From: Acidobacteriaceae bacterium | GTDB lineage: Bacteria; Acidobacteriota; Terriglobia; Terriglobales; Acidobacteriaceae | DNA: 64,000 nt | Assembly (NCBI GenBank): GCA_025350325.1 | Contig: JANXYB010000013.1 | Span: forward strand, 1 to 64,000 | Direction of reading: 5' to 3' | In this document: piece after piece, positions 1 through 64,000 of the stretch | Layout: every line of letters starts with the position of its first letter | Position numbering within the stretch: the stretch's first letter is position 1 | Position numbers and translations under genes: made by a program | The notes under the pieces: generated by a model | Database searches by the model: none | The model's input: the letters and a program-made list of their open reading frames with translations, nothing else | Told to the model about the DNA's origin: nothing

Positions 1-6
1 TTATCT

Positions 7-113
7 AGAGGACTCTGCGGCCAACTCTTTTATCTAGACGACTTTACAGCACACAGCCACTCGTACTTAGCACAAAACAAACGACTTCTATCCAGAGTAC
101 GGGTGGGGGTGGG
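7..113. repeat. Dispersed 107-bp element, copy A
   Basis: This stretch aligns without gaps to 48970-49076. Left block 7-47 matches 37 of 41 bases, right block 75-113 matches 37 of 39, and the 27 bases between (48-74) are mostly different. The right block ends in a G-rich run (GTACGGGTGGGGGTGGG, 97-113). Read on the minus strand, units beginning AGTC recur at 86, 43 and 14, that is at steps of 43 and 29 bases. A 14-base direct repeat TTATCTAGA(g/c)GACT sits at 1-14 and 30-43. The element may continue past the left edge. The reading frames are not conserved between copies, so I treat it as non-coding. Its nature (repeat family, mobile-element end or structured RNA) is unknown. Confidence 0.8.
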
Positions 114-380
114 AGAGAAATCATGTATCAGGAATGTCGCCCCATCATGCCTGTAAATACGGGCGGTTCAGATCGCTCTTGTTTCAAGGCACAACCTCAG
201 TCTTGCCAAAAAGACACCCGCGTTAAATCCCCAAGGCATTGGAATTTGGGTAGGAGGCCACGAATCTGATCGCTCAAGGGCCGACGAGCGATTCTGAACG
301 TTGGTTGATGGTTTTCTATCACCGAATGACCTCAACTCACGCCCATTTCAGGCTCCCTATTCAAGCCTATTTCGCAGCGT
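114..380. other. Intergenic, no gene seen
   Basis: This is the rest of the space between the repeat copy and the end of truB. I find no convincing coding frame, no strong terminator after truB, and no tRNA-like fold. Confidence 0.5.
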
Positions 381-1259
381 CTATCCCATCCCAACAACGG
401 GTTGAAAAAGCGTTCCGGCTACCCGTCTCGCGATTCCAACGAGGTCTCTGCTTCCGGCAAATACCTTCACTAACGGCGCGCTTGAAAACTCCGGTAGATT
501 TGCCTGGGCCCCATTGCGCAGCCGGCCAAGTGCGATTTCATCTCCCGTAACTGAAGGCATCTCCGGCAGCAAACAGCGGGGGTGCAGACACTGGCCCTCG
601 AGTGCCGCCGCGTCCCCGGCCCGCAATTCCAAAGCGTCGAGACGCTGCGCCTCTTCGAGCGTAAACACTCCAGCGCGCGTGCGTCGCAAACTGCTCAAGT
701 GCGCCCCGCAACCTAATGCCTGCCCCAGTTCGTGCGCGACCGAGCGCACATAACCGCCCGCGCTTATGCTCATAACGAACGTTGCTTCCGCATCATTGAG
801 CCCTACAATCTCAAACGACAAAATGCGAATGGTAGCCGGTTTGAGTTCGACCGCCTTCCCTTCCCTGGCAAGCTTGTACGCCGGAATGCCTTTAACCTTT
901 TTCGCGGAAAACGATGGCGGCATCTGTTCCATCTCGCCGTGAAAGTGGTGTGCCGCCTCGCGCACCTGTTCGAGTTCCAATCGCGGCTCGACCCGCGTGC
1001 CGACTAGCTGCCCATCTGCGTCGTACGTGTCGGTGGCGAAGCCGAAGCGAATGATCCCCGAGTAGCTTTTCTCTGCTGCCGAAAAGTATTGCGCGAGCCG
1101 CGTGTACTTTCCGAGGAGTAGCGGCAAAACACCAGTTGCCATGGGGTCGAGCGTGCCGAGGTGTCCAATCGAACGCTCCCCGGTAATACGGCGCAGCCGG
1201 TTCACAACATCATGGCTGGTTAAGCCGCCCGGCTTGTCGATCACCAGAAGTCCGTTCAC
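381..1259 (-). CDS. truB: tRNA pseudouridine-55 synthase TruB
   Basis: TruB isomerises U55 in the T-loop of tRNAs to pseudouridine in the cytoplasm. The protein is 292 residues, the usual size. It opens with the family N-terminus (GLLVIDKPGGLTSHDVV), and the motif GHLGTLDPMATGVL places the catalytic aspartate at D38. The motif SYSGIIRFGFATDTYDADG is also typical. The start is GTG at 1259, with no earlier family-like sequence. It is the last gene of a leftward run: folE ends 30 bp upstream and two pterin synthases lie before that, so it is probably co-transcribed with them although the functions are unrelated. In many bacteria truB follows infB and rbfA; that neighbourhood is absent here. Confidence 0.96.
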   Translation of the reverse strand: MNGLLVIDKPGGLTSHDVVNRLRRITGERSIGHLGTLDPMATGVLPLLLGKYTRLAQYFSAAEKSYSGIIRFGFATDTYDADGQLVGTRVEPRLELEQVREAAHHFHGEMEQMPPSFSAKKVKGIPAYKLAREGKAVELKPATIRILSFEIVGLNDAEATFVMSISAGGYVRSVAHELGQALGCGAHLSSLRRTRAGVFTLEEAQRLDALELRAGDAAALEGQCLHPRCLLPEMPSVTGDEIALGRLRNGAQANLPEFSSAPLVKVFAGSRDLVGIARRVAGTLFQPVVGMG

Positions 1260-1289
1260 CTCACTACTCTAGTTGGTTTGCCCTCATGC

Positions 1290-1922
1290 TCACAGTGCGC
1301 CGGAACTCGGTTGGCGCATTAGAGACAGAAATTCCGACCGCGTCTCCTTCTGTCTGAAGCAGCCCACCATCGCCGATGTGACCGTCCATGCAGCCTGCTT
1401 CTCTATACCGCGCATCATCATGCAAAGATGCCGCGCTTCGATCACTACGCCTACGCCCTGCGGCGCGATCGCCTCTTGAATTGTGTCGGCAATCTGCCGC
1501 GTCAGCCGCTCCTGCACTTGCAAGCGGCGCGCAAAGACTTCGACCAGCCGTGCGATCTTGCTCAACCCGATAACCTTGCCATTGGGAACGTAGGCAACAT
1601 GCACCTTACCGAAAAACGGCAGCATGTGATGTTCGCACAGAGAGAACATCTCGATGTCCCTGACAATCACCATCTCGTCGTATTCCACATCAAACATCGC
1701 CTCGCGAAGAATCTTCGTCGGGTCTTCTTTGTATCCCTTGGTCAAAAAAGCCATCGACTTCTCGACGCGACCCGGCGTCGCCTGCAGACCGTCGCGATCG
1801 GGATCCTCACCCAGCCTGCGCAAAATTTCGCGATACATCTCTTCGGTGCTGAATGCGCCCAGACCCTCATCGATTTGCACAACTCCACGCGCCGGCTTGT
1901 CTACTCTCATCGGTTGCGCCAT
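1290..1922 (-). CDS. folE: GTP cyclohydrolase I (FolE, type IA)
   Basis: FolE converts GTP to 7,8-dihydroneopterin triphosphate, the first step to folate, tetrahydrobiopterin and queuosine-type deazapurines. The zinc ligands are visible: C96 and H99 in the motif [19 protein letters not shown], and C167 in [10 protein letters not shown], with H98 also present. The central signature ([19 protein letters not shown], about 116-133) is intact, so this is a zinc-dependent type IA enzyme of 210 residues. I chose ATG at 1922 because GGGAGG lies 9 nt upstream (1932-1937). An ATG in the same frame at 1943 lies before that site. Two pterin synthases precede it, the nearer ending 45 bp upstream, so its product probably feeds them. 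Confidence 0.96.
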
Positions 1923-1967
1923 GACTAACATCCTCCCGCCCAAGGGAATCGGGCGTCGTTCTTAAAC

Positions 1968-2381
1968 TCATTCACCTTCGTACTGAAAGAAATTGTTCTC
2001 AGTCTCTTCGATGCGTACATACGACAACTGATCAGCCGGAAGCGCATCCTTTAGCAATTGAAATACTTCCCTGCAAAGATTTTCCGTTGTCGGCACTCGC
2101 TTCACAAACAGCGGATCAAAATTCAAATTGGTGTGATCAAAGCGAGTCAACACCGTGTTCTCCACGGTTTTGTCGAGATCCACCATGTTCATCACCATGC
2201 CGGTTTCTGGATTCACCGCCCCGCCCACCAGCACTTCAACAACGTAGTTGTGCCCGTGTCCGTAAGCATTGTTGCACTTGCCATACGTGGTACGATTCAC
2301 TTCGTCAGAGAGAGCATCGGAATGCAAACGATGACTGGCGCTCAACATGTAGCGCCGCCCAAAGTAGGCCTTGTCACTCAT
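1968..2381 (-). CDS. 6-pyruvoyl-tetrahydropterin synthase family, paralogue 1
   Basis: This protein belongs to the QueD/PTPS family, which acts on dihydroneopterin triphosphate. The zinc histidines are H17 (SASHRL) and H42/H44 (GHGH). The catalytic cysteine C36 sits in CNNAYGHGHNY, a C-x5-HGH spacing. That spacing, the motif DPETG-like NPETGMVMN, FDHTNLN and ETENN resemble animal PTPS (tetrahydrobiopterin synthesis) more than QueD, which has C-x3-HGH. The length is 137 residues. Its ATG overlaps the stop of the upstream paralogue by four bases (ATGA), so the pair is translationally coupled. The likely product is 6-pyruvoyl-tetrahydropterin or 6-carboxy-tetrahydropterin; which one cannot be told from sequence alone. 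Confidence 0.9.
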   Translation of the reverse strand: MSDKAYFGRRYMLSASHRLHSDALSDEVNRTTYGKCNNAYGHGHNYVVEVLVGGAVNPETGMVMNMVDLDKTVENTVLTRFDHTNLNFDPLFVKRVPTTENLCREVFQLLKDALPADQLSYVRIEETENNFFQYEGE

Positions 2382-2809
2382 TGCCCACCCCGGTATTCAG
2401 CGAAAATCTCCGGCGTCTCATACACCCGCACACGGCTCAATTGGGCTACGGCCGTTCCATTCACGCCCTGTCCTATCACTCCTGCGAGCCGCGTCCATGC
2501 GGCAATTGCGATGTTCTCGGTGGTGGGTATGACCTTCGCAAATTCGGCAACCTCCATGTTCAAGTGACGATGGTCGTAAGCGTCCAGCACCTCCCGCTCC
2601 ATCACATCCTTGAGCCACTTGAGGTCCACCACAAATCCGGTTACCGGGTCGGGCTCGCCAGCCACGGTGACTTCGAGGGTATAGTTGTGGCCGTGCCCAT
2701 TGCGCCGAGCGCAGCGCCCAAACACCTGCTCGTTTTTTTCCACCGTCCACTCCTCGTTCCAGTAGAAGTGTGAAGCGGAAAATGTCGCCCGCCGTGTCAA
2801 CTCGATCAT
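2378..2809 (-). CDS. 6-pyruvoyl-tetrahydropterin synthase family, paralogue 2
   Basis: This is a second PTPS/QueD family member of 143 residues and the first gene of the leftward pterin operon. H14 (SASHFYW) and H39/H41 (GHGH) are the expected zinc ligands, and C33 in CARRNGHGHNY keeps the C-x5-HGH spacing. DPVTGFVVD, YDHRHLN and VYETPE match the family. It differs from its neighbour in the CARRN/CNNAY loop and in several inserts, so it is an old duplicate rather than a recent copy. GAGGGTAAGA directly before ATG at 2809 serves as ribosome binding site. The two may form different pterins or a hetero-oligomer (inference); no sepiapterin reductase is visible here. Confidence 0.9.
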   Translation of the reverse strand: MIELTRRATFSASHFYWNEEWTVEKNEQVFGRCARRNGHGHNYTLEVTVAGEPDPVTGFVVDLKWLKDVMEREVLDAYDHRHLNMEVAEFAKVIPTTENIAIAAWTRLAGVIGQGVNGTAVAQLSRVRVYETPEIFAEYRGGQ

Positions 2810-2891
2810 TTCTTACCCTCAACTGAACAGATGCCAGCAGCACGCCTCTTGTTGCAGCATTTACATTTTGCTTACAAGTTCGGGCGATGCA

Positions 2892-4073
2892 TCAGCCCGG
2901 ATACGTACGGCCCTTCCAGCTTACCTGCTTCACAATCCGGTGCTTGAACCAGCTTCGATAGAGCAGCACAATGAACAAAGGCAGCCCCAGCGGCGATAGC
3001 GCACAATCCACAAAGGGAAAATTCGACTTCGCCACCCGCCCATAAAACCTGAATAGGTTACGCGCCCAAAGCAGCGCCAACACCCATCCCGCACCCAGCC
3101 ACTGCAACGAATGCGGACCGAACCGCGCATCCCACATCCTCACTGCGAGCCACGGCAAACCTATTAGCAGCACAATATCCAGCGCCCGCCAAAACGCGGT
3201 TGCCAACGCATTGTGGAACAGCAAGGCGAGATTCTTCGTCCATCCCTCCATCATGGCTTCACTGGTCCTGTACATTCTGGTAGCCACCGCGTCCTCCGCG
3301 TACCTAAATCGCAATCCCACCTTGCGCCGCTTGGCGAGGAACGCGAGCTCCACATCTTCAAGCACATCGTTCGCGACCGATGCATGACCGCCCAGCCGCC
3401 GATAAGCCTCCCGCTCGACAAGCAAAAATTGCCCATTCGCGGCTGCGATGCGCTGATTTGGATCGGAGACCTTTACCGGCGGGTAAGCCAACGCTAGTTC
3501 TGAAAACACCAGCGGCATAAGCGCTCTCTGCGTCAACCCGGTTACGATCTGCCGCGGTGAATAGCTCAGCATTCCCACCTTGTGCCGCTCCGCCTCGTGC
3601 ATCGCACGCCGCAGGTTTCCCGGTTCGTGCACCGTGTCGGCGTCGGTGAAAAGCAGCCAGCGCCCCCGTGCCTTACGCGCTGCCGTCCAGATCGCATTGT
3701 TTTTCCCCGTCCAACCAGGTATTAATTTGTCTGCTTCGAGGACCGTCACCCCGTCGAATCCACGCGCAATCTCCGCCGTTCGGTCGCTCGATTGGTCATC
3801 AACCACGATCAACTCCCAATCCCGCTCGAGCTTGAATATTTCTTTAGACTGCGTAACCAGCGATCGCAGGCAATCTCCGAGGCAGTCCTGCTCGTCGCGT
3901 GCCGGCACAATCACCGTTAATTCCATGAGATTGTCGGGCTCAGGCTGGTCATAGACTGAACCCACCCTCAACGGTATGGATAGTGGGGCATTTGGCTCGT
4001 CCGATAACCCCAACACCGGCTTCCACATCTTCGCTCCCGGTGCCTCTGCTGACCCTTGGCTATCCTGTGCCAT
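2892..4073 (-). CDS. Family 2 glycosyltransferase, membrane-anchored
   Basis: This is an inverting GT-A glycosyltransferase of 393 residues. The nucleotide-sugar site begins at VIVPARDEQDCL (about residue 54) and continues with VVDDQSSD, while LFTDADTVHEP gives the metal-binding DxD-like motif. NDVLEDVELAFLAKR supplies the acidic ED region of the acceptor side. The last third holds three or four hydrophobic segments (about 285-375), placing the active domain on the cytoplasmic face of the inner membrane. The general plan recalls carotenoid or hopanoid glycosyltransferases (CrtQ/HpnB type), but the substrate is unknown. About 50 residues precede the catalytic domain, so an internal start is possible. 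It is divergent from the thioredoxin gene, with 50 bp between the chosen starts. Confidence 0.85.
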   Translation of the reverse strand: MAQDSQGSAEAPGAKMWKPVLGLSDEPNAPLSIPLRVGSVYDQPEPDNLMELTVIVPARDEQDCLGDCLRSLVTQSKEIFKLERDWELIVVDDQSSDRTAEIARGFDGVTVLEADKLIPGWTGKNNAIWTAARKARGRWLLFTDADTVHEPGNLRRAMHEAERHKVGMLSYSPRQIVTGLTQRALMPLVFSELALAYPPVKVSDPNQRIAAANGQFLLVEREAYRRLGGHASVANDVLEDVELAFLAKRRKVGLRFRYAEDAVATRMYRTSEAMMEGWTKNLALLFHNALATAFWRALDIVLLIGLPWLAVRMWDARFGPHSLQWLGAGWVLALLWARNLFRFYGRVAKSNFPFVDCALSPLGLPLFIVLLYRSWFKHRIVKQVSWKGRTYPG

Positions 4074-4123
4074 CGCCGCCTTGCCCCTTCCGTTGTGAAC
4101 CTATCGCTCCGTATTATAAGGAC

Positions 4124-4615
4124 GTGCGATTTCTTCGTTCATTCGCCCTGGTATCGCTTTTGACGCTCGCCGCGGGTTCGGGCTGCGATCGGGGATCCCA
4201 CCCCGCACAGACCGACAAGGTAGCCCCTGACTTCACCGTATCCGACGGCACCGCCACAATTCACTTGGCAAGCTATCGCGGTCGCGTCGTACTGTTGAAT
4301 TTTTGGGCTACGTGGTGCCCACCTTGTGTTCAGGAGATGCCGGCGTTACTGCAGTTACAACACGACCGCCCAGATCTGGCAGTGCTCGCCGTCAGCATCG
4401 ATGAGGATCCGGGCGCTTACAGCCGCTTTCTCGCACGCTATCATGTCGACCTAATCAGCGTGCGGGACCCTGATCGGTCCGCCGCCAAACTTTATCACAC
4501 CGAGGGCTGGCCAGAAACTTATATCATTGACAAAAAGGGAGTTATTAGGAGAAAAATCGTCGGTGACCCCGATTGGACCAACCCAGAAATTCGCGCTTAT
4601 CTTAAAAATCTTTAG
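4124..4615 (+). CDS. TlpA/ResA-like thiol-disulfide protein, secreted
   Basis: This is a thioredoxin-fold protein of 163 residues with the redox motif WCPPC in FWATWCPPCVQEMP and the cis-proline region GWPETYIID. The N-terminus is a hydrophobic export signal ending SGCDRG, a weak lipobox, so it is either a periplasmic lipoprotein or a secreted protein. TlpA/ResA proteins reduce disulfides outside the cytoplasm, often during cytochrome c maturation; the partner here is unknown. I place the start at GTG 4124 because the signal peptide begins there and AAGGA lies just upstream, though the spacing is short. The open frame extends back to 3983 but would overlap the divergent glycosyltransferase and puts proline-rich sequence before the signal peptide. 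Confidence 0.88.
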   Translation: MRFLRSFALVSLLTLAAGSGCDRGSHPAQTDKVAPDFTVSDGTATIHLASYRGRVVLLNFWATWCPPCVQEMPALLQLQHDRPDLAVLAVSIDEDPGAYSRFLARYHVDLISVRDPDRSAAKLYHTEGWPETYIIDKKGVIRRKIVGDPDWTNPEIRAYLKNL

Positions 4616-4639
4616 CAGAGCAACTGTTATCCTGACCAT

Positions 4640-4915
4640 ATGACCAACGTGGACATCGTTTTCCGCTATGCCACACCCCCCACTGAGGCTGTGACGTTCG
4701 CGCTGGCCAATACGCGCGAGGTCTACGGCATAAGGCGGCTCAGCTTTGACTCCGCCGCCCACACCCTCCGCGTGGAATACGACGCCACCCGGCTCAATGC
4801 TGCAGCGGTAGCGCAACTCATTCGCCAGGCTGGTTTGCAGATCACCGAAGAGCTCGCATTGACGTCCCCGGCAAAGGCCCCGGAACCCGCTCCTGCTGCG
4901 TACACAGGCAATTAG
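4640..4915 (+). CDS. Small HMA-like domain protein without the metal cysteines
   Basis: This is a 91-residue cytoplasmic protein starting 24 bp after the TlpA-like gene, so probably co-transcribed. The pattern of strands and helices (VDIVFRYATPP, FALANTREVYGIRRLSFD, TLRVEYDATRLNAAAVAQLIRQAGL) matches the heavy-metal-associated ferredoxin-like fold. The MxCxxC metal site of copper chaperones is missing: the protein has no cysteine at all. A metal role is therefore unlikely and a binding role of unknown kind is more plausible. The C-terminal 20 residues are Pro/Ala-rich. The domain call rests on the pattern only. Confidence 0.7.
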   Translation: MTNVDIVFRYATPPTEAVTFALANTREVYGIRRLSFDSAAHTLRVEYDATRLNAAAVAQLIRQAGLQITEELALTSPAKAPEPAPAAYTGN

Positions 4916-5005
4916 GCTCAATTTCGTCCGACTCCAGCCTGGATGCAGCCGTCTCATGTAAGCGGCCGAGGAAAATATTATCGAAGCACTAAGTTTGTCA
5001 GCAGT

Positions 5006-5039
5006 CCAAAAAGGCCGCAAGAAGGTCGGCCTTTTTTGG
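5006..5039. terminator. Bidirectional terminator
   Basis: CCAAAAAGGCCG and CGGCCTTTTTTGG form a stem of about 12 bp with A/T runs on both sides. It lies between two convergent genes (the HMA-like gene and the carboxylesterase), so it can stop both transcripts. Confidence 0.85.
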
Positions 5040-5053
5040 CGTCAGTTGTTGCC

Positions 5054-6625
5054 TTAGAAGTGCATTGGCGGAATTCCCTTGAGCAGGAACTCATAGCGGG
5101 CGCGCGTCGTATCGGGTGCCGCTGTGATAGGGCTGTTCAGATGAATAAGTGAATCGTCGGCACCGTACTTCGGCCACACCGGCAATCCCGCTCCGTTGGG
5201 GTCACCGGTTTTGGCGAAGTTGGTCCAGTAGCTCATCATCGCTTCGCTCAACTGACGATCCTCGGGACGCACCGTTTCGCCAGGCCGGGTATCCAGTGTT
5301 CCGAACACGTATTCAATGTCATCGGAGTGGAAAGCAAATGTGCCGGGATGATATTTGCTCGGCAGGGCTGCCAGTTCAAAGTAATAGCGATACACTGGCG
5401 AGTCGGGAGACGTCTTGCGTTGCGCTTCCAGCCACTTCCAGGTTCCGAACGCGATGAAGGAATCACTTGCAAAATCGATCGCCGCACGCAATGCCTGCGG
5501 ATCAGTATCGCCGGGATAAAGCTTGAGGAATTCTGGAGCGCGTTCTTTGAACGTTCCATTCGCCGTTTCGCTCCATTGTGCGGCAGTCACTCCGCGCATA
5601 ACAGCGAAACTGCCTTCATCGGCGTTCCAACCTGCCAGCAGTGGTACGTGTGCCTGCTTGCCTGATGCGTATGTCTGCGCAACCTGCTCGGTGAGAAACT
5701 TTCCGTCAATGTCGGGAGCAAATCCCACCTGCCCTTTAGCCTTTGCGGCATCGAGAATTTTTTCTGTCGTCACCGCGCGCAATTCAGCAAGGGACTTCAC
5801 GCCCAGCGTTTCGACCCACTTGGCATCGACGGGCGCGCGTTCTGCAACGGTCTCACCGCCAAGATTCAACGCGCTGGGGAAGGCTGCTCCGCTCTCTCCG
5901 ATCACTTTGTGAAACAAGCCCTGCGCCATCGGCGAAGCCATCAGCGTACTCACGGCAAACGACCCGGCGCTCTCACCGAAGATCGTCACGTTGCCAGGAT
6001 CACCACCAAAATTTTTAATGTTGCCCTTGACCCATTGCAGCGCCGCCACCATATCCATCAGGCCGTAGTTCCCTGCCGAACCATTCGCTTCTTTTGCCAG
6101 ATCGTCGGTCGCCAGAAAGCCGAAGACGCCGAGGCGATAGTTAATCGTCACCAGCACCACACCTTTGGTGGGCAGGAAATCTCCGTTGTGGCGAGGCTCG
6201 GAACTGCCTCCGCCCGAATAGCCGCCGCCGTGGATCCAGAACATGACAGGCAACTTGCTTTTGTCGGTCGCATCGGCCGGCGTGTAAACGTTCAAAAAGA
6301 GGCAATCTTCGCTGGGGCCGGCATCTTGAAACACCATGTCATCGAACACGCGTCCCTGTGCGCAATGCGCGCCAAATTTAGTCGCATCGCGATCACCCTT
6401 CCATTTTGCCGGTGCTTGGGGAGCTTTCCACCGCAAGTCCGCGACTGGCGGAGCGGCATAAGGCAGCCCTAGAAATGCGCGAACTTTCCCGTTGTTGATG
6501 GTCTTGCCAGCGACTTTTCCCTGCTCCGTTTTTGCCTTGAGTGAATCTGCCCCTGCGGCTCCCGACACCGCAACTAAGATCGTTGCGGTAGCCAAGGCCC
6601 ACGTAATCCTGCTACATATATGCAT
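5054..6625 (-). CDS. Secreted type-B carboxylesterase
   Basis: This is an alpha/beta-hydrolase of the carboxylesterase type B / para-nitrobenzyl esterase family, 523 residues. An N-terminal signal peptide (hydrophobic to about residue 26, then GADS) sends it out of the cytoplasm. The oxyanion motif WIHGGGYSGG, the nucleophile S219 in FGESAG, the acid E337 (NADEGS) and H433 (AFHSDDIEYVF) form the catalytic set. EDCLFLNVYTP is a family signature. I start at ATG 6625, 8 nt after GGAGG (6634-6638). The natural ester is unknown; plant-derived or polyketide esters are possible. It is a monocistronic gene closed by the terminator at 5006-5039. Confidence 0.93.
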   Translation of the reverse strand: MHICSRITWALATATILVAVSGAAGADSLKAKTEQGKVAGKTINNGKVRAFLGLPYAAPPVADLRWKAPQAPAKWKGDRDATKFGAHCAQGRVFDDMVFQDAGPSEDCLFLNVYTPADATDKSKLPVMFWIHGGGYSGGGSSEPRHNGDFLPTKGVVLVTINYRLGVFGFLATDDLAKEANGSAGNYGLMDMVAALQWVKGNIKNFGGDPGNVTIFGESAGSFAVSTLMASPMAQGLFHKVIGESGAAFPSALNLGGETVAERAPVDAKWVETLGVKSLAELRAVTTEKILDAAKAKGQVGFAPDIDGKFLTEQVAQTYASGKQAHVPLLAGWNADEGSFAVMRGVTAAQWSETANGTFKERAPEFLKLYPGDTDPQALRAAIDFASDSFIAFGTWKWLEAQRKTSPDSPVYRYYFELAALPSKYHPGTFAFHSDDIEYVFGTLDTRPGETVRPEDRQLSEAMMSYWTNFAKTGDPNGAGLPVWPKYGADDSLIHLNSPITAAPDTTRARYEFLLKGIPPMHF

Positions 6626-6699
6626 CAAAAAATCCTCCGCGGAATACGTTATCAGGACGGGGATGGTCGTGTCTGAGTTTCAACAAACGCATCTGACTT

Positions 6700-7989
6700 C
6701 TAAAACAGCTCAGGCGCCAACAAGTCAGCCATCGTCTCGCGGCGCCGAATGAGCCGAGCTCTCGATCCCTCGACCAGCACCTCGGCGGGACGCATGCGGG
6801 TGTTGTAGTTTGAACTCTGTGCCATGCCGTACGCGCCTGCATCGAGCAGCGCGACCAGGTCGCCAGGCTCAAGCGGCTTGAGCTTGCGGTCACGGGCAAA
6901 GAAGTCCCCTGTCTCGCACACAGGCCCAACTACGTCGAAAGTTTGCATGCGCCCAGCGCGGGGCCGTACCGGCACGATCTCATGATGTGCCTGATAGAGT
7001 GCGGGGCGGATCAGATCATTCATTGCTGCGTCAGTAATCACAAAGGTCTTTTTGCCATTGCGCTTGACTTGAAGCACCCGCGCCACCAGCGCACCCGCCT
7101 GCGCCACGATGAAACGTCCCGGCTCGAGCAGCAATCTGCCCTCGAAACCCCTAAGGGCCTGCTCAATGGCCGCAGCGTATTCCTGCACTTTTTCATCTGG
7201 ACCAGGCGCTGAGGTTTTGGCGGCGTCGCTGTGATAGTCGATGCCGAGGCCGCCACCGGCGTCGATGACACGCAGAGCGATGCCGTCGCGTCCCAGGTCC
7301 TCGACGAGCTTTTTTACTCGCACTATCGCTGCACCGAAGGGCGCGGCCGCGCGAATCTGCGATCCGATATGCACGCTGACGCCGTTCGCCACTAACCAGC
7401 GATTGTTGGCGGCGCTGCGATAGATGGCGGCTGCGAGACGAATGTCGATTCCGAATTTATGCTCGCGCAAGCCCGTCGAGATGTACGGATGCGTTTCGGC
7501 GAACACATCGGGATTGACGCGCAGGGCGAAGCGAGCCTTCCGCTTCAATTTTTTGGCGCGCACGGCGAGAAGTTCAAGCTCAGCGACGCTCTCAACGTTG
7601 AATTGCAGAATGCCGGCGGTAAGGGCTAGATCTATTTCCGCGCTCGTCTTGCCCACGCCCGAGAAAACCACGTGCCCCATGGCCTCGGATGCGGCAGTTT
7701 GTACACGCTGTAATTCTCCCCCCGAGACGATGTCAAAGCCCGCTCCCCTGTAGGCTAGAAGCTTGAGAATCGCCAGCGCAGAGTTAGCTTTGACGGCATA
7801 GCAGATCAAATGATCGCGGCTCTTGAAGGATTGCTGAAATAGTTGCAGACGTTCAATGATTTGGTCGGCGGAGTAGACATACAACGGCGTGCCATATCGA
7901 TGCGCCAGAGCTTCGAGCGAAGTCTTTCCGCAACACAGAGCGCTATCAGGTTGGGGATGATGAAAGGGCCGGGATGAAAAACTCGTCAA
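6700..7989 (-). CDS. lysA: Diaminopimelate decarboxylase LysA
   Basis: LysA decarboxylates meso-diaminopimelate to L-lysine using PLP. YAVKANS carries the PLP lysine (K67 from the chosen start). VFSGVGKT, VHIGSQI, IDAGGGLGI and LLEPGRFIVAQAG are the other fold-III decarboxylase motifs, and CETGDFFA gives the C-terminal active-site cysteine. The chosen start is TTG at 7989, preceded by GGAAG with about 6 nt spacing, giving 429 residues with a family-like N-terminus. The frame stays open to a TTG at 8091, which would add 34 residues, lacks a binding site, and would overlap the upstream hydrolase gene. The alpha/beta hydrolase gene ends 91 bp upstream on the same strand. Confidence 0.94.
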   Translation of the reverse strand: MTSFSSRPFHHPQPDSALCCGKTSLEALAHRYGTPLYVYSADQIIERLQLFQQSFKSRDHLICYAVKANSALAILKLLAYRGAGFDIVSGGELQRVQTAASEAMGHVVFSGVGKTSAEIDLALTAGILQFNVESVAELELLAVRAKKLKRKARFALRVNPDVFAETHPYISTGLREHKFGIDIRLAAAIYRSAANNRWLVANGVSVHIGSQIRAAAPFGAAIVRVKKLVEDLGRDGIALRVIDAGGGLGIDYHSDAAKTSAPGPDEKVQEYAAAIEQALRGFEGRLLLEPGRFIVAQAGALVARVLQVKRNGKKTFVITDAAMNDLIRPALYQAHHEIVPVRPRAGRMQTFDVVGPVCETGDFFARDRKLKPLEPGDLVALLDAGAYGMAQSSNYNTRMRPAEVLVEGSRARLIRRRETMADLLAPELF

Positions 7990-8080
7990 AGTAATCTTCC
8001 GAAAATGTTCGTGGGCTGCTATGAGCCTATCGCATTCCTCTGCCTGCGTTTTCACTGATGTGTTTGTTATTCGCGGCGAA

Positions 8081-8914
8081 TCAGGAATCAATCTGGCGCA
8101 GCCATTCAGCCAACAGGGATGCTACCTTTTGCGGCTGTTCGTAAGCTGCATAATGGCCGGCGTCGAGCAGGAGATGCGATTCACAACCGTCCAATGCAGA
8201 CTGATATTCATCCATCTCTGCCGGCGTGATGCCTGGGTCTTCGCCGCCGGCGATGGTGAAGACGGGAGCTGTGATGGTGGCCACGGTCGGGACAGAATCC
8301 GGCCGCGCAGCTAGGCCTGCCTGCACCGCGATGAGCGCGCCGGGCGTGAGAGTCATGCGGCTGCGCAGTTCCTGTTCGATGGCGGGTCGACGCTGCCGCG
8401 CAGTTGCTCCGATGAGGGTCTCCGCCAATCCGTCGAAGATTGCGGCAGTGCCTTGACTGCGCACTTCAGCGATGGTCGAGGCTCGCTTGGCGAGATTGGC
8501 GTCCGCGTCTGGTTGTGGTTTTGAACAGATGATGCCGAGCCCCAGCATGCGCTCAGGGGCGCGACGCCACAACTCCAGCATGACGTAGCCGCCAATAGAG
8601 CAGCCGACGAATACCGCCGCAGGCAATTGCAAATGATCGAGCAGGGCGAGAATGTCGGTCGCCAGTTGATCCATGGTGAGCGCGGGCGCGTCGGGCACAG
8701 ACTTAAAAAGCCCGACGGGCAGGTTCTCTCCAAGTTGAGACGTCCCGTGTCCTCGCAGGTCGGGAAGGATGGCGTGCACCCCTGCCAATTGGTCGATCAG
8801 GGGCAGCCAGTAAGCATGGTCAATGGGTGTGGGATGCAGAAAAACTACCGGCAATCCGGCTCCACGCTGCGTAAAGCTAAGCCGCGCCCCGTCGGACACA
8901 AGAGTTTCACTCAT
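8081..8914 (-). CDS. Alpha/beta hydrolase
   Basis: This is a 277-residue cytoplasmic alpha/beta-hydrolase. The oxyanion strand VVFLHPTP, the arginine motif DLRGHGTS, the nucleophile elbow GCSIGG (S106), the acid in IAGGEDPGI and the histidine in LDAGHYAAYEQP are all present and in order. It resembles the 3-oxoadipate enol-lactonase / haloperoxidase-like group, but no aromatic-degradation genes are nearby, so the substrate is unknown. Start ATG 8914 is the first start after an in-frame stop, and lies inside one unit of a 28-bp direct repeat. The zinc-ribbon PspC gene ends 43 bp upstream on the same strand, within the other unit. Confidence 0.88.
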   Translation of the reverse strand: MSETLVSDGARLSFTQRGAGLPVVFLHPTPIDHAYWLPLIDQLAGVHAILPDLRGHGTSQLGENLPVGLFKSVPDAPALTMDQLATDILALLDHLQLPAAVFVGCSIGGYVMLELWRRAPERMLGLGIICSKPQPDADANLAKRASTIAEVRSQGTAAIFDGLAETLIGATARQRRPAIEQELRSRMTLTPGALIAVQAGLAARPDSVPTVATITAPVFTIAGGEDPGITPAEMDEYQSALDGCESHLLLDAGHYAAYEQPQKVASLLAEWLRQIDS

Positions 8915-8965
8915 ACGCTTTCACTCATATATGAGTTTTTCACTCACACGCTCTCATTCATATAT
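8905..8965. repeat. 28-bp imperfect direct repeat across a gene junction
   Basis: Unit 1 (8905-8932) and unit 2 (8938-8965) match at 25 of 28 bases with a 33-bp period. Unit 1 holds the ATG of the alpha/beta hydrolase and unit 2 holds the TGA stop of the PspC gene. A perfect 12-bp palindrome CTCATATATGAG lies at 8924-8935. It looks like a local tandem duplication of a start region. Confidence 0.85.
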
Positions 8966-9275
8966 TAGGAGGATAAACTCCCGGCATGGGAAACGGCTCT
9001 TCCGGTATGCCGATCCAACCTGCCAGGTACGCGACGGCCACGAAGCCTCCAGAGAAAAAGAAAGCTAACACGGTCAGAATCCTAACCAGGGATGTGTCCC
9101 ATCCGTTGGCCTGCGCGATGCCAATGCAAACGCCTGCAATCTGCCGGCCCGCATGCGGTCTCACCAGCGGCCAGCCATGCATTGGCGCCGCGACCGAGAC
9201 CACATTTCCGCAATTTGAGCAGAAGCGCGCGCTGGGCGGCAGCCCCGCTCCACACCGTTGACAATAAAAGGCCAT
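8958..9275 (-). CDS. Zinc-ribbon plus PspC-domain membrane protein
   Basis: This is a 105-residue protein. Residues 1-25 form a zinc ribbon (CQRCG and CSNCG, two CxxC pairs). A PspC domain follows (about 40-98: IAGVCIGIAQANGWDTSLVRIL, then a transmembrane segment FFFSGGFVAVAYLAGWIGIPE). PspC proteins sit in the inner membrane and take part in envelope-stress responses, but no pspA or pspF is near. The ATG at 9275 has GGAGG 5 nt upstream, an unusually strong site. It is transcribed leftward, probably with the alpha/beta hydrolase. Confidence 0.88.
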   Translation of the reverse strand: MAFYCQRCGAGLPPSARFCSNCGNVVSVAAPMHGWPLVRPHAGRQIAGVCIGIAQANGWDTSLVRILTVLAFFFSGGFVAVAYLAGWIGIPEEPFPMPGVYPPNI

Positions 9276-9365
9276 GCGAACCTCCGGAATTAGACTATCA
9301 ATTCCTAATACAAATACGGGAAAGACCTGTTCCCAGTTCCCCTCCGGCTGTTTGTGAGCGACTGA

Positions 9366-10583
9366 TCAATCATGGTGGTACGGATTCTTGAGGCGTTTTC
9401 GCGCAGTATCGGCACGCGAGGTGCGCGGCCCGGCATCAACGGCGGATTGGTAGTCATGCACCGCCTTGTCGCGCTGCCCCAACAAATCCCGACATTCGCC
9501 GGCCGCCAGCAGCGAACGCACTTTGAGTTCAGAACCGGCATTTTTGATCGTTGCGGCTTCCTCGTATGCCTCTGCCGACTCTGCATAATGGCGCTGGCCG
9601 CGCAGGGCGTCGCCTAGGCCAAAGTACGTCAGTTCCAGGCGCGCTTCGGGAAAGTAGCCTGCTTTTGCGTTCTCGGCGAGGATGCTGCGATATGCGTCCA
9701 CTGCCTGCATGCCCTCGCCCGCATCTTTGCGTAGATTCGCCTCTTCAATGCAGAAGAGATAATTGCGCGGATACTGCCGCCTGAGACTGCGGACCACCTC
9801 AACGGCCTCTCTATAGCGGCCCTCGCGACGCAGAAAGAGAGCAAGCACAATGCGGGCCTCAACGTTAGTGGCCGCACCATGTTTGGCGTCGTCCTCAAGC
9901 CGCTCGAGGCCATTGCTTTTCGACCCCGTGATGCCAGCAAAACCAATCAGCAGCTTGAATGGAATGGGCAGCGCCCCGACCACGTATTCGTAGACACCAA
10001 CCACTAGCTGCGCGTCGACGTATTCCGGATCGAGTTGCAACAGGCGTGCATGGTCGTCCTTGGCCTTGTTAGCGAGACGCAGTCCAGTCCCAAACCCGTG
10101 TTGAACCATGGCGACGTAGGTACACTTCAGGCTTCGTGCCCAGCCGCGCGCATAGAGTGCATCGCGGTCATTGCTGTTTTCACTCAGCCGCAGATCGGCT
10201 TCGTGGATAGCTTCATCGGCAAGCCCCATGATCCGGTCGCGAATCTGCGGATCTTCGTCGGTCGCGTGACGCCCAGTGAGAAAGCCGTCGTTGGCATAGA
10301 AGGTGGTGTCTAGCAAATCCTGCCGGTAAAGTTCCTGGAAAAGAATCGCGTCCAGCAGCAACGTGGTAGCTTGCGGGTCGCCAGGATGCGCTTCATGGAA
10401 GCGTTCAAAACGCTCCACCGCCGCCGGGTAATCCATCAAATAGAAATGCGCGTACCCATCGCGTACCAGGGGATCGCTGTTCAGTGGATTGGTATGTGCA
10501 TTGGACGCCCGGCCGACGTTCGCAGAGCTCAGGATCGCGATGACCAGGGCAACTCTGCAAATCTCCCGCATTGCTTTGTTCAA
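9366..10583 (-). CDS. Secreted TPR-repeat protein
   Basis: This is a protein of about 405 residues with a signal peptide (MREICRVALVIAILSSANVGRA) and helical TPR-type repeats through the rest (for example YAHFYLMDYPAAVERFERF, ALFLRREGRYREAVEVVRSL and ESAEAYEEAATI), suggesting a periplasmic scaffold. The function is unknown. I start at TTG 10583 because AAGGAG (10592-10597) lies 8 nt upstream and the signal peptide follows after three residues. Starting at the far end of the open frame (10781) would overlap the divergent pyrF. A segment near the centre (about 195-225: VVGALPIPFKLLIGFAGITGS) is hydrophobic and not TPR-like. Confidence 0.82.
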   Translation of the reverse strand: MNKAMREICRVALVIAILSSANVGRASNAHTNPLNSDPLVRDGYAHFYLMDYPAAVERFERFHEAHPGDPQATTLLLDAILFQELYRQDLLDTTFYANDGFLTGRHATDEDPQIRDRIMGLADEAIHEADLRLSENSNDRDALYARGWARSLKCTYVAMVQHGFGTGLRLANKAKDDHARLLQLDPEYVDAQLVVGVYEYVVGALPIPFKLLIGFAGITGSKSNGLERLEDDAKHGAATNVEARIVLALFLRREGRYREAVEVVRSLRRQYPRNYLFCIEEANLRKDAGEGMQAVDAYRSILAENAKAGYFPEARLELTYFGLGDALRGQRHYAESAEAYEEAATIKNAGSELKVRSLLAAGECRDLLGQRDKAVHDYQSAVDAGPRTSRADTARKRLKNPYHHD

Positions 10584-10763
10584 CCGGAAATCTCCTTGGC
10601 GCATCGCACGGCAAACCGCGATGGCTTCGCAACACGGCAGCAGCGAAGGCAGCATCAGTGTAACGGACCGGGAGGGCGTTGGACTTTGCAGTGAGCATTT
10701 GTAAGTGCGCCTAAGGTTTGCGTCACGGTCGACACTGCTCTGAAAAACCCATAGGATTTGAGC

Positions 10764-11552
10764 ATGGCCTTTGCCGATCAATTCATTTCATCCTCTACAC
10801 CAGGAGCGGCACCGAATTTAGATCCTCGCATCCAAGCTCGGGACAAGTTGATTGTCGCTCTAGATGTGCCTGACTCTGCCTCGGCGCTCCCTCTGATTGA
10901 CCGGCTCGAAGACACCTGCCAATGGTTCAAGGTGGGATTGGAATTGTTCATTGCCACCGGCCCGAGCCTTGTGCAAACGATCATTGCGAGGGGTCATTCG
11001 GTCTTCCTCGACCTCAAACTTCACGACATTCCCAATACGGTGGCGGGCGCAGTGCGTTCGGCCGCGTCGATGGGGGTGCGGATGCTGACGGTTCACGCCG
11101 CCGGAGGCCCGACCATGCTTGGCGCCGCACGCGAGGCTCTTGATGCGGTGTCTAATCCGCTGACGCTGCTTGCAGTGACCGTACTCACCAGCATGGATTC
11201 TGCGGAAATGAATGCAACCGGCATTGACCGGACCGCGACCGACCAGGTCACGCTCCTGGCGCGGATGGGAGTTGCGGCTGGAATTCGCGGCTTCGTCTGC
11301 TCGCCGCAGGAGGTGGCCATCCTGCGAAAACTGGCGGGGCCAGCGGGGGTGCTGGTGATACCAGGGATCCGGCCTGCGGGCGCGCCGGTTGGCGATCAGA
11401 AGCGCATCGCTACGCCCGGCGACGCGCTAACGCAGGGCGCAAGCTACCTGGTCGTGGGACGGCCGATTACGCAGGCCCAGGAACCCGCCAAGGCCGCCGA
11501 CGCTATCTTGCGTGAAATGGCCGAGGCGATTCGTCAGCTACAAAGTGCTTAA
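10764..11552 (+). CDS. pyrF: Orotidine 5'-phosphate decarboxylase PyrF
   Basis: PyrF decarboxylates orotidine monophosphate to UMP, the last step of de novo pyrimidine synthesis. LIVALDVP opens the barrel. The catalytic charge network is D83, K85 and D88 in FLDLKLHDIPNTV. VIPGIRP and ASYLVVGRPIT are the phosphate-binding loops. The protein is 262 residues, type 1 family. ATG 10764 has AGGA 7 nt upstream; a TTG six bases earlier has no advantage. It is transcribed alone, divergent from the TPR gene, and no other pyr gene is near. Confidence 0.96.
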   Translation: MAFADQFISSSTPGAAPNLDPRIQARDKLIVALDVPDSASALPLIDRLEDTCQWFKVGLELFIATGPSLVQTIIARGHSVFLDLKLHDIPNTVAGAVRSAASMGVRMLTVHAAGGPTMLGAAREALDAVSNPLTLLAVTVLTSMDSAEMNATGIDRTATDQVTLLARMGVAAGIRGFVCSPQEVAILRKLAGPAGVLVIPGIRPAGAPVGDQKRIATPGDALTQGASYLVVGRPITQAQEPAKAADAILREMAEAIRQLQSA

Positions 11553-11581
11553 CGACCTGCCATTCTTGTATGCTGTTGTAA

Positions 11582-12586
11582 ATGGCAAAACAAGTGTGGA
11601 TGGTTCGGTCAGGCCGCGACTCGGCCTTTATCGAAGACTTTCTAACGCGTCAGATCGTCGCGATTGGGTGGTCGAAGCTTGGTGATCTTTCAGCCGTTCA
11701 CACCCGCAGAGAGATAAGCCAACTAATAGAGAAGTGCTGGCCTGAAGATAATAAATCTCAACACTCGATAGGTGCGGGGCAGGTTTACAGGTTTCGGGAG
11801 GAACTCGTAGTAGGAAAGGTCGTCGTCACGTACGATTCCGCTCGCAGAGTTTACCACCTCGGAATTATCACAGGCGAATACGCCTACCATCCTGAAAACG
11901 ACCCTGAACTGGCACACACAAGGTCGGTAAAATGGGAAAAGGAAATCTCGAGAGATGGTTTATCAGCGGAAACCAAGAATTCGCTGGGATCCATTTCAAC
12001 GATTTTTTGCGTTTCCCTTTCTGCCTCAGAAGAGATATTCCGTTCAAACCCTACCAAGATGAAACAAGAAGAAATCTCAGAAGAGTCAAGTAGAAATGAC
12101 ATCGAAGCCGAGACCGAAGTCAGAAAAGATACGGAACAGCGAGCCCTCGAATTTCTACAAGACCGGTTGAGCAAGCTGGACTGGAACGAGATGCAAGAAC
12201 TCGTCGCGGGACTATTACGTGCAATGGGGTATAAGACCCGCGTTTCTCCAGCCGGACCTGATCGGGGAAGAGACATAGTCGCCTCGCCTGACGGATTTGG
12301 CTTTCAGTCTCCCAAAATAGTAGTCGAAGTAAAACATCGCAAAGGCGCGATGGGTGCACCTGAAGTACGCAGCTTTGTTGGTGGCCTCCGTTCGAATGAT
12401 AACGGCCTATACGTTAGTTCCGGCGGCTTTACCCGCGAAGCGCGTTACGAAGCTGACCGAACGAATCAAAACCTGACCCTGATGGATTCCGATGATTTGG
12501 GCAAGGCCATTGTCGATCACTACGACAGTATGGATTCCGACACGAAAGCACTATTGCCGCTTAAAAAAATTTACTGGCCTGTGTAG
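11582..12586 (+). CDS. Solitary Mrr-type restriction endonuclease
   Basis: This is a 334-residue protein with two parts. Residues about 1-150 (VWMVRSGRDSAFIEDF, IVAIGW, LVVGKVVVTYDSARRVYHLGIITGEYAY) form a beta-rich N-terminal domain of the type seen in front of Mrr nucleases; I suspect a PUA/EVE-like fold that could read modified bases. A charged linker follows (about 155-190). Residues about 195-330 are the Mrr_cat PD-(D/E)xK nuclease: DWNEMQELVAGLLRAMGY, D231 in GPDRGRDI, and E249-V-K251. Mrr enzymes cut DNA carrying foreign methylation (type IV restriction). No methyltransferase or specificity subunit is adjacent. The gene is visibly more AT-rich than pyrF, which suggests acquisition by transfer. 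It starts 29 bp after pyrF. Confidence 0.87.
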   Translation: MAKQVWMVRSGRDSAFIEDFLTRQIVAIGWSKLGDLSAVHTRREISQLIEKCWPEDNKSQHSIGAGQVYRFREELVVGKVVVTYDSARRVYHLGIITGEYAYHPENDPELAHTRSVKWEKEISRDGLSAETKNSLGSISTIFCVSLSASEEIFRSNPTKMKQEEISEESSRNDIEAETEVRKDTEQRALEFLQDRLSKLDWNEMQELVAGLLRAMGYKTRVSPAGPDRGRDIVASPDGFGFQSPKIVVEVKHRKGAMGAPEVRSFVGGLRSNDNGLYVSSGGFTREARYEADRTNQNLTLMDSDDLGKAIVDHYDSMDSDTKALLPLKKIYWPV

Positions 12587-12816
12587 CCCATCGCGGCTCT
12601 CACGACCTCGAAAATAGAAATATTTCTTATCAATAAACTCAATCGTGCATTACAAAAATGACACGATTGGAAAGACCGACTTTCCACTTGAGCTTTAACC
12701 TGATGAACTCAAGTGACCACTGGAAGTTTTCGTGGACTCGCACGTGAACAGGAGAGATAGACTCCGTCGGGTACGCCGCGGGCCTCCATCGCAAATTTGA
12801 AGCGTACCAAACAGCA

Positions 12817-12840
12817 AGGGCGCGACCGTAGCCGCGCCCT
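12817..12840 (-). terminator. Possible terminator of the M48 gene
   Basis: AGGGCGCG and CGCGCCCT make a perfect 8-bp stem with an 8-nt loop, 24 bp past the stop of the leftward M48 gene. Only a weak T-rich tract (TTGCTGTTTGG) follows on that strand, so termination is uncertain. The rest of 12587-12863 shows nothing else. Confidence 0.5.
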
Positions 12841-12863
12841 GATAGATCTCGCGATCGGTCAAA

Positions 12864-14330
12864 TCAGTTTTGATCCTCGCGGCGATGCAGCGTGGGCTTG
12901 TCGTCGTCTGACTTGTCGCTGGCCTGACCGTTCTTGTCGTCCGTGCCGGTGCTGGCGCGGCGCAATGACGGCTTCTTGCCATCCTTGGTATCGGTGAGGC
13001 GGCGCTTGTTTTCGATGCGAGCCAGGCGGGCCTTCACGTCGTCGAATTCTGAAGTGGTGACCGTGTATTCATCGCGCGCCGGCAGAATGCGAGCAATCTC
13101 TTCCTGCGAATGGAAGATGCGATCTGAGTTTTGTGGATGATCGGAGAAAGTCTTGGCGACCAGGCCGGGCTTGCGCTTCTCGAGAGCCTGCACCTTTTCA
13201 AAGAAGCTGATGAGAGCCTGCGGATCGTAACCGGCGCGGTACATGTATTGCACACCGAGATAATCCGCCTGCGCCTCGAACTCACGCGAGAAGTGAAGGA
13301 ACGTGATCGGCACGGCGAGCGAGGCCGCTTCATAAATGCCGTATCCTGTCCAACCGCCGATGAAGATAAGCGGAATGGTGCCTAGCTGTGCGTAGTTCAT
13401 CCGGGTCTGTTCACGCACAGCGTGATGCGCGCAGACGTGGGCTGTTTCGTGCGCCATGACACCGGCCAGCTCTGCTTCTTCGTCCGCATTAAGGATGAGG
13501 CCCGAGTTGACATAGAAGAATCCGCCGGGCAAAGCCATGGCGTTGATTTCATCCGAGTCGATGACCTTGATGGTGAAGGGCACCTTGCAATCAGAATTCT
13601 TTACGATGTTCTGTCCGATGCGGTTTACGTATTCAGTGATCGTGGGATCGGTAATGAACTTGGTGCTCTTCTCGATCTCCATCGCATACATCTTGCCCAT
13701 CTTGATCTCGGTGTCGGTGGAGTACCAGTTGCCCATGCCGCGACCGCCAATGTCGCGATTGCCGACCGAGCTGACGTCGTCGACACTCCCCTTTTTGACG
13801 TTCACTTTCTGGCTGCCGACTTCGACTACCTTTTCAGGATTCACTGCGGCGGCTGGAACGTCGCCGGCAACGGCGGTCGTACCCGGCTTGCACGGCTGTG
13901 TAGCCGAGGCGTCGGTCGAGGCCTTGTCTTTGGACTTCTTGTCCTTTTTATCTTTCTTGTCTTTTTTGTCGTTCGAATTGGTAGCCGCAGGGGCGGGGGT
14001 GCAATCGGCGGCAGAATTGTTAGCCTGGGTACCCGAGGTTGCGCCGCCGGGGGTCGAGGTCGAGACCGGAGCCGTCGGAGCTGGATCCTTAGGAGTGCCG
14101 GGCGCGGGCGCACCGGTTTGCGGCGTATCGCTGGCTACGGGGACGGTTCCAGGAGCGGGCTGATCCGCAGGCTGTGTCGTAGGCGAAGGAGTACTGGGAG
14201 CCGAGGTAGTACTGGACGGACTTGTTTGGGGCGTGTTTTGTGCCCATAACGAGGTGGCCGTCGTCAAAGCCAGTCCTATCGCCAACGTTACGCCCAATTC
14301 TGCCTTTGATTTATTAAAAGCTATTCTCAT
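12864..14330 (-). CDS. Secreted M48-family metalloprotease
   Basis: This is a zinc protease of 488 residues. A signal peptide (to LWAQ, about 30) is followed by a long low-complexity region (31-160) rich in Thr, Pro and Ala, including a lysine/aspartate run of DKK repeats at 121-136. The peptidase M48 domain spans about 205-420: the zinc motif HETAH at 294-298 and a third ligand in SREFEAQADYLG. SDHPQNSDRI is typical of BepA/LoiP-like periplasmic proteases that handle outer-membrane proteins. There is no C-terminal TPR as in BepA; instead the last 50 residues are charged. I chose ATG 14330 after GAGGTGAGGTC. An upstream start at 14387 would add 19 residues before the signal peptide. Confidence 0.9.
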   Translation of the reverse strand: MRIAFNKSKAELGVTLAIGLALTTATSLWAQNTPQTSPSSTTSAPSTPSPTTQPADQPAPGTVPVASDTPQTGAPAPGTPKDPAPTAPVSTSTPGGATSGTQANNSAADCTPAPAATNSNDKKDKKDKKDKKSKDKASTDASATQPCKPGTTAVAGDVPAAAVNPEKVVEVGSQKVNVKKGSVDDVSSVGNRDIGGRGMGNWYSTDTEIKMGKMYAMEIEKSTKFITDPTITEYVNRIGQNIVKNSDCKVPFTIKVIDSDEINAMALPGGFFYVNSGLILNADEEAELAGVMAHETAHVCAHHAVREQTRMNYAQLGTIPLIFIGGWTGYGIYEAASLAVPITFLHFSREFEAQADYLGVQYMYRAGYDPQALISFFEKVQALEKRKPGLVAKTFSDHPQNSDRIFHSQEEIARILPARDEYTVTTSEFDDVKARLARIENKRRLTDTKDGKKPSLRRASTGTDDKNGQASDKSDDDKPTLHRREDQN

Positions 14331-14404
14331 GACCTCACCTCTGAACCGTTTACCCCGGGGCACCGTGACTTGGGGGAACCCTTGCATGATTAGACGCTAA
14401 GATG

Positions 14405-14426
14405 CCCCTATCCGACAGCATAGGGG
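14405..14426. promoter_or_regulatory. Inverted repeat between divergent genes
   Basis: CCCCTAT (14405-14411) and ATAGGGG (14420-14426) form a perfect 7-bp inverted repeat with an 8-nt spacer. It lies in the 235-bp space between the M48 protease (leftward) and the SpoIIE phosphatase gene (rightward), where an operator for one or both would be expected. No regulator can be named. Confidence 0.4.
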
Positions 14427-14565
14427 AGATAATTCGCTCGAGGCGACGCATATTGCCTTTTTCGGCCGGGATACAGTGCCAGCAACGTACCGCCAACTCC
14501 GAATCGCTTGGATGTAGCTGCCGACTGAAGTACAGTGGAGAACACGTAGAAAGCGAGGAGGCACG

Positions 14566-16671
14566 GTGCGTCGGGAGTCCGTCTTGGTAGTTCCATTGTT
14601 GTTGAGTATGGCTCTGCAAGTGATTGCGCAGCAACCGCATCCGCCCGCCCCGATTCCTGGTTTTCTACACCGGCATGCCCCCAGACCGCCCCAAAAGGTC
14701 GAACCCCCTCCCCCTACAACTTCGACGGTAATCGACGCCACAAATCTGGGTTCTCCGATGGTCCTCGACAAGCCTTGGCGCGTAGGAATCTCGACCGGTT
14801 CTGCGGCGGCCAAGCCCGATTTTGACGATTCTGCCTGGGCTATCCGCGACGCACGTGGGTCGTTCGCCGACGTTTCCGGCGGCGACGATGACGCTGACCA
14901 TATAGACGGCCACCACCGGCGGTTCGCGTGGTTTCGGCTGCACCTCAAGCTGGCGCCCAATCACGGGCCCATTGCCCTGCTGATCGAGTTGCCGATTACC
15001 CAAAATACCACGGTATCTTTTGGGGACCGAAACCCTGGGGCCGACGTTTTTGTGAACGGCAAGCAGATATTGCCTGAGGGACCGCACCCCGACGCGACCT
15101 ACCGGTTCCAGCCAATTTCGCGCGTGTACAACTTGGGGCTCGACCCGTCTGAGACCTCGGTTACGCTGGCTGTGCGCACCCTCTACATCCCGTTTGGATT
15201 TACGGCTTACACCAGCTTTTTTGCGACGCGAACGTTCCGCCTCGGCGATCCAGACGACCTGCATCACAACCTCGAACTTTGGACAGTCCACAATCTTTTT
15301 GAGCGCCTGCCCCGCCTGGTGAATGCGGTACTGCTGACGGTACTAGCTGTGTTTCTGCTGGTGCTCTATCTCACTCAAAAAGGCCATGTGGAATATCTTT
15401 GGCTGGCATTGCACGAACTTTTCCAGGCACCCATCGGGTTCATCGACCTCGCCGGCGGCTCGGCATATCTCGACCATCTTTGGTACATGGCGATTATGCT
15501 GGAACTGGTTTGCATCTCTGCCTATCTATATTTCGAGTTTTTGATTTCGTTCCTGGCTCTGCGCCGGCGCTGGTTCATCAGCCTGCTTCGCTATACTGCC
15601 CCGTTGCTCGCTTTGGTAGGTCCGGTGACTTTGTTGATGGGCAGCCACAGTTCCACCGGTCTGATCCTGATGGGCCTCGTCTTCGGCGGAACGCTGTTCT
15701 GGATTATTGGCTGGTTGGTATTCATAGTCATCACGCTGCTCTGGGCAACAGCGCGGCGCAACTTTGAGGCTGGGCTGCTGCTCATTCCGCTGGCGCTCAC
15801 TCTGGTCGGCATCATCGAACCCATTCTTTTGGGCGGCATGGGCGATTATGGCGGCCGGTCGTATCACTCGCCGCTAACGCTACAGGCTGGACCTATCCCC
15901 ATCCATTTTGCGGCAATCGCGGACTTTGCCGGTCTGCTCTCGATCATCATCATTATTTTTGTCCGCTTTCTCCGCATTCAGCATGACCAGGAGCGCGCCA
16001 ATGGTGAATTGGCCGCGGCTCGCAGCGTGCAGGAGCTGATGATTCCACGCGAGAAGTTAGAGACGCCCGGATTTGAAGTCGATTCCGTCTACAACCCGGC
16101 TCATGAGGTCGGCGGCGATTTCTTCCATGTGGAGTCAACGTCGGACGGCGGCCTGCTCGTAGTCATCGGCGACGTGGCCGGCAAAGGTCTGCAGGCGGCT
16201 ATGAATGTATCCATGCTAATGGGCGCACTGCGGCGCGCACCCGACAAAGTTCCCTCTAAAATCCTTAAATCGTTGAATCGCGTTTTGCTGGGCAGCGACA
16301 GCTTCACCACCTGCCAGGCTGCTTGGTTTGGTCCCGATGGCGAAGTTGTTTTAGCAAATGCAGGCCACCTGCCGCCCTACTTAAACAGTCAGGAAGTTGC
16401 GCTCCCCGGCGGCTTGCCACTTGGGGTGATCGCCGATGTCAGTTACGACGAAGTCCGGTTGTACTTGCATCCAGGCGATCGCCTGCTGCTGATGTCTGAC
16501 GGCGTGGTCGAGGCGCGTCAGCCGTCCGGTGAATTATTCGGATTCGAACGCGTGCACAACCTCAGCAACCAATCGGCGTTCTACATTGCGGATGCAGCCA
16601 GGACATTTGGTCAAGAAGACGATATTACCGTCCTCACGGTAAGGCGCATGGCAAAGGCAATGGCGGCATAG
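14566..16671 (+). CDS. Membrane-bound SpoIIE/RsbU-type serine phosphatase
   Basis: This 701-residue protein starts with a signal peptide. An extracytoplasmic beta-rich sensor region follows (about 50-230: DFDDSAWAIRD, DVFVNGKQILPEG, resembling a galactose-binding-like jelly roll). Next come about seven transmembrane helices (about 245-475) and a cytoplasmic PP2C SpoIIE domain (about 495-695). The domain has the metal-binding aspartates in HEVGGDFFHV and VVIGDVAGKGLQAA, plus LLLMSDGVVEA and QEDDITVLTV. RsbU-type phosphatases act on anti-sigma-factor antagonists in partner-switching stress control. No rsbV or rsbW is next to it. GTG 14566 follows AGGAGG by about 6 nt. Confidence 0.88.
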   Translation: MRRESVLVVPLLLSMALQVIAQQPHPPAPIPGFLHRHAPRPPQKVEPPPPTTSTVIDATNLGSPMVLDKPWRVGISTGSAAAKPDFDDSAWAIRDARGSFADVSGGDDDADHIDGHHRRFAWFRLHLKLAPNHGPIALLIELPITQNTTVSFGDRNPGADVFVNGKQILPEGPHPDATYRFQPISRVYNLGLDPSETSVTLAVRTLYIPFGFTAYTSFFATRTFRLGDPDDLHHNLELWTVHNLFERLPRLVNAVLLTVLAVFLLVLYLTQKGHVEYLWLALHELFQAPIGFIDLAGGSAYLDHLWYMAIMLELVCISAYLYFEFLISFLALRRRWFISLLRYTAPLLALVGPVTLLMGSHSSTGLILMGLVFGGTLFWIIGWLVFIVITLLWATARRNFEAGLLLIPLALTLVGIIEPILLGGMGDYGGRSYHSPLTLQAGPIPIHFAAIADFAGLLSIIIIIFVRFLRIQHDQERANGELAAARSVQELMIPREKLETPGFEVDSVYNPAHEVGGDFFHVESTSDGGLLVVIGDVAGKGLQAAMNVSMLMGALRRAPDKVPSKILKSLNRVLLGSDSFTTCQAAWFGPDGEVVLANAGHLPPYLNSQEVALPGGLPLGVIADVSYDEVRLYLHPGDRLLLMSDGVVEARQPSGELFGFERVHNLSNQSAFYIADAARTFGQEDDITVLTVRRMAKAMAA

Positions 16672-16739
16672 TCACCAGGTTCGGACCTCGATCACGATTA
16701 AAATACAACGGGCCTGCTCACGTTTTGCATCGTAGGCGT

Positions 16740-18875
16740 ATGAGCCGAACGTTGCTGCCAGGAAAGCCCTACCCTCTAGGTTCCACTGCATGTAAAAAAG
16801 GTACTAACTTCGCCATCTTTTCAGAAGGCGCCACGCGCGTTGACCTTTGTTTATACGATCCCGATGGCAATGAGATCGAGTGCGTTACCTTGCGGGAACA
16901 CACAGCTTTTGTTTGGCACGGATTCATTAATGGAATCAAGGCCGGCCAGCTTTATAACTTCCGCGTAGACGGCCCGTGGGATCCGACGAACGGATACAGG
17001 TTCAACTACAACAAGACTCTTGTTGACCCCTACGCCAAGGCCATCTCAGGCAAGGTGGATTGGAAAGCGCCCATCTTTCCTTATGACCTCGCATCGGGCG
17101 ATCCAACAAAGATGGACACACAAGACAGCGCGGCAGGGGTGCCGAAGTCCGTGGTGATTCATGATCCCTTCGACTGGTCTAGCGACTGCCGACCTGAAAC
17201 GCCGTTGGCCGACTCGGTGATCTACGAAGTACACGTCAAGGGATTCAGTCATCGCAATCCGGCGGTGCCTGAAAATCTGCGCGGCACCTATGCGGGCTTG
17301 GCGCATGAGTCCAGTATCGAATACTTCAAGCAGTTGGGAGTTACTGCGGTCGAGTTGCTTCCCATTCACCACTTCATTGACGAGGGACATCTCGTCGACA
17401 AGAATCTGAGTGACTACTGGGGCTATAACACCCTCGGTTACTTTGCACCCATGTCGCGGTATAGCTCCTCGGGCGATCAGGGTGGACAGGTAACTGAATT
17501 CAAGCAGATGGTGAAATCCTTGCACGCCGCTGGTATCGAAGTGATTCTCGATGTGGTGTACAACCACACTTGCGAAGGCAATCACATGGGTCCCATGCTC
17601 AGTTGGAAAGGCGTATGCAACACGACCTATTACCGCTTGATGCAAGACGATCCGCAGTTTTACATGGACTACACCGGTACGGGTAACTCGCTCAATGTGC
17701 GCAATCCGCAAGTGCTGAAGATGATCATGGATTCGCTGCGCTATTGGGTCACGCACATGCACGTTGATGGTTTCCGCTTTGATCTGGCGGCAACGCTCGC
17801 ACGTGAATTGCACGACGTAAGCAAGCTCTCGTCATTCTTCGACACCATTCATCAGGATCCAACTTTGGCTGAGGTCAAATTGATCGCAGAGCCTTGGGAC
17901 GTAGGCGAAGGCGGCTACCAGGTCGGTCAATTCCCTGTCTTATGGGCCGAGTGGAATGGAAAATATCGCGATACTGTTCGACGCTTTTGGAAAGGCGACG
18001 GCGGGCAGCTATCCGATTTTGCCTATCGGTTGACCGGGTCGAGTGACTTATACAAATTTGACGGCAGAAAACCTTATGCCAGTATTAATTTCGTAACTGC
18101 GCATGACGGCTTCACCTTATGCGACTTGGTTAGTTACAACGAAAAACATAACGAAGCCAATGGAGATAACAATAGCGACGGAGCCAACGACAACGAGTCG
18201 TGGAACATGGGTGCGGAGGGACCGACCGACGATGCTGAGGTTAATACTCTTCGCGAACGCCAAATGAGAAATTTTCTCTCCACCTTGATGCTTTCGCAAG
18301 GCGTGCCTATGCTCGCCGGCGGCGACGAAGTGGCTCGGTCGCAACGAGGCAATAACAACTGTTACTGCCAGGATAATGAACTTACATGGTTCGACTGGGA
18401 TCTTGATGACTCGCGCAAACGGTTGCATGATTTTACTTGCCAGATCATTCAATTGAGGCGTGCCCATCCAAATTTGCATCGGCGCAAGTTTTTTCAAGAC
18501 CGCGAAGTCCGAAAAAAGGAAGATGGTTCCCTGGTAAGGCTTGACAAGGATGCCTCCTGGTTTCACCCGGACGGCAACGAAGTTTCGGACGAAGCATGGA
18601 ACGCGGAATGGAGTCGGGCCATCGCCCTGCTGCTGAATGGTCGCACGCTACAGGTGAGCGACGAAAATGGCGCATGGGTTATTGACGACAGCTTTCTATT
18701 GCTGGTAAATGCCGCGCATGAGGGAGTGGAGCTCACGCTTCCTGAATCTCCAAGCAAGAAAACATGGTCGCAGGTTGTCGATACTGAAAACATCGAAGAG
18801 CCGTTCGCGAAGATTCCCGTAAACGGCAAACTCATTCTCGGCGGAAGATCGTTGAAACTGCTGAGTGACGGTTAG
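16740..18875 (+). CDS. glgX: Glycogen debranching enzyme GlgX
   Basis: This is a GH13 isoamylase-type enzyme of 711 residues that hydrolyses alpha-1,6 branches of glycogen trimmed by phosphorylase. The N-terminal CBM48-like domain carries PGKPYPLGSTACKKGTNF and FAIFSEGA. The barrel has DVVYNHT, the nucleophile D348 in DGFRFDLA, the acid E384 in IAEPWDVG and D456 in VTAHDGFT, the full GH13 triad. GGDEVARSQRGNNNCYCQD is characteristic of GlgX/TreX. ATG 16740 is preferred over a TTG 15 bases upstream because the conserved N-terminus begins there. The gene stands alone, with no other glg or tre gene in view, and ends at the terminator at 18899-18930. Confidence 0.95.
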   Translation: MSRTLLPGKPYPLGSTACKKGTNFAIFSEGATRVDLCLYDPDGNEIECVTLREHTAFVWHGFINGIKAGQLYNFRVDGPWDPTNGYRFNYNKTLVDPYAKAISGKVDWKAPIFPYDLASGDPTKMDTQDSAAGVPKSVVIHDPFDWSSDCRPETPLADSVIYEVHVKGFSHRNPAVPENLRGTYAGLAHESSIEYFKQLGVTAVELLPIHHFIDEGHLVDKNLSDYWGYNTLGYFAPMSRYSSSGDQGGQVTEFKQMVKSLHAAGIEVILDVVYNHTCEGNHMGPMLSWKGVCNTTYYRLMQDDPQFYMDYTGTGNSLNVRNPQVLKMIMDSLRYWVTHMHVDGFRFDLAATLARELHDVSKLSSFFDTIHQDPTLAEVKLIAEPWDVGEGGYQVGQFPVLWAEWNGKYRDTVRRFWKGDGGQLSDFAYRLTGSSDLYKFDGRKPYASINFVTAHDGFTLCDLVSYNEKHNEANGDNNSDGANDNESWNMGAEGPTDDAEVNTLRERQMRNFLSTLMLSQGVPMLAGGDEVARSQRGNNNCYCQDNELTWFDWDLDDSRKRLHDFTCQIIQLRRAHPNLHRRKFFQDREVRKKEDGSLVRLDKDASWFHPDGNEVSDEAWNAEWSRAIALLLNGRTLQVSDENGAWVIDDSFLLLVNAAHEGVELTLPESPSKKTWSQVVDTENIEEPFAKIPVNGKLILGGRSLKLLSDG

Positions 18876-18898
18876 GCCAAGCAGTACCGCTCAACTTG

Positions 18899-18930
18899 AA
18901 AAGCCCCATCCTTTGCAGATGGGGCTTTTT
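18899..18930. terminator. Bidirectional terminator
   Basis: AAAAGCCCCATC and GATGGGGCTTTTT form a 12-bp stem with a 7-nt loop. T runs occur on either strand. It separates convergent glgX and the inositol-phosphate synthase gene. Confidence 0.9.
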
Positions 18931-18958
18931 GCGAGCGGGTGTCTCGACGCCTTTTAAA

Positions 18959-20305
18959 TCAATCGTAGTATTCGAGGCCCAAGTGCGTAATCAAGTCCTC
19001 GCCCATGATGTGACGCAAAGTATTTTTGAGCTTCATCGACTGGATAAACAGATCATGCTCAGGGTAGAGGCCCGCGCGGGTTTGCGGCGATTTCAGGTAG
19101 AAACTCAGCCACTCTTGAATACCAATCGACTTGAGCGAAGGAGTGCGTCTGGCGAGGTCGAGGAAGAGTACCAGGTCCAACGCAATCGGCGCTGCGAGAA
19201 TGGAGTCGCGGCACAGGAAATCGACCTTGATCTGCATCGGGTAACCAAGCCACCCGAAGATATCGATGTTATCCCAACCCTCTTTGTTATCACCGCGCGG
19301 CGGGTAATAGTTGATGCGCACTTTGTGGAAAATATCCTTGTATAGGTCGGGGTATAACTCGGGCTGGAAAATGTAGTCAAGCGAGCCGAGCTTGGATTCT
19401 TCCTTGGTCTTGAAGGATTCAGGATCGTCAAGCACTTCCCCGTCGCGATTGCCGAGAATATTTGTCGAGTACCAACCTGACACGCCCAGTAGCCGCGCTT
19501 TAAACGCCGGAGCAAGGACGGTCTTCATAAAGGTCTGGCCGGTCTTGAAATCTTTGCCGCAGATGGGAGCGGAATTCTTCTTGGACAGTTCGACCATTGC
19601 CGGTACATCGACCGTCAGATTCGGCGCGCCGTTGGCAAAAGGGACGCTCTCAACCAGCGCCGCATAGGCGTAGATCTGCGAAGGGGCGATGCCAATGTCG
19701 TCAGTCTCAAGGCCTTTCTCAAAAGCCTCAATCGATTGGTGAACTGCGGTAGCTTCGATAAAAATTTCGGTCGATCCGCACCAGATCATCACGACGCGAT
19801 CCACAGTCTTTTTAAAAGCTTGAATATCGGCGATGAGTTGGTCCGCAAGATCGCGTTTATTCTTCCCCTTCTTTACGTGGGTGCCGTGTAGACGCTTCAC
19901 GTAGTACTGATCAAAAACCGCAGGCATCGGCTTGATGGTTTCTAAAAAGGGCTTGAGCTGTTCAATCAGGTCTTTATCGAGCACCTTGGCATGGGCTGCC
20001 GACTCGTAAACGTTGTCCTCAAAAATGTCCCAACCCGTAAAGACGATGTCGTTCAGATCGGCGATGGGAACGAAGTCCTTGATCTTTGGTGAATTGTTGT
20101 CGGTGCGCTTGCCGAGGCGAACGGTGCCCATTTGTGTGAGCGAGCCAATAGGCTTCGCGATTCCGCGACGCACGGCTTCAACGCCGGCGATAAATGTAGT
20201 GGCGACGGCACCCAGGCCGACAACCATCACTCCTAATTTGCCCTTCGCGGGCGCAATCGTAGACGCTCCGGCGGTCTTTGGGCCGCCTTGTTCCTGATTA
20301 CTCAT
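18959..20305 (-). CDS. ino1: Inositol-3-phosphate synthase
   Basis: This enzyme converts glucose 6-phosphate to myo-inositol 3-phosphate with bound NAD. The 448-residue protein has the Rossmann motif VMVVGLGAVATTFIAG near residue 26. The family motifs GKDFKTGQTFMKT (about 235), WYSTNILGNRDGEVL (about 270) and a KVDFLCRDSILAAPIALDL stretch (about 375) belong to the catalytic domain. It matches the large bacterial/eukaryotic class rather than the short archaeal type. The product could feed inositol lipids or compatible solutes; no partner gene is adjacent. The dedA gene lies 109 bp upstream on the same strand. Confidence 0.93.
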   Translation of the reverse strand: MSNQEQGGPKTAGASTIAPAKGKLGVMVVGLGAVATTFIAGVEAVRRGIAKPIGSLTQMGTVRLGKRTDNNSPKIKDFVPIADLNDIVFTGWDIFEDNVYESAAHAKVLDKDLIEQLKPFLETIKPMPAVFDQYYVKRLHGTHVKKGKNKRDLADQLIADIQAFKKTVDRVVMIWCGSTEIFIEATAVHQSIEAFEKGLETDDIGIAPSQIYAYAALVESVPFANGAPNLTVDVPAMVELSKKNSAPICGKDFKTGQTFMKTVLAPAFKARLLGVSGWYSTNILGNRDGEVLDDPESFKTKEESKLGSLDYIFQPELYPDLYKDIFHKVRINYYPPRGDNKEGWDNIDIFGWLGYPMQIKVDFLCRDSILAAPIALDLVLFLDLARRTPSLKSIGIQEWLSFYLKSPQTRAGLYPEHDLFIQSMKLKNTLRHIMGEDLITHLGLEYYD

Positions 20306-20414
20306 TATTTCCTAACCCTTCCTTTGATTGGCTTATGCTCAATCATTTCAAAATTGCATTTGCATAGACGAAACAGTGTACGCCAGCGAACAGATGATTT
20401 TCTGTTCCTGCCTG

Positions 20415-21053
20415 CTAGACGGTCGTCGGCTCTCTTCTTTTGCTGAGGTGTGACCAGACAAACCAGATGATGCCGGCTACCAGCGCAAGCTCAACCACCA
20501 TGTGAAAACGATGGAAGGCTTCGTGAAAACGCGGATCGGTGTGCCACTTCTCGCCCAGCTTCATGCCGACGTAGGCGAGAGCGAAGCACCAGGGCCACGA
20601 GCCGAGAAACGTGTAAATGTGAAAGCGAAGCTGCGGCATTTTGGCTACGCCGGCCGGAAACGCGATAAAGGTGCGAACCACCGGCAAAAGGCGTCCGATC
20701 AAGACCATGATGGTGCCATATTTCTCAAAGAAGCCCGTCATGCGGTCCAGGTCGTGCCTGCTCATCAAGACAAATCTGCCGTAGCGCTCGACCATGGGAC
20801 GTCCGCCCCACGCGCCGACCCAATAAGCGATGACAGACCCAAGATTGCAACCGATGGCGCCCGCAGTGGCCGCCCAGAATAGGCTAAAGCGGCCCGTGTA
20901 CACGAGATATCCAGCAAAGGGCATGATGATTTCTGAGGGCAGTGGAATGCAGGCCGATTCGATCCCCATTAAAGTAGCGACGCCCGCGTACCCCCCGAAG
21001 CTGATGACCTGGGTTACGAAGTGAACAAGGTAAGACAAAATTCTTTCAGTCAT
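20415..21053 (-). CDS. DedA-family membrane protein
   Basis: This is a 212-residue inner-membrane protein of the DedA/VTT superfamily. It has about five hydrophobic segments, the signature ESACIPLPSEIIMPFAGYLV (about 28-47) with the conserved E, P and P residues, and the second motif GRLLPVVRTFIAFPAGVAKM (about 140). Recently characterised DedA proteins flip undecaprenyl phosphate or phosphatidylethanolamine; which lipid this one handles is unknown. GGGAG lies just before ATG 21053. Confidence 0.9.
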   Translation of the reverse strand: MTERILSYLVHFVTQVISFGGYAGVATLMGIESACIPLPSEIIMPFAGYLVYTGRFSLFWAATAGAIGCNLGSVIAYWVGAWGGRPMVERYGRFVLMSRHDLDRMTGFFEKYGTIMVLIGRLLPVVRTFIAFPAGVAKMPQLRFHIYTFLGSWPWCFALAYVGMKLGEKWHTDPRFHEAFHRFHMVVELALVAGIIWFVWSHLSKRREPTTV

Positions 21054-21166
21054 GGACTCCCTCAGTATATAGGTCCACGGCCACGTCGCCGGGCCCAGTC
21101 ACCAAAGCCGCCCGCGCAGAAACCCCCTACCCGCTACTTTGCTACGATGAGGGTTGTCCAAACGAT

Positions 21167-22045
21167 ATGCGAGGTGTTCCGTTGGCCGAGTTTCCTCCTG
21201 TTCCTCTGACCCTTGAAGGCTCCAGCATGCTGCACCAGTTTTTCCAATTTGATTGGAAGGCGTGGCGCTCCGTCGCGGAGGAAGATCGCGCCCGTATAGC
21301 CGGCGAGGCGGTCGCGGCGCTCAAAGGCCTGGAGCGGAGGGTAACCGCCGAGGGCGCGCAGATGGGGCTCGGTGTCCAGGAGTGGCCGGTGCGCACGGCG
21401 CTTTATTCGCAGCTAGGGCACAAAGGCGATTTGATACTGGTGCATTTTCGCGAATCGTTTGAGGCGCTCAACCAGGTTGAACTCGACCTCGCACAGACGC
21501 AGATTTACGACTTTTTCGAACTAAAGCATTCGTACGTTTCAGTCGTGGAATTGGGCCTCTACGAATCGACCCGGAAGACCTATGAGGCGGCTGCGGCAAA
21601 GGGGTTTGAGGCGCATTCGCCGCAGTGGAATGAGGAAATCGCCGCATCGCTCAAGCGCGGGTCGGATGCAATGGCGTCGCGCCTCTTCCCTTCTGTGCCG
21701 GAAGCGAAGTACATGTGTTTTTATCCCATGGATCGCAAGCGCAGTGATCAGGCGAACTGGTATTCAGTGCCGTTTGCTGAGCGGCAGCGCATGATGCATT
21801 TGCATGGGCTGATCGGGCGGCGCTATGGCGACGTGGTCAAGCAGATTATTTCCGGCTCGATTGGAATGGATGATTGGGAATGGGGCGTCGACCTGTTTGC
21901 CGAGGATCCGGTGATTTTCAAGAAGCTGATTTACGAGATGCGTTTTGATGAAGTGAGCGCGGTGTATGCGTTGTTTGGGCAATTCTTTTTAGGGGTACGG
22001 CTGCCGCTCGAGAGGCTGGGCGGATGGCTGGAAGGCAAGCTGTAG
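21167..22045 (+). CDS. hemQ: Coproheme decarboxylase HemQ (chlorite dismutase family)
   Basis: HemQ uses hydrogen peroxide to decarboxylate Fe-coproporphyrin III to haem b, the last step of the coproporphyrin-dependent pathway. The 292-residue protein has the hallmark YPMDRKRSDQANWYSVP (Y, M, K and W of the substrate site) and MMHLHGLIGR, which carries the proximal haem histidine. The N-terminal half (VPLTLEGSSMLHQFF, WPVRTALYSQLGHKGDLILVHF) is the first ferredoxin-like half-domain. The chlorite-dismutase distal arginine is not expected in this subgroup. The haem genes hemA, hemC and hemD lie 0.8-3.9 kb downstream on the other strand, consistent with one pathway. Nth follows 49 bp later on the same strand. 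Confidence 0.92.
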   Translation: MRGVPLAEFPPVPLTLEGSSMLHQFFQFDWKAWRSVAEEDRARIAGEAVAALKGLERRVTAEGAQMGLGVQEWPVRTALYSQLGHKGDLILVHFRESFEALNQVELDLAQTQIYDFFELKHSYVSVVELGLYESTRKTYEAAAAKGFEAHSPQWNEEIAASLKRGSDAMASRLFPSVPEAKYMCFYPMDRKRSDQANWYSVPFAERQRMMHLHGLIGRRYGDVVKQIISGSIGMDDWEWGVDLFAEDPVIFKKLIYEMRFDEVSAVYALFGQFFLGVRLPLERLGGWLEGKL

Positions 22046-22094
22046 CGATGTTCGCAGTTGGTTCCATAGCGAATCTCAGGTTGCGGCATTAAAA

Positions 22095-22820
22095 ATGGAA
22101 AAACTAAAAGTCAAACAGATCATGACTGCGACCAAGGCGTCTGCGAAAAAATCTACCAAGATTTCGCAGCGCGGCGATCTTGCCCCCGACCGCATCGCTG
22201 CGATTCTCAAAGCTCTCGACGAAGCCTACCCCAACGCCGTTTGCGCCCTGCATCATCGCTCACCCTGGGAGCTGCTCGTAGCGACAATTCTTTCGGCGCA
22301 GTGTACCGACGTACGCGTAAATATGGTGACGCCGGAATTATTTCGCCGATTCCCTACCCCTGAGGCAATGACCAAGGCCACGCAGCCGGAGCTTGAGGAC
22401 CTGATTCGCACCACGGGATTTTTTCGCAACAAGTCGAAGTCGATCATCGGCGCGGCTAAAGCTATCACCGGGCAATTTGGCGGCAAGGTGCCGCGGACAC
22501 TGGCGGAATTGATCACGGTTCCCGGCGCGGCGCGAAAGACCGCCAACGTGGTGCTCGGCGTTGCTTATGGGTTGGCAGAGGGTGTGGTCGTCGATACCCA
22601 TGTGTTTCGCATAGCGCACCGGCTTGGGTTAGCGAAAAGCGACACCGCACCGGGAGTGGAGTTGGAGTTGATGAAGGTGATTCCGCCGCTGCGGTGGATC
22701 GATTTTTCGCACCAGATCATTCATCATGGGCGTCAGGTTTGCGTCGCACGCAAGCCGAAATGCGACCAGTGCAACCTCGAGCCGCTTTGCCATTCAAAGG
22801 ACAAAACCTGGTGGTCGTGA
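22095..22820 (+). CDS. nth: Endonuclease III (Nth)
   Basis: This DNA glycosylase/AP lyase removes oxidised pyrimidines in base-excision repair. The helix-hairpin-helix segment ends in VPGAARKTANVVLG, with catalytic K148 and D167 (VVVDTHVFR). The [4Fe-4S] cluster motif C-x6-C-x2-C-x5-C is present (CVARKPKCDQCNLEPLC). In the hairpin, usual LPGVGRKTAN reads VPGAARKTAN, a mild change. The protein is 241 residues including about 28 lysine-rich N-terminal residues not needed for the fold, so a start at 22122 or later is possible. I see no clear ribosome binding site for either choice. Confidence 0.94.
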   Translation: MEKLKVKQIMTATKASAKKSTKISQRGDLAPDRIAAILKALDEAYPNAVCALHHRSPWELLVATILSAQCTDVRVNMVTPELFRRFPTPEAMTKATQPELEDLIRTTGFFRNKSKSIIGAAKAITGQFGGKVPRTLAELITVPGAARKTANVVLGVAYGLAEGVVVDTHVFRIAHRLGLAKSDTAPGVELELMKVIPPLRWIDFSHQIIHHGRQVCVARKPKCDQCNLEPLCHSKDKTWWS

Positions 22821-22825
22821 GGTAC

Positions 22826-23605
22826 TCAGGGCTGCGAGGAGAAGTAGAGTCGTACGGCTGCGACCAAGCCGGCGATGTCTGAAACTTTGGCTTCAGCGGA
22901 CGGCGTCCAGCCCGCGCGCATCAAAGCGTCTGTCGTGATGGGGCCAATGGAGATGGCGATCACTCCGGCGAGTGGATACGCGATTTTTGCCTGCCGCGAC
23001 ACCTCGGCAAGATGTGTAACACCAGAGGCACTGGCAAAGGCCGCAGCATCGATTCCATCCAAGAGTGCTTTCGCGAGTTGTTCGGGCGAAGCGGCGGGAA
23101 TCATGTTGCGATAGCAATCCACCACGGTTAGGTTAGCGCCCGCTGCGCGCAGGCCTTCGGGAATGAGGTCACGAGCGACCGCGGCGCGCGCAAGCAGCAC
23201 ACGCTGACCACTGATGCGCCCCGCAAGCGCCTCCACCAGGCTCTCGGCGACGTAGTGCTCGGGAACCAACTTTACCGCCAGCCCGGCTTGGCGCGCAGCT
23301 TGTGCCGTCGATTCGCCGATCGCCGCGACATGCAAAAAGCGTTGCGCAATAGAGACATTCAATTTTTCCGCTCGTTCGACCAGGGCGCGCACGGTATTGC
23401 TGCTGGTTAAAATGAGCCAGTCGAAACTGTAGAGCTGCAGCAGCGCCTGATCGAGAGCGTCGTAGCTGTCCGGCGGTTGAATCTCGATGACCGGCACTTC
23501 GACAGGCTCCGCTCCCAGAGCACGCAGACCGTCGCTAAGTTTCCCTGCCTGATGCGTGGCTCGGGTCACCAGAACGCGGCGTCCAACCAAGGGGAGGGCG
23601 GTCAC
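22826..23605 (-). CDS. hemD: Uroporphyrinogen-III synthase HemD
   Basis: HemD closes hydroxymethylbilane to uroporphyrinogen III with inversion of ring D. The family is poorly conserved in sequence. The evidence is the 259-residue two-domain pattern (RRVLVTRATHQAGKLSDGL at the start, DWLILTSSNTVRALVERA, VAAIGESTAQAAR, and DAAAFASASGVTHLAEV, about 180-205) together with its place directly after hemC. The start is GTG 23605, whose GTGA overlaps the hemC stop by four bases, giving translational coupling. It is the last gene of the ccsA/hemX-hemA-hemC-hemD run. Confidence 0.92.
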   Translation of the reverse strand: MTALPLVGRRVLVTRATHQAGKLSDGLRALGAEPVEVPVIEIQPPDSYDALDQALLQLYSFDWLILTSSNTVRALVERAEKLNVSIAQRFLHVAAIGESTAQAARQAGLAVKLVPEHYVAESLVEALAGRISGQRVLLARAAVARDLIPEGLRAAGANLTVVDCYRNMIPAASPEQLAKALLDGIDAAAFASASGVTHLAEVSRQAKIAYPLAGVIAISIGPITTDALMRAGWTPSAEAKVSDIAGLVAAVRLYFSSQP

Positions 23606-24555
23606 TTGGCGCCTGCGGATGCCAAGGAAAGGAAGCGGCCTGCTCCTGCTTCCATCAGCATGTGCGCCATCAGCTTTCCGAGACTCTCTGGACCGGAACC
23701 GTCACGCGGCGCGGCATGATGTATGCGCACCGCCTCACCACTGGCAGGATCGGCGACAACGCCAAAAATCTCATCCCAGTCGCCATCCCATTTGTCTGAC
23801 GCTTCCTGTTGTTTGGGGCGGCAGTGAATGCCGATCGGCACCTGGCACCCGCCGCCCAGTGCGGCGAGTGCGGCGCGTTCGGCAGTCACCGCAAAGCGCG
23901 TTGCAGTGTCGTCAAGAAAGGCTACAGCGGCAATGGTGGCGGCATCGCCTTTGCGCGTTTCAATGCCCAGTGAACCCTGGCCCGCAGCGGGACAAAAATC
24001 TTTCGGTTCAAGCCGTTCGCGCACCCATTCAGTCTTTTCAAGCCGATCAAGACCGGCCGCCGCGAGCAGAATGGCGTCGACATGGCCCTCGCCAAGTTTG
24101 CGCAGACGCGTGTCGACGTTGCCACGAAATTCGACCGCTTCAATATCAGAGCGCAGTGCGAGCAACTGCGAGCGACGACGCGGGCTGCTCGTGCCCACTT
24201 TCGATCCGAGAGGGAGAGAGGCGAGATTCGCAAATCGGACTGAGACCAGCACATCCCTGGGATCGACCCGCGGTGGAGTCGCGGCCAGCACAAACGGCTC
24301 AGGCAATGCCGTTGGCAAATCCTTGAGTGAATGGACCGCAAGGTCTACCTGCCCCGCGGCAAGAGCTTCCTCAATTTCTTTGGTAAACATGCCCTTTGAG
24401 CCGACCGCGGCAAAAGTGACTTCCTGCTGCTTGTCGCCCGTGGTCTTGATGATTTTAATCTCGACGGAGTGGTCTTGTCCGCGAAGCAAAGCTGCAATGT
24501 GATTGGCCTGCCAGAGAGCCAGTTGCGAGCCGCGACTTCCGATGCGTAGATTCAT
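23602..24555 (-). CDS. hemC: Hydroxymethylbilane synthase HemC (porphobilinogen deaminase)
   Basis: HemC polymerises four porphobilinogens into hydroxymethylbilane. MNLRIGSRGSQLALWQA is the standard N-terminus; VDLAVHSLKDLPT, KVGTSSPRRRSQLLA and FRGNVDTRLRKL line the active site. The dipyrromethane cofactor cysteine is C237 in LGGGCQVPIG. The protein is 317 residues from ATG 24555. The frame is open further upstream (to 24693), but that would run deep into hemA. The ATG overlaps the hemA stop (ATGA) by four bases. Just past the cofactor cysteine, KQQEASDKWDGDWDEIF is an unusual tryptophan-rich stretch in domain 3. Confidence 0.96.
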   Translation of the reverse strand: MNLRIGSRGSQLALWQANHIAALLRGQDHSVEIKIIKTTGDKQQEVTFAAVGSKGMFTKEIEEALAAGQVDLAVHSLKDLPTALPEPFVLAATPPRVDPRDVLVSVRFANLASLPLGSKVGTSSPRRRSQLLALRSDIEAVEFRGNVDTRLRKLGEGHVDAILLAAAGLDRLEKTEWVRERLEPKDFCPAAGQGSLGIETRKGDAATIAAVAFLDDTATRFAVTAERAALAALGGGCQVPIGIHCRPKQQEASDKWDGDWDEIFGVVADPASGEAVRIHHAAPRDGSGPESLGKLMAHMLMEAGAGRFLSLASAGAK

Positions 24556-25934
24556 TTGCGGCCTATTGCGCTTGCCTCTTTTACTGGCGAAGCTGTTGGC
24601 TGCTCTGCTGATGAAATATCCGCCATCTCCGACGGTCGGGCTTCTGTTTGCACGTCTGGATCGCCAGACGTAGGCAGCGCCCAAGTATCGCACAAGGCTT
24701 CGAGGCGCGCAGAATCATTGTCACGCGCGGCCTGCTTCAGAGCCTGCATGGGCGGATGGAGGAACTTGTTAACCAGCCCGCGCGTGAGCGCCTCGATGGC
24801 GGCGATTTGCTCGGGGCTCAGCAGCCCGAGTCGCGCATGAATGCGGCGCAGCTCAGATTGGCGGATCTCTTCTGCCTGTCGCTGCAAGGTAACGATGGCC
24901 GGCGCGACGTTGACGGTGCGCTGCCGCTGTTTGAACCGCTCAACTTCCGAAGCCACCAGGGTTTCAGCATCGGTCGCCTGAGCGCTGCGTTCGGCCATGT
25001 GCGATGCGGCTACGGCCTGCAAGTCGTCGATGTCGTAAACAAAGATTCCGTCGACCTTGTTCATCGCCGGATCGACGTCGCGTGGCACCGCGATATCGAT
25101 AAAGAACATGGGCCGGTTACGGCGTCGCTGCATGAAAGCCTGGCCGTGTTCGCGCCGAAAAATCGGGTGCGGCGCTCCGGTCGAAGTAATAACGATGTCG
25201 GCTTCCGTGGCGGCTTCATAGAGCTTGTCGAAAGGGATGACCCGGCCCTCGAATGGCTCGGCCAACTGACGCGCCCGCTCGAGAGTACGATTGGTGACGA
25301 GAATGGCTCCCGCTCCCTGATGGACGAGGTGGCGCGCAGCCAATTCACTCATTTTGCCGGCACCGACGAGAAAAACGGTTCGACCGTTGAGCGAGCCGAA
25401 GATCTTGCGCGCCAGATCGACGGCAACCGAGGCGATCGAAACGGAATTGGAGCCAATGGCGGTTTCGGTGCGAACGCGTTTGGCGGCTGCGAAGGCGCTC
25501 TGCAGCAGATGGTCAAGCTGGCCGGAAATGGTGCCGCTAGCGCGTGCGACCGCGAACGCCTCTTTGACCTGGCCCAGAATCTGCGGCTCGCCGACCACCA
25601 TTGAATCGAGACTCGCTGCTACGCGAAACAGATGGCGCACCGCTTCCTGATCGCGGTGGATATAAACGTGCGGCGCCAAAACAGCCGGATCGAGAGCGAA
25701 GTGCCGATGAAGGAAATCGGTCAGGTCGACGCCGGATGATTCAACCGAGGCCAGAAGCTCAACGCGATTGCATGTTGAGACGATCATGCATTCTGAAACC
25801 CCGGCAACTGCGGCGAGAGCACGCGTAGCGTCAGGCAGGTCTTCACGAGAAATCGCGATGCGCTCGCGCAGCTCGATGGGCGCGGTCTTATGGTTGACCC
25901 CGATGAGGACGATGGAGGCGGGCGCCGTACTCAT
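24552..25934 (-). CDS. hemA: Glutamyl-tRNA reductase HemA
   Basis: HemA reduces glutamyl-tRNA(Glu) to glutamate-1-semialdehyde with NADPH, the committed step of C5-type haem synthesis. The nucleophile is C55 in VSTCNRVEL. SIVLIGVNHKTAPIELRE begins the catalytic domain. GAGKMSELAARHL (about 180) is the NADPH Rossmann motif, and the C-terminal dimerisation domain follows (LTRGLVNKFLHPPMQAL). The protein has 460 residues, with about 35 acidic/Ser-Thr residues at the end. ATG 25934 is chosen over the long upstream open frame because it overlaps the ccsA-like stop by four bases (ATGA) and matches the family start. Confidence 0.96.
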   Translation of the reverse strand: MSTAPASIVLIGVNHKTAPIELRERIAISREDLPDATRALAAVAGVSECMIVSTCNRVELLASVESSGVDLTDFLHRHFALDPAVLAPHVYIHRDQEAVRHLFRVAASLDSMVVGEPQILGQVKEAFAVARASGTISGQLDHLLQSAFAAAKRVRTETAIGSNSVSIASVAVDLARKIFGSLNGRTVFLVGAGKMSELAARHLVHQGAGAILVTNRTLERARQLAEPFEGRVIPFDKLYEAATEADIVITSTGAPHPIFRREHGQAFMQRRRNRPMFFIDIAVPRDVDPAMNKVDGIFVYDIDDLQAVAASHMAERSAQATDAETLVASEVERFKQRQRTVNVAPAIVTLQRQAEEIRQSELRRIHARLGLLSPEQIAAIEALTRGLVNKFLHPPMQALKQAARDNDSARLEALCDTWALPTSGDPDVQTEARPSEMADISSAEQPTASPVKEASAIGRK

Positions 25935-26767
25935 GGGGCACCATACCTGTGAACGTGGCTGAAGAGGTTTGAGGCCCAGACGGCCAGCATCACAACCAGC
26001 ACCGCTCCGGAGAGATATGCGGCTTTGCGGCCCCGCAGTCCCGCGGTGCGGCGAATGAAAAGCAGGAGCACGTAGACTACCCACATCAAGAACGAGGCCA
26101 GTACCTTGGGGTCAAGGAAGTAGGCGGCTCCGAGGGGCGTTTCCTGCACTAGAACAGCGCCGATGATCAGCCCCACGGTCATGCAAGGAAAGCCGAACAG
26201 CAGCATGGCGTGGGCGATGCGTTCAAGAGTGTCGAGCGGGGGCAGCCAATCGAGGGGCACCCACCATGAGTCGCGTTCTGGGGTTACTTTGGCCTTGAGG
26301 CGGCGTTCCTGCAAGAGATACAAAATTGAGGCAAGCAGGCTGAATCCGAGAGCTGCATAGGCGGCCAGCAGGGCTGCGATGTGCGCCACCAGCCAACTTG
26401 TGCGGACGCCTTGCGAGGGGAAAGTGTAACGCTCCTGGCCCAGCGCAGGAACAAAGACAAGGAAGAAGGTGATTGGCAGGGCAAAAATTCCAAGGGAGAT
26501 GGCGTCATAGAGCCACCAGGCCAGAAAGAACAGGCCGCAAACCACCAGCCCAAGCAGCGATTCCGCTTCACGAGCGCCGACCGGCATCCAGTGATGGGCC
26601 TGCACCAGCATTTCTACCGAGGAAACGAAGTGGAAGAAAAACGCCATCCCGCCCAGATGCACGCAGTATCTTCGCCAGCGATCGACTCTGTAGAGTACGG
26701 CCGGGAAGATCGCTACACTTGCCGCAGCGTAGAGCATAGCCGCGACTCTGAGCCAGAGGAGATGCAT
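25931..26767 (-). CDS. CcsA/HemX-like cytochrome assembly membrane protein
   Basis: This is a 278-residue protein with about eight transmembrane helices, of the CcsA/ResC/HemX superfamily. Members handle haem for cytochrome c maturation, or, as HemX, sit beside hemA and affect haem-enzyme levels. Conserved histidines occur in VHLGGMAFFFHF, VAHIAALL and HVHRYGAP. The tryptophan-rich WWD haem-binding motif of true CcsA (WGxxWxWD) is replaced by LGAAYFLDPKVLASFLMW, keeping only the DPK. I therefore favour a HemX-like role over c-type cytochrome ligation. It is the first gene of the haem operon. The space 26768-26950 upstream holds no gene and should contain the promoter. Confidence 0.85.
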   Translation of the reverse strand: MHLLWLRVAAMLYAAASVAIFPAVLYRVDRWRRYCVHLGGMAFFFHFVSSVEMLVQAHHWMPVGAREAESLLGLVVCGLFFLAWWLYDAISLGIFALPITFFLVFVPALGQERYTFPSQGVRTSWLVAHIAALLAAYAALGFSLLASILYLLQERRLKAKVTPERDSWWVPLDWLPPLDTLERIAHAMLLFGFPCMTVGLIIGAVLVQETPLGAAYFLDPKVLASFLMWVVYVLLLFIRRTAGLRGRKAAYLSGAVLVVMLAVWASNLFSHVHRYGAP

Positions 26768-26950
26768 TCCGTGTTCAACCTTAAGGCCTTAGGTCTCAGT
26801 ATACTGTGATCCAAATCACGTGAGCGGCATGCGGTTGGAGGGTGAGTCGGGCGAATAGTGCGCTGCCTCTCATCGCCTTGAGGAGGGTAAGTAACGGCTT
26901 ATGGGCACTCATAAGGAGCACTTGTGGGGCGGGTAGATGGGGTGAGGGTG

Positions 26951-26983
26951 AAAAGGCGCAGAGTCTGTGGAGGCTCTGCGCCT
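26951..26983 (-). terminator. Terminator of the secreted hypothetical at 27002
   Basis: AGGCGCAGAG and CTCTGCGCCT form a perfect 10-bp stem, followed on the minus strand by TTTTC. It lies 18 bp after the stop of the gene. Confidence 0.85.
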
Positions 26984-27001
26984 CGGGGAACGGCTTTAGT
27001 G

Positions 27002-27802
27002 CTACTTCTTGTTGGCAGTGTAGGTGTTTGTGCGGTCAGTCAGCTTGTTGGTTGAGACGACCGTCATCTTCTTACCGTCAGGGGAAACAGTCATTTTTGA
27101 AACCTCAATCACCGTCCCATCGCGTTTGTCGGTCTCCTCGAGGGTGCGCGCATCAACGCGCTTAAGCGAGACGGCATTGAAGATATATGCGCCCTTGACG
27201 GGATAATCCTTCCCATCGATTTTTGCGGTAAAGCTCTCCCCCGTAGGGGAAGACATGGTCAACTCATCCCCGTTGGTCTTGTAGGTGTTGAGGAGGCCAT
27301 TTTCGCTTTGCTCAACCTTGGTGAGTTGCCAAGATCCTGACGTGGCATGAACGCCAGAAGGCAACGCGCCAAGGCGCTTGGCTGTCGCCTGGGAGGTTAT
27401 CGTCTGGTCGCTGTTCATGGGGTGCGAAGTCGTCTTGACGACCAAAGTTTTACCGTCGGCCGACACCGTGCGCGTCTGCTCGAAGTCAACTTTGCCCCCT
27501 TTCTTGGTGATGAAAGAAAGCGACTTTGAGTCAGAATCGCGGATGCTGATGGTGTCGTAGGACTGGCCGGTTACAGCCTGATCGGTGCCATCCGCCTTTG
27601 CATCAATTTTGGGACTGCAACTGGTGCAGTGATACCACCCTTGGCTTAGGTAAAACTCGTTAGGCTTGGGCGAGAGCTTGGTTTGCGCCATGTTGGTGCG
27701 CCAGGTTCCGTCGAACGGCGACTGCGCTAAAGACTGTGCGGGGATCCAAGATGCGCCTATCAAAAACAGCGCGCAAGCAACGGACCGCTCTATTTTGTTC
27801 AT
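27002..27802 (-). CDS. Secreted hypothetical protein, beta-rich
   Basis: This is a 266-residue protein of no family I recognise with certainty. It has a signal peptide (MNKIERSVACALFLIGASWIPAQSLAQ) and then many short strands, including repeated SADGKTLVV / SPDGKKMTVV elements that suggest a lipocalin- or beta-sheet-like fold common among acidobacterial secreted proteins. WYHCTSC is a possible CxxC pair (disulfide or metal). I start at ATG 27802 with GGAGG about 9 nt upstream; an upstream frame to 27937 would precede the signal peptide. It lies alone between the haem operon and mutS, and mutS is divergent. Confidence 0.8.
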   Translation of the reverse strand: MNKIERSVACALFLIGASWIPAQSLAQSPFDGTWRTNMAQTKLSPKPNEFYLSQGWYHCTSCSPKIDAKADGTDQAVTGQSYDTISIRDSDSKSLSFITKKGGKVDFEQTRTVSADGKTLVVKTTSHPMNSDQTITSQATAKRLGALPSGVHATSGSWQLTKVEQSENGLLNTYKTNGDELTMSSPTGESFTAKIDGKDYPVKGAYIFNAVSLKRVDARTLEETDKRDGTVIEVSKMTVSPDGKKMTVVSTNKLTDRTNTYTANKK

Positions 27803-28033
27803 CTGGAATTTCCTCCAAGGGAAATGGGTTTTTGCCGATCTGGCAGGTGAATGTGGAAACAAAGTGCAGCCGAATAGGCCGTTAGCGATTGTACAGCGGC
27901 GAGAATAGCGCCTGGGCGGATTTATTTGGGAGGCCACCCTCGTTTCGGCGTTTGCAGTTGAGACAGGACGTATCTCTCTTTCGGTGCCGGTCGCTACCGC
28001 TGCCCATGCAGCCGCGATAATCTAAGAGGCAAC

Positions 28034-30838
28034 GTGATTCCAGAAGAACTCCATCCCCCACCCGCGCCCATACAGTCCCTGGAGCAAGGATTTTCTGAGG
28101 CGCCTTCGACTGAAGCAGTCTTAGAGACCATCGCTTCGCAAAAGGCGACCCTCGTGTCCCAACCCGATGAAGATAATGGAACACAGGCGGCAACCGTTGC
28201 TGCGCGATCCACAGAAAAGATCGCCGAGCTCACCCCCTTTATGCGGCAATGGACGACCGCTAAGCGGCAGAATCCGGATGCGCTGCTGTTCTTCAGGATG
28301 GGCGATTTTTACGAGCTGTTCTATGACGATGCCGTAATCGTCAGCCGCGAACTGCAGTTGACGTTGACCGCACGCGACCGGGAGCGAAACCAGCCGATGT
28401 GCGGAGTTCCCTACCACGCGGTCGATAATTATTTGACCCGACTGCTGCGCAAGGGCTACCGCATTGCAATTTGCGAGCAGATGGAAGATCCAAAGCTCAC
28501 CAAAAAGATCGTGCGCCGAGAAGTGACAAAGGTCCTCTCGCCGGGCACGGCCCTGGACGCGAGCCTGGAGCAGGAGCAAAACAACTTCCTGGCCGCATAT
28601 TTTGAAAGCGGGCCGGCAAAAGAGCCGGTATGCGCGATAGCATTGCTCGACGTTTCTACGGGGGAGTTCAGGACGGCGGAGTTTCAGGGCGCGGCGGCGC
28701 GTCAGCAGGCGGCTGACCACTTACTCATGGCGGCGCCGAGCGAGGTCCTGCTGGCAGTGAGCGCGGAGGTGACGGCGGGACTGGAGCGCATTCAAACTCA
28801 GACTCGTGTGGACGATTGGGTTTGGACGCGCGACTTCGCGGTGCCGCTGGTTGAACGGCAATTGAATGTGCGGTCCCTCGAAGGATACGGCCTGGTTGGA
28901 CATGAGGCGGCGGCGATTGCAGCCGGCGTGGTGCTGCACTATGTGCGCACGACGCAGAAGAACGAGGCTCTGCACATTGATTCACTCAAGTTTCAAGAGC
29001 ACTCGACAGCGCTTGAACTTGACCAGGTGACGGTACGCAATCTCGAACTGGTCGAGCCGTTGTTTGCGAGCCAGTCCACGAGCGCTCAAGACGCGCGGAC
29101 GACTTTGTTTTGCACGCTCGATGCATGCTTGACCCCGATGGGCAAACGCTTGCTGCGCGCGACGATTCTGCGGCCCCTGATGGATGCGTCTACGATCGAG
29201 GCTCGCTATGAGGCTGTAGCTGAGGCGCTTTCGGACCTGCTCAAGCGTGAGGAAATTCGCCGCGCTTTTGCTGGGCTTCTAGATTTGGAGCGGCTTCTGG
29301 CAAGGCTATCTTTGGATTCGGCCGGGCCGCGCGATGTGCGGGCGCTGGCCACAAGTCTCTCGCGCTTGCCTGCATTAAAAGTTGCGGCTGATGCAATGCG
29401 TTCCCCACTGTGGCGCGATCTTGTTTCAAGACTTGATTCGCTTGAAGACATCACAGCGCGCATCGAAAAAACTCTCGTTGCGGAACCGCCCTTAACTTTG
29501 TTTGACGGAAACGCAATCGCAGCCGGTGTTGATGCCGAGTTGGATGAGTTACGGTCGATTTCGACAACCGGCCGTCAATCCATCGCGGCTATTGAAGAGC
29601 GAGAGCGAGCCCGCACCGGGATCCATTCATTGAAGGTGCGGTATAACTCGGTGTTTGGCTATTACATCGAGATAACTAAAGCTAACAAGTCACTGGCTCC
29701 TGCCGATTACGAACGCAAGCAAACGCTTGTAAATGCAGAGCGCTTCACCACTCCTGAATTGAAGGAGTACGAAGTAAAGATTCTAACGGCGCATGACCGT
29801 TCGATTGAAATCGAAAAGCGTATCTGCGCCGAGTTAAGGCAGACGGTGTTGCAGGCAGCAGGACGTATAAGGCAGACTTCGGCATGCGTCGCGGAAGTGG
29901 ATCTGCTCTCGAATTTCGCCCATCTCGCGGCTTTGCGCCGCTACGTTCGGCCCAGGCTTGTCGATGAAGGCGTGATGGAGGCGGTGGCGGCACGGCATCC
30001 CGTAATAGAGCAGCGAATGGAAGAGATGCGTGAAGGCCGCTTCATCGCTAACGACCTGTATCTCAGCTCGGAGGATGCAGGACCTAACCTACTGCTGATT
30101 ACCGGGCCTAACATGGGCGGCAAGAGTACTTATCTGCGGCAAGCGGCGATGTTAGTGCTGATGGCGCAGATGGGCTGTTTTGTGCCCGCCGACAGCTTGC
30201 GCCTAGGATTAGTTGATCGCATCTATACGCGCATCGGGGCAAGCGATAATGTTGCACGCGGGCGGTCAACCTTTATGGTTGAGATGACTGAGACTGCCAC
30301 AATTTTGAATACAGCAACGCGGCGCTCCCTGATTTTGCTGGATGAGATGGGGCGCGGCACGGCGACTTTTGACGGCCTCTCACTGGCCTGGGCTACGGTT
30401 GAATATTTGCACGCAGAGACTGGCGCGCGCACCCTCTTCGCAACGCATTATCACGAGTTGACAATGCTGGCGGAAAAGTTGGCGCGTGTGCGGAACCTAC
30501 GCGTCGCTGTTAAGGAAACGCCGAGCGGTATCATCTTCCTGCATAACATCGAGCCCGGCGCGGCAAGTAAAAGTTACGGCATTGAAGTAGCACGCTTGGC
30601 TGGATTGCCGTCGGCAGTCATTGAGCGAGCCAAACGCATTCTTCGTCAGCATGAAAAGCAAGAGCGGCAAAGCGTGCAGATTGAAACCGAGCCTGACCCT
30701 GTACAGCTAACCATGTTTACGCCTCTTTCGCAGCGCATAGTCGATCGTATCGAAGCGCTAGACGTGAATGCGTTGACTCCGATGCAGGCCCTCAATCTGC
30801 TTGAAGAATTGCAGCAGGAACTGAAAGAAAAGGCGTGA
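28034..30838 (+). CDS. mutS: DNA mismatch repair protein MutS
   Basis: MutS recognises mismatches and small loops and starts repair with MutL. The protein is 934 residues. An extra N-terminal stretch of about 70 residues comes before the mismatch-binding domain. That domain begins TPFMRQWTTAKRQNPDALLFFRMGDFYELF, with the mismatch-stacking phenylalanine and glutamate in GDFYELF. The ATPase has Walker A GPNMGGKST at 691-699, LILLDEMGRGTATFDG (Walker B and signature) and ATHYHEL. GTG 28034 has AGAGGC just upstream. The N-terminal extension is unusual, and an internal start nearer residue 60 cannot be excluded. Genes for peptidoglycan recycling follow 25 bp later. Confidence 0.96.
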   Translation: MIPEELHPPPAPIQSLEQGFSEAPSTEAVLETIASQKATLVSQPDEDNGTQAATVAARSTEKIAELTPFMRQWTTAKRQNPDALLFFRMGDFYELFYDDAVIVSRELQLTLTARDRERNQPMCGVPYHAVDNYLTRLLRKGYRIAICEQMEDPKLTKKIVRREVTKVLSPGTALDASLEQEQNNFLAAYFESGPAKEPVCAIALLDVSTGEFRTAEFQGAAARQQAADHLLMAAPSEVLLAVSAEVTAGLERIQTQTRVDDWVWTRDFAVPLVERQLNVRSLEGYGLVGHEAAAIAAGVVLHYVRTTQKNEALHIDSLKFQEHSTALELDQVTVRNLELVEPLFASQSTSAQDARTTLFCTLDACLTPMGKRLLRATILRPLMDASTIEARYEAVAEALSDLLKREEIRRAFAGLLDLERLLARLSLDSAGPRDVRALATSLSRLPALKVAADAMRSPLWRDLVSRLDSLEDITARIEKTLVAEPPLTLFDGNAIAAGVDAELDELRSISTTGRQSIAAIEERERARTGIHSLKVRYNSVFGYYIEITKANKSLAPADYERKQTLVNAERFTTPELKEYEVKILTAHDRSIEIEKRICAELRQTVLQAAGRIRQTSACVAEVDLLSNFAHLAALRRYVRPRLVDEGVMEAVAARHPVIEQRMEEMREGRFIANDLYLSSEDAGPNLLLITGPNMGGKSTYLRQAAMLVLMAQMGCFVPADSLRLGLVDRIYTRIGASDNVARGRSTFMVEMTETATILNTATRRSLILLDEMGRGTATFDGLSLAWATVEYLHAETGARTLFATHYHELTMLAEKLARVRNLRVAVKETPSGIIFLHNIEPGAASKSYGIEVARLAGLPSAVIERAKRILRQHEKQERQSVQIETEPDPVQLTMFTPLSQRIVDRIEALDVNALTPMQALNLLEELQQELKEKA

Positions 30839-30863
30839 ACACTCGAATCGATCAGGCGGCCGC

Positions 30864-32003
30864 ATGACAACACTGCGCGAGGCTGCGGGGAGTCTGTTGG
30901 TCGTCGGTCTCGCAGGCACGGAACTGACGGGCCTGGAGCGGGCGTGGCTGAAGCTGGTTCGGCCCGCAGGCGTGATTCTGTTTCGACGCAACATCACCGA
31001 CGCCATACAAACGCGCTCGCTGCTACTCGAGACGGCGGGCTTTTGTGTTGATCGCGGTTTCAAGTGCATCGATGTTGAGGGGGGCACGGTCGATCGGCTC
31101 CGGGATGCGCTGGCCCCGATGCCTTCCGCGCAGGCCGTGGCGACAGCAGCCAAGGCCGCTGGAAAAACGGCGCTCATTCGCGAGCAGGGTGAATTGGTAG
31201 CGCGAGGCATAGGCGCGTTTGGCTTCAACACTACCTTGGCGCCTGTGTTGGATCTTGCATTGCCGTCGTCCGCCAACGTGATGGGAACGCGATCTGTTTC
31301 GTCCGATCCCGGCGCTGTAATCGAGTATGCGCGAAATTTCCTTGCCGGTCTGGCCGCTCATGGTGTTGTGGGATGCGGAAAACATTTCCCAGGCCTTGGC
31401 GGCGGCACCCGCGATTCGCATTTCGAGACCCCTGCTATTCGCCGCACTTGGCTGGACCTATGGCAAACCGACCTGCTGCCTTATCGCACGCTGCGCGATG
31501 CGCTGCCTATGGTGATGGTCAATCATGCGGCTTATCCTGATACCAAGGGAAAACATCTGCCCGCGAGCGCTTCTCCGTTTTGGATCACCACCGTGCTGCG
31601 CAAACGCATTGGCTACGGCGGCATCATCTTCTCTGACGACCTTGAGATGGGCGGAATTCTAAAGTTCATGTCGATCGAGGAGGCCGCAGTCGCGGCAGTT
31701 CGTGCCGGGATGGATCTGCTCGAGATTTGCCATAGCCCTGAACTGATCTTGCGCGCCTATGAAGCCCTGATTGCAGAAGCGGAGAAATCGCGTTCGTTCA
31801 ATGCCCTGCTGCTCGCTAGGTCTCGAGTGACGACGCGCAAGAGAAGGAAATTGTTTACGATGGAATTCTCACGTGCGCTCACCGAGCGACAATTTGAAGC
31901 GCTCCGTACTCGCATCATACGTTTCGGCAAGACGATCGAGAGAGACGCAAACATGACTGCTCCTCAGCGCGCGACTTCAGCGCCAATCGTGGAGACCGCA
32001 TGA
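30864..32003 (+). CDS. nagZ: GH3 beta-N-acetylhexosaminidase, NagZ-like
   Basis: NagZ removes N-acetylglucosamine from GlcNAc-anhydroMurNAc-peptides during cell-wall recycling. The GH3 barrel has KH at 173-174 and DSH at 184-186 in the motif GKHFPGLGGGTRDSH, which includes the NagZ-type catalytic Asp/His dyad. The nucleophile D258 is in IIFSDDLEMGG. The protein is 379 residues with no signal peptide (the N-terminus LLVVGLAGTEL is part of the barrel), so it is cytoplasmic. The C-terminal 60 residues form an added helical stretch. Its stop overlaps the anmK start (ATGA), which strongly supports a recycling role. A general GH3 glucosidase is less likely because of the DSH motif. Confidence 0.9.
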   Translation: MTTLREAAGSLLVVGLAGTELTGLERAWLKLVRPAGVILFRRNITDAIQTRSLLLETAGFCVDRGFKCIDVEGGTVDRLRDALAPMPSAQAVATAAKAAGKTALIREQGELVARGIGAFGFNTTLAPVLDLALPSSANVMGTRSVSSDPGAVIEYARNFLAGLAAHGVVGCGKHFPGLGGGTRDSHFETPAIRRTWLDLWQTDLLPYRTLRDALPMVMVNHAAYPDTKGKHLPASASPFWITTVLRKRIGYGGIIFSDDLEMGGILKFMSIEEAAVAAVRAGMDLLEICHSPELILRAYEALIAEAEKSRSFNALLLARSRVTTRKRRKLFTMEFSRALTERQFEALRTRIIRFGKTIERDANMTAPQRATSAPIVETA

Positions 32004-33169
32004 CAGCGAAGCCAATGATCGTGGCGGGAATCATGAGTGGCACGTCGGCCGACGGAGTCGATGTGGCAGTAGTACGGATCGCGCCCGGCAAGTTGCAGCC
32101 TAAGTTGACGCTGCTGGCACACGAGGGATTCAAGTACCCGTTACCCCTGCGCCGCGCGGTGCTGGCAGCAATGAATGCCACTGCGATTTCAACGGCGGAA
32201 CTCGCGCGTCTGCAATGGCGGCTGGGCCTGGCATATGCAGAATCGGTTGCCGCAACGTTAAAAAAGCACAAATTTACATTGGATCTGATCGGCAGCCACG
32301 GACAGACGCTCTATCATCAGGCGCAACCCGCCGTGTACGCTCAGAGGAAATTTGCCTGTACCTGGCAGGCCGGTGAAGCGGCGGTGATCGCAGCAGAGAT
32401 TGGCGTACCGGTGGTCTCGAATTTCAGACCGGCAGACATGCTTGCGGGCGGGCAGGGGGCACCCCTGGTTCCACTGCTCGACTATGTACTTTTTGCCGAT
32501 GCGCGGCGCAATCGCGTGTTGCAGAATATCGGCGGCATCGCCAACTTGACGGCTATCCCTGCAGGCGCGAGTGCCAACAAGGTTGTGGCCTTTGACACGG
32601 GGCCCGGCAACATGGTGATGGATGCGCTGACCCAAACGCTTTTTGATCGACCCTATGATCGCAACGGAGCGATTGCGGCACAGGGCGTGGTGCTTGATAC
32701 GGTTTTGAAATCAATGCTGCGCAATGCCTACTTTCGACTTAGGCCGCCGCGTACGGCTGGCCGCGAGCAGTTTGGGCGCGAGTACGCTGAGAAATTTTTG
32801 AGAACGTGCCATGAGGTGAGTACGAAGCCTGAAGATGCGCTGGCCACCGCCACTGCACTGACGGCAGAGACGATTGCGATGAGCTACAGGCAATTTGTGC
32901 AGCCGCTGTTTAAAGATCGCGGCATTGACTACGTTGTCTCCGGCGGCGGCGCACGAAACGCAACCTTGATGGCGATGCTCTGTGCACGCCTTGAGCCCCT
33001 CGGCTGCGAACTAGCGACGAGCGAGGACTTCGGGCTTCCCGCAGAGGCGAAAGAGGCTGCGGCCTTTGCGCTGCTGGCGTGGCAGACTTGGCATCGTCTG
33101 CCCGGCAATGTGCCTGCTGCTACGGGTGCGCGTTGGCCTGCGATCCTTGGGCAAATCACGTATGTGTAA
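32000..33169 (+). CDS. anmK: Anhydro-N-acetylmuramic acid kinase AnmK
   Basis: AnmK hydrolyses and phosphorylates 1,6-anhydroMurNAc to MurNAc 6-phosphate. GIMSGTSADGVDVAV is the N-terminal ATP motif. SHGQTLYHQ, VVSNFRPADMLAGGQGAPLVP and FDTGPGNMVMDAL are the standard active-site motifs, and VSGGGARNATLM is the second nucleotide motif. The protein is 389 residues, full length. ATG overlaps the nagZ stop by four bases, and the following binding-protein gene starts inside its last codons. Together the genes form a tight recycling unit; murQ is not seen in the window. Confidence 0.95.
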   Translation: MTAKPMIVAGIMSGTSADGVDVAVVRIAPGKLQPKLTLLAHEGFKYPLPLRRAVLAAMNATAISTAELARLQWRLGLAYAESVAATLKKHKFTLDLIGSHGQTLYHQAQPAVYAQRKFACTWQAGEAAVIAAEIGVPVVSNFRPADMLAGGQGAPLVPLLDYVLFADARRNRVLQNIGGIANLTAIPAGASANKVVAFDTGPGNMVMDALTQTLFDRPYDRNGAIAAQGVVLDTVLKSMLRNAYFRLRPPRTAGREQFGREYAEKFLRTCHEVSTKPEDALATATALTAETIAMSYRQFVQPLFKDRGIDYVVSGGGARNATLMAMLCARLEPLGCELATSEDFGLPAEAKEAAAFALLAWQTWHRLPGNVPAATGARWPAILGQITYV

Positions 33170-34766
33170 GAGCAGCGACGTCATAGTTACGCGCGAGTCT
33201 ATACCGGCGGTTCGCAAATCGAGTCATAGGCGAAGCGACTGGCATCAGGTCTTGCTCGCCTTTCTTTTCTTCGGCACAATCATTGCGCTAGTGAGTTGCC
33301 GTTCGGCGCAGAGAGATCCGCGTACCGTTGTTTTTCTCATTGAAAGCAGTCCCACAAATCTTGATCCGCGCGTTGGCATCGATGGGCAGTCTGAGCATAT
33401 CGACGAACTGCTCTTTGACGGCTTGGTAGCGCGTGACGCGCAATTTCATTACACGCCAGCGCTGGCCGAGCGTTGGGAATTGCTCGATCCCCTTACACTG
33501 GTGTTTCATCTACGCGATGGAGTGCGTTTCACCGACGGCAGGCCCATGACGGCGCGAGACGTGGTTTGGACCGTGAATTCAACACGCAACGGTTCGATCA
33601 TCTCACCCAAGGCGACCACTTACGCCTCAGTTGACAAGGTCGAAGCAGCGAATGCAATGACCGTAGTTTTTCACCTGAAACAGCCGGACAATTTCCTTTT
33701 GACAAATCTCTCTACGGGCGCTATCGGCATCGTTCCCGAGGGCAGCGGAAAAGATTTCTGGCAGCATCCGGTGGGCACAGGCCCCTTCCGCTTTATCAGT
33801 CAGCAGATCGATCAAGACGTTGTCATTGAGCGTAATCCCATGAGCTGGCACACGGTTGCAAAAGTAGAACGTGTGCGCTTCGCCGTCGTGCCCGATGCCA
33901 TCACTGAATCGCTTGAGTTAGAGAAGGGCTCGGCCGACGTGGCCGTCAATTCCCTGCCCCCTGATTCGCTGCCGGTGCTCGCGCAGCAACCGCATTTGCA
34001 AGTCGAAGATACATACGGTACTCAAATCCAGTATCTTGCTTTCAATATGCGTGATCCGTTGCTAAGCGATGTGCGCGTACGCCAGGCGATTGCGTGTGCT
34101 ATCGATCGTGATCTCATTATTCAAACCCTGTTGCATGGCTACGCGCAGCCTGCGCAGAGTCTGTTGCCGGCACACCATTGGGCATGGACAGCTGATGTGG
34201 AGCACTTCGATTACAATCCGTCGCGCGCGAAACAGTTGCTCGACCAGAGCGGACACCCAACAGGCTCAGATGGAATTCGTTTTCACGTTACGATGAAAAC
34301 CAGCAACGTTGAAGATGTGCGCCTGCTCGCCGCCGTGTTGCAACAGCAATTGGCAAAGGTGGGAATCGCTCTCGATATTCGCACCTATGAATTCGCCACA
34401 TTCTATGCCGACGTTACGCGTGGCGCATTCCAAATGTATTCACTGCGCTGGATAGGCGGCAATGAGCAGCCGGATATTTTCAGCTACGCTTTTTCGACGG
34501 CGCGATTCTCCCCCAAAGGCGCGAATCGCGCGCATTATTCAAATGCCCGGCTCGATGTTTTGCTCGATGATGCATCTGCGAGCAGCGATCCAGCAAAGCG
34601 GCGCACTGACTATGTTGAGGCGCAGCAGATACTCGCGCGCGACCTACCGGCCATCAATCTTTGGTATCGAGACACGGTTGTCGTGCACAACAAACGTCTG
34701 ACCCATGTTGAGCCAACGCCATCCGGTAGCTTCACATTTCTAGAATCCGCGGAACTCCATCCTTAA
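33162..34766 (+). CDS. Family 5 solute-binding lipoprotein (peptide/oligopeptide type)
   Basis: This is an extracytoplasmic binding protein of 534 residues in the SBP_bac_5 (DppA/OppA/MppA) family. A lipobox LVSC puts the lipid-modified cysteine at C46, after a hydrophobic segment. SSPTNLDPRVG, AERWELLDPLTLVFHLRDGVRF, RDVVWTV and GTGPFRF are the family motifs. ATG 33162 overlaps the end of anmK by eight bases. No permease or ATPase genes follow, so it relies on transporters encoded elsewhere or serves as a murein-peptide sensor. By position I infer it binds muropeptides or their peptides (compare MppA). A longer open frame back to 33066 lacks support. Confidence 0.9.
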   Translation: MCKSSDVIVTRESIPAVRKSSHRRSDWHQVLLAFLFFGTIIALVSCRSAQRDPRTVVFLIESSPTNLDPRVGIDGQSEHIDELLFDGLVARDAQFHYTPALAERWELLDPLTLVFHLRDGVRFTDGRPMTARDVVWTVNSTRNGSIISPKATTYASVDKVEAANAMTVVFHLKQPDNFLLTNLSTGAIGIVPEGSGKDFWQHPVGTGPFRFISQQIDQDVVIERNPMSWHTVAKVERVRFAVVPDAITESLELEKGSADVAVNSLPPDSLPVLAQQPHLQVEDTYGTQIQYLAFNMRDPLLSDVRVRQAIACAIDRDLIIQTLLHGYAQPAQSLLPAHHWAWTADVEHFDYNPSRAKQLLDQSGHPTGSDGIRFHVTMKTSNVEDVRLLAAVLQQQLAKVGIALDIRTYEFATFYADVTRGAFQMYSLRWIGGNEQPDIFSYAFSTARFSPKGANRAHYSNARLDVLLDDASASSDPAKRRTDYVEAQQILARDLPAINLWYRDTVVVHNKRLTHVEPTPSGSFTFLESAELHP

Positions 34767-35053
34767 AGTCTTTCTGGGCTGAATCGCCAAAGGTCCGCAT
34801 CTAGAACTCTCTCGTCGCGGCTAAGGGCCTTACTCGTCATCGATCCATCCCTGGGAACCAAATACCTTAAGATTCGCTTAACACTTCAACTCTAAGTTCC
34901 GCAATGCGATCAAGTTGCATCAATCTGCGCAACATCCGTGACACGCAACACAGTTTGATGTCATTCGCTCAACCTTTTGATGCGTTCACTCGTCTACCGA
35001 AATAGAAACCGTTTACGCCTCGACTCTATGCAAGGCTCGCGGAGAAAAGATAA

Positions 35054-36301
35054 ATGAACAGCAAATTCAGACAGACCGTGCTTGCGCAACTTGCCTTGTT
35101 CATAGCGCTGGCAATCGCCTCTCCCCTGCTGCGCTCTCAGGCGCCATCCCGCTTTCTAGGTACTATTACTGCCATCAACAACGATACGTTGACGGTGAAA
35201 ACCGATGCCGGGGATACGCGGCAGGTGCAGGTTCCGGCCACCGCGACTCTCAAGCGCATCGCTCCCGGACAAAAAGATTTAACCACGGCAGAGACGATCA
35301 AGTTTAGCGATCTTGAAAGCGGAGACCGCGTACTGGTGAAGCTAGACACGGCGGCGGCAGGCGCGACCCCGCAAGCGCTTCAGGTCGTTGCGGTGAAGCA
35401 GGCGGACGTGGCACTCAAGCAGCAGAAAGATCGCTACGACTGGCAGCACAATGGTATTGGAGGCCTTGTTAAGGGCGTCGATGCAGGTGCGGGATCGGTT
35501 CAGGTAACGAGCGGCGCAGGGCCTACCGCAAAGACCGTGACAGTGCACGTGACAAAAGAAACTGTACTAAAGCGCTATGCCCCTGCTTCGGTTCGCTACG
35601 ACGAAGCGCAGGTTGCGGCCATCGATACGATTCACGCTGGCGATCAACTCCGCGCTCGCGGCACGAAGAACGCTGACGCGACGGAAATCAATGCAGAAGA
35701 AATTATTTCCGGGAGTTTCCGAAACATTTCAGGAACGATCCTCTCCTTAGACACAACCGCGGCAACCCTGACTTTAAAAGACCTGATTACCAAAAAGTCC
35801 ATCACCGTTCACATCGGGGCCGAAACCCAGATGCGGCGCTTGCCTGACACGATGGCAAGGATGATAGCCGCGCGGTTAAAGAGCGGAGTAACGGGCACCG
35901 GAACAACGAGGCAAAAACCAGCGGGCCAGTCAGCAGCCAGCAACGCAACAACAGGTGCGGAGACACGTCCGCAATCGACCGCGGGTGCAAGTGAACAACA
36001 CGGCGGTTACGGGCAGCAAAGCGGCGGCGCAGCCATGGAACAACCGGGCTCTGCTGGGACGCGTGGAGCAGGCAGTAATGGAGACATGCAACAGGTGTTG
36101 AGCCGCGCTCCCACTATTCAACTCAACACGCTGCAAAAGGGCGAAGCCGTAATGCTGGTTGCCACGCAAGGTGCGGCTGATGTTACAGCCATCACCCTTT
36201 TGGCAGGGGTCGAGCCACTGCTCGAAGCACCAGAGGCCAGCCAGAATCTGCTTTCAAATTGGAGTATGGGGTCGGGTTCGCCAGAGGCAGCAGCTCAATA
36301 A
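35054..36301 (+). CDS. DUF5666-repeat secreted protein
   Basis: This is a 415-residue protein with a signal peptide (to LLRSQA, about 31). It contains three DUF5666-type beta-barrel repeats: FLGTITAINNDTLTVKTDAGD (about 34), a second centred on GLVKGVDAGAGSVQVTSG (about 140), and ISGTILSLDTTAATLTLKD (about 226). A glutamine/glycine-rich low-complexity segment (about 290-345) leads to a final strand-forming portion. The function is unknown; such repeats look like small OB-type domains that could bind a polymer or metal. A good GGAGAAAAG lies before ATG. The TonB receptor gene starts 39 bp downstream, so the two are probably one operon. Nothing is seen in 34767-35053 upstream. Confidence 0.83.
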   Translation: MNSKFRQTVLAQLALFIALAIASPLLRSQAPSRFLGTITAINNDTLTVKTDAGDTRQVQVPATATLKRIAPGQKDLTTAETIKFSDLESGDRVLVKLDTAAAGATPQALQVVAVKQADVALKQQKDRYDWQHNGIGGLVKGVDAGAGSVQVTSGAGPTAKTVTVHVTKETVLKRYAPASVRYDEAQVAAIDTIHAGDQLRARGTKNADATEINAEEIISGSFRNISGTILSLDTTAATLTLKDLITKKSITVHIGAETQMRRLPDTMARMIAARLKSGVTGTGTTRQKPAGQSAASNATTGAETRPQSTAGASEQHGGYGQQSGGAAMEQPGSAGTRGAGSNGDMQQVLSRAPTIQLNTLQKGEAVMLVATQGAADVTAITLLAGVEPLLEAPEASQNLLSNWSMGSGSPEAAAQ

Positions 36302-36340
36302 GTCATCTGAAATTTCATAGCAGGATAAGCGAGGGGATAC

Positions 36341-39334
36341 GTGTATTCAAGATTTCATTGCTTCATTCATTTTTTGATTGCGCTGGCATTGGGCTTAGCT
36401 AATTTGATTGTGGCCAGCGGGCAGACCGCCGCGCCTATAACAGCGCCGGTCACCGCTGGGCCGACAGTAACGATCCGCGGTCACATCGCAGATCAAACGG
36501 GCGCATTGATTCCCGGAGCGAAGGTTACAATTTCGACTCCAGCCGGCGTTGCCGCAGGCACGGCCACAGCAGATGCCTCGGGAGCGTACGCTGTCACTGG
36601 CCTTAATCCTGGTATATATATTGTCAACGCAGACGTCGCAGGGTTTGCCTCGTTTCAATCGCAACCGATCACCATCGCAGCCGGCCAGGTGAAGCGGGTC
36701 GATATTGCAATGGCTATCGAGATTGAGCAGCAAAGCATAACGGTCAGCGACGAATCACCCACCGTCAATGTTGAGGCATCGGGTAACGCGAACTCAATTG
36801 TGCTCAAGGATAAAGACCTCGATGCCCTGTCTGACGATCCTGACGAACTCTCTAATGAACTAGCTGCGTTGGCCGGTCCCTCTGCTGGCCCAAACGGCGG
36901 ACAGATATATATCGATGGATTCAGCGGCGGACAACTGCCACCAAAGTCTGCGATACGTGAGATTCGTATCAATCAGAATCCCTTCTCGGCTGAATATGAC
37001 CGTTTGGGTTACGGGCGAATCGAGATTCTCACGAAGCCAGGAACCGACAAGCTTCACGGCCAATTCTTCATCCAGGGCAACCACAAAGACTTCAACACCG
37101 GCAATCCTTTCACCAAGACAATTCCCTCTTACTACAGCTACCAATTCAACGGAACATTGAATGGGTCAATCTCCAAGACAGCTTCATTTTTTGTAAGTGC
37201 AGAACAGCGCAATACTGAAAGCGTGAATGCATGGCGAATTCTCGACGCTGTGGTTAACGACGGTTCAAATTTCGTGAATATTCCGGATTACGCGGTGAAC
37301 CTTATCAATCGGCGCATTCGCGACAATGCCTCGGCGCGCGTCGATTGGCAATTGGGAGCAAAGAATACCTTTACCGCGCGCTACGGTTTTTGGTTAGAGG
37401 CGGAGCACGGCAATTTGAATACAAACGCATTGCCCAGCGCATCGACGCACGAGGCCAACACCGACCACACGGTGCAGTTGAGTGATTCTTTAATCTTGAG
37501 CGATCACGCAGTCAATGAGACTCGCTTTCAATACGAGCGGCAAAACGAAAATCATTATCCAGACTCGACGGCACGCACCATCAACGTGCAAGGCGACTTC
37601 ACGGGAGGCGGATATTCCGGCCAGCAGAGCCGCGATCATGCGACCCGGCTTGAGTTCTGGAACATCACGACACTGAGTCATGGGTCGCAGGCAATAAAAT
37701 TTGGAACGCGCGTGCGGGATACGCGCGATGCAAATCTGACGAACGCAAATTTCAACGGGTCTTTTACGTTCGATTCACCCACCAGCTACCTCAACATGGC
37801 GAATGGGCTCGCGGCCGGCACGCCCTTCGACCAATTAGTTAGCGAAGGATATGGCCCAACGGCGGCCAACTACGCCACGGGCGGACAGTCTGCATTAGCA
37901 AATATGTTTGACGTCGCGCTATTTGCGCAAGATGACTGGAAAGTGAATCCGCGCCTATCGGTCTCGGGCGGGCTGCGCTGGGAATCGCAGAATCACATTA
38001 CAGATCACAACGACTGGGCCCCTCGAGTCTCGATGGCCTACGCACTCGATGGTGGAAAAAATAACAAAAAAACCAAGACCGTATTGCGCGGCGGTTATGG
38101 GCTTTTTTATGATCGCTTTCAGAGCAATAACCTGCTCACCATCAATCGAGCCAACATTCAGAATCGGATTGTAGTCAATAATCCCAATTGCGGTTCAACT
38201 ACCTCCTCTGGCACTCAAGCTACATCTCTCGATCAAATCGACCTTAGCTCATGCACCAGCACGATTGGCTCATCGACGACCTCGGTTCCAGTGAAGTACG
38301 AAGTTGCACCGCATTTCCACTCGCCGTACACAGGGCAAGCAGGTGTCGGCCTCGAAAGGCAGCTTACCGCCGGCACCAGCCTCACACTCACATACTTGCA
38401 TTCTTTTGGAGTGCACCAACTTGTAACGCGCAACGCAAATCAGGCTGTAGGCGGAACACCGCAGACCCAATCGGGCGGATACCTATATGAGTATTTCCCC
38501 GAGGCGGTGTTCAAACAGGATCAATTGATTGCAAGCGTCAACGCGAAGATCACAAAAAACCTCAATCTGACCGGCTTCTATACGCTTGCATCGGCCAACA
38601 CAAATAGCGCCGGCGGCAGTGTGTCGAATGCATACGATCTCGGCCAGGATTACGGACCCGCGGCGTTTGTGTCGCGCAACACACTCTTTATGATGGGCAA
38701 TTACAACGGGCCGTGGGGCGTTCGATTCAGTCCGTTTATGTTGGCGCAATCCGGACGACCGTTCAATATCGTGTTGGCGACCGACCCCCTGAATAACCTC
38801 TACAATCAGCGTCCCACCTACGCCACTGCTTCGACGCCAATCGCCGATCAGGTCGATACGCCCTATGGCATTTTCGACGCTGCGGCACTCCCTGGTGAAA
38901 AGTTGATCCCCGCCAATCTTGGGAATGGTCCAGCGGCAGTCGCGGTGAATCTGCGTGTCAGTCGCGGCTTTGGATTTGGGCCAAAGGTCGGCTCAGCAGC
39001 AGGCGCTAATCAAAATGGCGGACCTCCCGGCGGCGGACCCGGAGGCGGCGGGCGTGGCGGACCCCCGGGCGGTGGTCTTGGGCCGGGCGGCCTGGGCGGT
39101 GGCGGCGGACACGGTGGACCTGGCGGCATGTTTGGCCCCACCAGCAGCGGCAAAAAGTACACGTTGAACTTCAGCGTGCAAGCGCTGAATCTATTCAACA
39201 ACATTGACTACGGCCAGCCGGGAGGAGTTCTCACGAGCCCATCGTTCAACCACTCAACCAGCTTGGCGCAAGGCATGTTCAGCACAGGGTCTGCAGCACG
39301 TCGCGTGTTTGCGCAGGTAGTATTTTCGTTCTAA
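36341..39334 (+). CDS. TonB-dependent receptor, Oar-like, with Gly-rich insert
   Basis: This is an outer-membrane receptor of 997 residues. A signal peptide precedes a carboxypeptidase-regulatory beta-sandwich (about 45-135: VTIRGHIADQTGALIPGAKV). A plug-like region comes next (about 135-240: GQIYIDGFSGGQLPPKSAI, YGRIEILTKPGT). A long beta-barrel runs to the C-terminus, which ends in phenylalanine (VFAQVVFSF), as required for BAM insertion. Near the end (about 889-932) is a glycine/proline-rich run (positions 39007-39140 approximately), unusual in a barrel and probably a surface or periplasmic loop. The ligand is unknown; acidobacterial members of this group are often linked to carbohydrate uptake. 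GTG 36341 has GAGGGG 4 nt upstream. Confidence 0.9.
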   Translation: MYSRFHCFIHFLIALALGLANLIVASGQTAAPITAPVTAGPTVTIRGHIADQTGALIPGAKVTISTPAGVAAGTATADASGAYAVTGLNPGIYIVNADVAGFASFQSQPITIAAGQVKRVDIAMAIEIEQQSITVSDESPTVNVEASGNANSIVLKDKDLDALSDDPDELSNELAALAGPSAGPNGGQIYIDGFSGGQLPPKSAIREIRINQNPFSAEYDRLGYGRIEILTKPGTDKLHGQFFIQGNHKDFNTGNPFTKTIPSYYSYQFNGTLNGSISKTASFFVSAEQRNTESVNAWRILDAVVNDGSNFVNIPDYAVNLINRRIRDNASARVDWQLGAKNTFTARYGFWLEAEHGNLNTNALPSASTHEANTDHTVQLSDSLILSDHAVNETRFQYERQNENHYPDSTARTINVQGDFTGGGYSGQQSRDHATRLEFWNITTLSHGSQAIKFGTRVRDTRDANLTNANFNGSFTFDSPTSYLNMANGLAAGTPFDQLVSEGYGPTAANYATGGQSALANMFDVALFAQDDWKVNPRLSVSGGLRWESQNHITDHNDWAPRVSMAYALDGGKNNKKTKTVLRGGYGLFYDRFQSNNLLTINRANIQNRIVVNNPNCGSTTSSGTQATSLDQIDLSSCTSTIGSSTTSVPVKYEVAPHFHSPYTGQAGVGLERQLTAGTSLTLTYLHSFGVHQLVTRNANQAVGGTPQTQSGGYLYEYFPEAVFKQDQLIASVNAKITKNLNLTGFYTLASANTNSAGGSVSNAYDLGQDYGPAAFVSRNTLFMMGNYNGPWGVRFSPFMLAQSGRPFNIVLATDPLNNLYNQRPTYATASTPIADQVDTPYGIFDAAALPGEKLIPANLGNGPAAVAVNLRVSRGFGFGPKVGSAAGANQNGGPPGGGPGGGGRGGPPGGGLGPGGLGGGGGHGGPGGMFGPTSSGKKYTLNFSVQALNLFNNIDYGQPGGVLTSPSFNHSTSLAQGMFSTGSAARRVFAQVVFSF

Positions 39335-39358
39335 ACAAATTCACCACAACTAGTAAAG

Positions 39359-39386
39359 GCCGAGGCATACGCTTCGGCTTTTTATT
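39359..39386 (+). terminator. Terminator of the TonB receptor gene
   Basis: GCCGAGGC and GCTTCGGC form an 8-bp stem with one G-T pair and an ATAC loop, followed by TTTTTATT. Confidence 0.88.
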
Positions 39387-39420
39387 GTCAATGCGCGATG
39401 CGGCCATCGCACTCTTAGAA

Positions 39421-40530
39421 CTAGAACGGTCGCGCAACCAGCGAGACGTAAAGTGACTCCATCTCATCGGCCTTCGAGTCGATGCTAAATAAAGCCTCAA
39501 TGCGTGCGCGTGCCGCCCATCCCTTCGCGTGCAAACCATCAACTGGCGAACCCAAGACGGCCAGCATCGCGGCAGCAAGTGCATCGGCGTCTCCAGGGGG
39601 AACGATAAATGCAGTTTCTCCGGTGAGTTCGCGCACACCGCCAACATCGGTGGCGATGACGGGCTTTCTCATTGCCATCGCCTCCCCTACTACCAGAGGC
39701 ATGCCTTCCCAAGCGGAGCTGAGCACGAACGCATCGGCGGCATCGAGCAGGGATGGGATGTCGCGGCGCAGACCGAGCCAATGCACGTCCGCGTCAACGT
39801 CACGCTCGCTCGCGTTGCTAACCCAGCGTACCGGTGGCGCATTTCTGCCCGGCTCGCCTGCGATCCATAATTTCGTCTGCGGAAATGTGCTGTGAACTTG
39901 GTCGAAGGCGTGTAACAGGCTCGGATAGTCTTTTGCTGGGACGATGCGGCCGACGGCGAGGAACACAAACGATTCTCCAGCCCGCATCGTGCTCCTTGTG
40001 GCTGACCGACGCTCTGGTTGTGCAGAAAATTCCAGTGTATCGATGCCATTTGTTATAACGCTGCATTTGCTCTGGGGGACGGCACGCACATTGATTGATC
40101 GCATTGCCACTGCCTGGCTGACTGCGGTGGTATGTAAACTCATCCTGTCGGTGAGTCTGTATGCATAGGTGCGCCACTTTGGCCCTTCACAAATATTGTG
40201 AACGGTGGACAGGACGCGCGGTGCGGCACCAATTACGTTGAGAGCGCGCGCGAACATATTGGCATAGAACGTGTGGCTATGTAATATTTCCGGTCGGAAC
40301 GATTGCAGGAATTGGCGCGCCCGAATCAGCGCTGCGAGAAGACTGATCGCATTTTTTTGCATGTTGAGGTAGACGACTTCAATGTCGGTGCGCCATTCCT
40401 CGACGCCGCGCGGTCTGAGAACGAGGATCGCTACCGCATGTCCCCGAGCAGCCGTGCGCTCGGCCAGTGCAATGACTTGACGCTCGGCCCCGCCGACGCC
40501 GAGCGAAGTTAGCATGTAGGCAATGCGCAT
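39421..40530 (-). CDS. Family 4 glycosyltransferase
   Basis: This is a retaining GT-B glycosyltransferase of 369 residues. The N-terminal acceptor domain starts MRIAYMLTSLGVGGAERQVIAL, with the glycine-rich GGAE motif. LAVGRIVPAKDYPSLLHAF opens the donor domain, and the EX7E-type motif is present (SSAWEGMPLVVGEAMAMRKPVIATDVGG). ATG 40530 is chosen because the conserved N-terminus starts there and GGAG lies about 5 nt upstream; the frame runs on to 40794 without family sequence. It probably acts in surface polysaccharide or lipid-linked glycan synthesis, but it is isolated and has no membrane segment. The sugar is unknown. Nothing else is seen in 40531-40747. Confidence 0.9.
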   Translation of the reverse strand: MRIAYMLTSLGVGGAERQVIALAERTAARGHAVAILVLRPRGVEEWRTDIEVVYLNMQKNAISLLAALIRARQFLQSFRPEILHSHTFYANMFARALNVIGAAPRVLSTVHNICEGPKWRTYAYRLTDRMSLHTTAVSQAVAMRSINVRAVPQSKCSVITNGIDTLEFSAQPERRSATRSTMRAGESFVFLAVGRIVPAKDYPSLLHAFDQVHSTFPQTKLWIAGEPGRNAPPVRWVSNASERDVDADVHWLGLRRDIPSLLDAADAFVLSSAWEGMPLVVGEAMAMRKPVIATDVGGVRELTGETAFIVPPGDADALAAAMLAVLGSPVDGLHAKGWAARARIEALFSIDSKADEMESLYVSLVARPF

Positions 40531-40747
40531 CGATCTCCGAGCTGGTTTGAATGTTGGTGAGACGATGATAGCGCGAGTTATCAGCCCAGGCTGTGTGCGC
40601 GCACTCGGTCTAGAGCAGACCCTTTGCTGCGAGAGTGTATCCACCGCAAACCACCCCGGCCCGCAATACCAATCACGAATGCCGCAACCCTGCCGCCGGC
40701 TTAGGACGCGATAAATCCAAATGAAGTTACTCGATGATCTCGCTGAC

Positions 40748-41458
40748 TTAAATTCTCTTTCCTTTGCACACGGTGACAGCAGAACCTTCGGCAATGAAAG
40801 CCGATCGCGCTGGCTGACTTAGGGCCGTCGCGAATTCGGACCCGTAGTAACGGCCCGCGTCTCCACTGAGACCAAAATTATCCGCGTCTCTTACCAGCCA
40901 TCGCGGATGTTGGACCTCGTATTCGAGGCAGCCACCATCTTTTTGCGACGCATAGCCCCAGTAATGCTCGGTGATGAATTGGCCGAGCGACTGTTCAGGC
41001 GGCAGATAACCGCGTTGCGCAGTTTCAATCCAGATCGAGCAGCGATTCGTTTGAGGTCCCCAGAAATATTCAGCCTCGAGCACGTCGTCAACAGGGCGCG
41101 TTTGGACGTGGTGCGCCATCGGGACCCTGGAATATTTTTCACCGAAGGCATACCGTGCAATTGCGGCAACAGCAAATTTGGGAACGAGTTCGCTGATGAA
41201 GACAGCCCCGCGTTTTGAGCCGCGACGAACGTAGAAGCGAAGGTTCACCTCTTCAAACGCCTGATGGAATGGAATTGCGATTCCAGCGATGCGTGTGCGA
41301 TTGAAGTTGAAGCCGACAAGGCTCGCGTAGGTCTGCCCTTCAAACGAATCGAGCTCCGTGCCAGCCGGAACGAACGGCTCCAGCAGCGACGGCTCAAGCG
41401 CGTAGTTGAGCATGACGAGGTCGCGCCATTCGGCAGTAAGGAACGTGCGCGTTGACAT
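40748..41458 (-). CDS. DUF2071 (YqjF-like) protein
   Basis: This is a 236-residue cytoplasmic protein. AEWRDLVMLNYALEPSLLEPFVPAGTELD at the start, YASLVGFNFNRTRIAGIAIPFHQAFEEVNLR and YVRRGSKRGAVFISELVP are characteristic of DUF2071, a beta-barrel acetoacetate-decarboxylase-like fold. No catalytic lysine can be assigned with confidence, and the role is unknown. The gene is single, and no ribosome binding site of standard type is seen before ATG 41458. Confidence 0.87.
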   Translation of the reverse strand: MSTRTFLTAEWRDLVMLNYALEPSLLEPFVPAGTELDSFEGQTYASLVGFNFNRTRIAGIAIPFHQAFEEVNLRFYVRRGSKRGAVFISELVPKFAVAAIARYAFGEKYSRVPMAHHVQTRPVDDVLEAEYFWGPQTNRCSIWIETAQRGYLPPEQSLGQFITEHYWGYASQKDGGCLEYEVQHPRWLVRDADNFGLSGDAGRYYGSEFATALSQPARSAFIAEGSAVTVCKGKRI

Positions 41459-41760
41459 ATTCAGGAGGCCTTAACGATCCGGTGCGCCAATGTAACCGAG
41501 TTCCGCCCACGATTAAAGCACTGGCCTGTGCATTCCGCTTCAAACTCTGGGTTAGCTGCCGTCATACCGCCGATGCAGCCACCGACATTGATTCTCGCAA
41601 CGCAGTTGGTCTGACAAACCACTATAGCGCGGCATCAGGCTCAACCGAAAGGATGACAGAGAGACACGATGCCGAATGACTTTCTGGTCCGCGTAATATT
41701 CTTATACAAAAATCACAGACCGGGCTGTACAATCGCCACGAGGAGACCCACGAGGAAGCC
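41459..41760. other. Intergenic, divergent promoter region
   Basis: These 302 bases lie between DUF2071 (leftward) and the zinc-ribbon gene (rightward), so promoters for both must be here. GAGGAA at 41751-41756 is the ribosome binding site of the zinc-ribbon gene. I cannot point to a convincing -35/-10 pair, and I see no coding frame or strong hairpin. Confidence 0.4.
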
Positions 41761-42096
41761 ATGGCCGGAGATATTCAACTTACTTGCAGTGATTGTGGAC
41801 AAGACTTTACGTTTACCGCTGCTGATCAAACGTTCTTTCAGGAACGCGGTTATTCGACACCTAAGCGCTGCAAACCGTGCCGTCAGGCAAAGAAGACCGA
41901 GCAAGGTGGTGCCGGTGGTGGTGCAGGTTACCGCCCGGCTCCTTCCCATGGGACTCCCGTGATTTGCTCTGGCTGCGGCCAGCCCACTACCGTTCCTTTC
42001 GAACCGCGTGGCGATCGTCCAGTTTTTTGTCGCGATTGCTACCAGGCGCGTAAAGGCAGCGGTGGCGGCGGATCGCGCGGCGGCGGTCGCTTTTAG
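41761..42096 (+). CDS. Small double zinc-ribbon protein
   Basis: This is a 111-residue basic protein. The first half has a zinc-ribbon of the probable zinc-binding type (LTCSDCGQDFTFTAADQTFF, then KRCKPCRQAKK). After a glycine-rich linker, a second ribbon holds VICSGCGQPTTVPF and FCRDCYQARKG, the CxxCx-box type common in Acidobacteria and neighbouring phyla. Each ribbon has two CxxC pairs. The C-terminus is Gly/Arg-rich (SGGGGSRGGGRF), which suggests nucleic-acid binding. The function is unknown. It is monocistronic and ends at the terminator at 42182-42216. Confidence 0.87.
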   Translation: MAGDIQLTCSDCGQDFTFTAADQTFFQERGYSTPKRCKPCRQAKKTEQGGAGGGAGYRPAPSHGTPVICSGCGQPTTVPFEPRGDRPVFCRDCYQARKGSGGGGSRGGGRF

Positions 42097-42181
42097 CCCT
42101 AACGCGCAGGTGTTGCACTACGTAGGTGCAACGCCCCACACAAGCCACAGCGTTTGAGATTCATTCAAGCAACAGGGGGAT

Positions 42182-42216
42182 CCGCAAAGCGGCTCGTGCA
42201 CGTTTGCGGTTTTTTT
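42182..42216 (+). terminator. Terminator of the zinc-ribbon gene
   Basis: CCGCAAA (42182-42188) and TTTGCGG (42203-42209) pair around a 14-nt loop and are followed by seven T residues. Confidence 0.82.
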
Positions 42217-42273
42217 CCGGGTCCGTTCCCCGTCTGCTGTCTAACCTGTTATTCACCTGAATCGGTCACAAGT

Positions 42274-42307
42274 CTAAGGCAGCCACATTGACCCGTGGCT
42301 GCCTTAG
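42274..42307. repeat. Perfect 13-bp hairpin
   Basis: CTAAGGCAGCCAC (42274-42286) and GTGGCTGCCTTAG (42295-42307) pair fully around an 8-nt loop. There is no T run on either side, so it is not a standard terminator. It lies about 180 bp past the zinc-ribbon gene. Confidence 0.8.
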
Positions 42308-42326
42308 CTTTGCATTGTCATCTCGT

Positions 42327-42417
42327 GCGAAGGTCGCCCAACCGAGAGCATCGTTCTCTTGAGCGAAGGTCGCATGGCGTCGGAATCCCGACGAACGGGT
42401 CTTCGTTCGTTGGGTGA
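42327..42417. repeat. Multi-branched fold with internal direct repeat
   Basis: Outer arms TCGCCCAAC (42334-42342) and GTTGGGTGA (42409-42417) pair with one G-T. Inside are GAGA/TCTC (42344-42347 with 42355-42358) and CGTCGG/CCGACG (42378-42383 with 42388-42393). GCGAAGGTCGC occurs twice (42327-42337 and 42363-42373). It could be an interspersed repeat or an RNA fold; no known family is recognised. Confidence 0.55.
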
Positions 42418-42490
42418 TTGACCGAAGTCGAAAGACCAGCGTGTGCCTCTAAGGCTGTAGCGTGTTCCTACACCTCAAAACAGACAGATC

Positions 42491-42546
42491 TGAAATAGCG
42501 CTTTGTATCAGGGCATAGCCTTCAGCCCTGCCGGCTAGCTATTTCA
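42491..42546. repeat. Nested inverted repeat
   Basis: TGAAATAGC (42491-42499) pairs with GCTATTTCA (42538-42546), and CAGGGC (42509-42514) pairs with GCCCTG (42525-42530) inside it. The shape resembles short palindromic intergenic repeats of other acidobacterial genomes (from memory; not checked). The rest of 42217-42667 holds no gene that I can see. Confidence 0.6.
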
Positions 42547-42667
42547 AAATCAAAGCGACTTCATCCGCCGAGTGAATGTTTCTGTTGAACCATAAACAGA
42601 CGCACGGCAGCTGTGCCCGTCCGCCTTCATCTAGGCATTCAGTTAGAGCGAGCGGAGTCGCGAGCCT

Positions 42668-43273
42668 TCATTTGCCGGCAGCGTCGGACGCCTTCTTTTT
42701 CTGCATCTGTACGGTCCAAGGGGGTACGATGCCATTCTGCCGTGCGTAAGCGATGAGTTGGCCGAGGTGTTCGTGCGCGTCCGCAACGAGGATATAAACA
42801 ACGTCGCCCTCGTTAGCCTGCGGGCCGAGCTTTGGCACCAGCTTTGCGAAATCCGCGTTGCTCATGCCATTGATCGTCTTGGTCGTGAACTCCCAGGACT
42901 GATTCAGGTCCTCCACGATGCGATCTTTCTCGGTTGTGGACTTTTCGAATTCGCCCGCTTTAAACCCCGCCGGAGGGTTTGCACCCATCATGCTCAGGAT
43001 TCCGTAGCGCTCTCCAGCAACATGCAGAAACACTTCAGCAAAGGACCGGGTGTTGAGCGCAGGACGCCAGGTGAGCTTGTCTTTTGGAAGTGCCTCGGCG
43101 AGATCGATGCACTTCTTATTCACGGCCTGCAAGTCAACAAGGGCTTGGGCTTTCATGTCATAGCTAGGTGCAGTTTTGTCAGTAGACATGTCGGGAGTTT
43201 GCGCGTGCATTGCGACATCGCTTGCATTCAGGATGCATGCCAGACAAATCAAAGACAGAATCGGCGTTTTCAT
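42668..43273 (-). CDS. Secreted DinB-family protein
   Basis: This is a 201-residue protein with a signal peptide (MKTPILSLICLACILNASDVAMHAQ) followed by a four-helix DinB/DUF664-type bundle. The metal-binding histidines are likely those in EVFLHVAGERYG and DAHEHLGQLIAYAR, spaced as in the family (one H in the second helix, HxxxH-like in the last). DinB-like enzymes include thiol-dependent transferases, but exported members are uncharacterised. ATG 43273 has GGAGA about 6 nt upstream. It is monocistronic. Confidence 0.85.
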   Translation of the reverse strand: MKTPILSLICLACILNASDVAMHAQTPDMSTDKTAPSYDMKAQALVDLQAVNKKCIDLAEALPKDKLTWRPALNTRSFAEVFLHVAGERYGILSMMGANPPAGFKAGEFEKSTTEKDRIVEDLNQSWEFTTKTINGMSNADFAKLVPKLGPQANEGDVVYILVADAHEHLGQLIAYARQNGIVPPWTVQMQKKKASDAAGK

Positions 43274-43583
43274 TGCGGTCTCCGCTGGAATCGAAGGTCT
43301 TGTAATCGACCCGAGGCTAGAACACAGGCCGGAAAGATGCAACCAGTTTGTGACCGCCCGGATGTTTCGGGGGATGAGTGGTCTACGAAATTGATCATTC
43401 CGGATACGGCGACCCGCCTTCGGATGCTGACTCAGCGTGGGGTCGCGCGTTCGGCGAACGATCGTACGCGATTTCTTTACATTCCGGGTACATCGTGGTC
43501 CACCGTCCTTTACCCCATAGGTCAGCGCGCATCTAATTTACAGGCCACTGTCTGGCTCAATCGTCGAATCAGAGGATTCATTG
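43274..43583. other. Intergenic, divergent promoter region
   Basis: These 310 bases lie between the DinB gene (leftward) and the LolA-like gene (rightward). I see no coding frame with family features and no strong hairpin; promoters for both genes are expected here. Confidence 0.4.
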
Positions 43584-44342
43584 ATGAAGAAGTTTTGTGG
43601 CCTTGTCGCTGCAGTGTTCCTGTTTCCTTTTCTCGCCCAAGCAGCGGCTGTTGACGCCGTGCTGGCGGTGCCGCGACAGCGCATCGAGACAGCGGATTAT
43701 CGCGTGTCTGGTCGCATGGTGCGAATCGATGCAAAAGGGGCGCACACCAACTACGGAATCACCATCAAGGCACATTGGTTTGGCGACGTGCTGCGCGTAT
43801 TGGTAGAGGTAGGCTCGCCTCAGGAAGCGCGTTCCCACATCCTGCTCGAAATGCGGCCCAACGGTCAGACCATCGCTAAAATTGCTCACCCCGGTGACAA
43901 AGCTGCGAGCACGTTGCCGCTCGGCAAGTGGAGCGACACCCCCTTTGGACCTGGCTTCAGCTACGAAGATTTTCTTGAGCCGGAAGTTTATTGGCCGGGA
44001 CAAGCCGCGCTCGAGCCAACCAAGTACGGCGCGCGTCAGTGCGACGTGTTAAAAAGCACGCCGGGCACATCCGACCGAACCCATTACTCTGAGGTCCGCA
44101 CCTGGCTCGATCACAGCATCGGGTTTCCGGTTTATGTCGAGAAGACAGAGAAAGGCACCGGAGCGGTAAAGCAATTCACGTATATCGGATTGCGGAAAGA
44201 GGCTGGAGTGTGGTCGGCTAGCCAGATTGAAGGCAAGGTCCGCGGGCAGGAGGGTTCGACGCTGCTCATCATTGAACGCGGGACTGCTAAAGCAAATTTG
44301 AAGGTCGATGACTTCAGCAATGAACGTATGACCAAGTTTTAA
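43584..44342 (+). CDS. LolA-like outer-membrane lipoprotein-sorting family protein
   Basis: This is a 252-residue periplasmic protein with a signal peptide (MKKFCGLVAAVFLFPFLAQAAA). The beta-rich body fits the LolA-like fold: ADYRVSGRMVRIDAKG, ILLEMRPNGQTIAKIAHPG, FSYEDFLEPEVYW and RTWLDHSIGFPVYVEK. The last element is characteristic of a LolA-related family (PF17131-like), usually annotated outer-membrane lipoprotein-sorting protein. It need not carry lipoproteins. ATG 43584 follows AGAGG by 8 nt; TTG three bases before is the alternative. No lolCDE is near. Confidence 0.84.
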   Translation: MKKFCGLVAAVFLFPFLAQAAAVDAVLAVPRQRIETADYRVSGRMVRIDAKGAHTNYGITIKAHWFGDVLRVLVEVGSPQEARSHILLEMRPNGQTIAKIAHPGDKAASTLPLGKWSDTPFGPGFSYEDFLEPEVYWPGQAALEPTKYGARQCDVLKSTPGTSDRTHYSEVRTWLDHSIGFPVYVEKTEKGTGAVKQFTYIGLRKEAGVWSASQIEGKVRGQEGSTLLIIERGTAKANLKVDDFSNERMTKF

Positions 44343-44401
44343 GCGAGTCTTACTGCGAGCATAGCAGCGAACAAATTATTCGAGCTATCTATGAAAAAGG
44401 C

Positions 44402-46516
44402 TCAGCGCTTCTTGCTTGGTTTTCCGCTCGTCTTTTTTGCAGCAGATTTGACCGGTTTCGCTGGCGCATGCGGCTTCGCGGGCGGATGCGACTTCGCACC
44501 TTTGGCTCGAAGAGCCAGCTTTTTCGGCGCTGGAGCTGCCTTGGTCTTGACCACCGGTTTCGGATGCGCCTTCACAACTCCCTTTACCTGTACCTTGGGC
44601 GCAGGTTTTGCCGGACCTTTAACCGTATGATTGCTCGGCGTGGACTTCGCTGAATGAGACTTTCCCATTGGAGCCGGCTTGTGCGCGGCGCTCGGAGCCT
44701 TAGCCGTTGCCGCCGAGCCTGATTTGTTCGCGACCGTAGTAGCCTTTACCGCCGCCGGTGCTGCCTTGAGACTTGCGGGTTTGGGCGCAGGTTTGACTTC
44801 CGCCTTAGCAATCGGCTCGGGCTTTCCTTTCGCGATTGCAGCGGGCGCAGGCTTCGATTCGGCCATAACTTTCTCGGCCTTGGCTGACTTTGCACTAGGC
44901 GTCTTTTGACCTACTGACTTTGCTTCGCCAACCTCAGCCTCCGCTTTGCCAGGTTTCGCCGCGATAGGCTGCTTGCCGGGACGCTTGGGCGGTTCCGGCT
45001 CGTCGTCCTCAGAATCTTCTTCATCCGACTCGCTTTCGTCGGCGGGATCGGGTTCAAGATCGATTTTTGGAATGCTCAGGCCAAGGTCGGCTTCTTCATC
45101 GTCGCCGCCGACATCGTTTACATCCTCGTCCTCGTCATCGCCGTCTTCAGAATCCTCATCGTCGTCAAAGGACTTCTCTTTGATCTTCGGCTCAGCGCCG
45201 CGTTTGGCGCGAGTTCGTTTGATGGTGACCTGTGGTGGCGGAGCGGGTGGAGAAAACGGCTCAAGAAATGCCTTGATTTCTTCCGGCGTGGTAAGCCGCC
45301 CATCGATCAATTCGAGGAAAACCTTGCGCACGATTTCGTTGTAGGTGGCAAGTTCAGGAGTTATGCGCATTTCCTGCATCAGCGTGTGCGGAATGCGCTG
45401 ACGCGACTCCGGCCACGTTTTCACAAAGAGCTCGAATCGGTCTTTGACAGCCTGATCTTTGCTGGTGAAACCAAGCCATAGAACTGACTCTGGATCGTAG
45501 CTGGTAAAAATCTTGTAGCTGGTCGACGGTGTAGCGTTTTCCTTAGCCAGCAGAACCTTGGCAAATCCTGACGCCAGCGAGTCGAGCGAATTCCACTCCT
45601 CGACAAATCCGGGACGAAGCATCAGCTTTTTGAGAGCCGACAAATCTTTTGCTGCCAGCTTGGCCGTAAGCAATTGCATCTGCGCCGCTGACAGGTCTGG
45701 GTGCACACCCTGCATTTGCAGGCTTACTGACAATTCATGCAGCGTCTTGAGCTTGTCTTCGTCAGCCTTGGCTGCGGTCCACGCTGGAAACAGCGCGTTC
45801 ATCCAGCCCTCGGCTTCGAGCGCGCGTACAATCTTCAATCCATCTTCCTCGTGGCCGATTTGCTCCAATTCCTGGCTACGAGCATGCATCGAAAGACTCT
45901 CAATAACCGATTCTGCCTTGGCATTCTCATAGCGGGTCAGGGTCTTCGGGTCGAGGTCCCAACCCAGGCGGGCCAGGTAGCGAGTTGCGCGAATGAGCAG
46001 CGTCGGCTCCTCAAGGAAGCCGTAATTCGACACCAGGCGCAGGGTGCGGGCCTCAATGTCCGCCGCCCCGTTCAGCGGATCCATCAACAGGCCAAACGAT
46101 CCCTCGTTGAGCGAAATTGCCATCGCGTTGACGGTAAAGTCACGCCGCCGCAGGTCTTCTTGAATAGAAGCGGGATGAAAAACCGGTTTGCCGGGCTTGG
46201 GATATTCGCGGCGGTGAGCACTGATCAGATCGACGCGGACGGTGCCAGGAAAGCAGAGATAAAGTGAGCGCGATGCCTCGTCCTCACCCCACACTTTGCC
46301 GCCCATCTTTTCGACGATCTTCTTTAGTTTTAGGGCGTTGCCGTGAACGGCGACCTCAAGGTCACGCACTGCCTGACCGCTGGTAAGGTCACGCACCGCG
46401 TCCCCGGTAAGAAACAGGAGCATGCTGCTTTCGCGAGCCGCATCACGTAGCTGATTAAGGGCATTGCGTTGATCAACCGACAGCCGGTGCTCAAGAAGGT
46501 AAATGTAATCGGGCAT
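44402..46516 (-). CDS. CCA-type nucleotidyltransferase with acidic then H1-like basic tail
   Basis: This is a class II tRNA nucleotidyltransferase / poly(A) polymerase family protein of 704 residues. TGDAVRDLTSGQAVRDLEVAV (residues 37-57) is the nucleotidyltransferase motif, but the usual GGxVRD and DxD read TGDAVRD and D52-L-E54. D96 (VRVDLIS) and RRDFTVNAM (124-132) are kept, as is the RRYL-like RATRYLARLGW region. From about 422 the protein becomes tail. It starts with an acidic stretch (about 450-505, runs of D and E), then about 195 residues of Lys/Ala/Pro-rich sequence (KPAPKPA, AAKPGKAEAE) like the C-terminus of histone H1. It may not add CCA; the substrate is unknown. It is single, and nothing is seen in 46517-46703. 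Confidence 0.85.
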   Translation of the reverse strand: MPDYIYLLEHRLSVDQRNALNQLRDAARESSMLLFLTGDAVRDLTSGQAVRDLEVAVHGNALKLKKIVEKMGGKVWGEDEASRSLYLCFPGTVRVDLISAHRREYPKPGKPVFHPASIQEDLRRRDFTVNAMAISLNEGSFGLLMDPLNGAADIEARTLRLVSNYGFLEEPTLLIRATRYLARLGWDLDPKTLTRYENAKAESVIESLSMHARSQELEQIGHEEDGLKIVRALEAEGWMNALFPAWTAAKADEDKLKTLHELSVSLQMQGVHPDLSAAQMQLLTAKLAAKDLSALKKLMLRPGFVEEWNSLDSLASGFAKVLLAKENATPSTSYKIFTSYDPESVLWLGFTSKDQAVKDRFELFVKTWPESRQRIPHTLMQEMRITPELATYNEIVRKVFLELIDGRLTTPEEIKAFLEPFSPPAPPPQVTIKRTRAKRGAEPKIKEKSFDDDEDSEDGDDEDEDVNDVGGDDEEADLGLSIPKIDLEPDPADESESDEEDSEDDEPEPPKRPGKQPIAAKPGKAEAEVGEAKSVGQKTPSAKSAKAEKVMAESKPAPAAIAKGKPEPIAKAEVKPAPKPASLKAAPAAVKATTVANKSGSAATAKAPSAAHKPAPMGKSHSAKSTPSNHTVKGPAKPAPKVQVKGVVKAHPKPVVKTKAAPAPKKLALRAKGAKSHPPAKPHAPAKPVKSAAKKTSGKPSKKR

Positions 46517-46703
46517 TCCGTCCCTGCTCCCACGATGCCTGCCTCTGCCAAGTACCTGATGGTGTTAAGCTTACAGCGCACCATGGTTGAGGTTGCAAAG
46601 GGTACCTTAACACAATCGAGGCCCGTTGACTAGTGCAAATAGCACTGACTTTGCGACTTTCGGGGTATGCATCGCACGTGCTCCATGCGACAATCCAGAG
46701 CTA

Positions 46704-47231
46704 ATGGCCTTTCTGCGTAAGCTGGTGATAGTGCGGAAGTTCTCGCGAGACTGGGTAGCGGGATATGCCGGGGCAAGCTTTGGCCAGGATTGCCCACAAC
46801 TTGAGCTGCTCGACCTCACCGGAAAAGTGCTCACCATCCCCTGGGAATCCGTGAAATGGGTATGCTACATCCGCGACTTTCCCGCCTCCGCGATGGACCA
46901 CGCCAACCCCGAACGCCTTTTGCATAAAAGATTCGCCGTACGGCCACGGGTTGCCGGATTGTGGCTGCACATGACTCTCACCGACGGCGATGAACTTGAG
47001 GGGTTGGCGGCAAACGACCGTTCGTTGATCGAGGGGGCAGGGATCATGCTCACGCCTCCCGATACCCGCTCCAACACCCAGCGGATATATGTGCCCCGTC
47101 AGTCCATCCAAACACTCGAGATTGTGAGTCTGATTGGTTCCGCTGGTAGAAAAAAGAAAGTTGAAACCGCGCCTATGGAAACTCAGCCCGACCTTTTCGC
47201 CGATCAGGGTCAGGCCGACCACCCTGAGTGA
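46704..47231 (+). CDS. Hypothetical protein upstream of lpxD
   Basis: This is a 175-residue protein of unknown family. It starts MAFLRKLVIVRKFSRDWVAGY and has a beta-rich body (LELLDLTGKVLTIPWESVKWVCYIRDF, LWLHMTLTDGDELEGLAAND, IYVPRQSIQTLEIVSLIGS), which hints at an Sm-like or PilZ-like barrel. There are no membrane segments. Similar proteins seem confined to Acidobacteria (from memory). ATG 46704 fits the conserved start; an open frame to TTG 46626 is less likely. The stop TGA overlaps a GTG (GTGA, 47228-47231) in the lpxD frame, so coupling with lpxD is possible. Confidence 0.78.
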   Translation: MAFLRKLVIVRKFSRDWVAGYAGASFGQDCPQLELLDLTGKVLTIPWESVKWVCYIRDFPASAMDHANPERLLHKRFAVRPRVAGLWLHMTLTDGDELEGLAANDRSLIEGAGIMLTPPDTRSNTQRIYVPRQSIQTLEIVSLIGSAGRKKKVETAPMETQPDLFADQGQADHPE

Positions 47232-47272
47232 GCGGCCGGTCTATCCGAGCGGCTTCCGGTACAATCCTTGCG

Positions 47273-48346
47273 ATGAAACTTGGTGAATTGGCGGCACGCC
47301 TGGGTGCAGAACTGCGCGGCGACCCTGACCTTGAAATCACGGGGGTTAAAGGAATCGAGGAAGCCGGTCCGACGGAGATCACCTTCGTAGCCAATCCCAA
47401 ATATGGCGGCCTGGCCAGAAAAACCAAAGCTGCGGCAGTGCTCGTCGAGCCGGGATTCCCCGACATTCAGCCAGCAACCCTTCGCATCAAAAATCCATAC
47501 TTCGCTTTTTCGCGCGCTCTCGGCTTTTTTTATCAGCCGCCCGTCTACGCGCCCCAGATCCACTCTACCGCCGTCATCGATCCGTCAGCGCAGATTGGGG
47601 CTGGCGCGCACATTGGAGCCTATGTCGTAATCGGCAAAGGTGTGCGGATCGGCGACCATGCCACGTTGCTGCCTCACGTCGTGATCTATCAGGATGTGCA
47701 GGCTGGCAGTCATTTATTTGTCCATGCCCACGCTGTGATTCGCGAAGGCTGCATTCTTGGCGATCATGTGACACTTGAGAACGGCGTAATCGTTGGTGCG
47801 GACGGCTTCGGATTTGCCAAAAATGATCTCGGTCAGTGGGAGAAGATTCCCCAGTCCGGCCCCGTGCGCATCGGCAACCGTGTGGACGTGCAGGCCAACG
47901 CTTGCATCGACCGCGCAACTGTAGGCGCGACGGAAGTTGGAGACGGAAGCAAAGTCGACAACCTGGTCCAGATCGGACATGGCTCGCGCGTTGGCCGCGA
48001 CACCCTCGTCTGCGCCCAGACTGGCCTCGCTGGTTCGTCGATCATCGGCAACAACGTAATCCTTGCCGGGCAGGCTGGAGTGGCCGGTCACTGCAGCGTG
48101 GGGGACGGGGTCATTCTCACGGCTCAATCGGCGGTCTCTCATAATGTTCCGGCCGGCAAAATGATTTCCGGGTCGCCGGGATTTGATAACCGCTTGTGGT
48201 TGCGCGCCGTCACTATCTTTCAGCGGCTTCCGGAAATGCTCAAGCGCCTTGATCGCGTTGAGAAGAAGCTAGCCGCGCAAACTCCGGCCTCGGAGAATCA
48301 AGTCCTGGTCCCGGCGAGTGAAGAAGAGCGCGGGGACAGCGCATGA
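47273..48346 (+). CDS. lpxD: UDP-3-O-acylglucosamine N-acyltransferase LpxD
   Basis: LpxD adds the second acyl chain to UDP-3-O-acylglucosamine in lipid A synthesis. MKLGELAARLGAELRGD is the uridine-binding N-domain. Left-handed beta-helix hexapeptides fill about 100-320. The general base is H236 in VQIGHGSRVG, and GVIVGADGFGFAKN is the family signature. The protein has 357 residues. I chose ATG 47273 by homology with the usual N-terminus. GTG 47228, which overlaps the stop of the preceding gene, would add 15 residues. The downstream lipoprotein gene overlaps its stop (ATGA). lpxA and fabZ are not present here. Confidence 0.94.
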   Translation: MKLGELAARLGAELRGDPDLEITGVKGIEEAGPTEITFVANPKYGGLARKTKAAAVLVEPGFPDIQPATLRIKNPYFAFSRALGFFYQPPVYAPQIHSTAVIDPSAQIGAGAHIGAYVVIGKGVRIGDHATLLPHVVIYQDVQAGSHLFVHAHAVIREGCILGDHVTLENGVIVGADGFGFAKNDLGQWEKIPQSGPVRIGNRVDVQANACIDRATVGATEVGDGSKVDNLVQIGHGSRVGRDTLVCAQTGLAGSSIIGNNVILAGQAGVAGHCSVGDGVILTAQSAVSHNVPAGKMISGSPGFDNRLWLRAVTIFQRLPEMLKRLDRVEKKLAAQTPASENQVLVPASEEERGDSA

Positions 48347-48729
48347 AGACCCATCTCGCGCGTTCGATCTTTCTCTCGACTCTCATCCCTTTGATTTTGT
48401 ACTCAACTCTTATTCTCTGCGCCGGGTGCCACTCATACCACATTGAAGCTACGGTGCAAAACCACACCGGCCAGCCGATTACTCTGCTTGAGGTGGCCTA
48501 TCCCAGTGCCAGTTTCGGCGCCAACAGCCTGGCAACGAATGCATCCTTTCACTACCGCTTTCAAGTGCGCGGCAATGGCCCTTTGTCGGTGCAGTACACC
48601 GCAGGTAACGGGCACCAGGTGCAGATCAACGGCCCCCAATTTTATGAGCGCCAGCAAGGGGCTCTCGACATCGTGTTACTGCCCGACGGCAAGGCAGAAT
48701 TCCACCCTCACCTGAGCGATGCCCACTGA
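48343..48729 (+). CDS. Small putative lipoprotein
   Basis: This is a 128-residue protein of unknown function. The N-terminal signal (MKTHLARSIFLSTLIPLILYS) ends in LILCAGCHS, a plausible lipobox with an unusual cysteine at -3. The remaining 95 residues form strands (IEATVQNHTGQPITLLEVAYP, FHYRFQVRGNGPLSVQYTAG) suggesting a single immunoglobulin-like domain. ATG overlaps the lpxD stop by four bases, so it is translated from the same message, linking it to the outer membrane. Confidence 0.8.
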   Translation: MKTHLARSIFLSTLIPLILYSTLILCAGCHSYHIEATVQNHTGQPITLLEVAYPSASFGANSLATNASFHYRFQVRGNGPLSVQYTAGNGHQVQINGPQFYERQQGALDIVLLPDGKAEFHPHLSDAH

Positions 48730-48752
48730 CACCCCCCTCTAATCGAGCCAAT

Positions 48753-48926
48753 TTAAGCACTCTCTTCACGGTCAATTTGAAACGGCATGGCTTTCAGCCG
48801 CGCCAGCTCGCCGTTCGAATCAACCAGATCCCATTTGCAGACTATTTGCCCGCAATCACTATCCTTAATTGTGAGGCGATATGAGTCGACACAAAACAGA
48901 CGCCGAAGATTTATGGCTAATAACAC
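48753..48926 (-). CDS. Possible small protein or gene remnant
   Basis: A GTG-started frame of 57 residues on the minus strand has a protein-like composition (YRLTIKDSDCGQIVC, LARLKAMPFQIDREESA). It stays open upstream to 49019, into repeat copy B, but with no ATG. No family is recognised. It may be the 3' remnant of a broken gene or chance. Confidence 0.25.
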   Translation of the reverse strand: MLLAINLRRLFCVDSYRLTIKDSDCGQIVCKWDLVDSNGELARLKAMPFQIDREESA

Positions 48927-48969
48927 AAACCATCGATCTTTGCGCAGACTTACGGTAACCCCTTTGTGC

Positions 48970-49076
48970 AGAGGACTCTGCGGCGAACTCTTTTGATTAG
49001 ACGACTTTACAACTTGAGGCTAACCGCAACCATCTCGAAACAAATGACTTCCATCCAGAGTACGGGTGGGGGTGGG
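48970..49076. repeat. Dispersed 107-bp element, copy B
   Basis: This is the second copy of the element at 7-113, in the same orientation and of equal length. Blocks 48970-49010 and 49038-49076 are conserved, and 49011-49037 is diverged. On the minus strand AGTC recurs at 49049, 49006, 48977 and 48950, steps of 43, 29 and 27 bases, so the repeat array is one unit longer on the left than can be seen for copy A. It lies about 320 bp before the GH3 gene. Confidence 0.8.
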
Positions 49077-49394
49077 CACCGGATACAGCCGAGCATTTGA
49101 TATAGAGGTCGATCATGTCGCCGGGGTGGTCGCGCTCATCGCGGATCACAGGGGGCGGCGGATCGCCGACGGGAGCCCGGAGCGACGCAATCCCGGCCGA
49201 CTTACAAAGGTGCGAGACGATGACTTTACCCTGACCAGCGCGATCCCACCCGCATGCTTTACACTTGCATGCCGTTGGCGCACATCGGTCAAGTCAAACG
49301 CTTAACTGGTCGCCCTGCGCCCGCTCGCGGATCGGATTGGCCCATGCGCCAATCCGCCGACGCACTTATTCCAACGCCTAGGGGACCTGACGCA
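49077..49394. other. Leader region of the GH3 gene
   Basis: About 320 bases lie between the repeat copy and the beta-glucosidase start. A frame at 49066-49305 reads through but has no family features. The clearest element is the inverted repeat at 49333-49356. Confidence 0.4.
49333..49356 (+). promoter_or_regulatory. Inverted repeat before the GH3 gene
   Basis: CGGATTGG (49333-49340) and CCAATCCG (49349-49356) pair perfectly around an 8-nt spacer, 38 bp before the chosen ATG at 49395. It could be an operator or a leader hairpin. No regulator gene is adjacent. Confidence 0.45.
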
Positions 49395-52109
49395 ATGCCA
49401 TTGAAGTCACAAAACAAATTGAAAAAACTTCGCGCGGCACATCGAGTCGTGCTCGCAACCGTATCTCTCGTGCTCGGCGCAGCCAGTGCGCTCACACAAA
49501 CCGTGCCGTTGATCACCGTTCAATCCCGGGTCGACAAGCTACTCAGCCAGATGACCCTGGAGGAAAAGCTCAAGCTGATTCACGGCACCCAGGAAGACCC
49601 CGCCGTTTATCAAGGTCAAGCCGGCTACCTCGGTGGCGTTCCGCGTCTCGGCATTCCGGGTCTGCGCTATGCCGACGGGCCGCCCGGGGTGCTTACACGC
49701 CATCCATCCCAGGGCGAAACCGCAACCATGGGTGTCGCCGCCACATTCAGCGTTAAAGATGCTGCAGACAACGGCATCGTCATCGGTCGCGAGGCCCGAT
49801 CCCTGGGAATTGATGTTGCGCTGCAGCCATTCGTCAACATCGACCGCGACCTCGAGTTCGGGCGCGGCTATAACACCTTTGGCGAAGATCCATTCCTCAC
49901 CAGCCAGATCGGCGCTGCTGAGATCAAGGGCATCCAATCGCAGCACGTCATGGCTCAGGTCAAGCATTACGTCGCCTACGACTCCAATAGTGGAAACATT
50001 TTCGTCGACGAACAGACCCTGCACGAGGTCTACGTTGCGCCCTTCGATGCCGCCATCAAGGCCGGCGTGTCGTCCATCATGTGTTCCTATAATCGCGTCA
50101 ACGGCACCTTCGCCTGCGGCAACAAAGACACGCTCACCGGCATTCTTCGCGACCAGATTGGATTCAAAGGCTTCGTCACTTCTGATTGGGGCGCGGTCCA
50201 TGCCGTCGACTTCATCAACGCCGGCCTCGATATGGAAATGCCCGGCGAGCCCGACCCCAAGGCTGGCGGCTTCTCCCTTCCATCCTTCTTCGATGCGAAG
50301 CCTTCCCCGCCACCGCCAGCGCCCCACGCTATGGACGACGCAATGGGCATGTTTGGCGGACACATTCCCGAGGAACCCAACCCGAAACGCGAAGGCGGCG
50401 GCGATTTCGGCCTCAAACTCGATCAGAAAAAAATGACGGAAGCCCTCAAAGACGGCACGGTCGCTGAGGCTGCCATTACCCGCGCTGCCGGCCGCGTGCT
50501 CTACGAGATCATTGAATTCGGCTACATGAACGGGAAACAGAAACACGAATTCACCAAACAGGCCATTGAAGACAACGCCAAGATCATCGAGAAGACCGGC
50601 GAAGACGCAGCCGTCCTTCTCAAGAACGAAGGCGCCACTCTGCCTCTGAAATCTGCTGAATTAGACTCCGTCGTGTTCATTGGCCCCACTGCCGCGCAAG
50701 TCGACTCCATTGGCATCAACGGCGAGCGCTCCGTCGGCCTGCCAGAACGCCAGGTCGGTCCCCTCGATGCGATCAAGAAAATCTCCGGCAATGCGAAAAT
50801 TAAATTCGCAGTGAACGACGACATGACCGGATCGCCGGTCCCCGCCAGTGTGTTCACACACGACGGCAAGCCCGGCCTGGAGCGCACCGGCTCCGGCAAT
50901 TCGAAGATCGACGCAGACCTGAACTTCACAGTTAAAGGCGGCAATGCCTTGCCTCCCAGTTCAACCGTCACGTGGAAAGGCACACTCACCCCGCCGCATG
51001 CCGGCACCTACTGGCTCTATCTTCAAGCCATGGGTACCAACGCGAACATCTCGCTCGATGGGAAGCGCCTCGCCGCCACCGGCGCATTTCAGGGCGGAGT
51101 GCACGGCGACATTCTCCAGGCGAACCAGGACAACGCCGTCCCCACGACTGATCATCTCGACAATGTACGTCGTGCCGTCGAACTCACAGCGGGTCCGCAC
51201 ACTATCGAAGTAAAAACAAGCACCGACACATCCAAATCGCCCGTACAGGTGCGCCTCAACTGGTACACACCCGAACAGCGCCAGTCGGACCATGAAGCCG
51301 CCATCGCTGCAGCGAAAGCCGCCAAAGTTGCCGTCGTATTTCTCTGGACACGTCTCGAGCCCGTCTTCGGCCTGCCGGGCGAGCAGGACAAGCTTGTTGA
51401 AGAAATCGCCGCCGTCAATCCCAACACTGTAGTGGTACTCAACACCAGTCAACCCGTCGCCCTTCCATGGGCCGACAAGGTCAAAGCCATTCTTGAGATG
51501 TGGTGGCCGGGCGATGAAGGCGGCTGGTCCACTGCAAACCTGCTACTTGGCAAAACGAGTCCCGCGGGCCGTCTGCCAGTAACCTGGGGCAAGAGCCTGG
51601 GGGATTATCCTGCCACCGACCCAAAGCATCCCGAGCGCTCGCACCAAGGCGTCGATGGTAAAACCACGTACAGTGAAGGCGTGAACGTAGGCTATCGCTG
51701 GTTCGATAAAGAGAAGATTGAACCGCAATTCGCTTTCGGTCACGGCCTGAGCTACACCACCTTTGCCTACTCCAACCTGCAAGTCGCCAAAGCGGCGGAT
51801 GGCGGCCTCGACATCAAGGTCACCATCAAAAACAGCGGCGGGATGGCATCCGATGAAGTGCCTCAGGTCTACCTTGGCGCGCCCAGTGAAGTACCTTCCG
51901 GCGTACAATTCCCGATTCGTTCGCTGGTCGCCTTCGACCGCATTCATCTGGGCGCGGGTGAATCGAAAACCGTCGAGCTTCACGTCGCGCAGCGCCAATT
52001 GCAGTATTGGTCTACTGCCGACACAAAGTGGATCACAGCGGCAGGCAAGCGCACCGTGAGCGTAGGCGGATCGTCGCGTAACTTGCCTTTGGAACAATCT
52101 ATCAACTAG
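49395..52109 (+). CDS. Secreted GH3 beta-glucosidase with PA14 insert
   Basis: This is a GH3 enzyme of 904 residues. The signal-like N-terminus (hydrophobic about 17-34) suggests export. The first barrel has YADGPPGVL and HYVAYDSNSG, and the nucleophile is D264 in FVTSDWGAVH. The second alpha/beta domain follows, interrupted by a PA14 domain (about 500-630: TVTWKGTLTPPHAGTYWLYLQAMG). The C-terminal fibronectin-III-like domain starts near DEVPQVYLGAPS. The likely role is release of glucose from plant beta-glucans or cellobiose. A low-complexity insert rich in Pro and Ala (about 295-325) lies inside the barrel. ATG 49395 is preferred; earlier in-frame starts give no family sequence. Confidence 0.93.
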   Translation: MPLKSQNKLKKLRAAHRVVLATVSLVLGAASALTQTVPLITVQSRVDKLLSQMTLEEKLKLIHGTQEDPAVYQGQAGYLGGVPRLGIPGLRYADGPPGVLTRHPSQGETATMGVAATFSVKDAADNGIVIGREARSLGIDVALQPFVNIDRDLEFGRGYNTFGEDPFLTSQIGAAEIKGIQSQHVMAQVKHYVAYDSNSGNIFVDEQTLHEVYVAPFDAAIKAGVSSIMCSYNRVNGTFACGNKDTLTGILRDQIGFKGFVTSDWGAVHAVDFINAGLDMEMPGEPDPKAGGFSLPSFFDAKPSPPPPAPHAMDDAMGMFGGHIPEEPNPKREGGGDFGLKLDQKKMTEALKDGTVAEAAITRAAGRVLYEIIEFGYMNGKQKHEFTKQAIEDNAKIIEKTGEDAAVLLKNEGATLPLKSAELDSVVFIGPTAAQVDSIGINGERSVGLPERQVGPLDAIKKISGNAKIKFAVNDDMTGSPVPASVFTHDGKPGLERTGSGNSKIDADLNFTVKGGNALPPSSTVTWKGTLTPPHAGTYWLYLQAMGTNANISLDGKRLAATGAFQGGVHGDILQANQDNAVPTTDHLDNVRRAVELTAGPHTIEVKTSTDTSKSPVQVRLNWYTPEQRQSDHEAAIAAAKAAKVAVVFLWTRLEPVFGLPGEQDKLVEEIAAVNPNTVVVLNTSQPVALPWADKVKAILEMWWPGDEGGWSTANLLLGKTSPAGRLPVTWGKSLGDYPATDPKHPERSHQGVDGKTTYSEGVNVGYRWFDKEKIEPQFAFGHGLSYTTFAYSNLQVAKAADGGLDIKVTIKNSGGMASDEVPQVYLGAPSEVPSGVQFPIRSLVAFDRIHLGAGESKTVELHVAQRQLQYWSTADTKWITAAGKRTVSVGGSSRNLPLEQSIN

Positions 52110-52124
52110 AAGCCAAAACAAAAG

Positions 52125-52157
52125 GGCCTGGGCTCAAAGCATCGAGTCCAGGCCTTT
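52125..52157 (+). terminator. Terminator of the GH3 gene
   Basis: GGCCTGGGCTC and GAGTCCAGGCC form an 11-bp stem with one G-T pair and an 8-nt loop, followed by a short TTT. Nothing else is seen in 52158-52318. Confidence 0.7.
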
Positions 52158-52318
52158 CCATTTCTGCATCTCAGTTCCAACGCGCCGCATCATTGGTCGC
52201 TAAAGCGCCCCCATTGCCGTTATCTCATGTGCGTGAATGCCCATCTCCCTCGCGCCTCCGCGACGCATGATCTGCTTGCTTGCGTCTGCCTCTGCGCCGC
52301 GCCCATTACACTTCTCAC

Positions 52319-52942
52319 ATGGCCTTACGCCTCTATGCCGCAACCACCAGCGAGGGCAAGCTGCGCGATTTTCGCACCGCCGCACAAGCATTTTCTGTGG
52401 CTATCGATCCCTTGCCCGCCATCTCCACTATCCCTGCTCCTGAAGAAAACGGGCCCACCTTCGCCGCCAACGCCCAACTCAAGGGCGTCTACTACTCGCG
52501 CTTCGCTCCCGGCGAAATCGTATTAGCCGACGACTCTGGTCTTGAAGTAGACGCGCTTGACGGCGCCCCGGGCGTCCGCTCTGCGCGCTTCGCCGCTGAC
52601 ACGGGCCTGGTTGATTCCCCTGATGCCAACGACAATACCGACATCTGGAACAACATGGTCTTGCTGCAGCGTCTTGCCAGTGTTCCCGCGCCGCGCCGCA
52701 CCGCACGCTATCGCTGCGCTCTGGTAGCCGCCCGCGACGGCCAGCCTCTCCACACCGCGGAGGGCTCCGTCGAAGGCCTGATCCTTGAGGCGCCTCGTGG
52801 TACCGGCGGTTTTGGCTACGATCCGCTCTTTTACCTGTCCGAGCTCAAGCGCACCATGGCAGAAATCGACCTCGAAACAAAACTCTCCCTCAGTCATCGC
52901 GGCCGCGCCTTGGCCGCGCTGCTTCATATCTTGAGATCCTGA
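52319..52942 (+). CDS. rdgB: XTP/dITP pyrophosphatase (RdgB/HAM1)
   Basis: This enzyme hydrolyses dITP, XTP and ITP to the monophosphates so deaminated purines stay out of DNA and RNA. AATTSEGKLRDF matches the nucleotide loop T/SxNxxK (here with E for N). VLADDSGLEVDALDGAPGVRSARF is the metal-binding signature (positions in this gene about 75-95), with RGTGGFGYDPLFY and LSHRGRAL completing the active site. The protein is 207 residues from ATG 52319; 13 more residues could be added from 52280. No clear ribosome binding site is seen. The Asn-to-Glu change in the first motif is unusual. Confidence 0.92.
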   Translation: MALRLYAATTSEGKLRDFRTAAQAFSVAIDPLPAISTIPAPEENGPTFAANAQLKGVYYSRFAPGEIVLADDSGLEVDALDGAPGVRSARFAADTGLVDSPDANDNTDIWNNMVLLQRLASVPAPRRTARYRCALVAARDGQPLHTAEGSVEGLILEAPRGTGGFGYDPLFYLSELKRTMAEIDLETKLSLSHRGRALAALLHILRS

Positions 52943-53105
52943 CTCACTGTTCCCGCCCACATTCATCGCATCGCAACACACCGCCCACTTGCCTTGACGG
53001 TCTTGCCAGCGGAGTCGAATAATGCAATAGACACAATTCGCAAATTCTCTTCTTCGCTTCTCGCGAAGCCGCCTCAATCCAAAGCACTTGAGGAGTCAAT
53101 CGAAC

Positions 53106-53873
53106 ATGGCAACTGTTCAAAATCCCTCGACAACCCCACTACGTCAGGGTGTCCAGCCACTGCGCGCGGGCCAGGGGACAAGCTTTCTATGGCGCAAGCT
53201 TCATTCGCTGCTTGGCATCATCCCCATCGGCGCATTTTTCATTGAGCATCTACTGTCGAACTTCGAGGCTCTCAAAGGACCAGCCGCGTATGGCGCGCAA
53301 GTAAAGTTCCTCAATGCGCTTCCCCTTGTCCGCGTGCTGGAGTGGACATTTATTTTCCTGCCCATCCTCTATCACGGCCTTTACGGCATGTACATCTGGA
53401 TACGCGGCAAATCAAACGTCGTTTATTACCCGTGGGCCGGCAATTGGATGTACGCAGCGCAGCGCTGGACCGGCCTGATCGCTATCCTTTACATCGGCCA
53501 GCACGTCTGGCGGCAGCGTTTCGCGGGCGTCAGCCTGCCGGAAAATCCCGGCGCCGCATTCGCCAAAGTTCAGCACGAACTCGCCAGTCCAATCATGCTT
53601 GCCGTCTACGTCATCGCCATGATCGCCATCTGCTGGCACTTCTCGTACGGCATCTGGCTTTTCGCCGCCAAGTGGGGCATCACGCCCGGCACCATCGCCC
53701 GCCGACGCTTTGGCTATGCCTGTGGCGCCCTCGGCTTTGTGCTGTTGATCATGGGGCTCGCCAGCATCTGGGCATTCATCAGCCCGAAGTATCGCAACGC
53801 ACCTGAGAACGTAACTCCCGTGGTCGCGTATCTTCACTCCACGGCTCCGCCCTACGCTGCTATAGCCGGTTAG
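53106..53873 (+). CDS. sdhC: Succinate dehydrogenase cytochrome b subunit SdhC
   Basis: This is the membrane anchor of complex II, 255 residues with five transmembrane helices, the single-subunit diheme type (B. subtilis / Bacteroides-like). Histidines likely to bind haem lie in KLHSLLG, FFIEHLLSNF, LYHGLYGMYIW, YIGQHVWRQ and CWHFSYG. SPK near the end is charged and cytoplasmic. ATG 53106 has AGGAG 10 nt upstream. sdhA starts 36 bp after it, and the order sdhC-sdhA-sdhB is typical; there is no sdhD gene. Nothing is seen in 52943-53105. Confidence 0.93.
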   Translation: MATVQNPSTTPLRQGVQPLRAGQGTSFLWRKLHSLLGIIPIGAFFIEHLLSNFEALKGPAAYGAQVKFLNALPLVRVLEWTFIFLPILYHGLYGMYIWIRGKSNVVYYPWAGNWMYAAQRWTGLIAILYIGQHVWRQRFAGVSLPENPGAAFAKVQHELASPIMLAVYVIAMIAICWHFSYGIWLFAAKWGITPGTIARRRFGYACGALGFVLLIMGLASIWAFISPKYRNAPENVTPVVAYLHSTAPPYAAIAG

Positions 53874-53909
53874 CAGTTATGCAGTTCTGAGGAAAGGACT
53901 CGATAGATA

Positions 53910-55685
53910 ATGGCAGCACCCAAAATCATTGTGGTTGGCGGAGGACTTGCCGGCCTCGCAGCGGTCATCAAGATCGCCGAGGCAGGCGGCAGCGTTGACC
54001 TTTTCTCGATCGTCCCGGTCAAGCGTTCACATTCGGTTTGCGCGCAGGGCGGCATCAACGCCGCGAAAGATCTCAAAGGTGAGGGTGACACCACCGATAA
54101 GCACTTCGACGACACAATCTATGGTGGCGACTTCCTCGCCAATCAGACCCCCGTTAAAGCCATGTGTGAAGCGGCGCCCGCCATCATCGACTTGCTCGAT
54201 CGCATGGGCGTGCCCTTTAACCGCACTCCAGAGGGCCTGCTCGACTTCCGCCGCTTTGGCGGCACTCTCTACCAGCGCACTGCTTTTGCCGGAGCCACAA
54301 CCGGCCAGCAACTTCTCTACGCCCTCGACGAACAGGTCCGCCGTTACGAAGCCGAAGGCAAAGTCAAAAAGTTCGAGGGCTGGGAATTCCTCTCCGCCGT
54401 AATCGACTCCAAAGGGCAGGCCCGAGGCATCACCGCGCTCGACCTTCGCACCATGGAACTCCGCTCCTTTTCCGCCGACGCCATCATCCTCGCCACCGGT
54501 GGCATCGGCGCGATCTTCGGCAAGAGCACTAACTCGGTCGTCTGCACCGGCTCTGCGCAGTCCGCGCTCTTTCAGCAAGGTGCCTATTACGCCAATGGTG
54601 AATTTATTCAGGTGCACCCTACCTGCATTCCCGGCGAAGATAAACTACGCCTGATGTCTGAATCCGCACGCGGTGAGGGCGGCCGTGTCTGGGTGCCCCG
54701 CAACGCCGGTGAGAAGCGTCCCATCAAGCAAATTCCCGAGTCCGACCGCTTTTATTTCCTTGAAGAGTGGTATCCGAAATACGGCAACCTCGTGCCTCGC
54801 GATGTCGCCACCCGCGCCATTCACAAAGTTGTCTATGAGCTTGGTCTGGGCCTCGATGGACAGCCCATGGTCTATCTCGACCTTACCCACATCGATCGCG
54901 CAACCCTTAATCGCAAGCTCGAAGGCATTCTCGAAATCTACGAGAAATTTGTGGGTGACGATCCGCGCGATGTGCCGATGAAAATCTTCCCCGGCATGCA
55001 CTACACCATGGGCGGCATGTGGGTCGACTTCAACCAGATGACCAACATCCCGGGCATCTTCGCTGCCGGCGAGTGCGAATACCAGTACCACGGCGCTAAT
55101 CGCCTTGGCGCAAACTCCCTCGTCAGTTGCATCTTCGGGGGCTTCCGTTCCGGCCCCATTGCCCTGGCCTACGCCAAGAGCCTGGCCGCAGCAGAAGGGG
55201 ATGGCGGCCACGGTGCAGAGTTGGCTCGTCAGGCCGAGATGAACAAGAGATTGCTCAATAACGAAGGCACTGAGAACCCTTTCAAGCTGTGGCGCGAACT
55301 GGGGGCAACCATGACCGAACACGCCACCGTCATCCGCTACAACAAGGGCCTCAAGCGAGCCGATGAAAAGATCGTTGAATTACTCGACCGTTTTCAGAAG
55401 GTCAACCTCGCGGATCGTACTCAGTGGGCTAACACCAGCTTCGCCTTTGCGCGTCAACTCTACAACATGCTCGAACTTTCACGCGCCGTGGTCCAGGGCG
55501 CGCTTCTCCGCGACGAATCGCGCGGCGCGCACTATAAGCCCGATTTCCCAGAACGCAATGACGAGAAGTTTTTGAAGACTACCAAGGCCAGTTTCACGGG
55601 ATCAATAGAAGGCCCGCGCTTCGAATTCGAAGAAGTAGACACGCAATTCATCAAGCCGCGCGCACGCAGTTACACCGCAAAATAG
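53910..55685 (+). CDS. sdhA: Succinate dehydrogenase flavoprotein SdhA
   Basis: SdhA oxidises succinate to fumarate using covalent FAD. The Rossmann motif VVGGGLAGLAAVIKIAEAGG is at residues 7-26. The FAD-attaching histidine is in KRSHSVCAQGGINAA (about 40). The substrate histidine/arginine pair is in FPGMHYTMGGMWVD and in EYQYHGANRLGANSL. The protein is 591 residues, full length, without export signal. It faces the cytoplasm on the SdhC/SdhB complex. It belongs to the B-type enzyme group, which in some organisms also runs as a fumarate reductase; direction cannot be told from sequence. Confidence 0.96.
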   Translation: MAAPKIIVVGGGLAGLAAVIKIAEAGGSVDLFSIVPVKRSHSVCAQGGINAAKDLKGEGDTTDKHFDDTIYGGDFLANQTPVKAMCEAAPAIIDLLDRMGVPFNRTPEGLLDFRRFGGTLYQRTAFAGATTGQQLLYALDEQVRRYEAEGKVKKFEGWEFLSAVIDSKGQARGITALDLRTMELRSFSADAIILATGGIGAIFGKSTNSVVCTGSAQSALFQQGAYYANGEFIQVHPTCIPGEDKLRLMSESARGEGGRVWVPRNAGEKRPIKQIPESDRFYFLEEWYPKYGNLVPRDVATRAIHKVVYELGLGLDGQPMVYLDLTHIDRATLNRKLEGILEIYEKFVGDDPRDVPMKIFPGMHYTMGGMWVDFNQMTNIPGIFAAGECEYQYHGANRLGANSLVSCIFGGFRSGPIALAYAKSLAAAEGDGGHGAELARQAEMNKRLLNNEGTENPFKLWRELGATMTEHATVIRYNKGLKRADEKIVELLDRFQKVNLADRTQWANTSFAFARQLYNMLELSRAVVQGALLRDESRGAHYKPDFPERNDEKFLKTTKASFTGSIEGPRFEFEEVDTQFIKPRARSYTAK

Positions 55686-55802
55686 CCGCCACGTATTTGT
55701 TTGAGGGGAGGGTTTCGACCCCGCCGAACTGAAGCATAAAAGTATGGGGCGTTAGCACCTGAGAGAACGTCAAACAAGCGCAGACTTTCTACGAAAGGGA
55801 TC

Positions 55803-56552
55803 ATGGCAAACAAAACCGTAGCTTTTGAAATCAAGCGCCAGGCCAGCCCCAACGCCCCATCTGTCTGGGAAAACTTCGAGCTTGAATGGCGTCCAGGCAT
55901 GAATGTCATCTCCGCTATGATGGAGATCGCCGCCAACCCGGTCACTGCCGACGGCCGCGGCACCACGCCTATCACCTACGACTCCAATTGCCTTGAAGAA
56001 ATCTGCGGCTCCTGCGCGATGCGCATCAACGGCAAGGCCCGCATGGCCTGTTCCGCGCTGGTTGACAATCTTGAACAACCCATCAAGGTAGAGCCGCTCT
56101 CGAAGTTCCCTCTCGTGCGCGATCTTCAGGTCGACCGCTCAGTGCTCTTTGAAAACTTGAAGGCGGTCAAAGCCTGGGTCCCCGTCGATGGCACCTATGC
56201 CCTCGGCTCCGGGCCGCGCGTTTTCCCTCAGCAGCAGGAAGCAAATTATCCGCTCTCGAACTGCATCAGTTGTTGCTGCTGCATGGAAGTCTGCCCGCAG
56301 TTCAACGACGTCACGAACTTCGTCGGCGCAGCCACCATCGCGCAGGTCAAGCTGTTCAATAACCACCCGACCGGTAACGTCTTCAAAGAAGATCGCCTGC
56401 GCGCTCTCGCAGGCGATGGTGGCATTCAAGAGTGCGGATTCGCGCAGAACTGCGTGGAGGCCTGCCCCAAGCAGCTTCCGCTCACCGAAGCCATCTCCGA
56501 CATGAGCCGCGACGTCCTCATCCAAAAGGCCAAGGACTTCCTCCGCGGTTAG
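55803..56552 (+). CDS. sdhB: Succinate dehydrogenase iron-sulfur subunit SdhB
   Basis: SdhB carries electrons from SdhA to the quinone site. The [2Fe-2S] cluster binds in CLEEICGSCAMRINGKARMAC (about 62-82). [4Fe-4S] and [3Fe-4S] ligands follow in CISCCCCMEVCPQ and CGFAQNCVEACPK. The protein is 249 residues. In the first ferredoxin motif the usual CxxCGxC is read as four consecutive cysteines (CCCC), an oddity in an otherwise standard subunit. It starts 117 bp after sdhA and is the last gene of the sdhCAB operon. Nothing is seen in 55686-55802 or 56553-56689. Confidence 0.95.
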   Translation: MANKTVAFEIKRQASPNAPSVWENFELEWRPGMNVISAMMEIAANPVTADGRGTTPITYDSNCLEEICGSCAMRINGKARMACSALVDNLEQPIKVEPLSKFPLVRDLQVDRSVLFENLKAVKAWVPVDGTYALGSGPRVFPQQQEANYPLSNCISCCCCMEVCPQFNDVTNFVGAATIAQVKLFNNHPTGNVFKEDRLRALAGDGGIQECGFAQNCVEACPKQLPLTEAISDMSRDVLIQKAKDFLRG

Positions 56553-56689
56553 TGGTGCTCCGTCGTGATCGTGCAACGTTTAGGACCCGGGACGAAAGAG
56601 AATGGAAGGAATGCCTATCGGCATGCTATAAGGTGCGGGCAAAGTGGCGGCAGTCTAAAGGCATGTGAGTTGGTGACGCTGTGAAGGAC

Positions 56690-57646
56690 TCAGTGCACCA
56701 TGCTCTGAAACAGCGATGACTTGAGCAGACTGTTGAAGTCGTTGTCTGATGTCGCGAAGTGAATCGACAACATGCCGCCGCTGGAACTGATGTCGGTCGC
56801 CGACAGCGCTTGCTTTTCCGCTTCGCTGCCGCTCAACTTCTTGTAGAGCACGGCCGCGGTGAGCAACGACGAGACAGTTGCCGCTGCGAAGGTATCTCCG
56901 GTCGCGATGGTCAAATTGAATTTGACGCCATGCTGAAAGTTCATGCCATACCAGGAGGACTCGAGGCGCTTCCGCACGGATTCAAAATCAGTGACAGAGC
57001 CGGCTTCACCCAGCACCTGCTTCATCATGATCTCGGTGCCCTTTTTATCGAGAATGCTCCATAGGGGTTCGTTGTCCACAATATGCATCGCATCCATCAT
57101 CGGCTGGTTCGTCAGCAAACCGGGGCGAAGACCGTCACGCACATTGAGTGCCTGCTTAACCGACTCGGGGCTGCCAAAAACCATGGTTGATGCATCCACG
57201 AAGCACAACACCATTCCCGTCTTCGACAGGGGATACATCTTGTTGATACGTACCAGCTTTGGCACCACCTTTTGCTTGCGAAAGTTCGCCATGATGTCGC
57301 TCACTGGAAACTGCCCCTGTGCAATTCCTACCGTCTCAAGTTGATCGCCGGAAGTTGAGGTGCGATAGAGAGCGAATGCGAGTTGGTCGACGTCGTGATT
57401 GTCGTTGAGGCCCGACTTGCGGAGAGCCTCATCAAATTGCTTAAGGTCGGGCGGCATGACCCTATCGCGCAGTTCCATCGCAGAATTTGAGTTTTGCATG
57501 GCCCGGTAATCGATCACTACCAACTGCTGCACATCGTGAGGTATGGCTGCACGCGCATCGCCGGATAACTGGGCCGCTTGGGCCGAAGAAACTACCATCC
57601 CTAGAAATAAGGCGGAAACTGAAACCTGAACAAAATTTCTCAACAC
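56690..57646 (-). CDS. Secreted hypothetical protein
   Basis: This is a 318-residue protein of no family I recognise. A signal peptide (LRNFVQVSVSALFLGMVVSSAQAA) is followed by an alternating helix/strand body (VQQLVVIDYRAMQNSNSAM, DQLAFALYRTSTSGDQ, MVLCFVDASTMVFGSPESVKQAL, FNLTIATGDTFAAATVSSLLTAAVLYKK). The pattern of two related halves, each with a strand-rich block and a regulatory-looking loop, suggests a duplicated domain. It could be an acidobacterial periplasmic protein. GTG 57646 has GAGGG upstream. It is monocistronic, convergent with sdhB. Confidence 0.8.
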   Translation of the reverse strand: MLRNFVQVSVSALFLGMVVSSAQAAQLSGDARAAIPHDVQQLVVIDYRAMQNSNSAMELRDRVMPPDLKQFDEALRKSGLNDNHDVDQLAFALYRTSTSGDQLETVGIAQGQFPVSDIMANFRKQKVVPKLVRINKMYPLSKTGMVLCFVDASTMVFGSPESVKQALNVRDGLRPGLLTNQPMMDAMHIVDNEPLWSILDKKGTEIMMKQVLGEAGSVTDFESVRKRLESSWYGMNFQHGVKFNLTIATGDTFAAATVSSLLTAAVLYKKLSGSEAEKQALSATDISSSGGMLSIHFATSDNDFNSLLKSSLFQSMVH

Positions 57647-57769
57647 TTCACCCTCAATTTCATGCGCTGCAAGCCAAGAATGGCGCTTATGCTGCTTGTC
57701 ATTTTACTCCGGAAATCATGTGTGTCAGCCACCTCAGCGGTCCAGTGCTATTACCTTGGTGAGTCGCCG

Positions 57770-58693
57770 CTATGGGTTGCCGGGCCACGCCAACGGAGTA
57801 TCCAGCCGCCGCTCAAGGACCTTGGTTTGATCATCGAACCCAATTAACTGACGCATCCACTCGCTGTCGCGCTCACAGGCCGCTTCCGGGACGAGGCCAA
57901 TGATCTCGCTTTCAACCGGAGCCGTTTTATGACGAAGTGCCAGCCTTGAAACGGCACTGTAAACCTGGGAAACAGGAGTGCGCACGAAATCAGTAATGTT
58001 CATTGATAGTTGCGCGCGCCCATGCGCGAGGACGCCCATGGCCTTCACGCCTTTCAAAGTTCCGGAATCGCGAATCTCCCGCGCAATAGCCCGCACCATG
58101 GCCACGTCGGCAGAGTCGAAGTAGACGTTGTATGTAACCAGAAATCTGCGCGCTCCCACGGCGCATGCGCCCGCTGTTGGATGCAGGCCGGGACCGCCCA
58201 GGTCAGGCCTGCGCGCTGCCTCTTTGCGCACCGAATCGCGCAGTCCCTCAAATTGGCCTCTGCGCACGTCTTCAAGGTTCGCGCGGTCAGGGCGAGCTGC
58301 GGCGCTCTCGTAGAAGTACACGGGCAGCCCATACCGCCGCCATATTTCCAAGCCCGCCTGGCGAGCCAGCATGACGCACTGCTCCAGCTTGATATTGACG
58401 ATGGGAACGAAGGGAATGACGTCAGCTGCGCCGATGCGCGGGTGCACACCCTGTTGCGTGGTGAGATCGATGAGTTCTACGGCTTTGCCGACTCCGCGCA
58501 CCGCCGATTCAACTACAGCGCCGGGCTCACCGGCAATCGTTACGACGGAGCGGTTGTGATCGGCGTCCATCGACCAGTCGAGCAGCCGCACCCCATCCAT
58601 CCGCATCGCGGCCACAATCGCTTCAACGCGACGGGCATCCCGCCCCTCTGAGAAATTGGGAACGCACTCGACAACCGCATCTTGATTGGTCAA
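57770..58693 (-). CDS. Glutamate formimidoyltransferase (FtcD-like)
   Basis: This is the formiminotransferase domain alone, 307 residues. It moves the formimino group of formiminoglutamate to tetrahydrofolate at the end of histidine degradation. VVECVPNFSEGRD, the catalytic-histidine region (DADHNRSVVTIAGEP), QGVHPRIGAADVIPFVPI, YGLPVYFYE and PDLGGPGLHPTAGACAVGAR are the family blocks. The cyclodeaminase domain of the fused vertebrate enzyme is absent, as in many bacteria. The start is TTG 58693; no ATG lies near. No other hut gene is in view, so the assignment rests on sequence. Nothing is seen in 57647-57769. Confidence 0.91.
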   Translation of the reverse strand: MTNQDAVVECVPNFSEGRDARRVEAIVAAMRMDGVRLLDWSMDADHNRSVVTIAGEPGAVVESAVRGVGKAVELIDLTTQQGVHPRIGAADVIPFVPIVNIKLEQCVMLARQAGLEIWRRYGLPVYFYESAAARPDRANLEDVRRGQFEGLRDSVRKEAARRPDLGGPGLHPTAGACAVGARRFLVTYNVYFDSADVAMVRAIAREIRDSGTLKGVKAMGVLAHGRAQLSMNITDFVRTPVSQVYSAVSRLALRHKTAPVESEIIGLVPEAACERDSEWMRQLIGFDDQTKVLERRLDTPLAWPGNP

Positions 58694-58742
58694 ATTTCCG
58701 CCTCACTTTGGCGTGAGTCGAGCGAGGCTTGAGAACTCAGCA

Positions 58743-59465
58743 TCATTTCCAAAACGTATAACCCAACTGCACTTGAATGCTGGCGTTCACACCCGGGTTG
58801 CGATCGCCAAGCGAAGCGGACGAGATGTGCACGGCATTCAATCCCAGGTCTATCGACCGTTTCTGGCTGGTGAAATAGTGCATGCCGATTCCGCCTTGCG
58901 GTGAGAAGTTAAAAACCGATGTAGCGCCCGGGATTCCATGCGGAACCAGAATGTCGGGGGGAAATTTATGCGTGGTGTATATCAGTCCACCCGCACCTTG
59001 AAACCACGGTTGCACGTGGCGCGAATGAGTCAAAAAGTTCCAGCGAAAGATTACAGGCGTGAGACTGAAGCCAGTGTACGTGCCTCCGCCCACCCGCTCG
59101 CTGTAGGTTGCTCCGTGGAAGGTGAAAGTCTGCACATGGGCTGCCGGAGTGTACGCCTGCCACAACGGCATTACGTTGACGCCCAATGCAAATTGTCCGC
59201 TCAGGATTCCAGCATGCAGCACCGGTGTGATTGGCTTTACCACCTCCAAGCCGACCGCTAAGAACTTGAAGTGGGAGCGATCTCCCACCCCGGTTCCCCA
59301 GTTAACGAAGGGTCCGTAGGACAGGCTTCGGGCATTGCGCGCCTCCACTATGGGAGATTCCGCGATTTCATGACTATCTTTCGCCGCGCTGGTCGGCGTT
59401 TCAGCAGCACCTAATGTGCCGCAAATCAGAAGCAGCAGAACAAGTTTCGCGATCTGGGTCAACAT
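58743..59465 (-). CDS. PagL-like lipid A 3-O-deacylase, outer membrane
   Basis: This is a 240-residue protein with a signal peptide (MLTQIAKLVLLLLICGTLGAA) and an eight-strand barrel pattern ending in aromatic residues (LGYTFWK). The motif NAVHISSASLGDRNPGVNAS near the C-terminus resembles the PagL active site (H-x-S followed by PN-type residues), so it probably removes the 3-O acyl chain of lipid A. The catalytic glutamate of Pseudomonas PagL is not obvious. It is co-directional with ftcD (50 bp upstream of it) and downstream of yebC; it fits with lpxD elsewhere in the window. Confidence 0.8.
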   Translation of the reverse strand: MLTQIAKLVLLLLICGTLGAAETPTSAAKDSHEIAESPIVEARNARSLSYGPFVNWGTGVGDRSHFKFLAVGLEVVKPITPVLHAGILSGQFALGVNVMPLWQAYTPAAHVQTFTFHGATYSERVGGGTYTGFSLTPVIFRWNFLTHSRHVQPWFQGAGGLIYTTHKFPPDILVPHGIPGATSVFNFSPQGGIGMHYFTSQKRSIDLGLNAVHISSASLGDRNPGVNASIQVQLGYTFWK

Positions 59466-59498
59466 CTTCTCTTTTCGTGTACTGAGTTCTCATCCCGC

Positions 59499-59523
59499 AA
59501 AAAAGCCGCCACAGTAGGGCGGC
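59499..59523 (-). terminator. Terminator of yebC
   Basis: GCCGCC and GGCGGC form a 6-bp stem with a 7-nt loop, followed by six T residues on the minus strand. It lies 25 bp past the yebC stop. Confidence 0.85.
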
Positions 59524-59547
59524 CTCTTTGGATCACAGCAGCCTGTT

Positions 59548-60297
<750 letters not shown>

Positions 60298-60371
60298 GAG
60301 AACCTCAAAGAAATCAGAATGTACGCACGGACCCGCGCTTGACGTTGTGAGTATAGCACTGGCGCTCCGTG

Positions 60372-61790
60372 CTAAGCGCCGTCGTCATCGGTCCGGGATC
60401 GCCTTTTCTTGCCACCGAATGGTCTCACCTTTTTGATCCACGAGTAGTACTTACGGTCTTCGCGCATGGTGTGGGTCGCGACTATATCGTGAATGATGAA
60501 GCCAAACAAAGCGCCAGCAGTGATCTCCTTGTTGCGGTAGCGCGTGGCAAAATCATTGGCGAGCGCCAGCAGGTTGCGGTGGCTTTGCTGGTGCGCCTCG
60601 AATTGAGGGTACGCGATGGCTTCGAGAAACGCCTCTTCGTGCTTGAAGTGCTCTTCTATATGAGTAAGCAGTTGTTCAAATAACGGGCCGACTGCGGCCC
60701 CCTCTGGATCTGAACTCATTGCCGCTAGAATTCGGTTGGCGATTTTGAACTTCTGCTGGTGCTCAGCGTCAATCTGGGGATTTCCACAAGCGTAAACCTT
60801 GCGCCAATGCATCTCAAGGCGGCCCAGACGATCTGGCCGACGTACAGATTCGCGCCGCAAATCATCAAGACTGATGTAGACGCGGTTGCGTCCATCCCGC
60901 TTGGCTTGATACATCGCTGCATCTGCGCGGTCGAGAAGAGAGGAGAAGTTTTCGCCGGCGCGACGCGATGCAACTCCGAGGCTGGTCGTAACTTTGAACC
61001 CACCTGGAAAATCGTGCGCCTCAAGCGCGCTTCGGATCCGTTCGCATACCCGTTTGGCGCCGGATGGGCCGGTGTCGGGCAGTAGGATCAGAAATTCCTC
61101 TCCTCCCCAGCGACCAAACAAATCCATGGTGCGCAAACAACTCCGCGTGATCTCGCCGAACACGCTTAGAACGTGATCCCCGGCGGTATGCCCGTAGTTG
61201 TCGTTTACCGCTTTGAACAGATCGAGATCCGCCATCACCAGCGAAAGTTTGTAACCATGGCGGCCTGAGCGCTGTAATTCCCCATGAGCCCGGTCGTCGA
61301 AACTCAATCGGTTAAGGGCTGTCGTCAAGGAGTCGACGGAAGCCTGCTTCTCGAGCGCATTTTGCAAGAACTTTCGTTCCGTAATGTCGTGAAAACTGGC
61401 GACTAAGAATTCCGGGCTCTCGGTGGATCCGCCTCCTGGACGGCAAGAAACCTCTGCCCAAATGACCTTTCCGTTCGCGGAGAGGAACCGCTTCTCAAAA
61501 ACCAACTGCCCAAAGCTGCAGTTTGTTGCAGTCTTTGTAGGATTGAGCGCGCGGCTATCTCCTTCCGGAACCGACAAATTACCTAGCGATGTTCCAACCA
61601 ATTGGGACTTGGGAATGCCGAACATTTCGGCTAGGTGCCCGTTGACTTCGAAGAATCTTCCATGCTGGTCAACCAGACCGATACCAACGCCGGCAAGTTC
61701 GAACGCCACTCGGAACCGCTCATGCTCACTAAACAACTTACGCTTAGCATTAACGGTTCGAGCTACGTGTCTGCGACGGGTAAGCGGCAT
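60372..61790 (-). CDS. PAS-GGDEF-hemerythrin diguanylate cyclase
   Basis: This is a 472-residue soluble signalling protein in three parts. A PAS domain covers about 20-145 (FELAGVGIGLVDQHGRFFEVN). A GGDEF domain spans about 150-310, with active site GGEEF at 229-233, DLDLFKAVND at 188-197 and an intact inhibitory RxxD site (R220-D223). A bacteriohemerythrin domain covers about 325-455. The di-iron ligands H344, H381, E385, H400, H404, H440 and D445 are all present in the family order. It should make cyclic di-GMP, controlled by oxygen or redox at the iron site. No EAL domain or transmembrane segment is seen. The basic C-terminus is RPFGGKKRRSR. Confidence 0.91.
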   Translation of the reverse strand: MPLTRRRHVARTVNAKRKLFSEHERFRVAFELAGVGIGLVDQHGRFFEVNGHLAEMFGIPKSQLVGTSLGNLSVPEGDSRALNPTKTATNCSFGQLVFEKRFLSANGKVIWAEVSCRPGGGSTESPEFLVASFHDITERKFLQNALEKQASVDSLTTALNRLSFDDRAHGELQRSGRHGYKLSLVMADLDLFKAVNDNYGHTAGDHVLSVFGEITRSCLRTMDLFGRWGGEEFLILLPDTGPSGAKRVCERIRSALEAHDFPGGFKVTTSLGVASRRAGENFSSLLDRADAAMYQAKRDGRNRVYISLDDLRRESVRRPDRLGRLEMHWRKVYACGNPQIDAEHQQKFKIANRILAAMSSDPEGAAVGPLFEQLLTHIEEHFKHEEAFLEAIAYPQFEAHQQSHRNLLALANDFATRYRNKEITAGALFGFIIHDIVATHTMREDRKYYSWIKKVRPFGGKKRRSRTDDDGA

Positions 61791-61820
61791 CCTTCGAATG
61801 ACCTCGACAGTGTCTCCACC

Positions 61821-61847
61821 GAAGCCGATTTCGCGGCGTTCGGCTTC
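61821..61847. promoter_or_regulatory. Inverted repeat upstream of the GGDEF gene
   Basis: GAAGCCGA and TCGGCTTC pair perfectly (8 bp) around 11 nt, 31 bp before the start of the leftward GGDEF gene. It lies after the DUF2076 gene but has no T run, so it is more likely an operator or leader hairpin. The rest of 61791-61989 is featureless. Confidence 0.35.
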
Positions 61848-61989
61848 TCATTAATATGCCCACTCCGCTAACAAACTGTATAGGCATTGAGAGGATTAAG
61901 TTTATCGGTACGCAAAGATCTTTCATGACACGTCTGCCAGTCGGAAACGCAACTTTCGCTGGTGGACTGATTGATTTTTAGCTATGTGA

Positions 61990-62874
61990 TTAGCTCAGAT
62001 CGCCCCCACTGTCGCCCCCGAAATCTCCGCCGCCGTCAAAGCCCGCACCGCCATCATCCTGCCCCCCGTCGTCCATTGCGGACGTGTCATCTGCGCCAGA
62101 GTCGTTGAGGCTGCTGTCATCGAAGCCTGCCTGGTCATCGCTGGTCATGCCGTCGCCACCGACTGTGTCCTGGCCCGCACCGCCAAACTGCTGGTCGCCC
62201 TGATCGCCAAATTGGCCGAGGCCGTGATGTTCGCTCGAGCCGGTGTCGAAACCCTGCATACCGTCGTGCTGCGAGCCCGGCTTGTCGTCGTAGTAATTGT
62301 TCACGATGGTCTCTCCGCCAGGACCGCCCCCCATCATTCCCGAACCCATGCCGTGGCCGCCAAAGCCGTGCAGGATAGACTCAACGCCTTCGAAAGCCAG
62401 TGCGCCGGCAGCGACGCCCGCAGCAGTTTGCATGGCTCCACGAAGGAAGCTAGGCGGGCCGCCCACAGGCACATACTGCGTTTGCTGAAACTGCGGCTGA
62501 CCGTATTGCGGCGGGTTGTAGGACGGTTGGCCATACGGGGGCTGGCCGTATTGAGGCACTGGTTGATAAGGAGGCGGCTGCTGGGTTGGCGGCACGGGTG
62601 CGTGTTCGCCGAGCAGGCGACCCAGGAAACTGGTGGCGTGTGCCGGCTGACGGGCCTGCTGCAGTTGCTGCTGCAGTTGCGAAACCTGCGCCTTGGCCTG
62701 GCTGAGGGCGATGTCCTGCACCAGCACGGTTTGCGCGAGAATGTAAATGGCGTCCGGGTTGGAGCCCAAAGACCGGTTCAAGAGCGCTTCTGCCTCTGGG
62801 TCTTTTTCCTGGAGTTGGGTTTGGTTGATGCGCTCGGTGAGCGAATTGAGAAGCTGTTCTTCCTGGGGAGTCAA
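61990..62874 (-). CDS. DUF2076 protein, Gln/Pro- and Gly/Asp-rich
   Basis: This is a protein of about 294 residues. LTPQEEQLLNSLTERINQTQL and EAEALLNRSLGSNPDAIYILAQTVLVQDIAL are the DUF2076 helical domain, followed by a Q-rich coil (QLQQQLQQARQ). A Pro/Tyr/Gln repeat region comes next (about 100-145: PPYGQPSYNPPQYGQPQ), then a glycine-rich hydrophobic stretch (about 150-185), and a Gly/Asp/Ser tail with FDGGGDFGGDSGGDLS. The start is TTG 62874 with GGAGG (62882-62886) 7 nt upstream. A frame to 62949 would add 25 residues with no family content. The function of DUF2076 is unknown, and no partner is adjacent. Confidence 0.85.
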   Translation of the reverse strand: MTPQEEQLLNSLTERINQTQLQEKDPEAEALLNRSLGSNPDAIYILAQTVLVQDIALSQAKAQVSQLQQQLQQARQPAHATSFLGRLLGEHAPVPPTQQPPPYQPVPQYGQPPYGQPSYNPPQYGQPQFQQTQYVPVGGPPSFLRGAMQTAAGVAAGALAFEGVESILHGFGGHGMGSGMMGGGPGGETIVNNYYDDKPGSQHDGMQGFDTGSSEHHGLGQFGDQGDQQFGGAGQDTVGGDGMTSDDQAGFDDSSLNDSGADDTSAMDDGGQDDGGAGFDGGGDFGGDSGGDLS

Positions 62875-63020
62875 GGTGTAACCTCCGGCGGCCCTCACTA
62901 CATATGGGGCAGGCCACCTCTCAACAATGAGACGCGATCCTGCGGGCAAGGTTGCTCCGCCGGAAGCAGATACGTTCAGGAGCAGTTAGTGGTTCCCGCG
63001 ACGCAGCCGTTGCCTTGGGC

Positions 63021-64000
63021 TCACGCCATCGCGAAGGCGCTGATCGTTTCTTTACGTACGGTGAGGCGATCTATCAATTCGGTACGCACCGCGTAGCCGC
63101 GACCCGGGGTGTTGGGAATGATGATTTCGCCGGCCGGCGTAACTTCGACCTCGGGCTCGATGATGTCTTCAGCCCAGTAGCGAGCCGAGGCGGAGACGTC
63201 ACCCGGTAAGGTGAAGTTCTCTAATGACGAGAGAGCGATGTTGTGCGAACGCCCGATGCCGGACTCAAGCATGCCGCCGCACCAGACGGGGATGCCGCGT
63301 TCCTGTGCAGCGTTGTGCACGGCGATGGCTTCTGAAAAGCCGCCGACGCGGCCGAGCTTAATATTGATGATCTTGCACGATTCCATCTCGATGGCGGCGA
63401 GGGTATCGCGGCGGTTGCGAATGGATTCGTCGAGGCAGATCGGGGTCGACAGGCGCTTCTGCAGCATTGAGTGGTAGTAGAAGTCGTCGTACCACAGGGG
63501 CTGTTCGATCATAAGCAAGTCGAAAGCGTCAAAACTGGTGAGGTGATCGGCGTCGCGCAGCTTATACGCCGAGTTAGCGTCGCAACTGAGCATGATCGCG
63601 GGCCAGCGGCTGCGCACCTGCTCGAATACTTCGACGTCCCAGCCAAGCTTGCACTTGAGCTTGATGCGCTGATATCCAGCTTCGAGTTCCTTCTCGATGA
63701 TTTCAAGCAATTCGGGAATAGATTTCTGAATGCCCAGGGACACGCCGCAAGCGATCGATTCGCGAACACCGCCAATCAGTTGCGACAGCGAAACCCCCTC
63801 GCGCTGCGCTTCGAGGTCCCAGACTGCGTTTTCTAACGCGGCCTTGGCCATGGGATTGCCCCGAACCAGGCGGAAGATTTTCGGGCACTTTCCGCCGTGC
63901 TCGGGCGTTGCGTTGATCAGGGTGGGCCCAAGTTCGTTGACGATGATTTGCCATGCCGTGTCGGTGGATTCGCTGGAGAAATAAGGCCGCTCGCCAGCCG
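63021..64000 (-). CDS. menC: o-Succinylbenzoate synthase / N-acylamino acid racemase (partial)
   Basis: This is an enolase-superfamily enzyme, 5' end cut by the right edge of the window; about 326 residues are visible and the frame is open to base 64000. MAKAALENAVWDLEAQ, the acid/base K-x-K motif in RIKLKCKLGWD, the metal ligands in LSCDANSAY, MIEQPLWYDDF and ICLDES, and the second lysine loop in INIKLGRVGGF are present. WCGGMLESGIGRSHN is characteristic of the MenC/NSAR subgroup. Sequence alone cannot separate menaquinone synthesis from N-acylamino acid racemase activity. Nothing is seen in 62875-63020. No other men gene is visible. Confidence 0.9.
   Translation of the reverse strand, partial: AGERPYFSSESTDTAWQIIVNELGPTLINATPEHGGKCPKIFRLVRGNPMAKAALENAVWDLEAQREGVSLSQLIGGVRESIACGVSLGIQKSIPELLEIIEKELEAGYQRIKLKCKLGWDVEVFEQVRSRWPAIMLSCDANSAYKLRDADHLTSFDAFDLLMIEQPLWYDDFYYHSMLQKRLSTPICLDESIRNRRDTLAAIEMESCKIINIKLGRVGGFSEAIAVHNAAQERGIPVWCGGMLESGIGRSHNIALSSLENFTLPGDVSASARYWAEDIIEPEVEVTPAGEIIIPNTPGRGYAVRTELIDRLTVRKETISAFAMA

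Follow-up and report, generated by a model that had tools for sequence, protein, structure and literature searches.

The two PTPS-II paralogues encoded beside folE in this acidobacterial genome, here called PTPS-A and PTPS-B (A and B), most probably form one heteromeric enzyme with a composite active site, and not two enzymes with two products. We put the probability of this reading at roughly 0.8. It rests on the comparison of orthologous sequences, in which A and B have lost complementary halves of the catalytic triad in many lineages, and on gene fusions that show the same split.

The window, that is, the whole stretch of DNA analysed, comprises 64,000 nucleotides at the start of one of the 160 contigs of a 4.49-Mb draft genome. 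In positions 1-60, where the contig begins, a TTATCTAGA-GACT-like word is repeated, which may mark an edge of the assembly. All genes of the locus lie on the minus strand. PTPS-A (2378-2809; an open reading frame of 143 amino acids, Pfam PTPS 2.5e-35) is followed by PTPS-B (1968-2381; 137 amino acids, Pfam PTPS 1.6e-30) and then by folE for GTP cyclohydrolase I (1290-1943; 217 amino acids with a TTG start as listed, Pfam GTP_cyclohydroI 9.3e-77, and above the cut-off of NCBIfam TIGR00063). The reading frames bear out the first-pass annotation of this DNA, which had described two PTPS genes overlapping by 4 bp, both ahead of folE. Upstream of PTPS-A by 82 bp is a family-2 glycosyltransferase gene (2892-4073) that is HpnB-like below the cut-off, and the downstream neighbour of folE is truB (381-1259; above the NCBIfam TruB cut-off), whose function is probably unrelated to the PTPS pair.

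Both proteins carry the C-x5-HGH spacing that had been claimed for them, read in the sequence as C33-ARRNG-HGH in A and C36-NNAYG-HGH in B. The SASH, Asp-His, and TTEN motifs and the C-terminal Glu are present in both, so that each window protein has a complete set of three zinc histidines, Cys, Asp-His, and C-terminal Glu. In PTPS-A, the retained Cys33 is encoded at 2711-2713 and the proposed Asp-His donor by D79 (2573-2575) and H80 (2570-2572). In PTPS-B, C36 (2274-2276) marks the proposed working zinc/Cys pocket, and D82 (2136-2138) and H83 (2133-2135) are likewise retained.

PMC5041015 gives the family signatures as CxxxxxHGH for PTPS-II, CxxxHGH for PTPS-I, ExxHGH for PTPS-III, and CExxHGH for hybrids. 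Two members of the PTPS-II pairs have C-x3-HGH instead, namely the B protein of genome G009 (L051 8826-9335, minus strand; two residues short) and the A protein of G172. The C-x5 spacing alone is therefore not diagnostic.

The assignment to PTPS-II and not QueD, proposed from the motif, was upheld by profile scores, phmmer, fold, and trees. A and B score 64.1 and 63.8 bits against the QueD profile, below its cut-off of 89.25. Among solved structures, phmmer ranked the human and rat PTPS as the top relatives (human PTPS: 2.8e-34 for B and 1.9e-30 for A), and structures with C-x3-HGH were much weaker, at best 1.3e-11 for B and 6.2e-8 for A. AlphaFold2 single-chain models of the window pair reached mean pLDDT values of 90.9 and 90.7, and a Foldseek search with these models again placed rat and human PTPS at the top (B to 1gtq, 4.4e-18; A to 3i2b, 3.2e-16; TMq 0.87-0.90).

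In a tree of 110 rows, based on few columns, the A proteins occupy one side of a branch, and so do the B proteins; A and B are sisters (SH-aLRT 82), animal PTPS stands next to them (SH-aLRT 78), and both QueD and a third PTPS of these genomes lie apart from them. A phylum-wide tree of 84 rows, again with few columns, recovers A as one group (98/94) and B as one weakly supported group (89/47). It does not settle how these two groups and animal PTPS branch from one another, although the three share a fork (83/84); E. coli QueD, on a long branch, falls on the ingroup side yet outside this fork. Taken as predictions from sequence and modelled fold, these data agree that A and B are PTPS-II proteins of the animal type. 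The opposite picture drawn in the first-pass annotation, with both proteins inside QueD, queuosine genes present, and no other pterin enzyme, does not describe this genome, as neither A nor B clusters with QueD and the genome gave no QueC match. A plasmid search with B gave 13 records, the best with an E-value of 1e-8; six were annotated queD and seven had no annotation.

We then considered the other pterin-related genes of the source genome. The third PTPS found there is of the PTPS-I/III type (CENPHGH) and scores above the QueD profile cut-off. Because FolB was not found in the source genome and exceeded its cut-off in only 5 of 79 genomes, this third protein probably serves folate synthesis, which would then run through its PTPS-III activity. 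QueC, not found in the source genome, had a match in 75 of the 79 genomes searched, some of them weak, and queuosine synthesis is perhaps incomplete in the source species.

The gene pair recurs widely among relatives. A precedes B in all 19 loci first compared; both were found in 80 of 80 loci of a genome-contig scan, where the B gene of one locus (L121) is broken, and in 94 of 94 non-duplicate loci of the first set, 92 of which also have folE. An arrangement that recurs in this way is not due to chance. The top named matches to A are Acidobacteria, with one betaproteobacterial sequence (L141) among the 80 matches listed. With an E-value of 2e-45 or below required of the best match, 55 of 79 relatives have B. 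It occurs in 45 of the 47 same-genus genomes, in none of 14 from another family of the order (f2), and in 10 of 18 others of the class. The two same-genus genomes without B are 69 and 70 percent complete. Across the phylum, a B-profile match at E<=1e-20 occurs in 39 of 159 genomes.

The surroundings of the operon vary. The truB gene lies downstream of folE in 46 loci. A glycosyltransferase gene is found upstream of PTPS-A in 73 of the 83 loci with room for it, within 150 bp in 60 and with a 4-base overlap in nine, hinting at a glycosylated pterin (pterin glycoside) or a lipid-linked product; a pteridine glycosyltransferase is the subject of PMC5683033. None of the seven wide loci from the order of genome G064 has a glycosyltransferase match, so this gene does not belong to the operon core; G066 does have a match. 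Downstream of folE, 16 loci carry a short-chain reductase (SDR) gene at a median distance of 44 bp (for example, L044 6234-7004, minus strand, and L112 9334-10179, plus strand); 87 loci extend for at least 1 kb in that direction. By profile these SDRs are generic, the best 25 NCBIfam matches of each of two proteins all being below cut-off, and at E<=1e-30 they had no match in the source genome; this comparison identified neither a sepiapterin reductase nor any other reductase for the next step there. The SDRs are candidates for the step after PTPS.

The main evidence for a composite active site comes from residue counts on alignments with rat PTPS, whose numbering (Cys42, Asp88, His89, and Glu133) is used below. 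The first set comprised 94 pairs, and the second came from the order of G064 and was fetched with the B profile; the recount, minus four duplicates, gave 170 pairs, which exclude the pairs from family f1 met in the scan of 159 genomes. Loci L075, L138, L139, L145, L128, and L166 were dropped as duplicates, as were L233, L234, and L235, from genomes already included, and L188, whose A core equals that of L185 with a different B. L230, where one protein only was found, was dropped too. In the second set, A and B were told apart by profile score at L178 and L215. L121 and L229, with gaps at the B Asp/His positions, were left out of the 168 scored pairs, and L121 and L107 were left out of a tree of 92 rows.

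Asp88 and His89 are each present in 170 of 170 A proteins, which also all keep Glu133 and the zinc histidines. Cys42 of A, in contrast, is kept in 90 of 170 and replaced in 80, by Ala (30), Glu (27), Asn (10), Asp (7), Gly (4), or Ser (2); one of the fetch patterns of the first set included this Cys, so that its losses may be undercounted there. The B proteins show the reverse. Their Cys42 is present in 170 of 170, and Asp88 is found in 134 and His89 in 122, with two gaps; Asp and/or His is missing from 62 of the 168 scored pairs. The cultured soil acidobacterium Terriglobus roseus (L096), for example, has Ala at position 89 of its B. The zinc histidines of B are likewise all in place, except for one gap at the first. 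Among the scored pairs, neither protein is reduced in 63, only the B Asp/His in 26, only the A Cys in 43, and both in 36. A site that combines Cys from B with Asp-His from A is thus complete in 168 of 168 pairs, and the opposite combination is broken in 105 (43 + 26 + 36).

On the trees, the B Asp/His requires at least 29 changes (168 rows) or 14 (92 rows), the A Cys at least two, and the A Asp-His and the B Cys none, these being parsimony minima on weakly resolved trees. The loss of the A Cys may accordingly go back to only two events. Positions C42, K41, R24, and T134 are close to fixed in B; in A this applies to D88, H89, R90, and W114. B is the more variable protein overall (mean column entropy 1.66 versus 1.27 for A), and its fixed Cys therefore does not reflect general constraint.

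As controls, we fetched all loci of the 23 genomes outside family f1 among the 39 with a B-profile match. Where such a genome has a single, unduplicated PTPS-II, Cys, Asp, and His are all kept (12 of 12), and the same holds for the third PTPS of the CExxHGH type (31 of 31 loci). In three genomes, a single open frame next to folE encodes both PTPS domains. Each of these fusions retains Asp-His in its first domain, where Arg, His, or Lys has replaced the Cys, and retains the Cys in its second domain, which has lost Asp and/or His. Two of the first domains, those from family f25, fall with A; the third fusion, from f18, was not placed by the tree and may be a separate event. Families f45 (two genomes, with the genes on different contigs) and f64 (one genome) show the same split, and their Asp-His protein lacks one zinc His and, in f45, Glu133 as well. 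In f28, both proteins are intact in four of four pairs. Genome G220 is an exception (L244 3171-5274, plus strand): in addition to an intact PTPS-II and a gene resembling a glycosyltransferase, it has a second PTPS that lacks Cys, Asp, and His alike.

Known PTPS is a homo-hexamer whose catalytic triad spans subunits, and the human form underlies a disease. Nar 1994 is said to have assigned Cys42 and Glu133 to one subunit and His89 to another. The phrase "intersubunit catalytic triad motif" appears in the title of Burgisser 1995, and PMC7546909 describes two trimers arranged head to head, with each site between three adjacent monomers. In the 36 pairs that have lost both the A Cys and the B Asp/His, no homomer with a full triad could form. 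Since the triad is intersubunit, only a mixed oligomer, with Cys from B and Asp-His from A, would be complete in these doubly reduced pairs. For the window pair, in which both subunits are still complete, heteromery would follow from its orthologues.

We propose that FolE supplies dihydroneopterin triphosphate as the substrate and that an oligomer containing both A and B, in the simplest case an A3 ring placed head to head on a B3 ring, would convert it to 6-pyruvoyl-tetrahydropterin. The working pocket would be that of B, with its three zinc histidines, Cys, and C-terminal Glu, completed by Asp-His reaching across the interface from A. The mirror pocket, made of the A zinc/Cys site and the B Asp-His, would be redundant and would have decayed repeatedly. 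A reductase, perhaps the SDR beside folE in some relatives, could then yield a tetrahydrobiopterin-type cofactor, whose users in the source species would include at least phenylalanine hydroxylase.

Some observations sit less easily with this heteromer. The window pair, 63 of 168 pairs, and the f28 pairs consist of two complete proteins, and homomers could work there. Moreover, the zinc histidines and Glu133 of A are kept in all 170 pairs, which is more than a dead pocket should need, although f45 and f64 show that zinc-site retention in the Asp-His protein is not needed everywhere. A tentative extension, which we regard as unlikely, would make A3B3 an obligate hetero-hexamer and give the A pocket, relieved of PTPS chemistry but still equipped with zinc and the Glu that anchors the pterin, a different task within this pathway. 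It might, for instance, hold the 6-pyruvoyl product, convert it, or sense the final pterin. We would then be dealing with a two-function hetero-enzyme and not with an enzyme that has three idle sites.

The first-pass annotation had left a choice between two pterin products and a hetero-complex. The hetero-complex is strongly favoured by the complementary loss and the fusions; two products found no support, and the residue counts over the 170 pairs led us to give them up as the principal interpretation. If two separate homomeric enzymes drew on the same FolE product, one of them forming 6-pyruvoyl-tetrahydropterin and the other a different pterin, the intact pairs and the persistence of the A zinc ligands and Glu133 even where the Cys is gone would fit, and altered motifs do alter chemistry in this family, as PMC5041015 reports for PTPS-III. 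We nevertheless consider this improbable. The losses are varied and strictly complementary, never removing the same half from both proteins in 170 pairs, the fusions repeat the split, and the six residues that replace the A Cys do not amount to one new catalyst.

Even less probable is a division into one PTPS and a non-catalytic partner or regulator with a decaying pocket and an unshared triad. The 80 Cys-less A proteins and the damaged zinc site in f45 and f64 would suit such a partner. B, however, as the only constant holder of the Cys, should then keep its Asp-His, which it has lost in 62 of 168 pairs, in 36 of them beside a Cys-less A; nor would there be a reason for A to retain Asp-His in 170 of 170. 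A role of the pair in queuosine or folate synthesis (as QueD or PTPS-III), to which family membership and the missing FolB might point, can be virtually dismissed given the PTPS-II motif and tree grouping of A and B, their scores below the QueD cut-off next to a third PTPS that exceeds it and can take the folate role, and the f2 genomes, 14 of 14 of which lack both a FolB over the cut-off and B.

A search for aromatic amino-acid hydroxylases, recommended in the first-pass annotation, did find a phenylalanine 4-monooxygenase in the source genome (NF008877, above cut-off). Its gene lies between those for 4-hydroxyphenylpyruvate dioxygenase and homogentisate dioxygenase in a Phe/Tyr catabolic set (L042 4494-9898; G000:C114) that also includes fumarylacetoacetase, and all members exceed an NCBIfam cut-off. 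With a pterin carbinolamine dehydratase match (PF01329, at C131) also present, at least one enzyme is likely to use the pterin cofactor. But the hydroxylase and the PTPS pair do not go together: of the 55 genomes with B, 23 have the hydroxylase, and so do 8 of the 24 that lack B. No link was found over these 79 genomes, and the hydroxylase thus does not account for the pair. PF00351 matches occur in 22 of 47 same-genus genomes and in 6 of 14 f2 genomes; the latter have no PTPS pair, so their hydroxylase pterin must come from elsewhere.

Together, these data suggest that soil Acidobacteria appear to make a tetrahydrobiopterin-type cofactor by a two-protein enzyme. They point, too, to a pterin pathway that is widespread in this major phylum of the soil. 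A bacterial lineage in which the triad is split over two paralogues, with the halves reduced many times and sometimes fused, amounts to a natural experiment in the passage from homomer to heteromer, and the split tells which PTPS residues act in trans. It also has a practical side, as PTPS motif rules would misread many A proteins, the diagnostic Cys being absent from 80 of 170.

The literature open to our searches yielded no account of a PTPS that is heteromeric or fused, and none of the acidobacterial operon described here. The general course, described in PMC7480870, is that of duplicated homomers turned heteromers, in which paralogues divide roles after duplication, as A and B would have done; no PTPS case of this principle was found in the literature searched. 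With PTPS-I (QueD) and the PTPS-I/III hybrid, A and B have the superfamily and the zinc site in common, and differ from them in that those proteins have C-x3-HGH, form a separate tree group, and keep the whole triad (31 of 31). The closest known counterpart is animal PTPS (PTPS-II; rat 1gtq and 1b66, human 3i2b), which has the same fold, C-x5-HGH motif, zinc histidines, Cys, Asp-His, and Glu as A and B and the same place in the pathway, after GTP cyclohydrolase I. PTPS is described in PMC7546909 as built from six identical monomers, whereas the acidobacterial triad appears to be divided between two paralogues.
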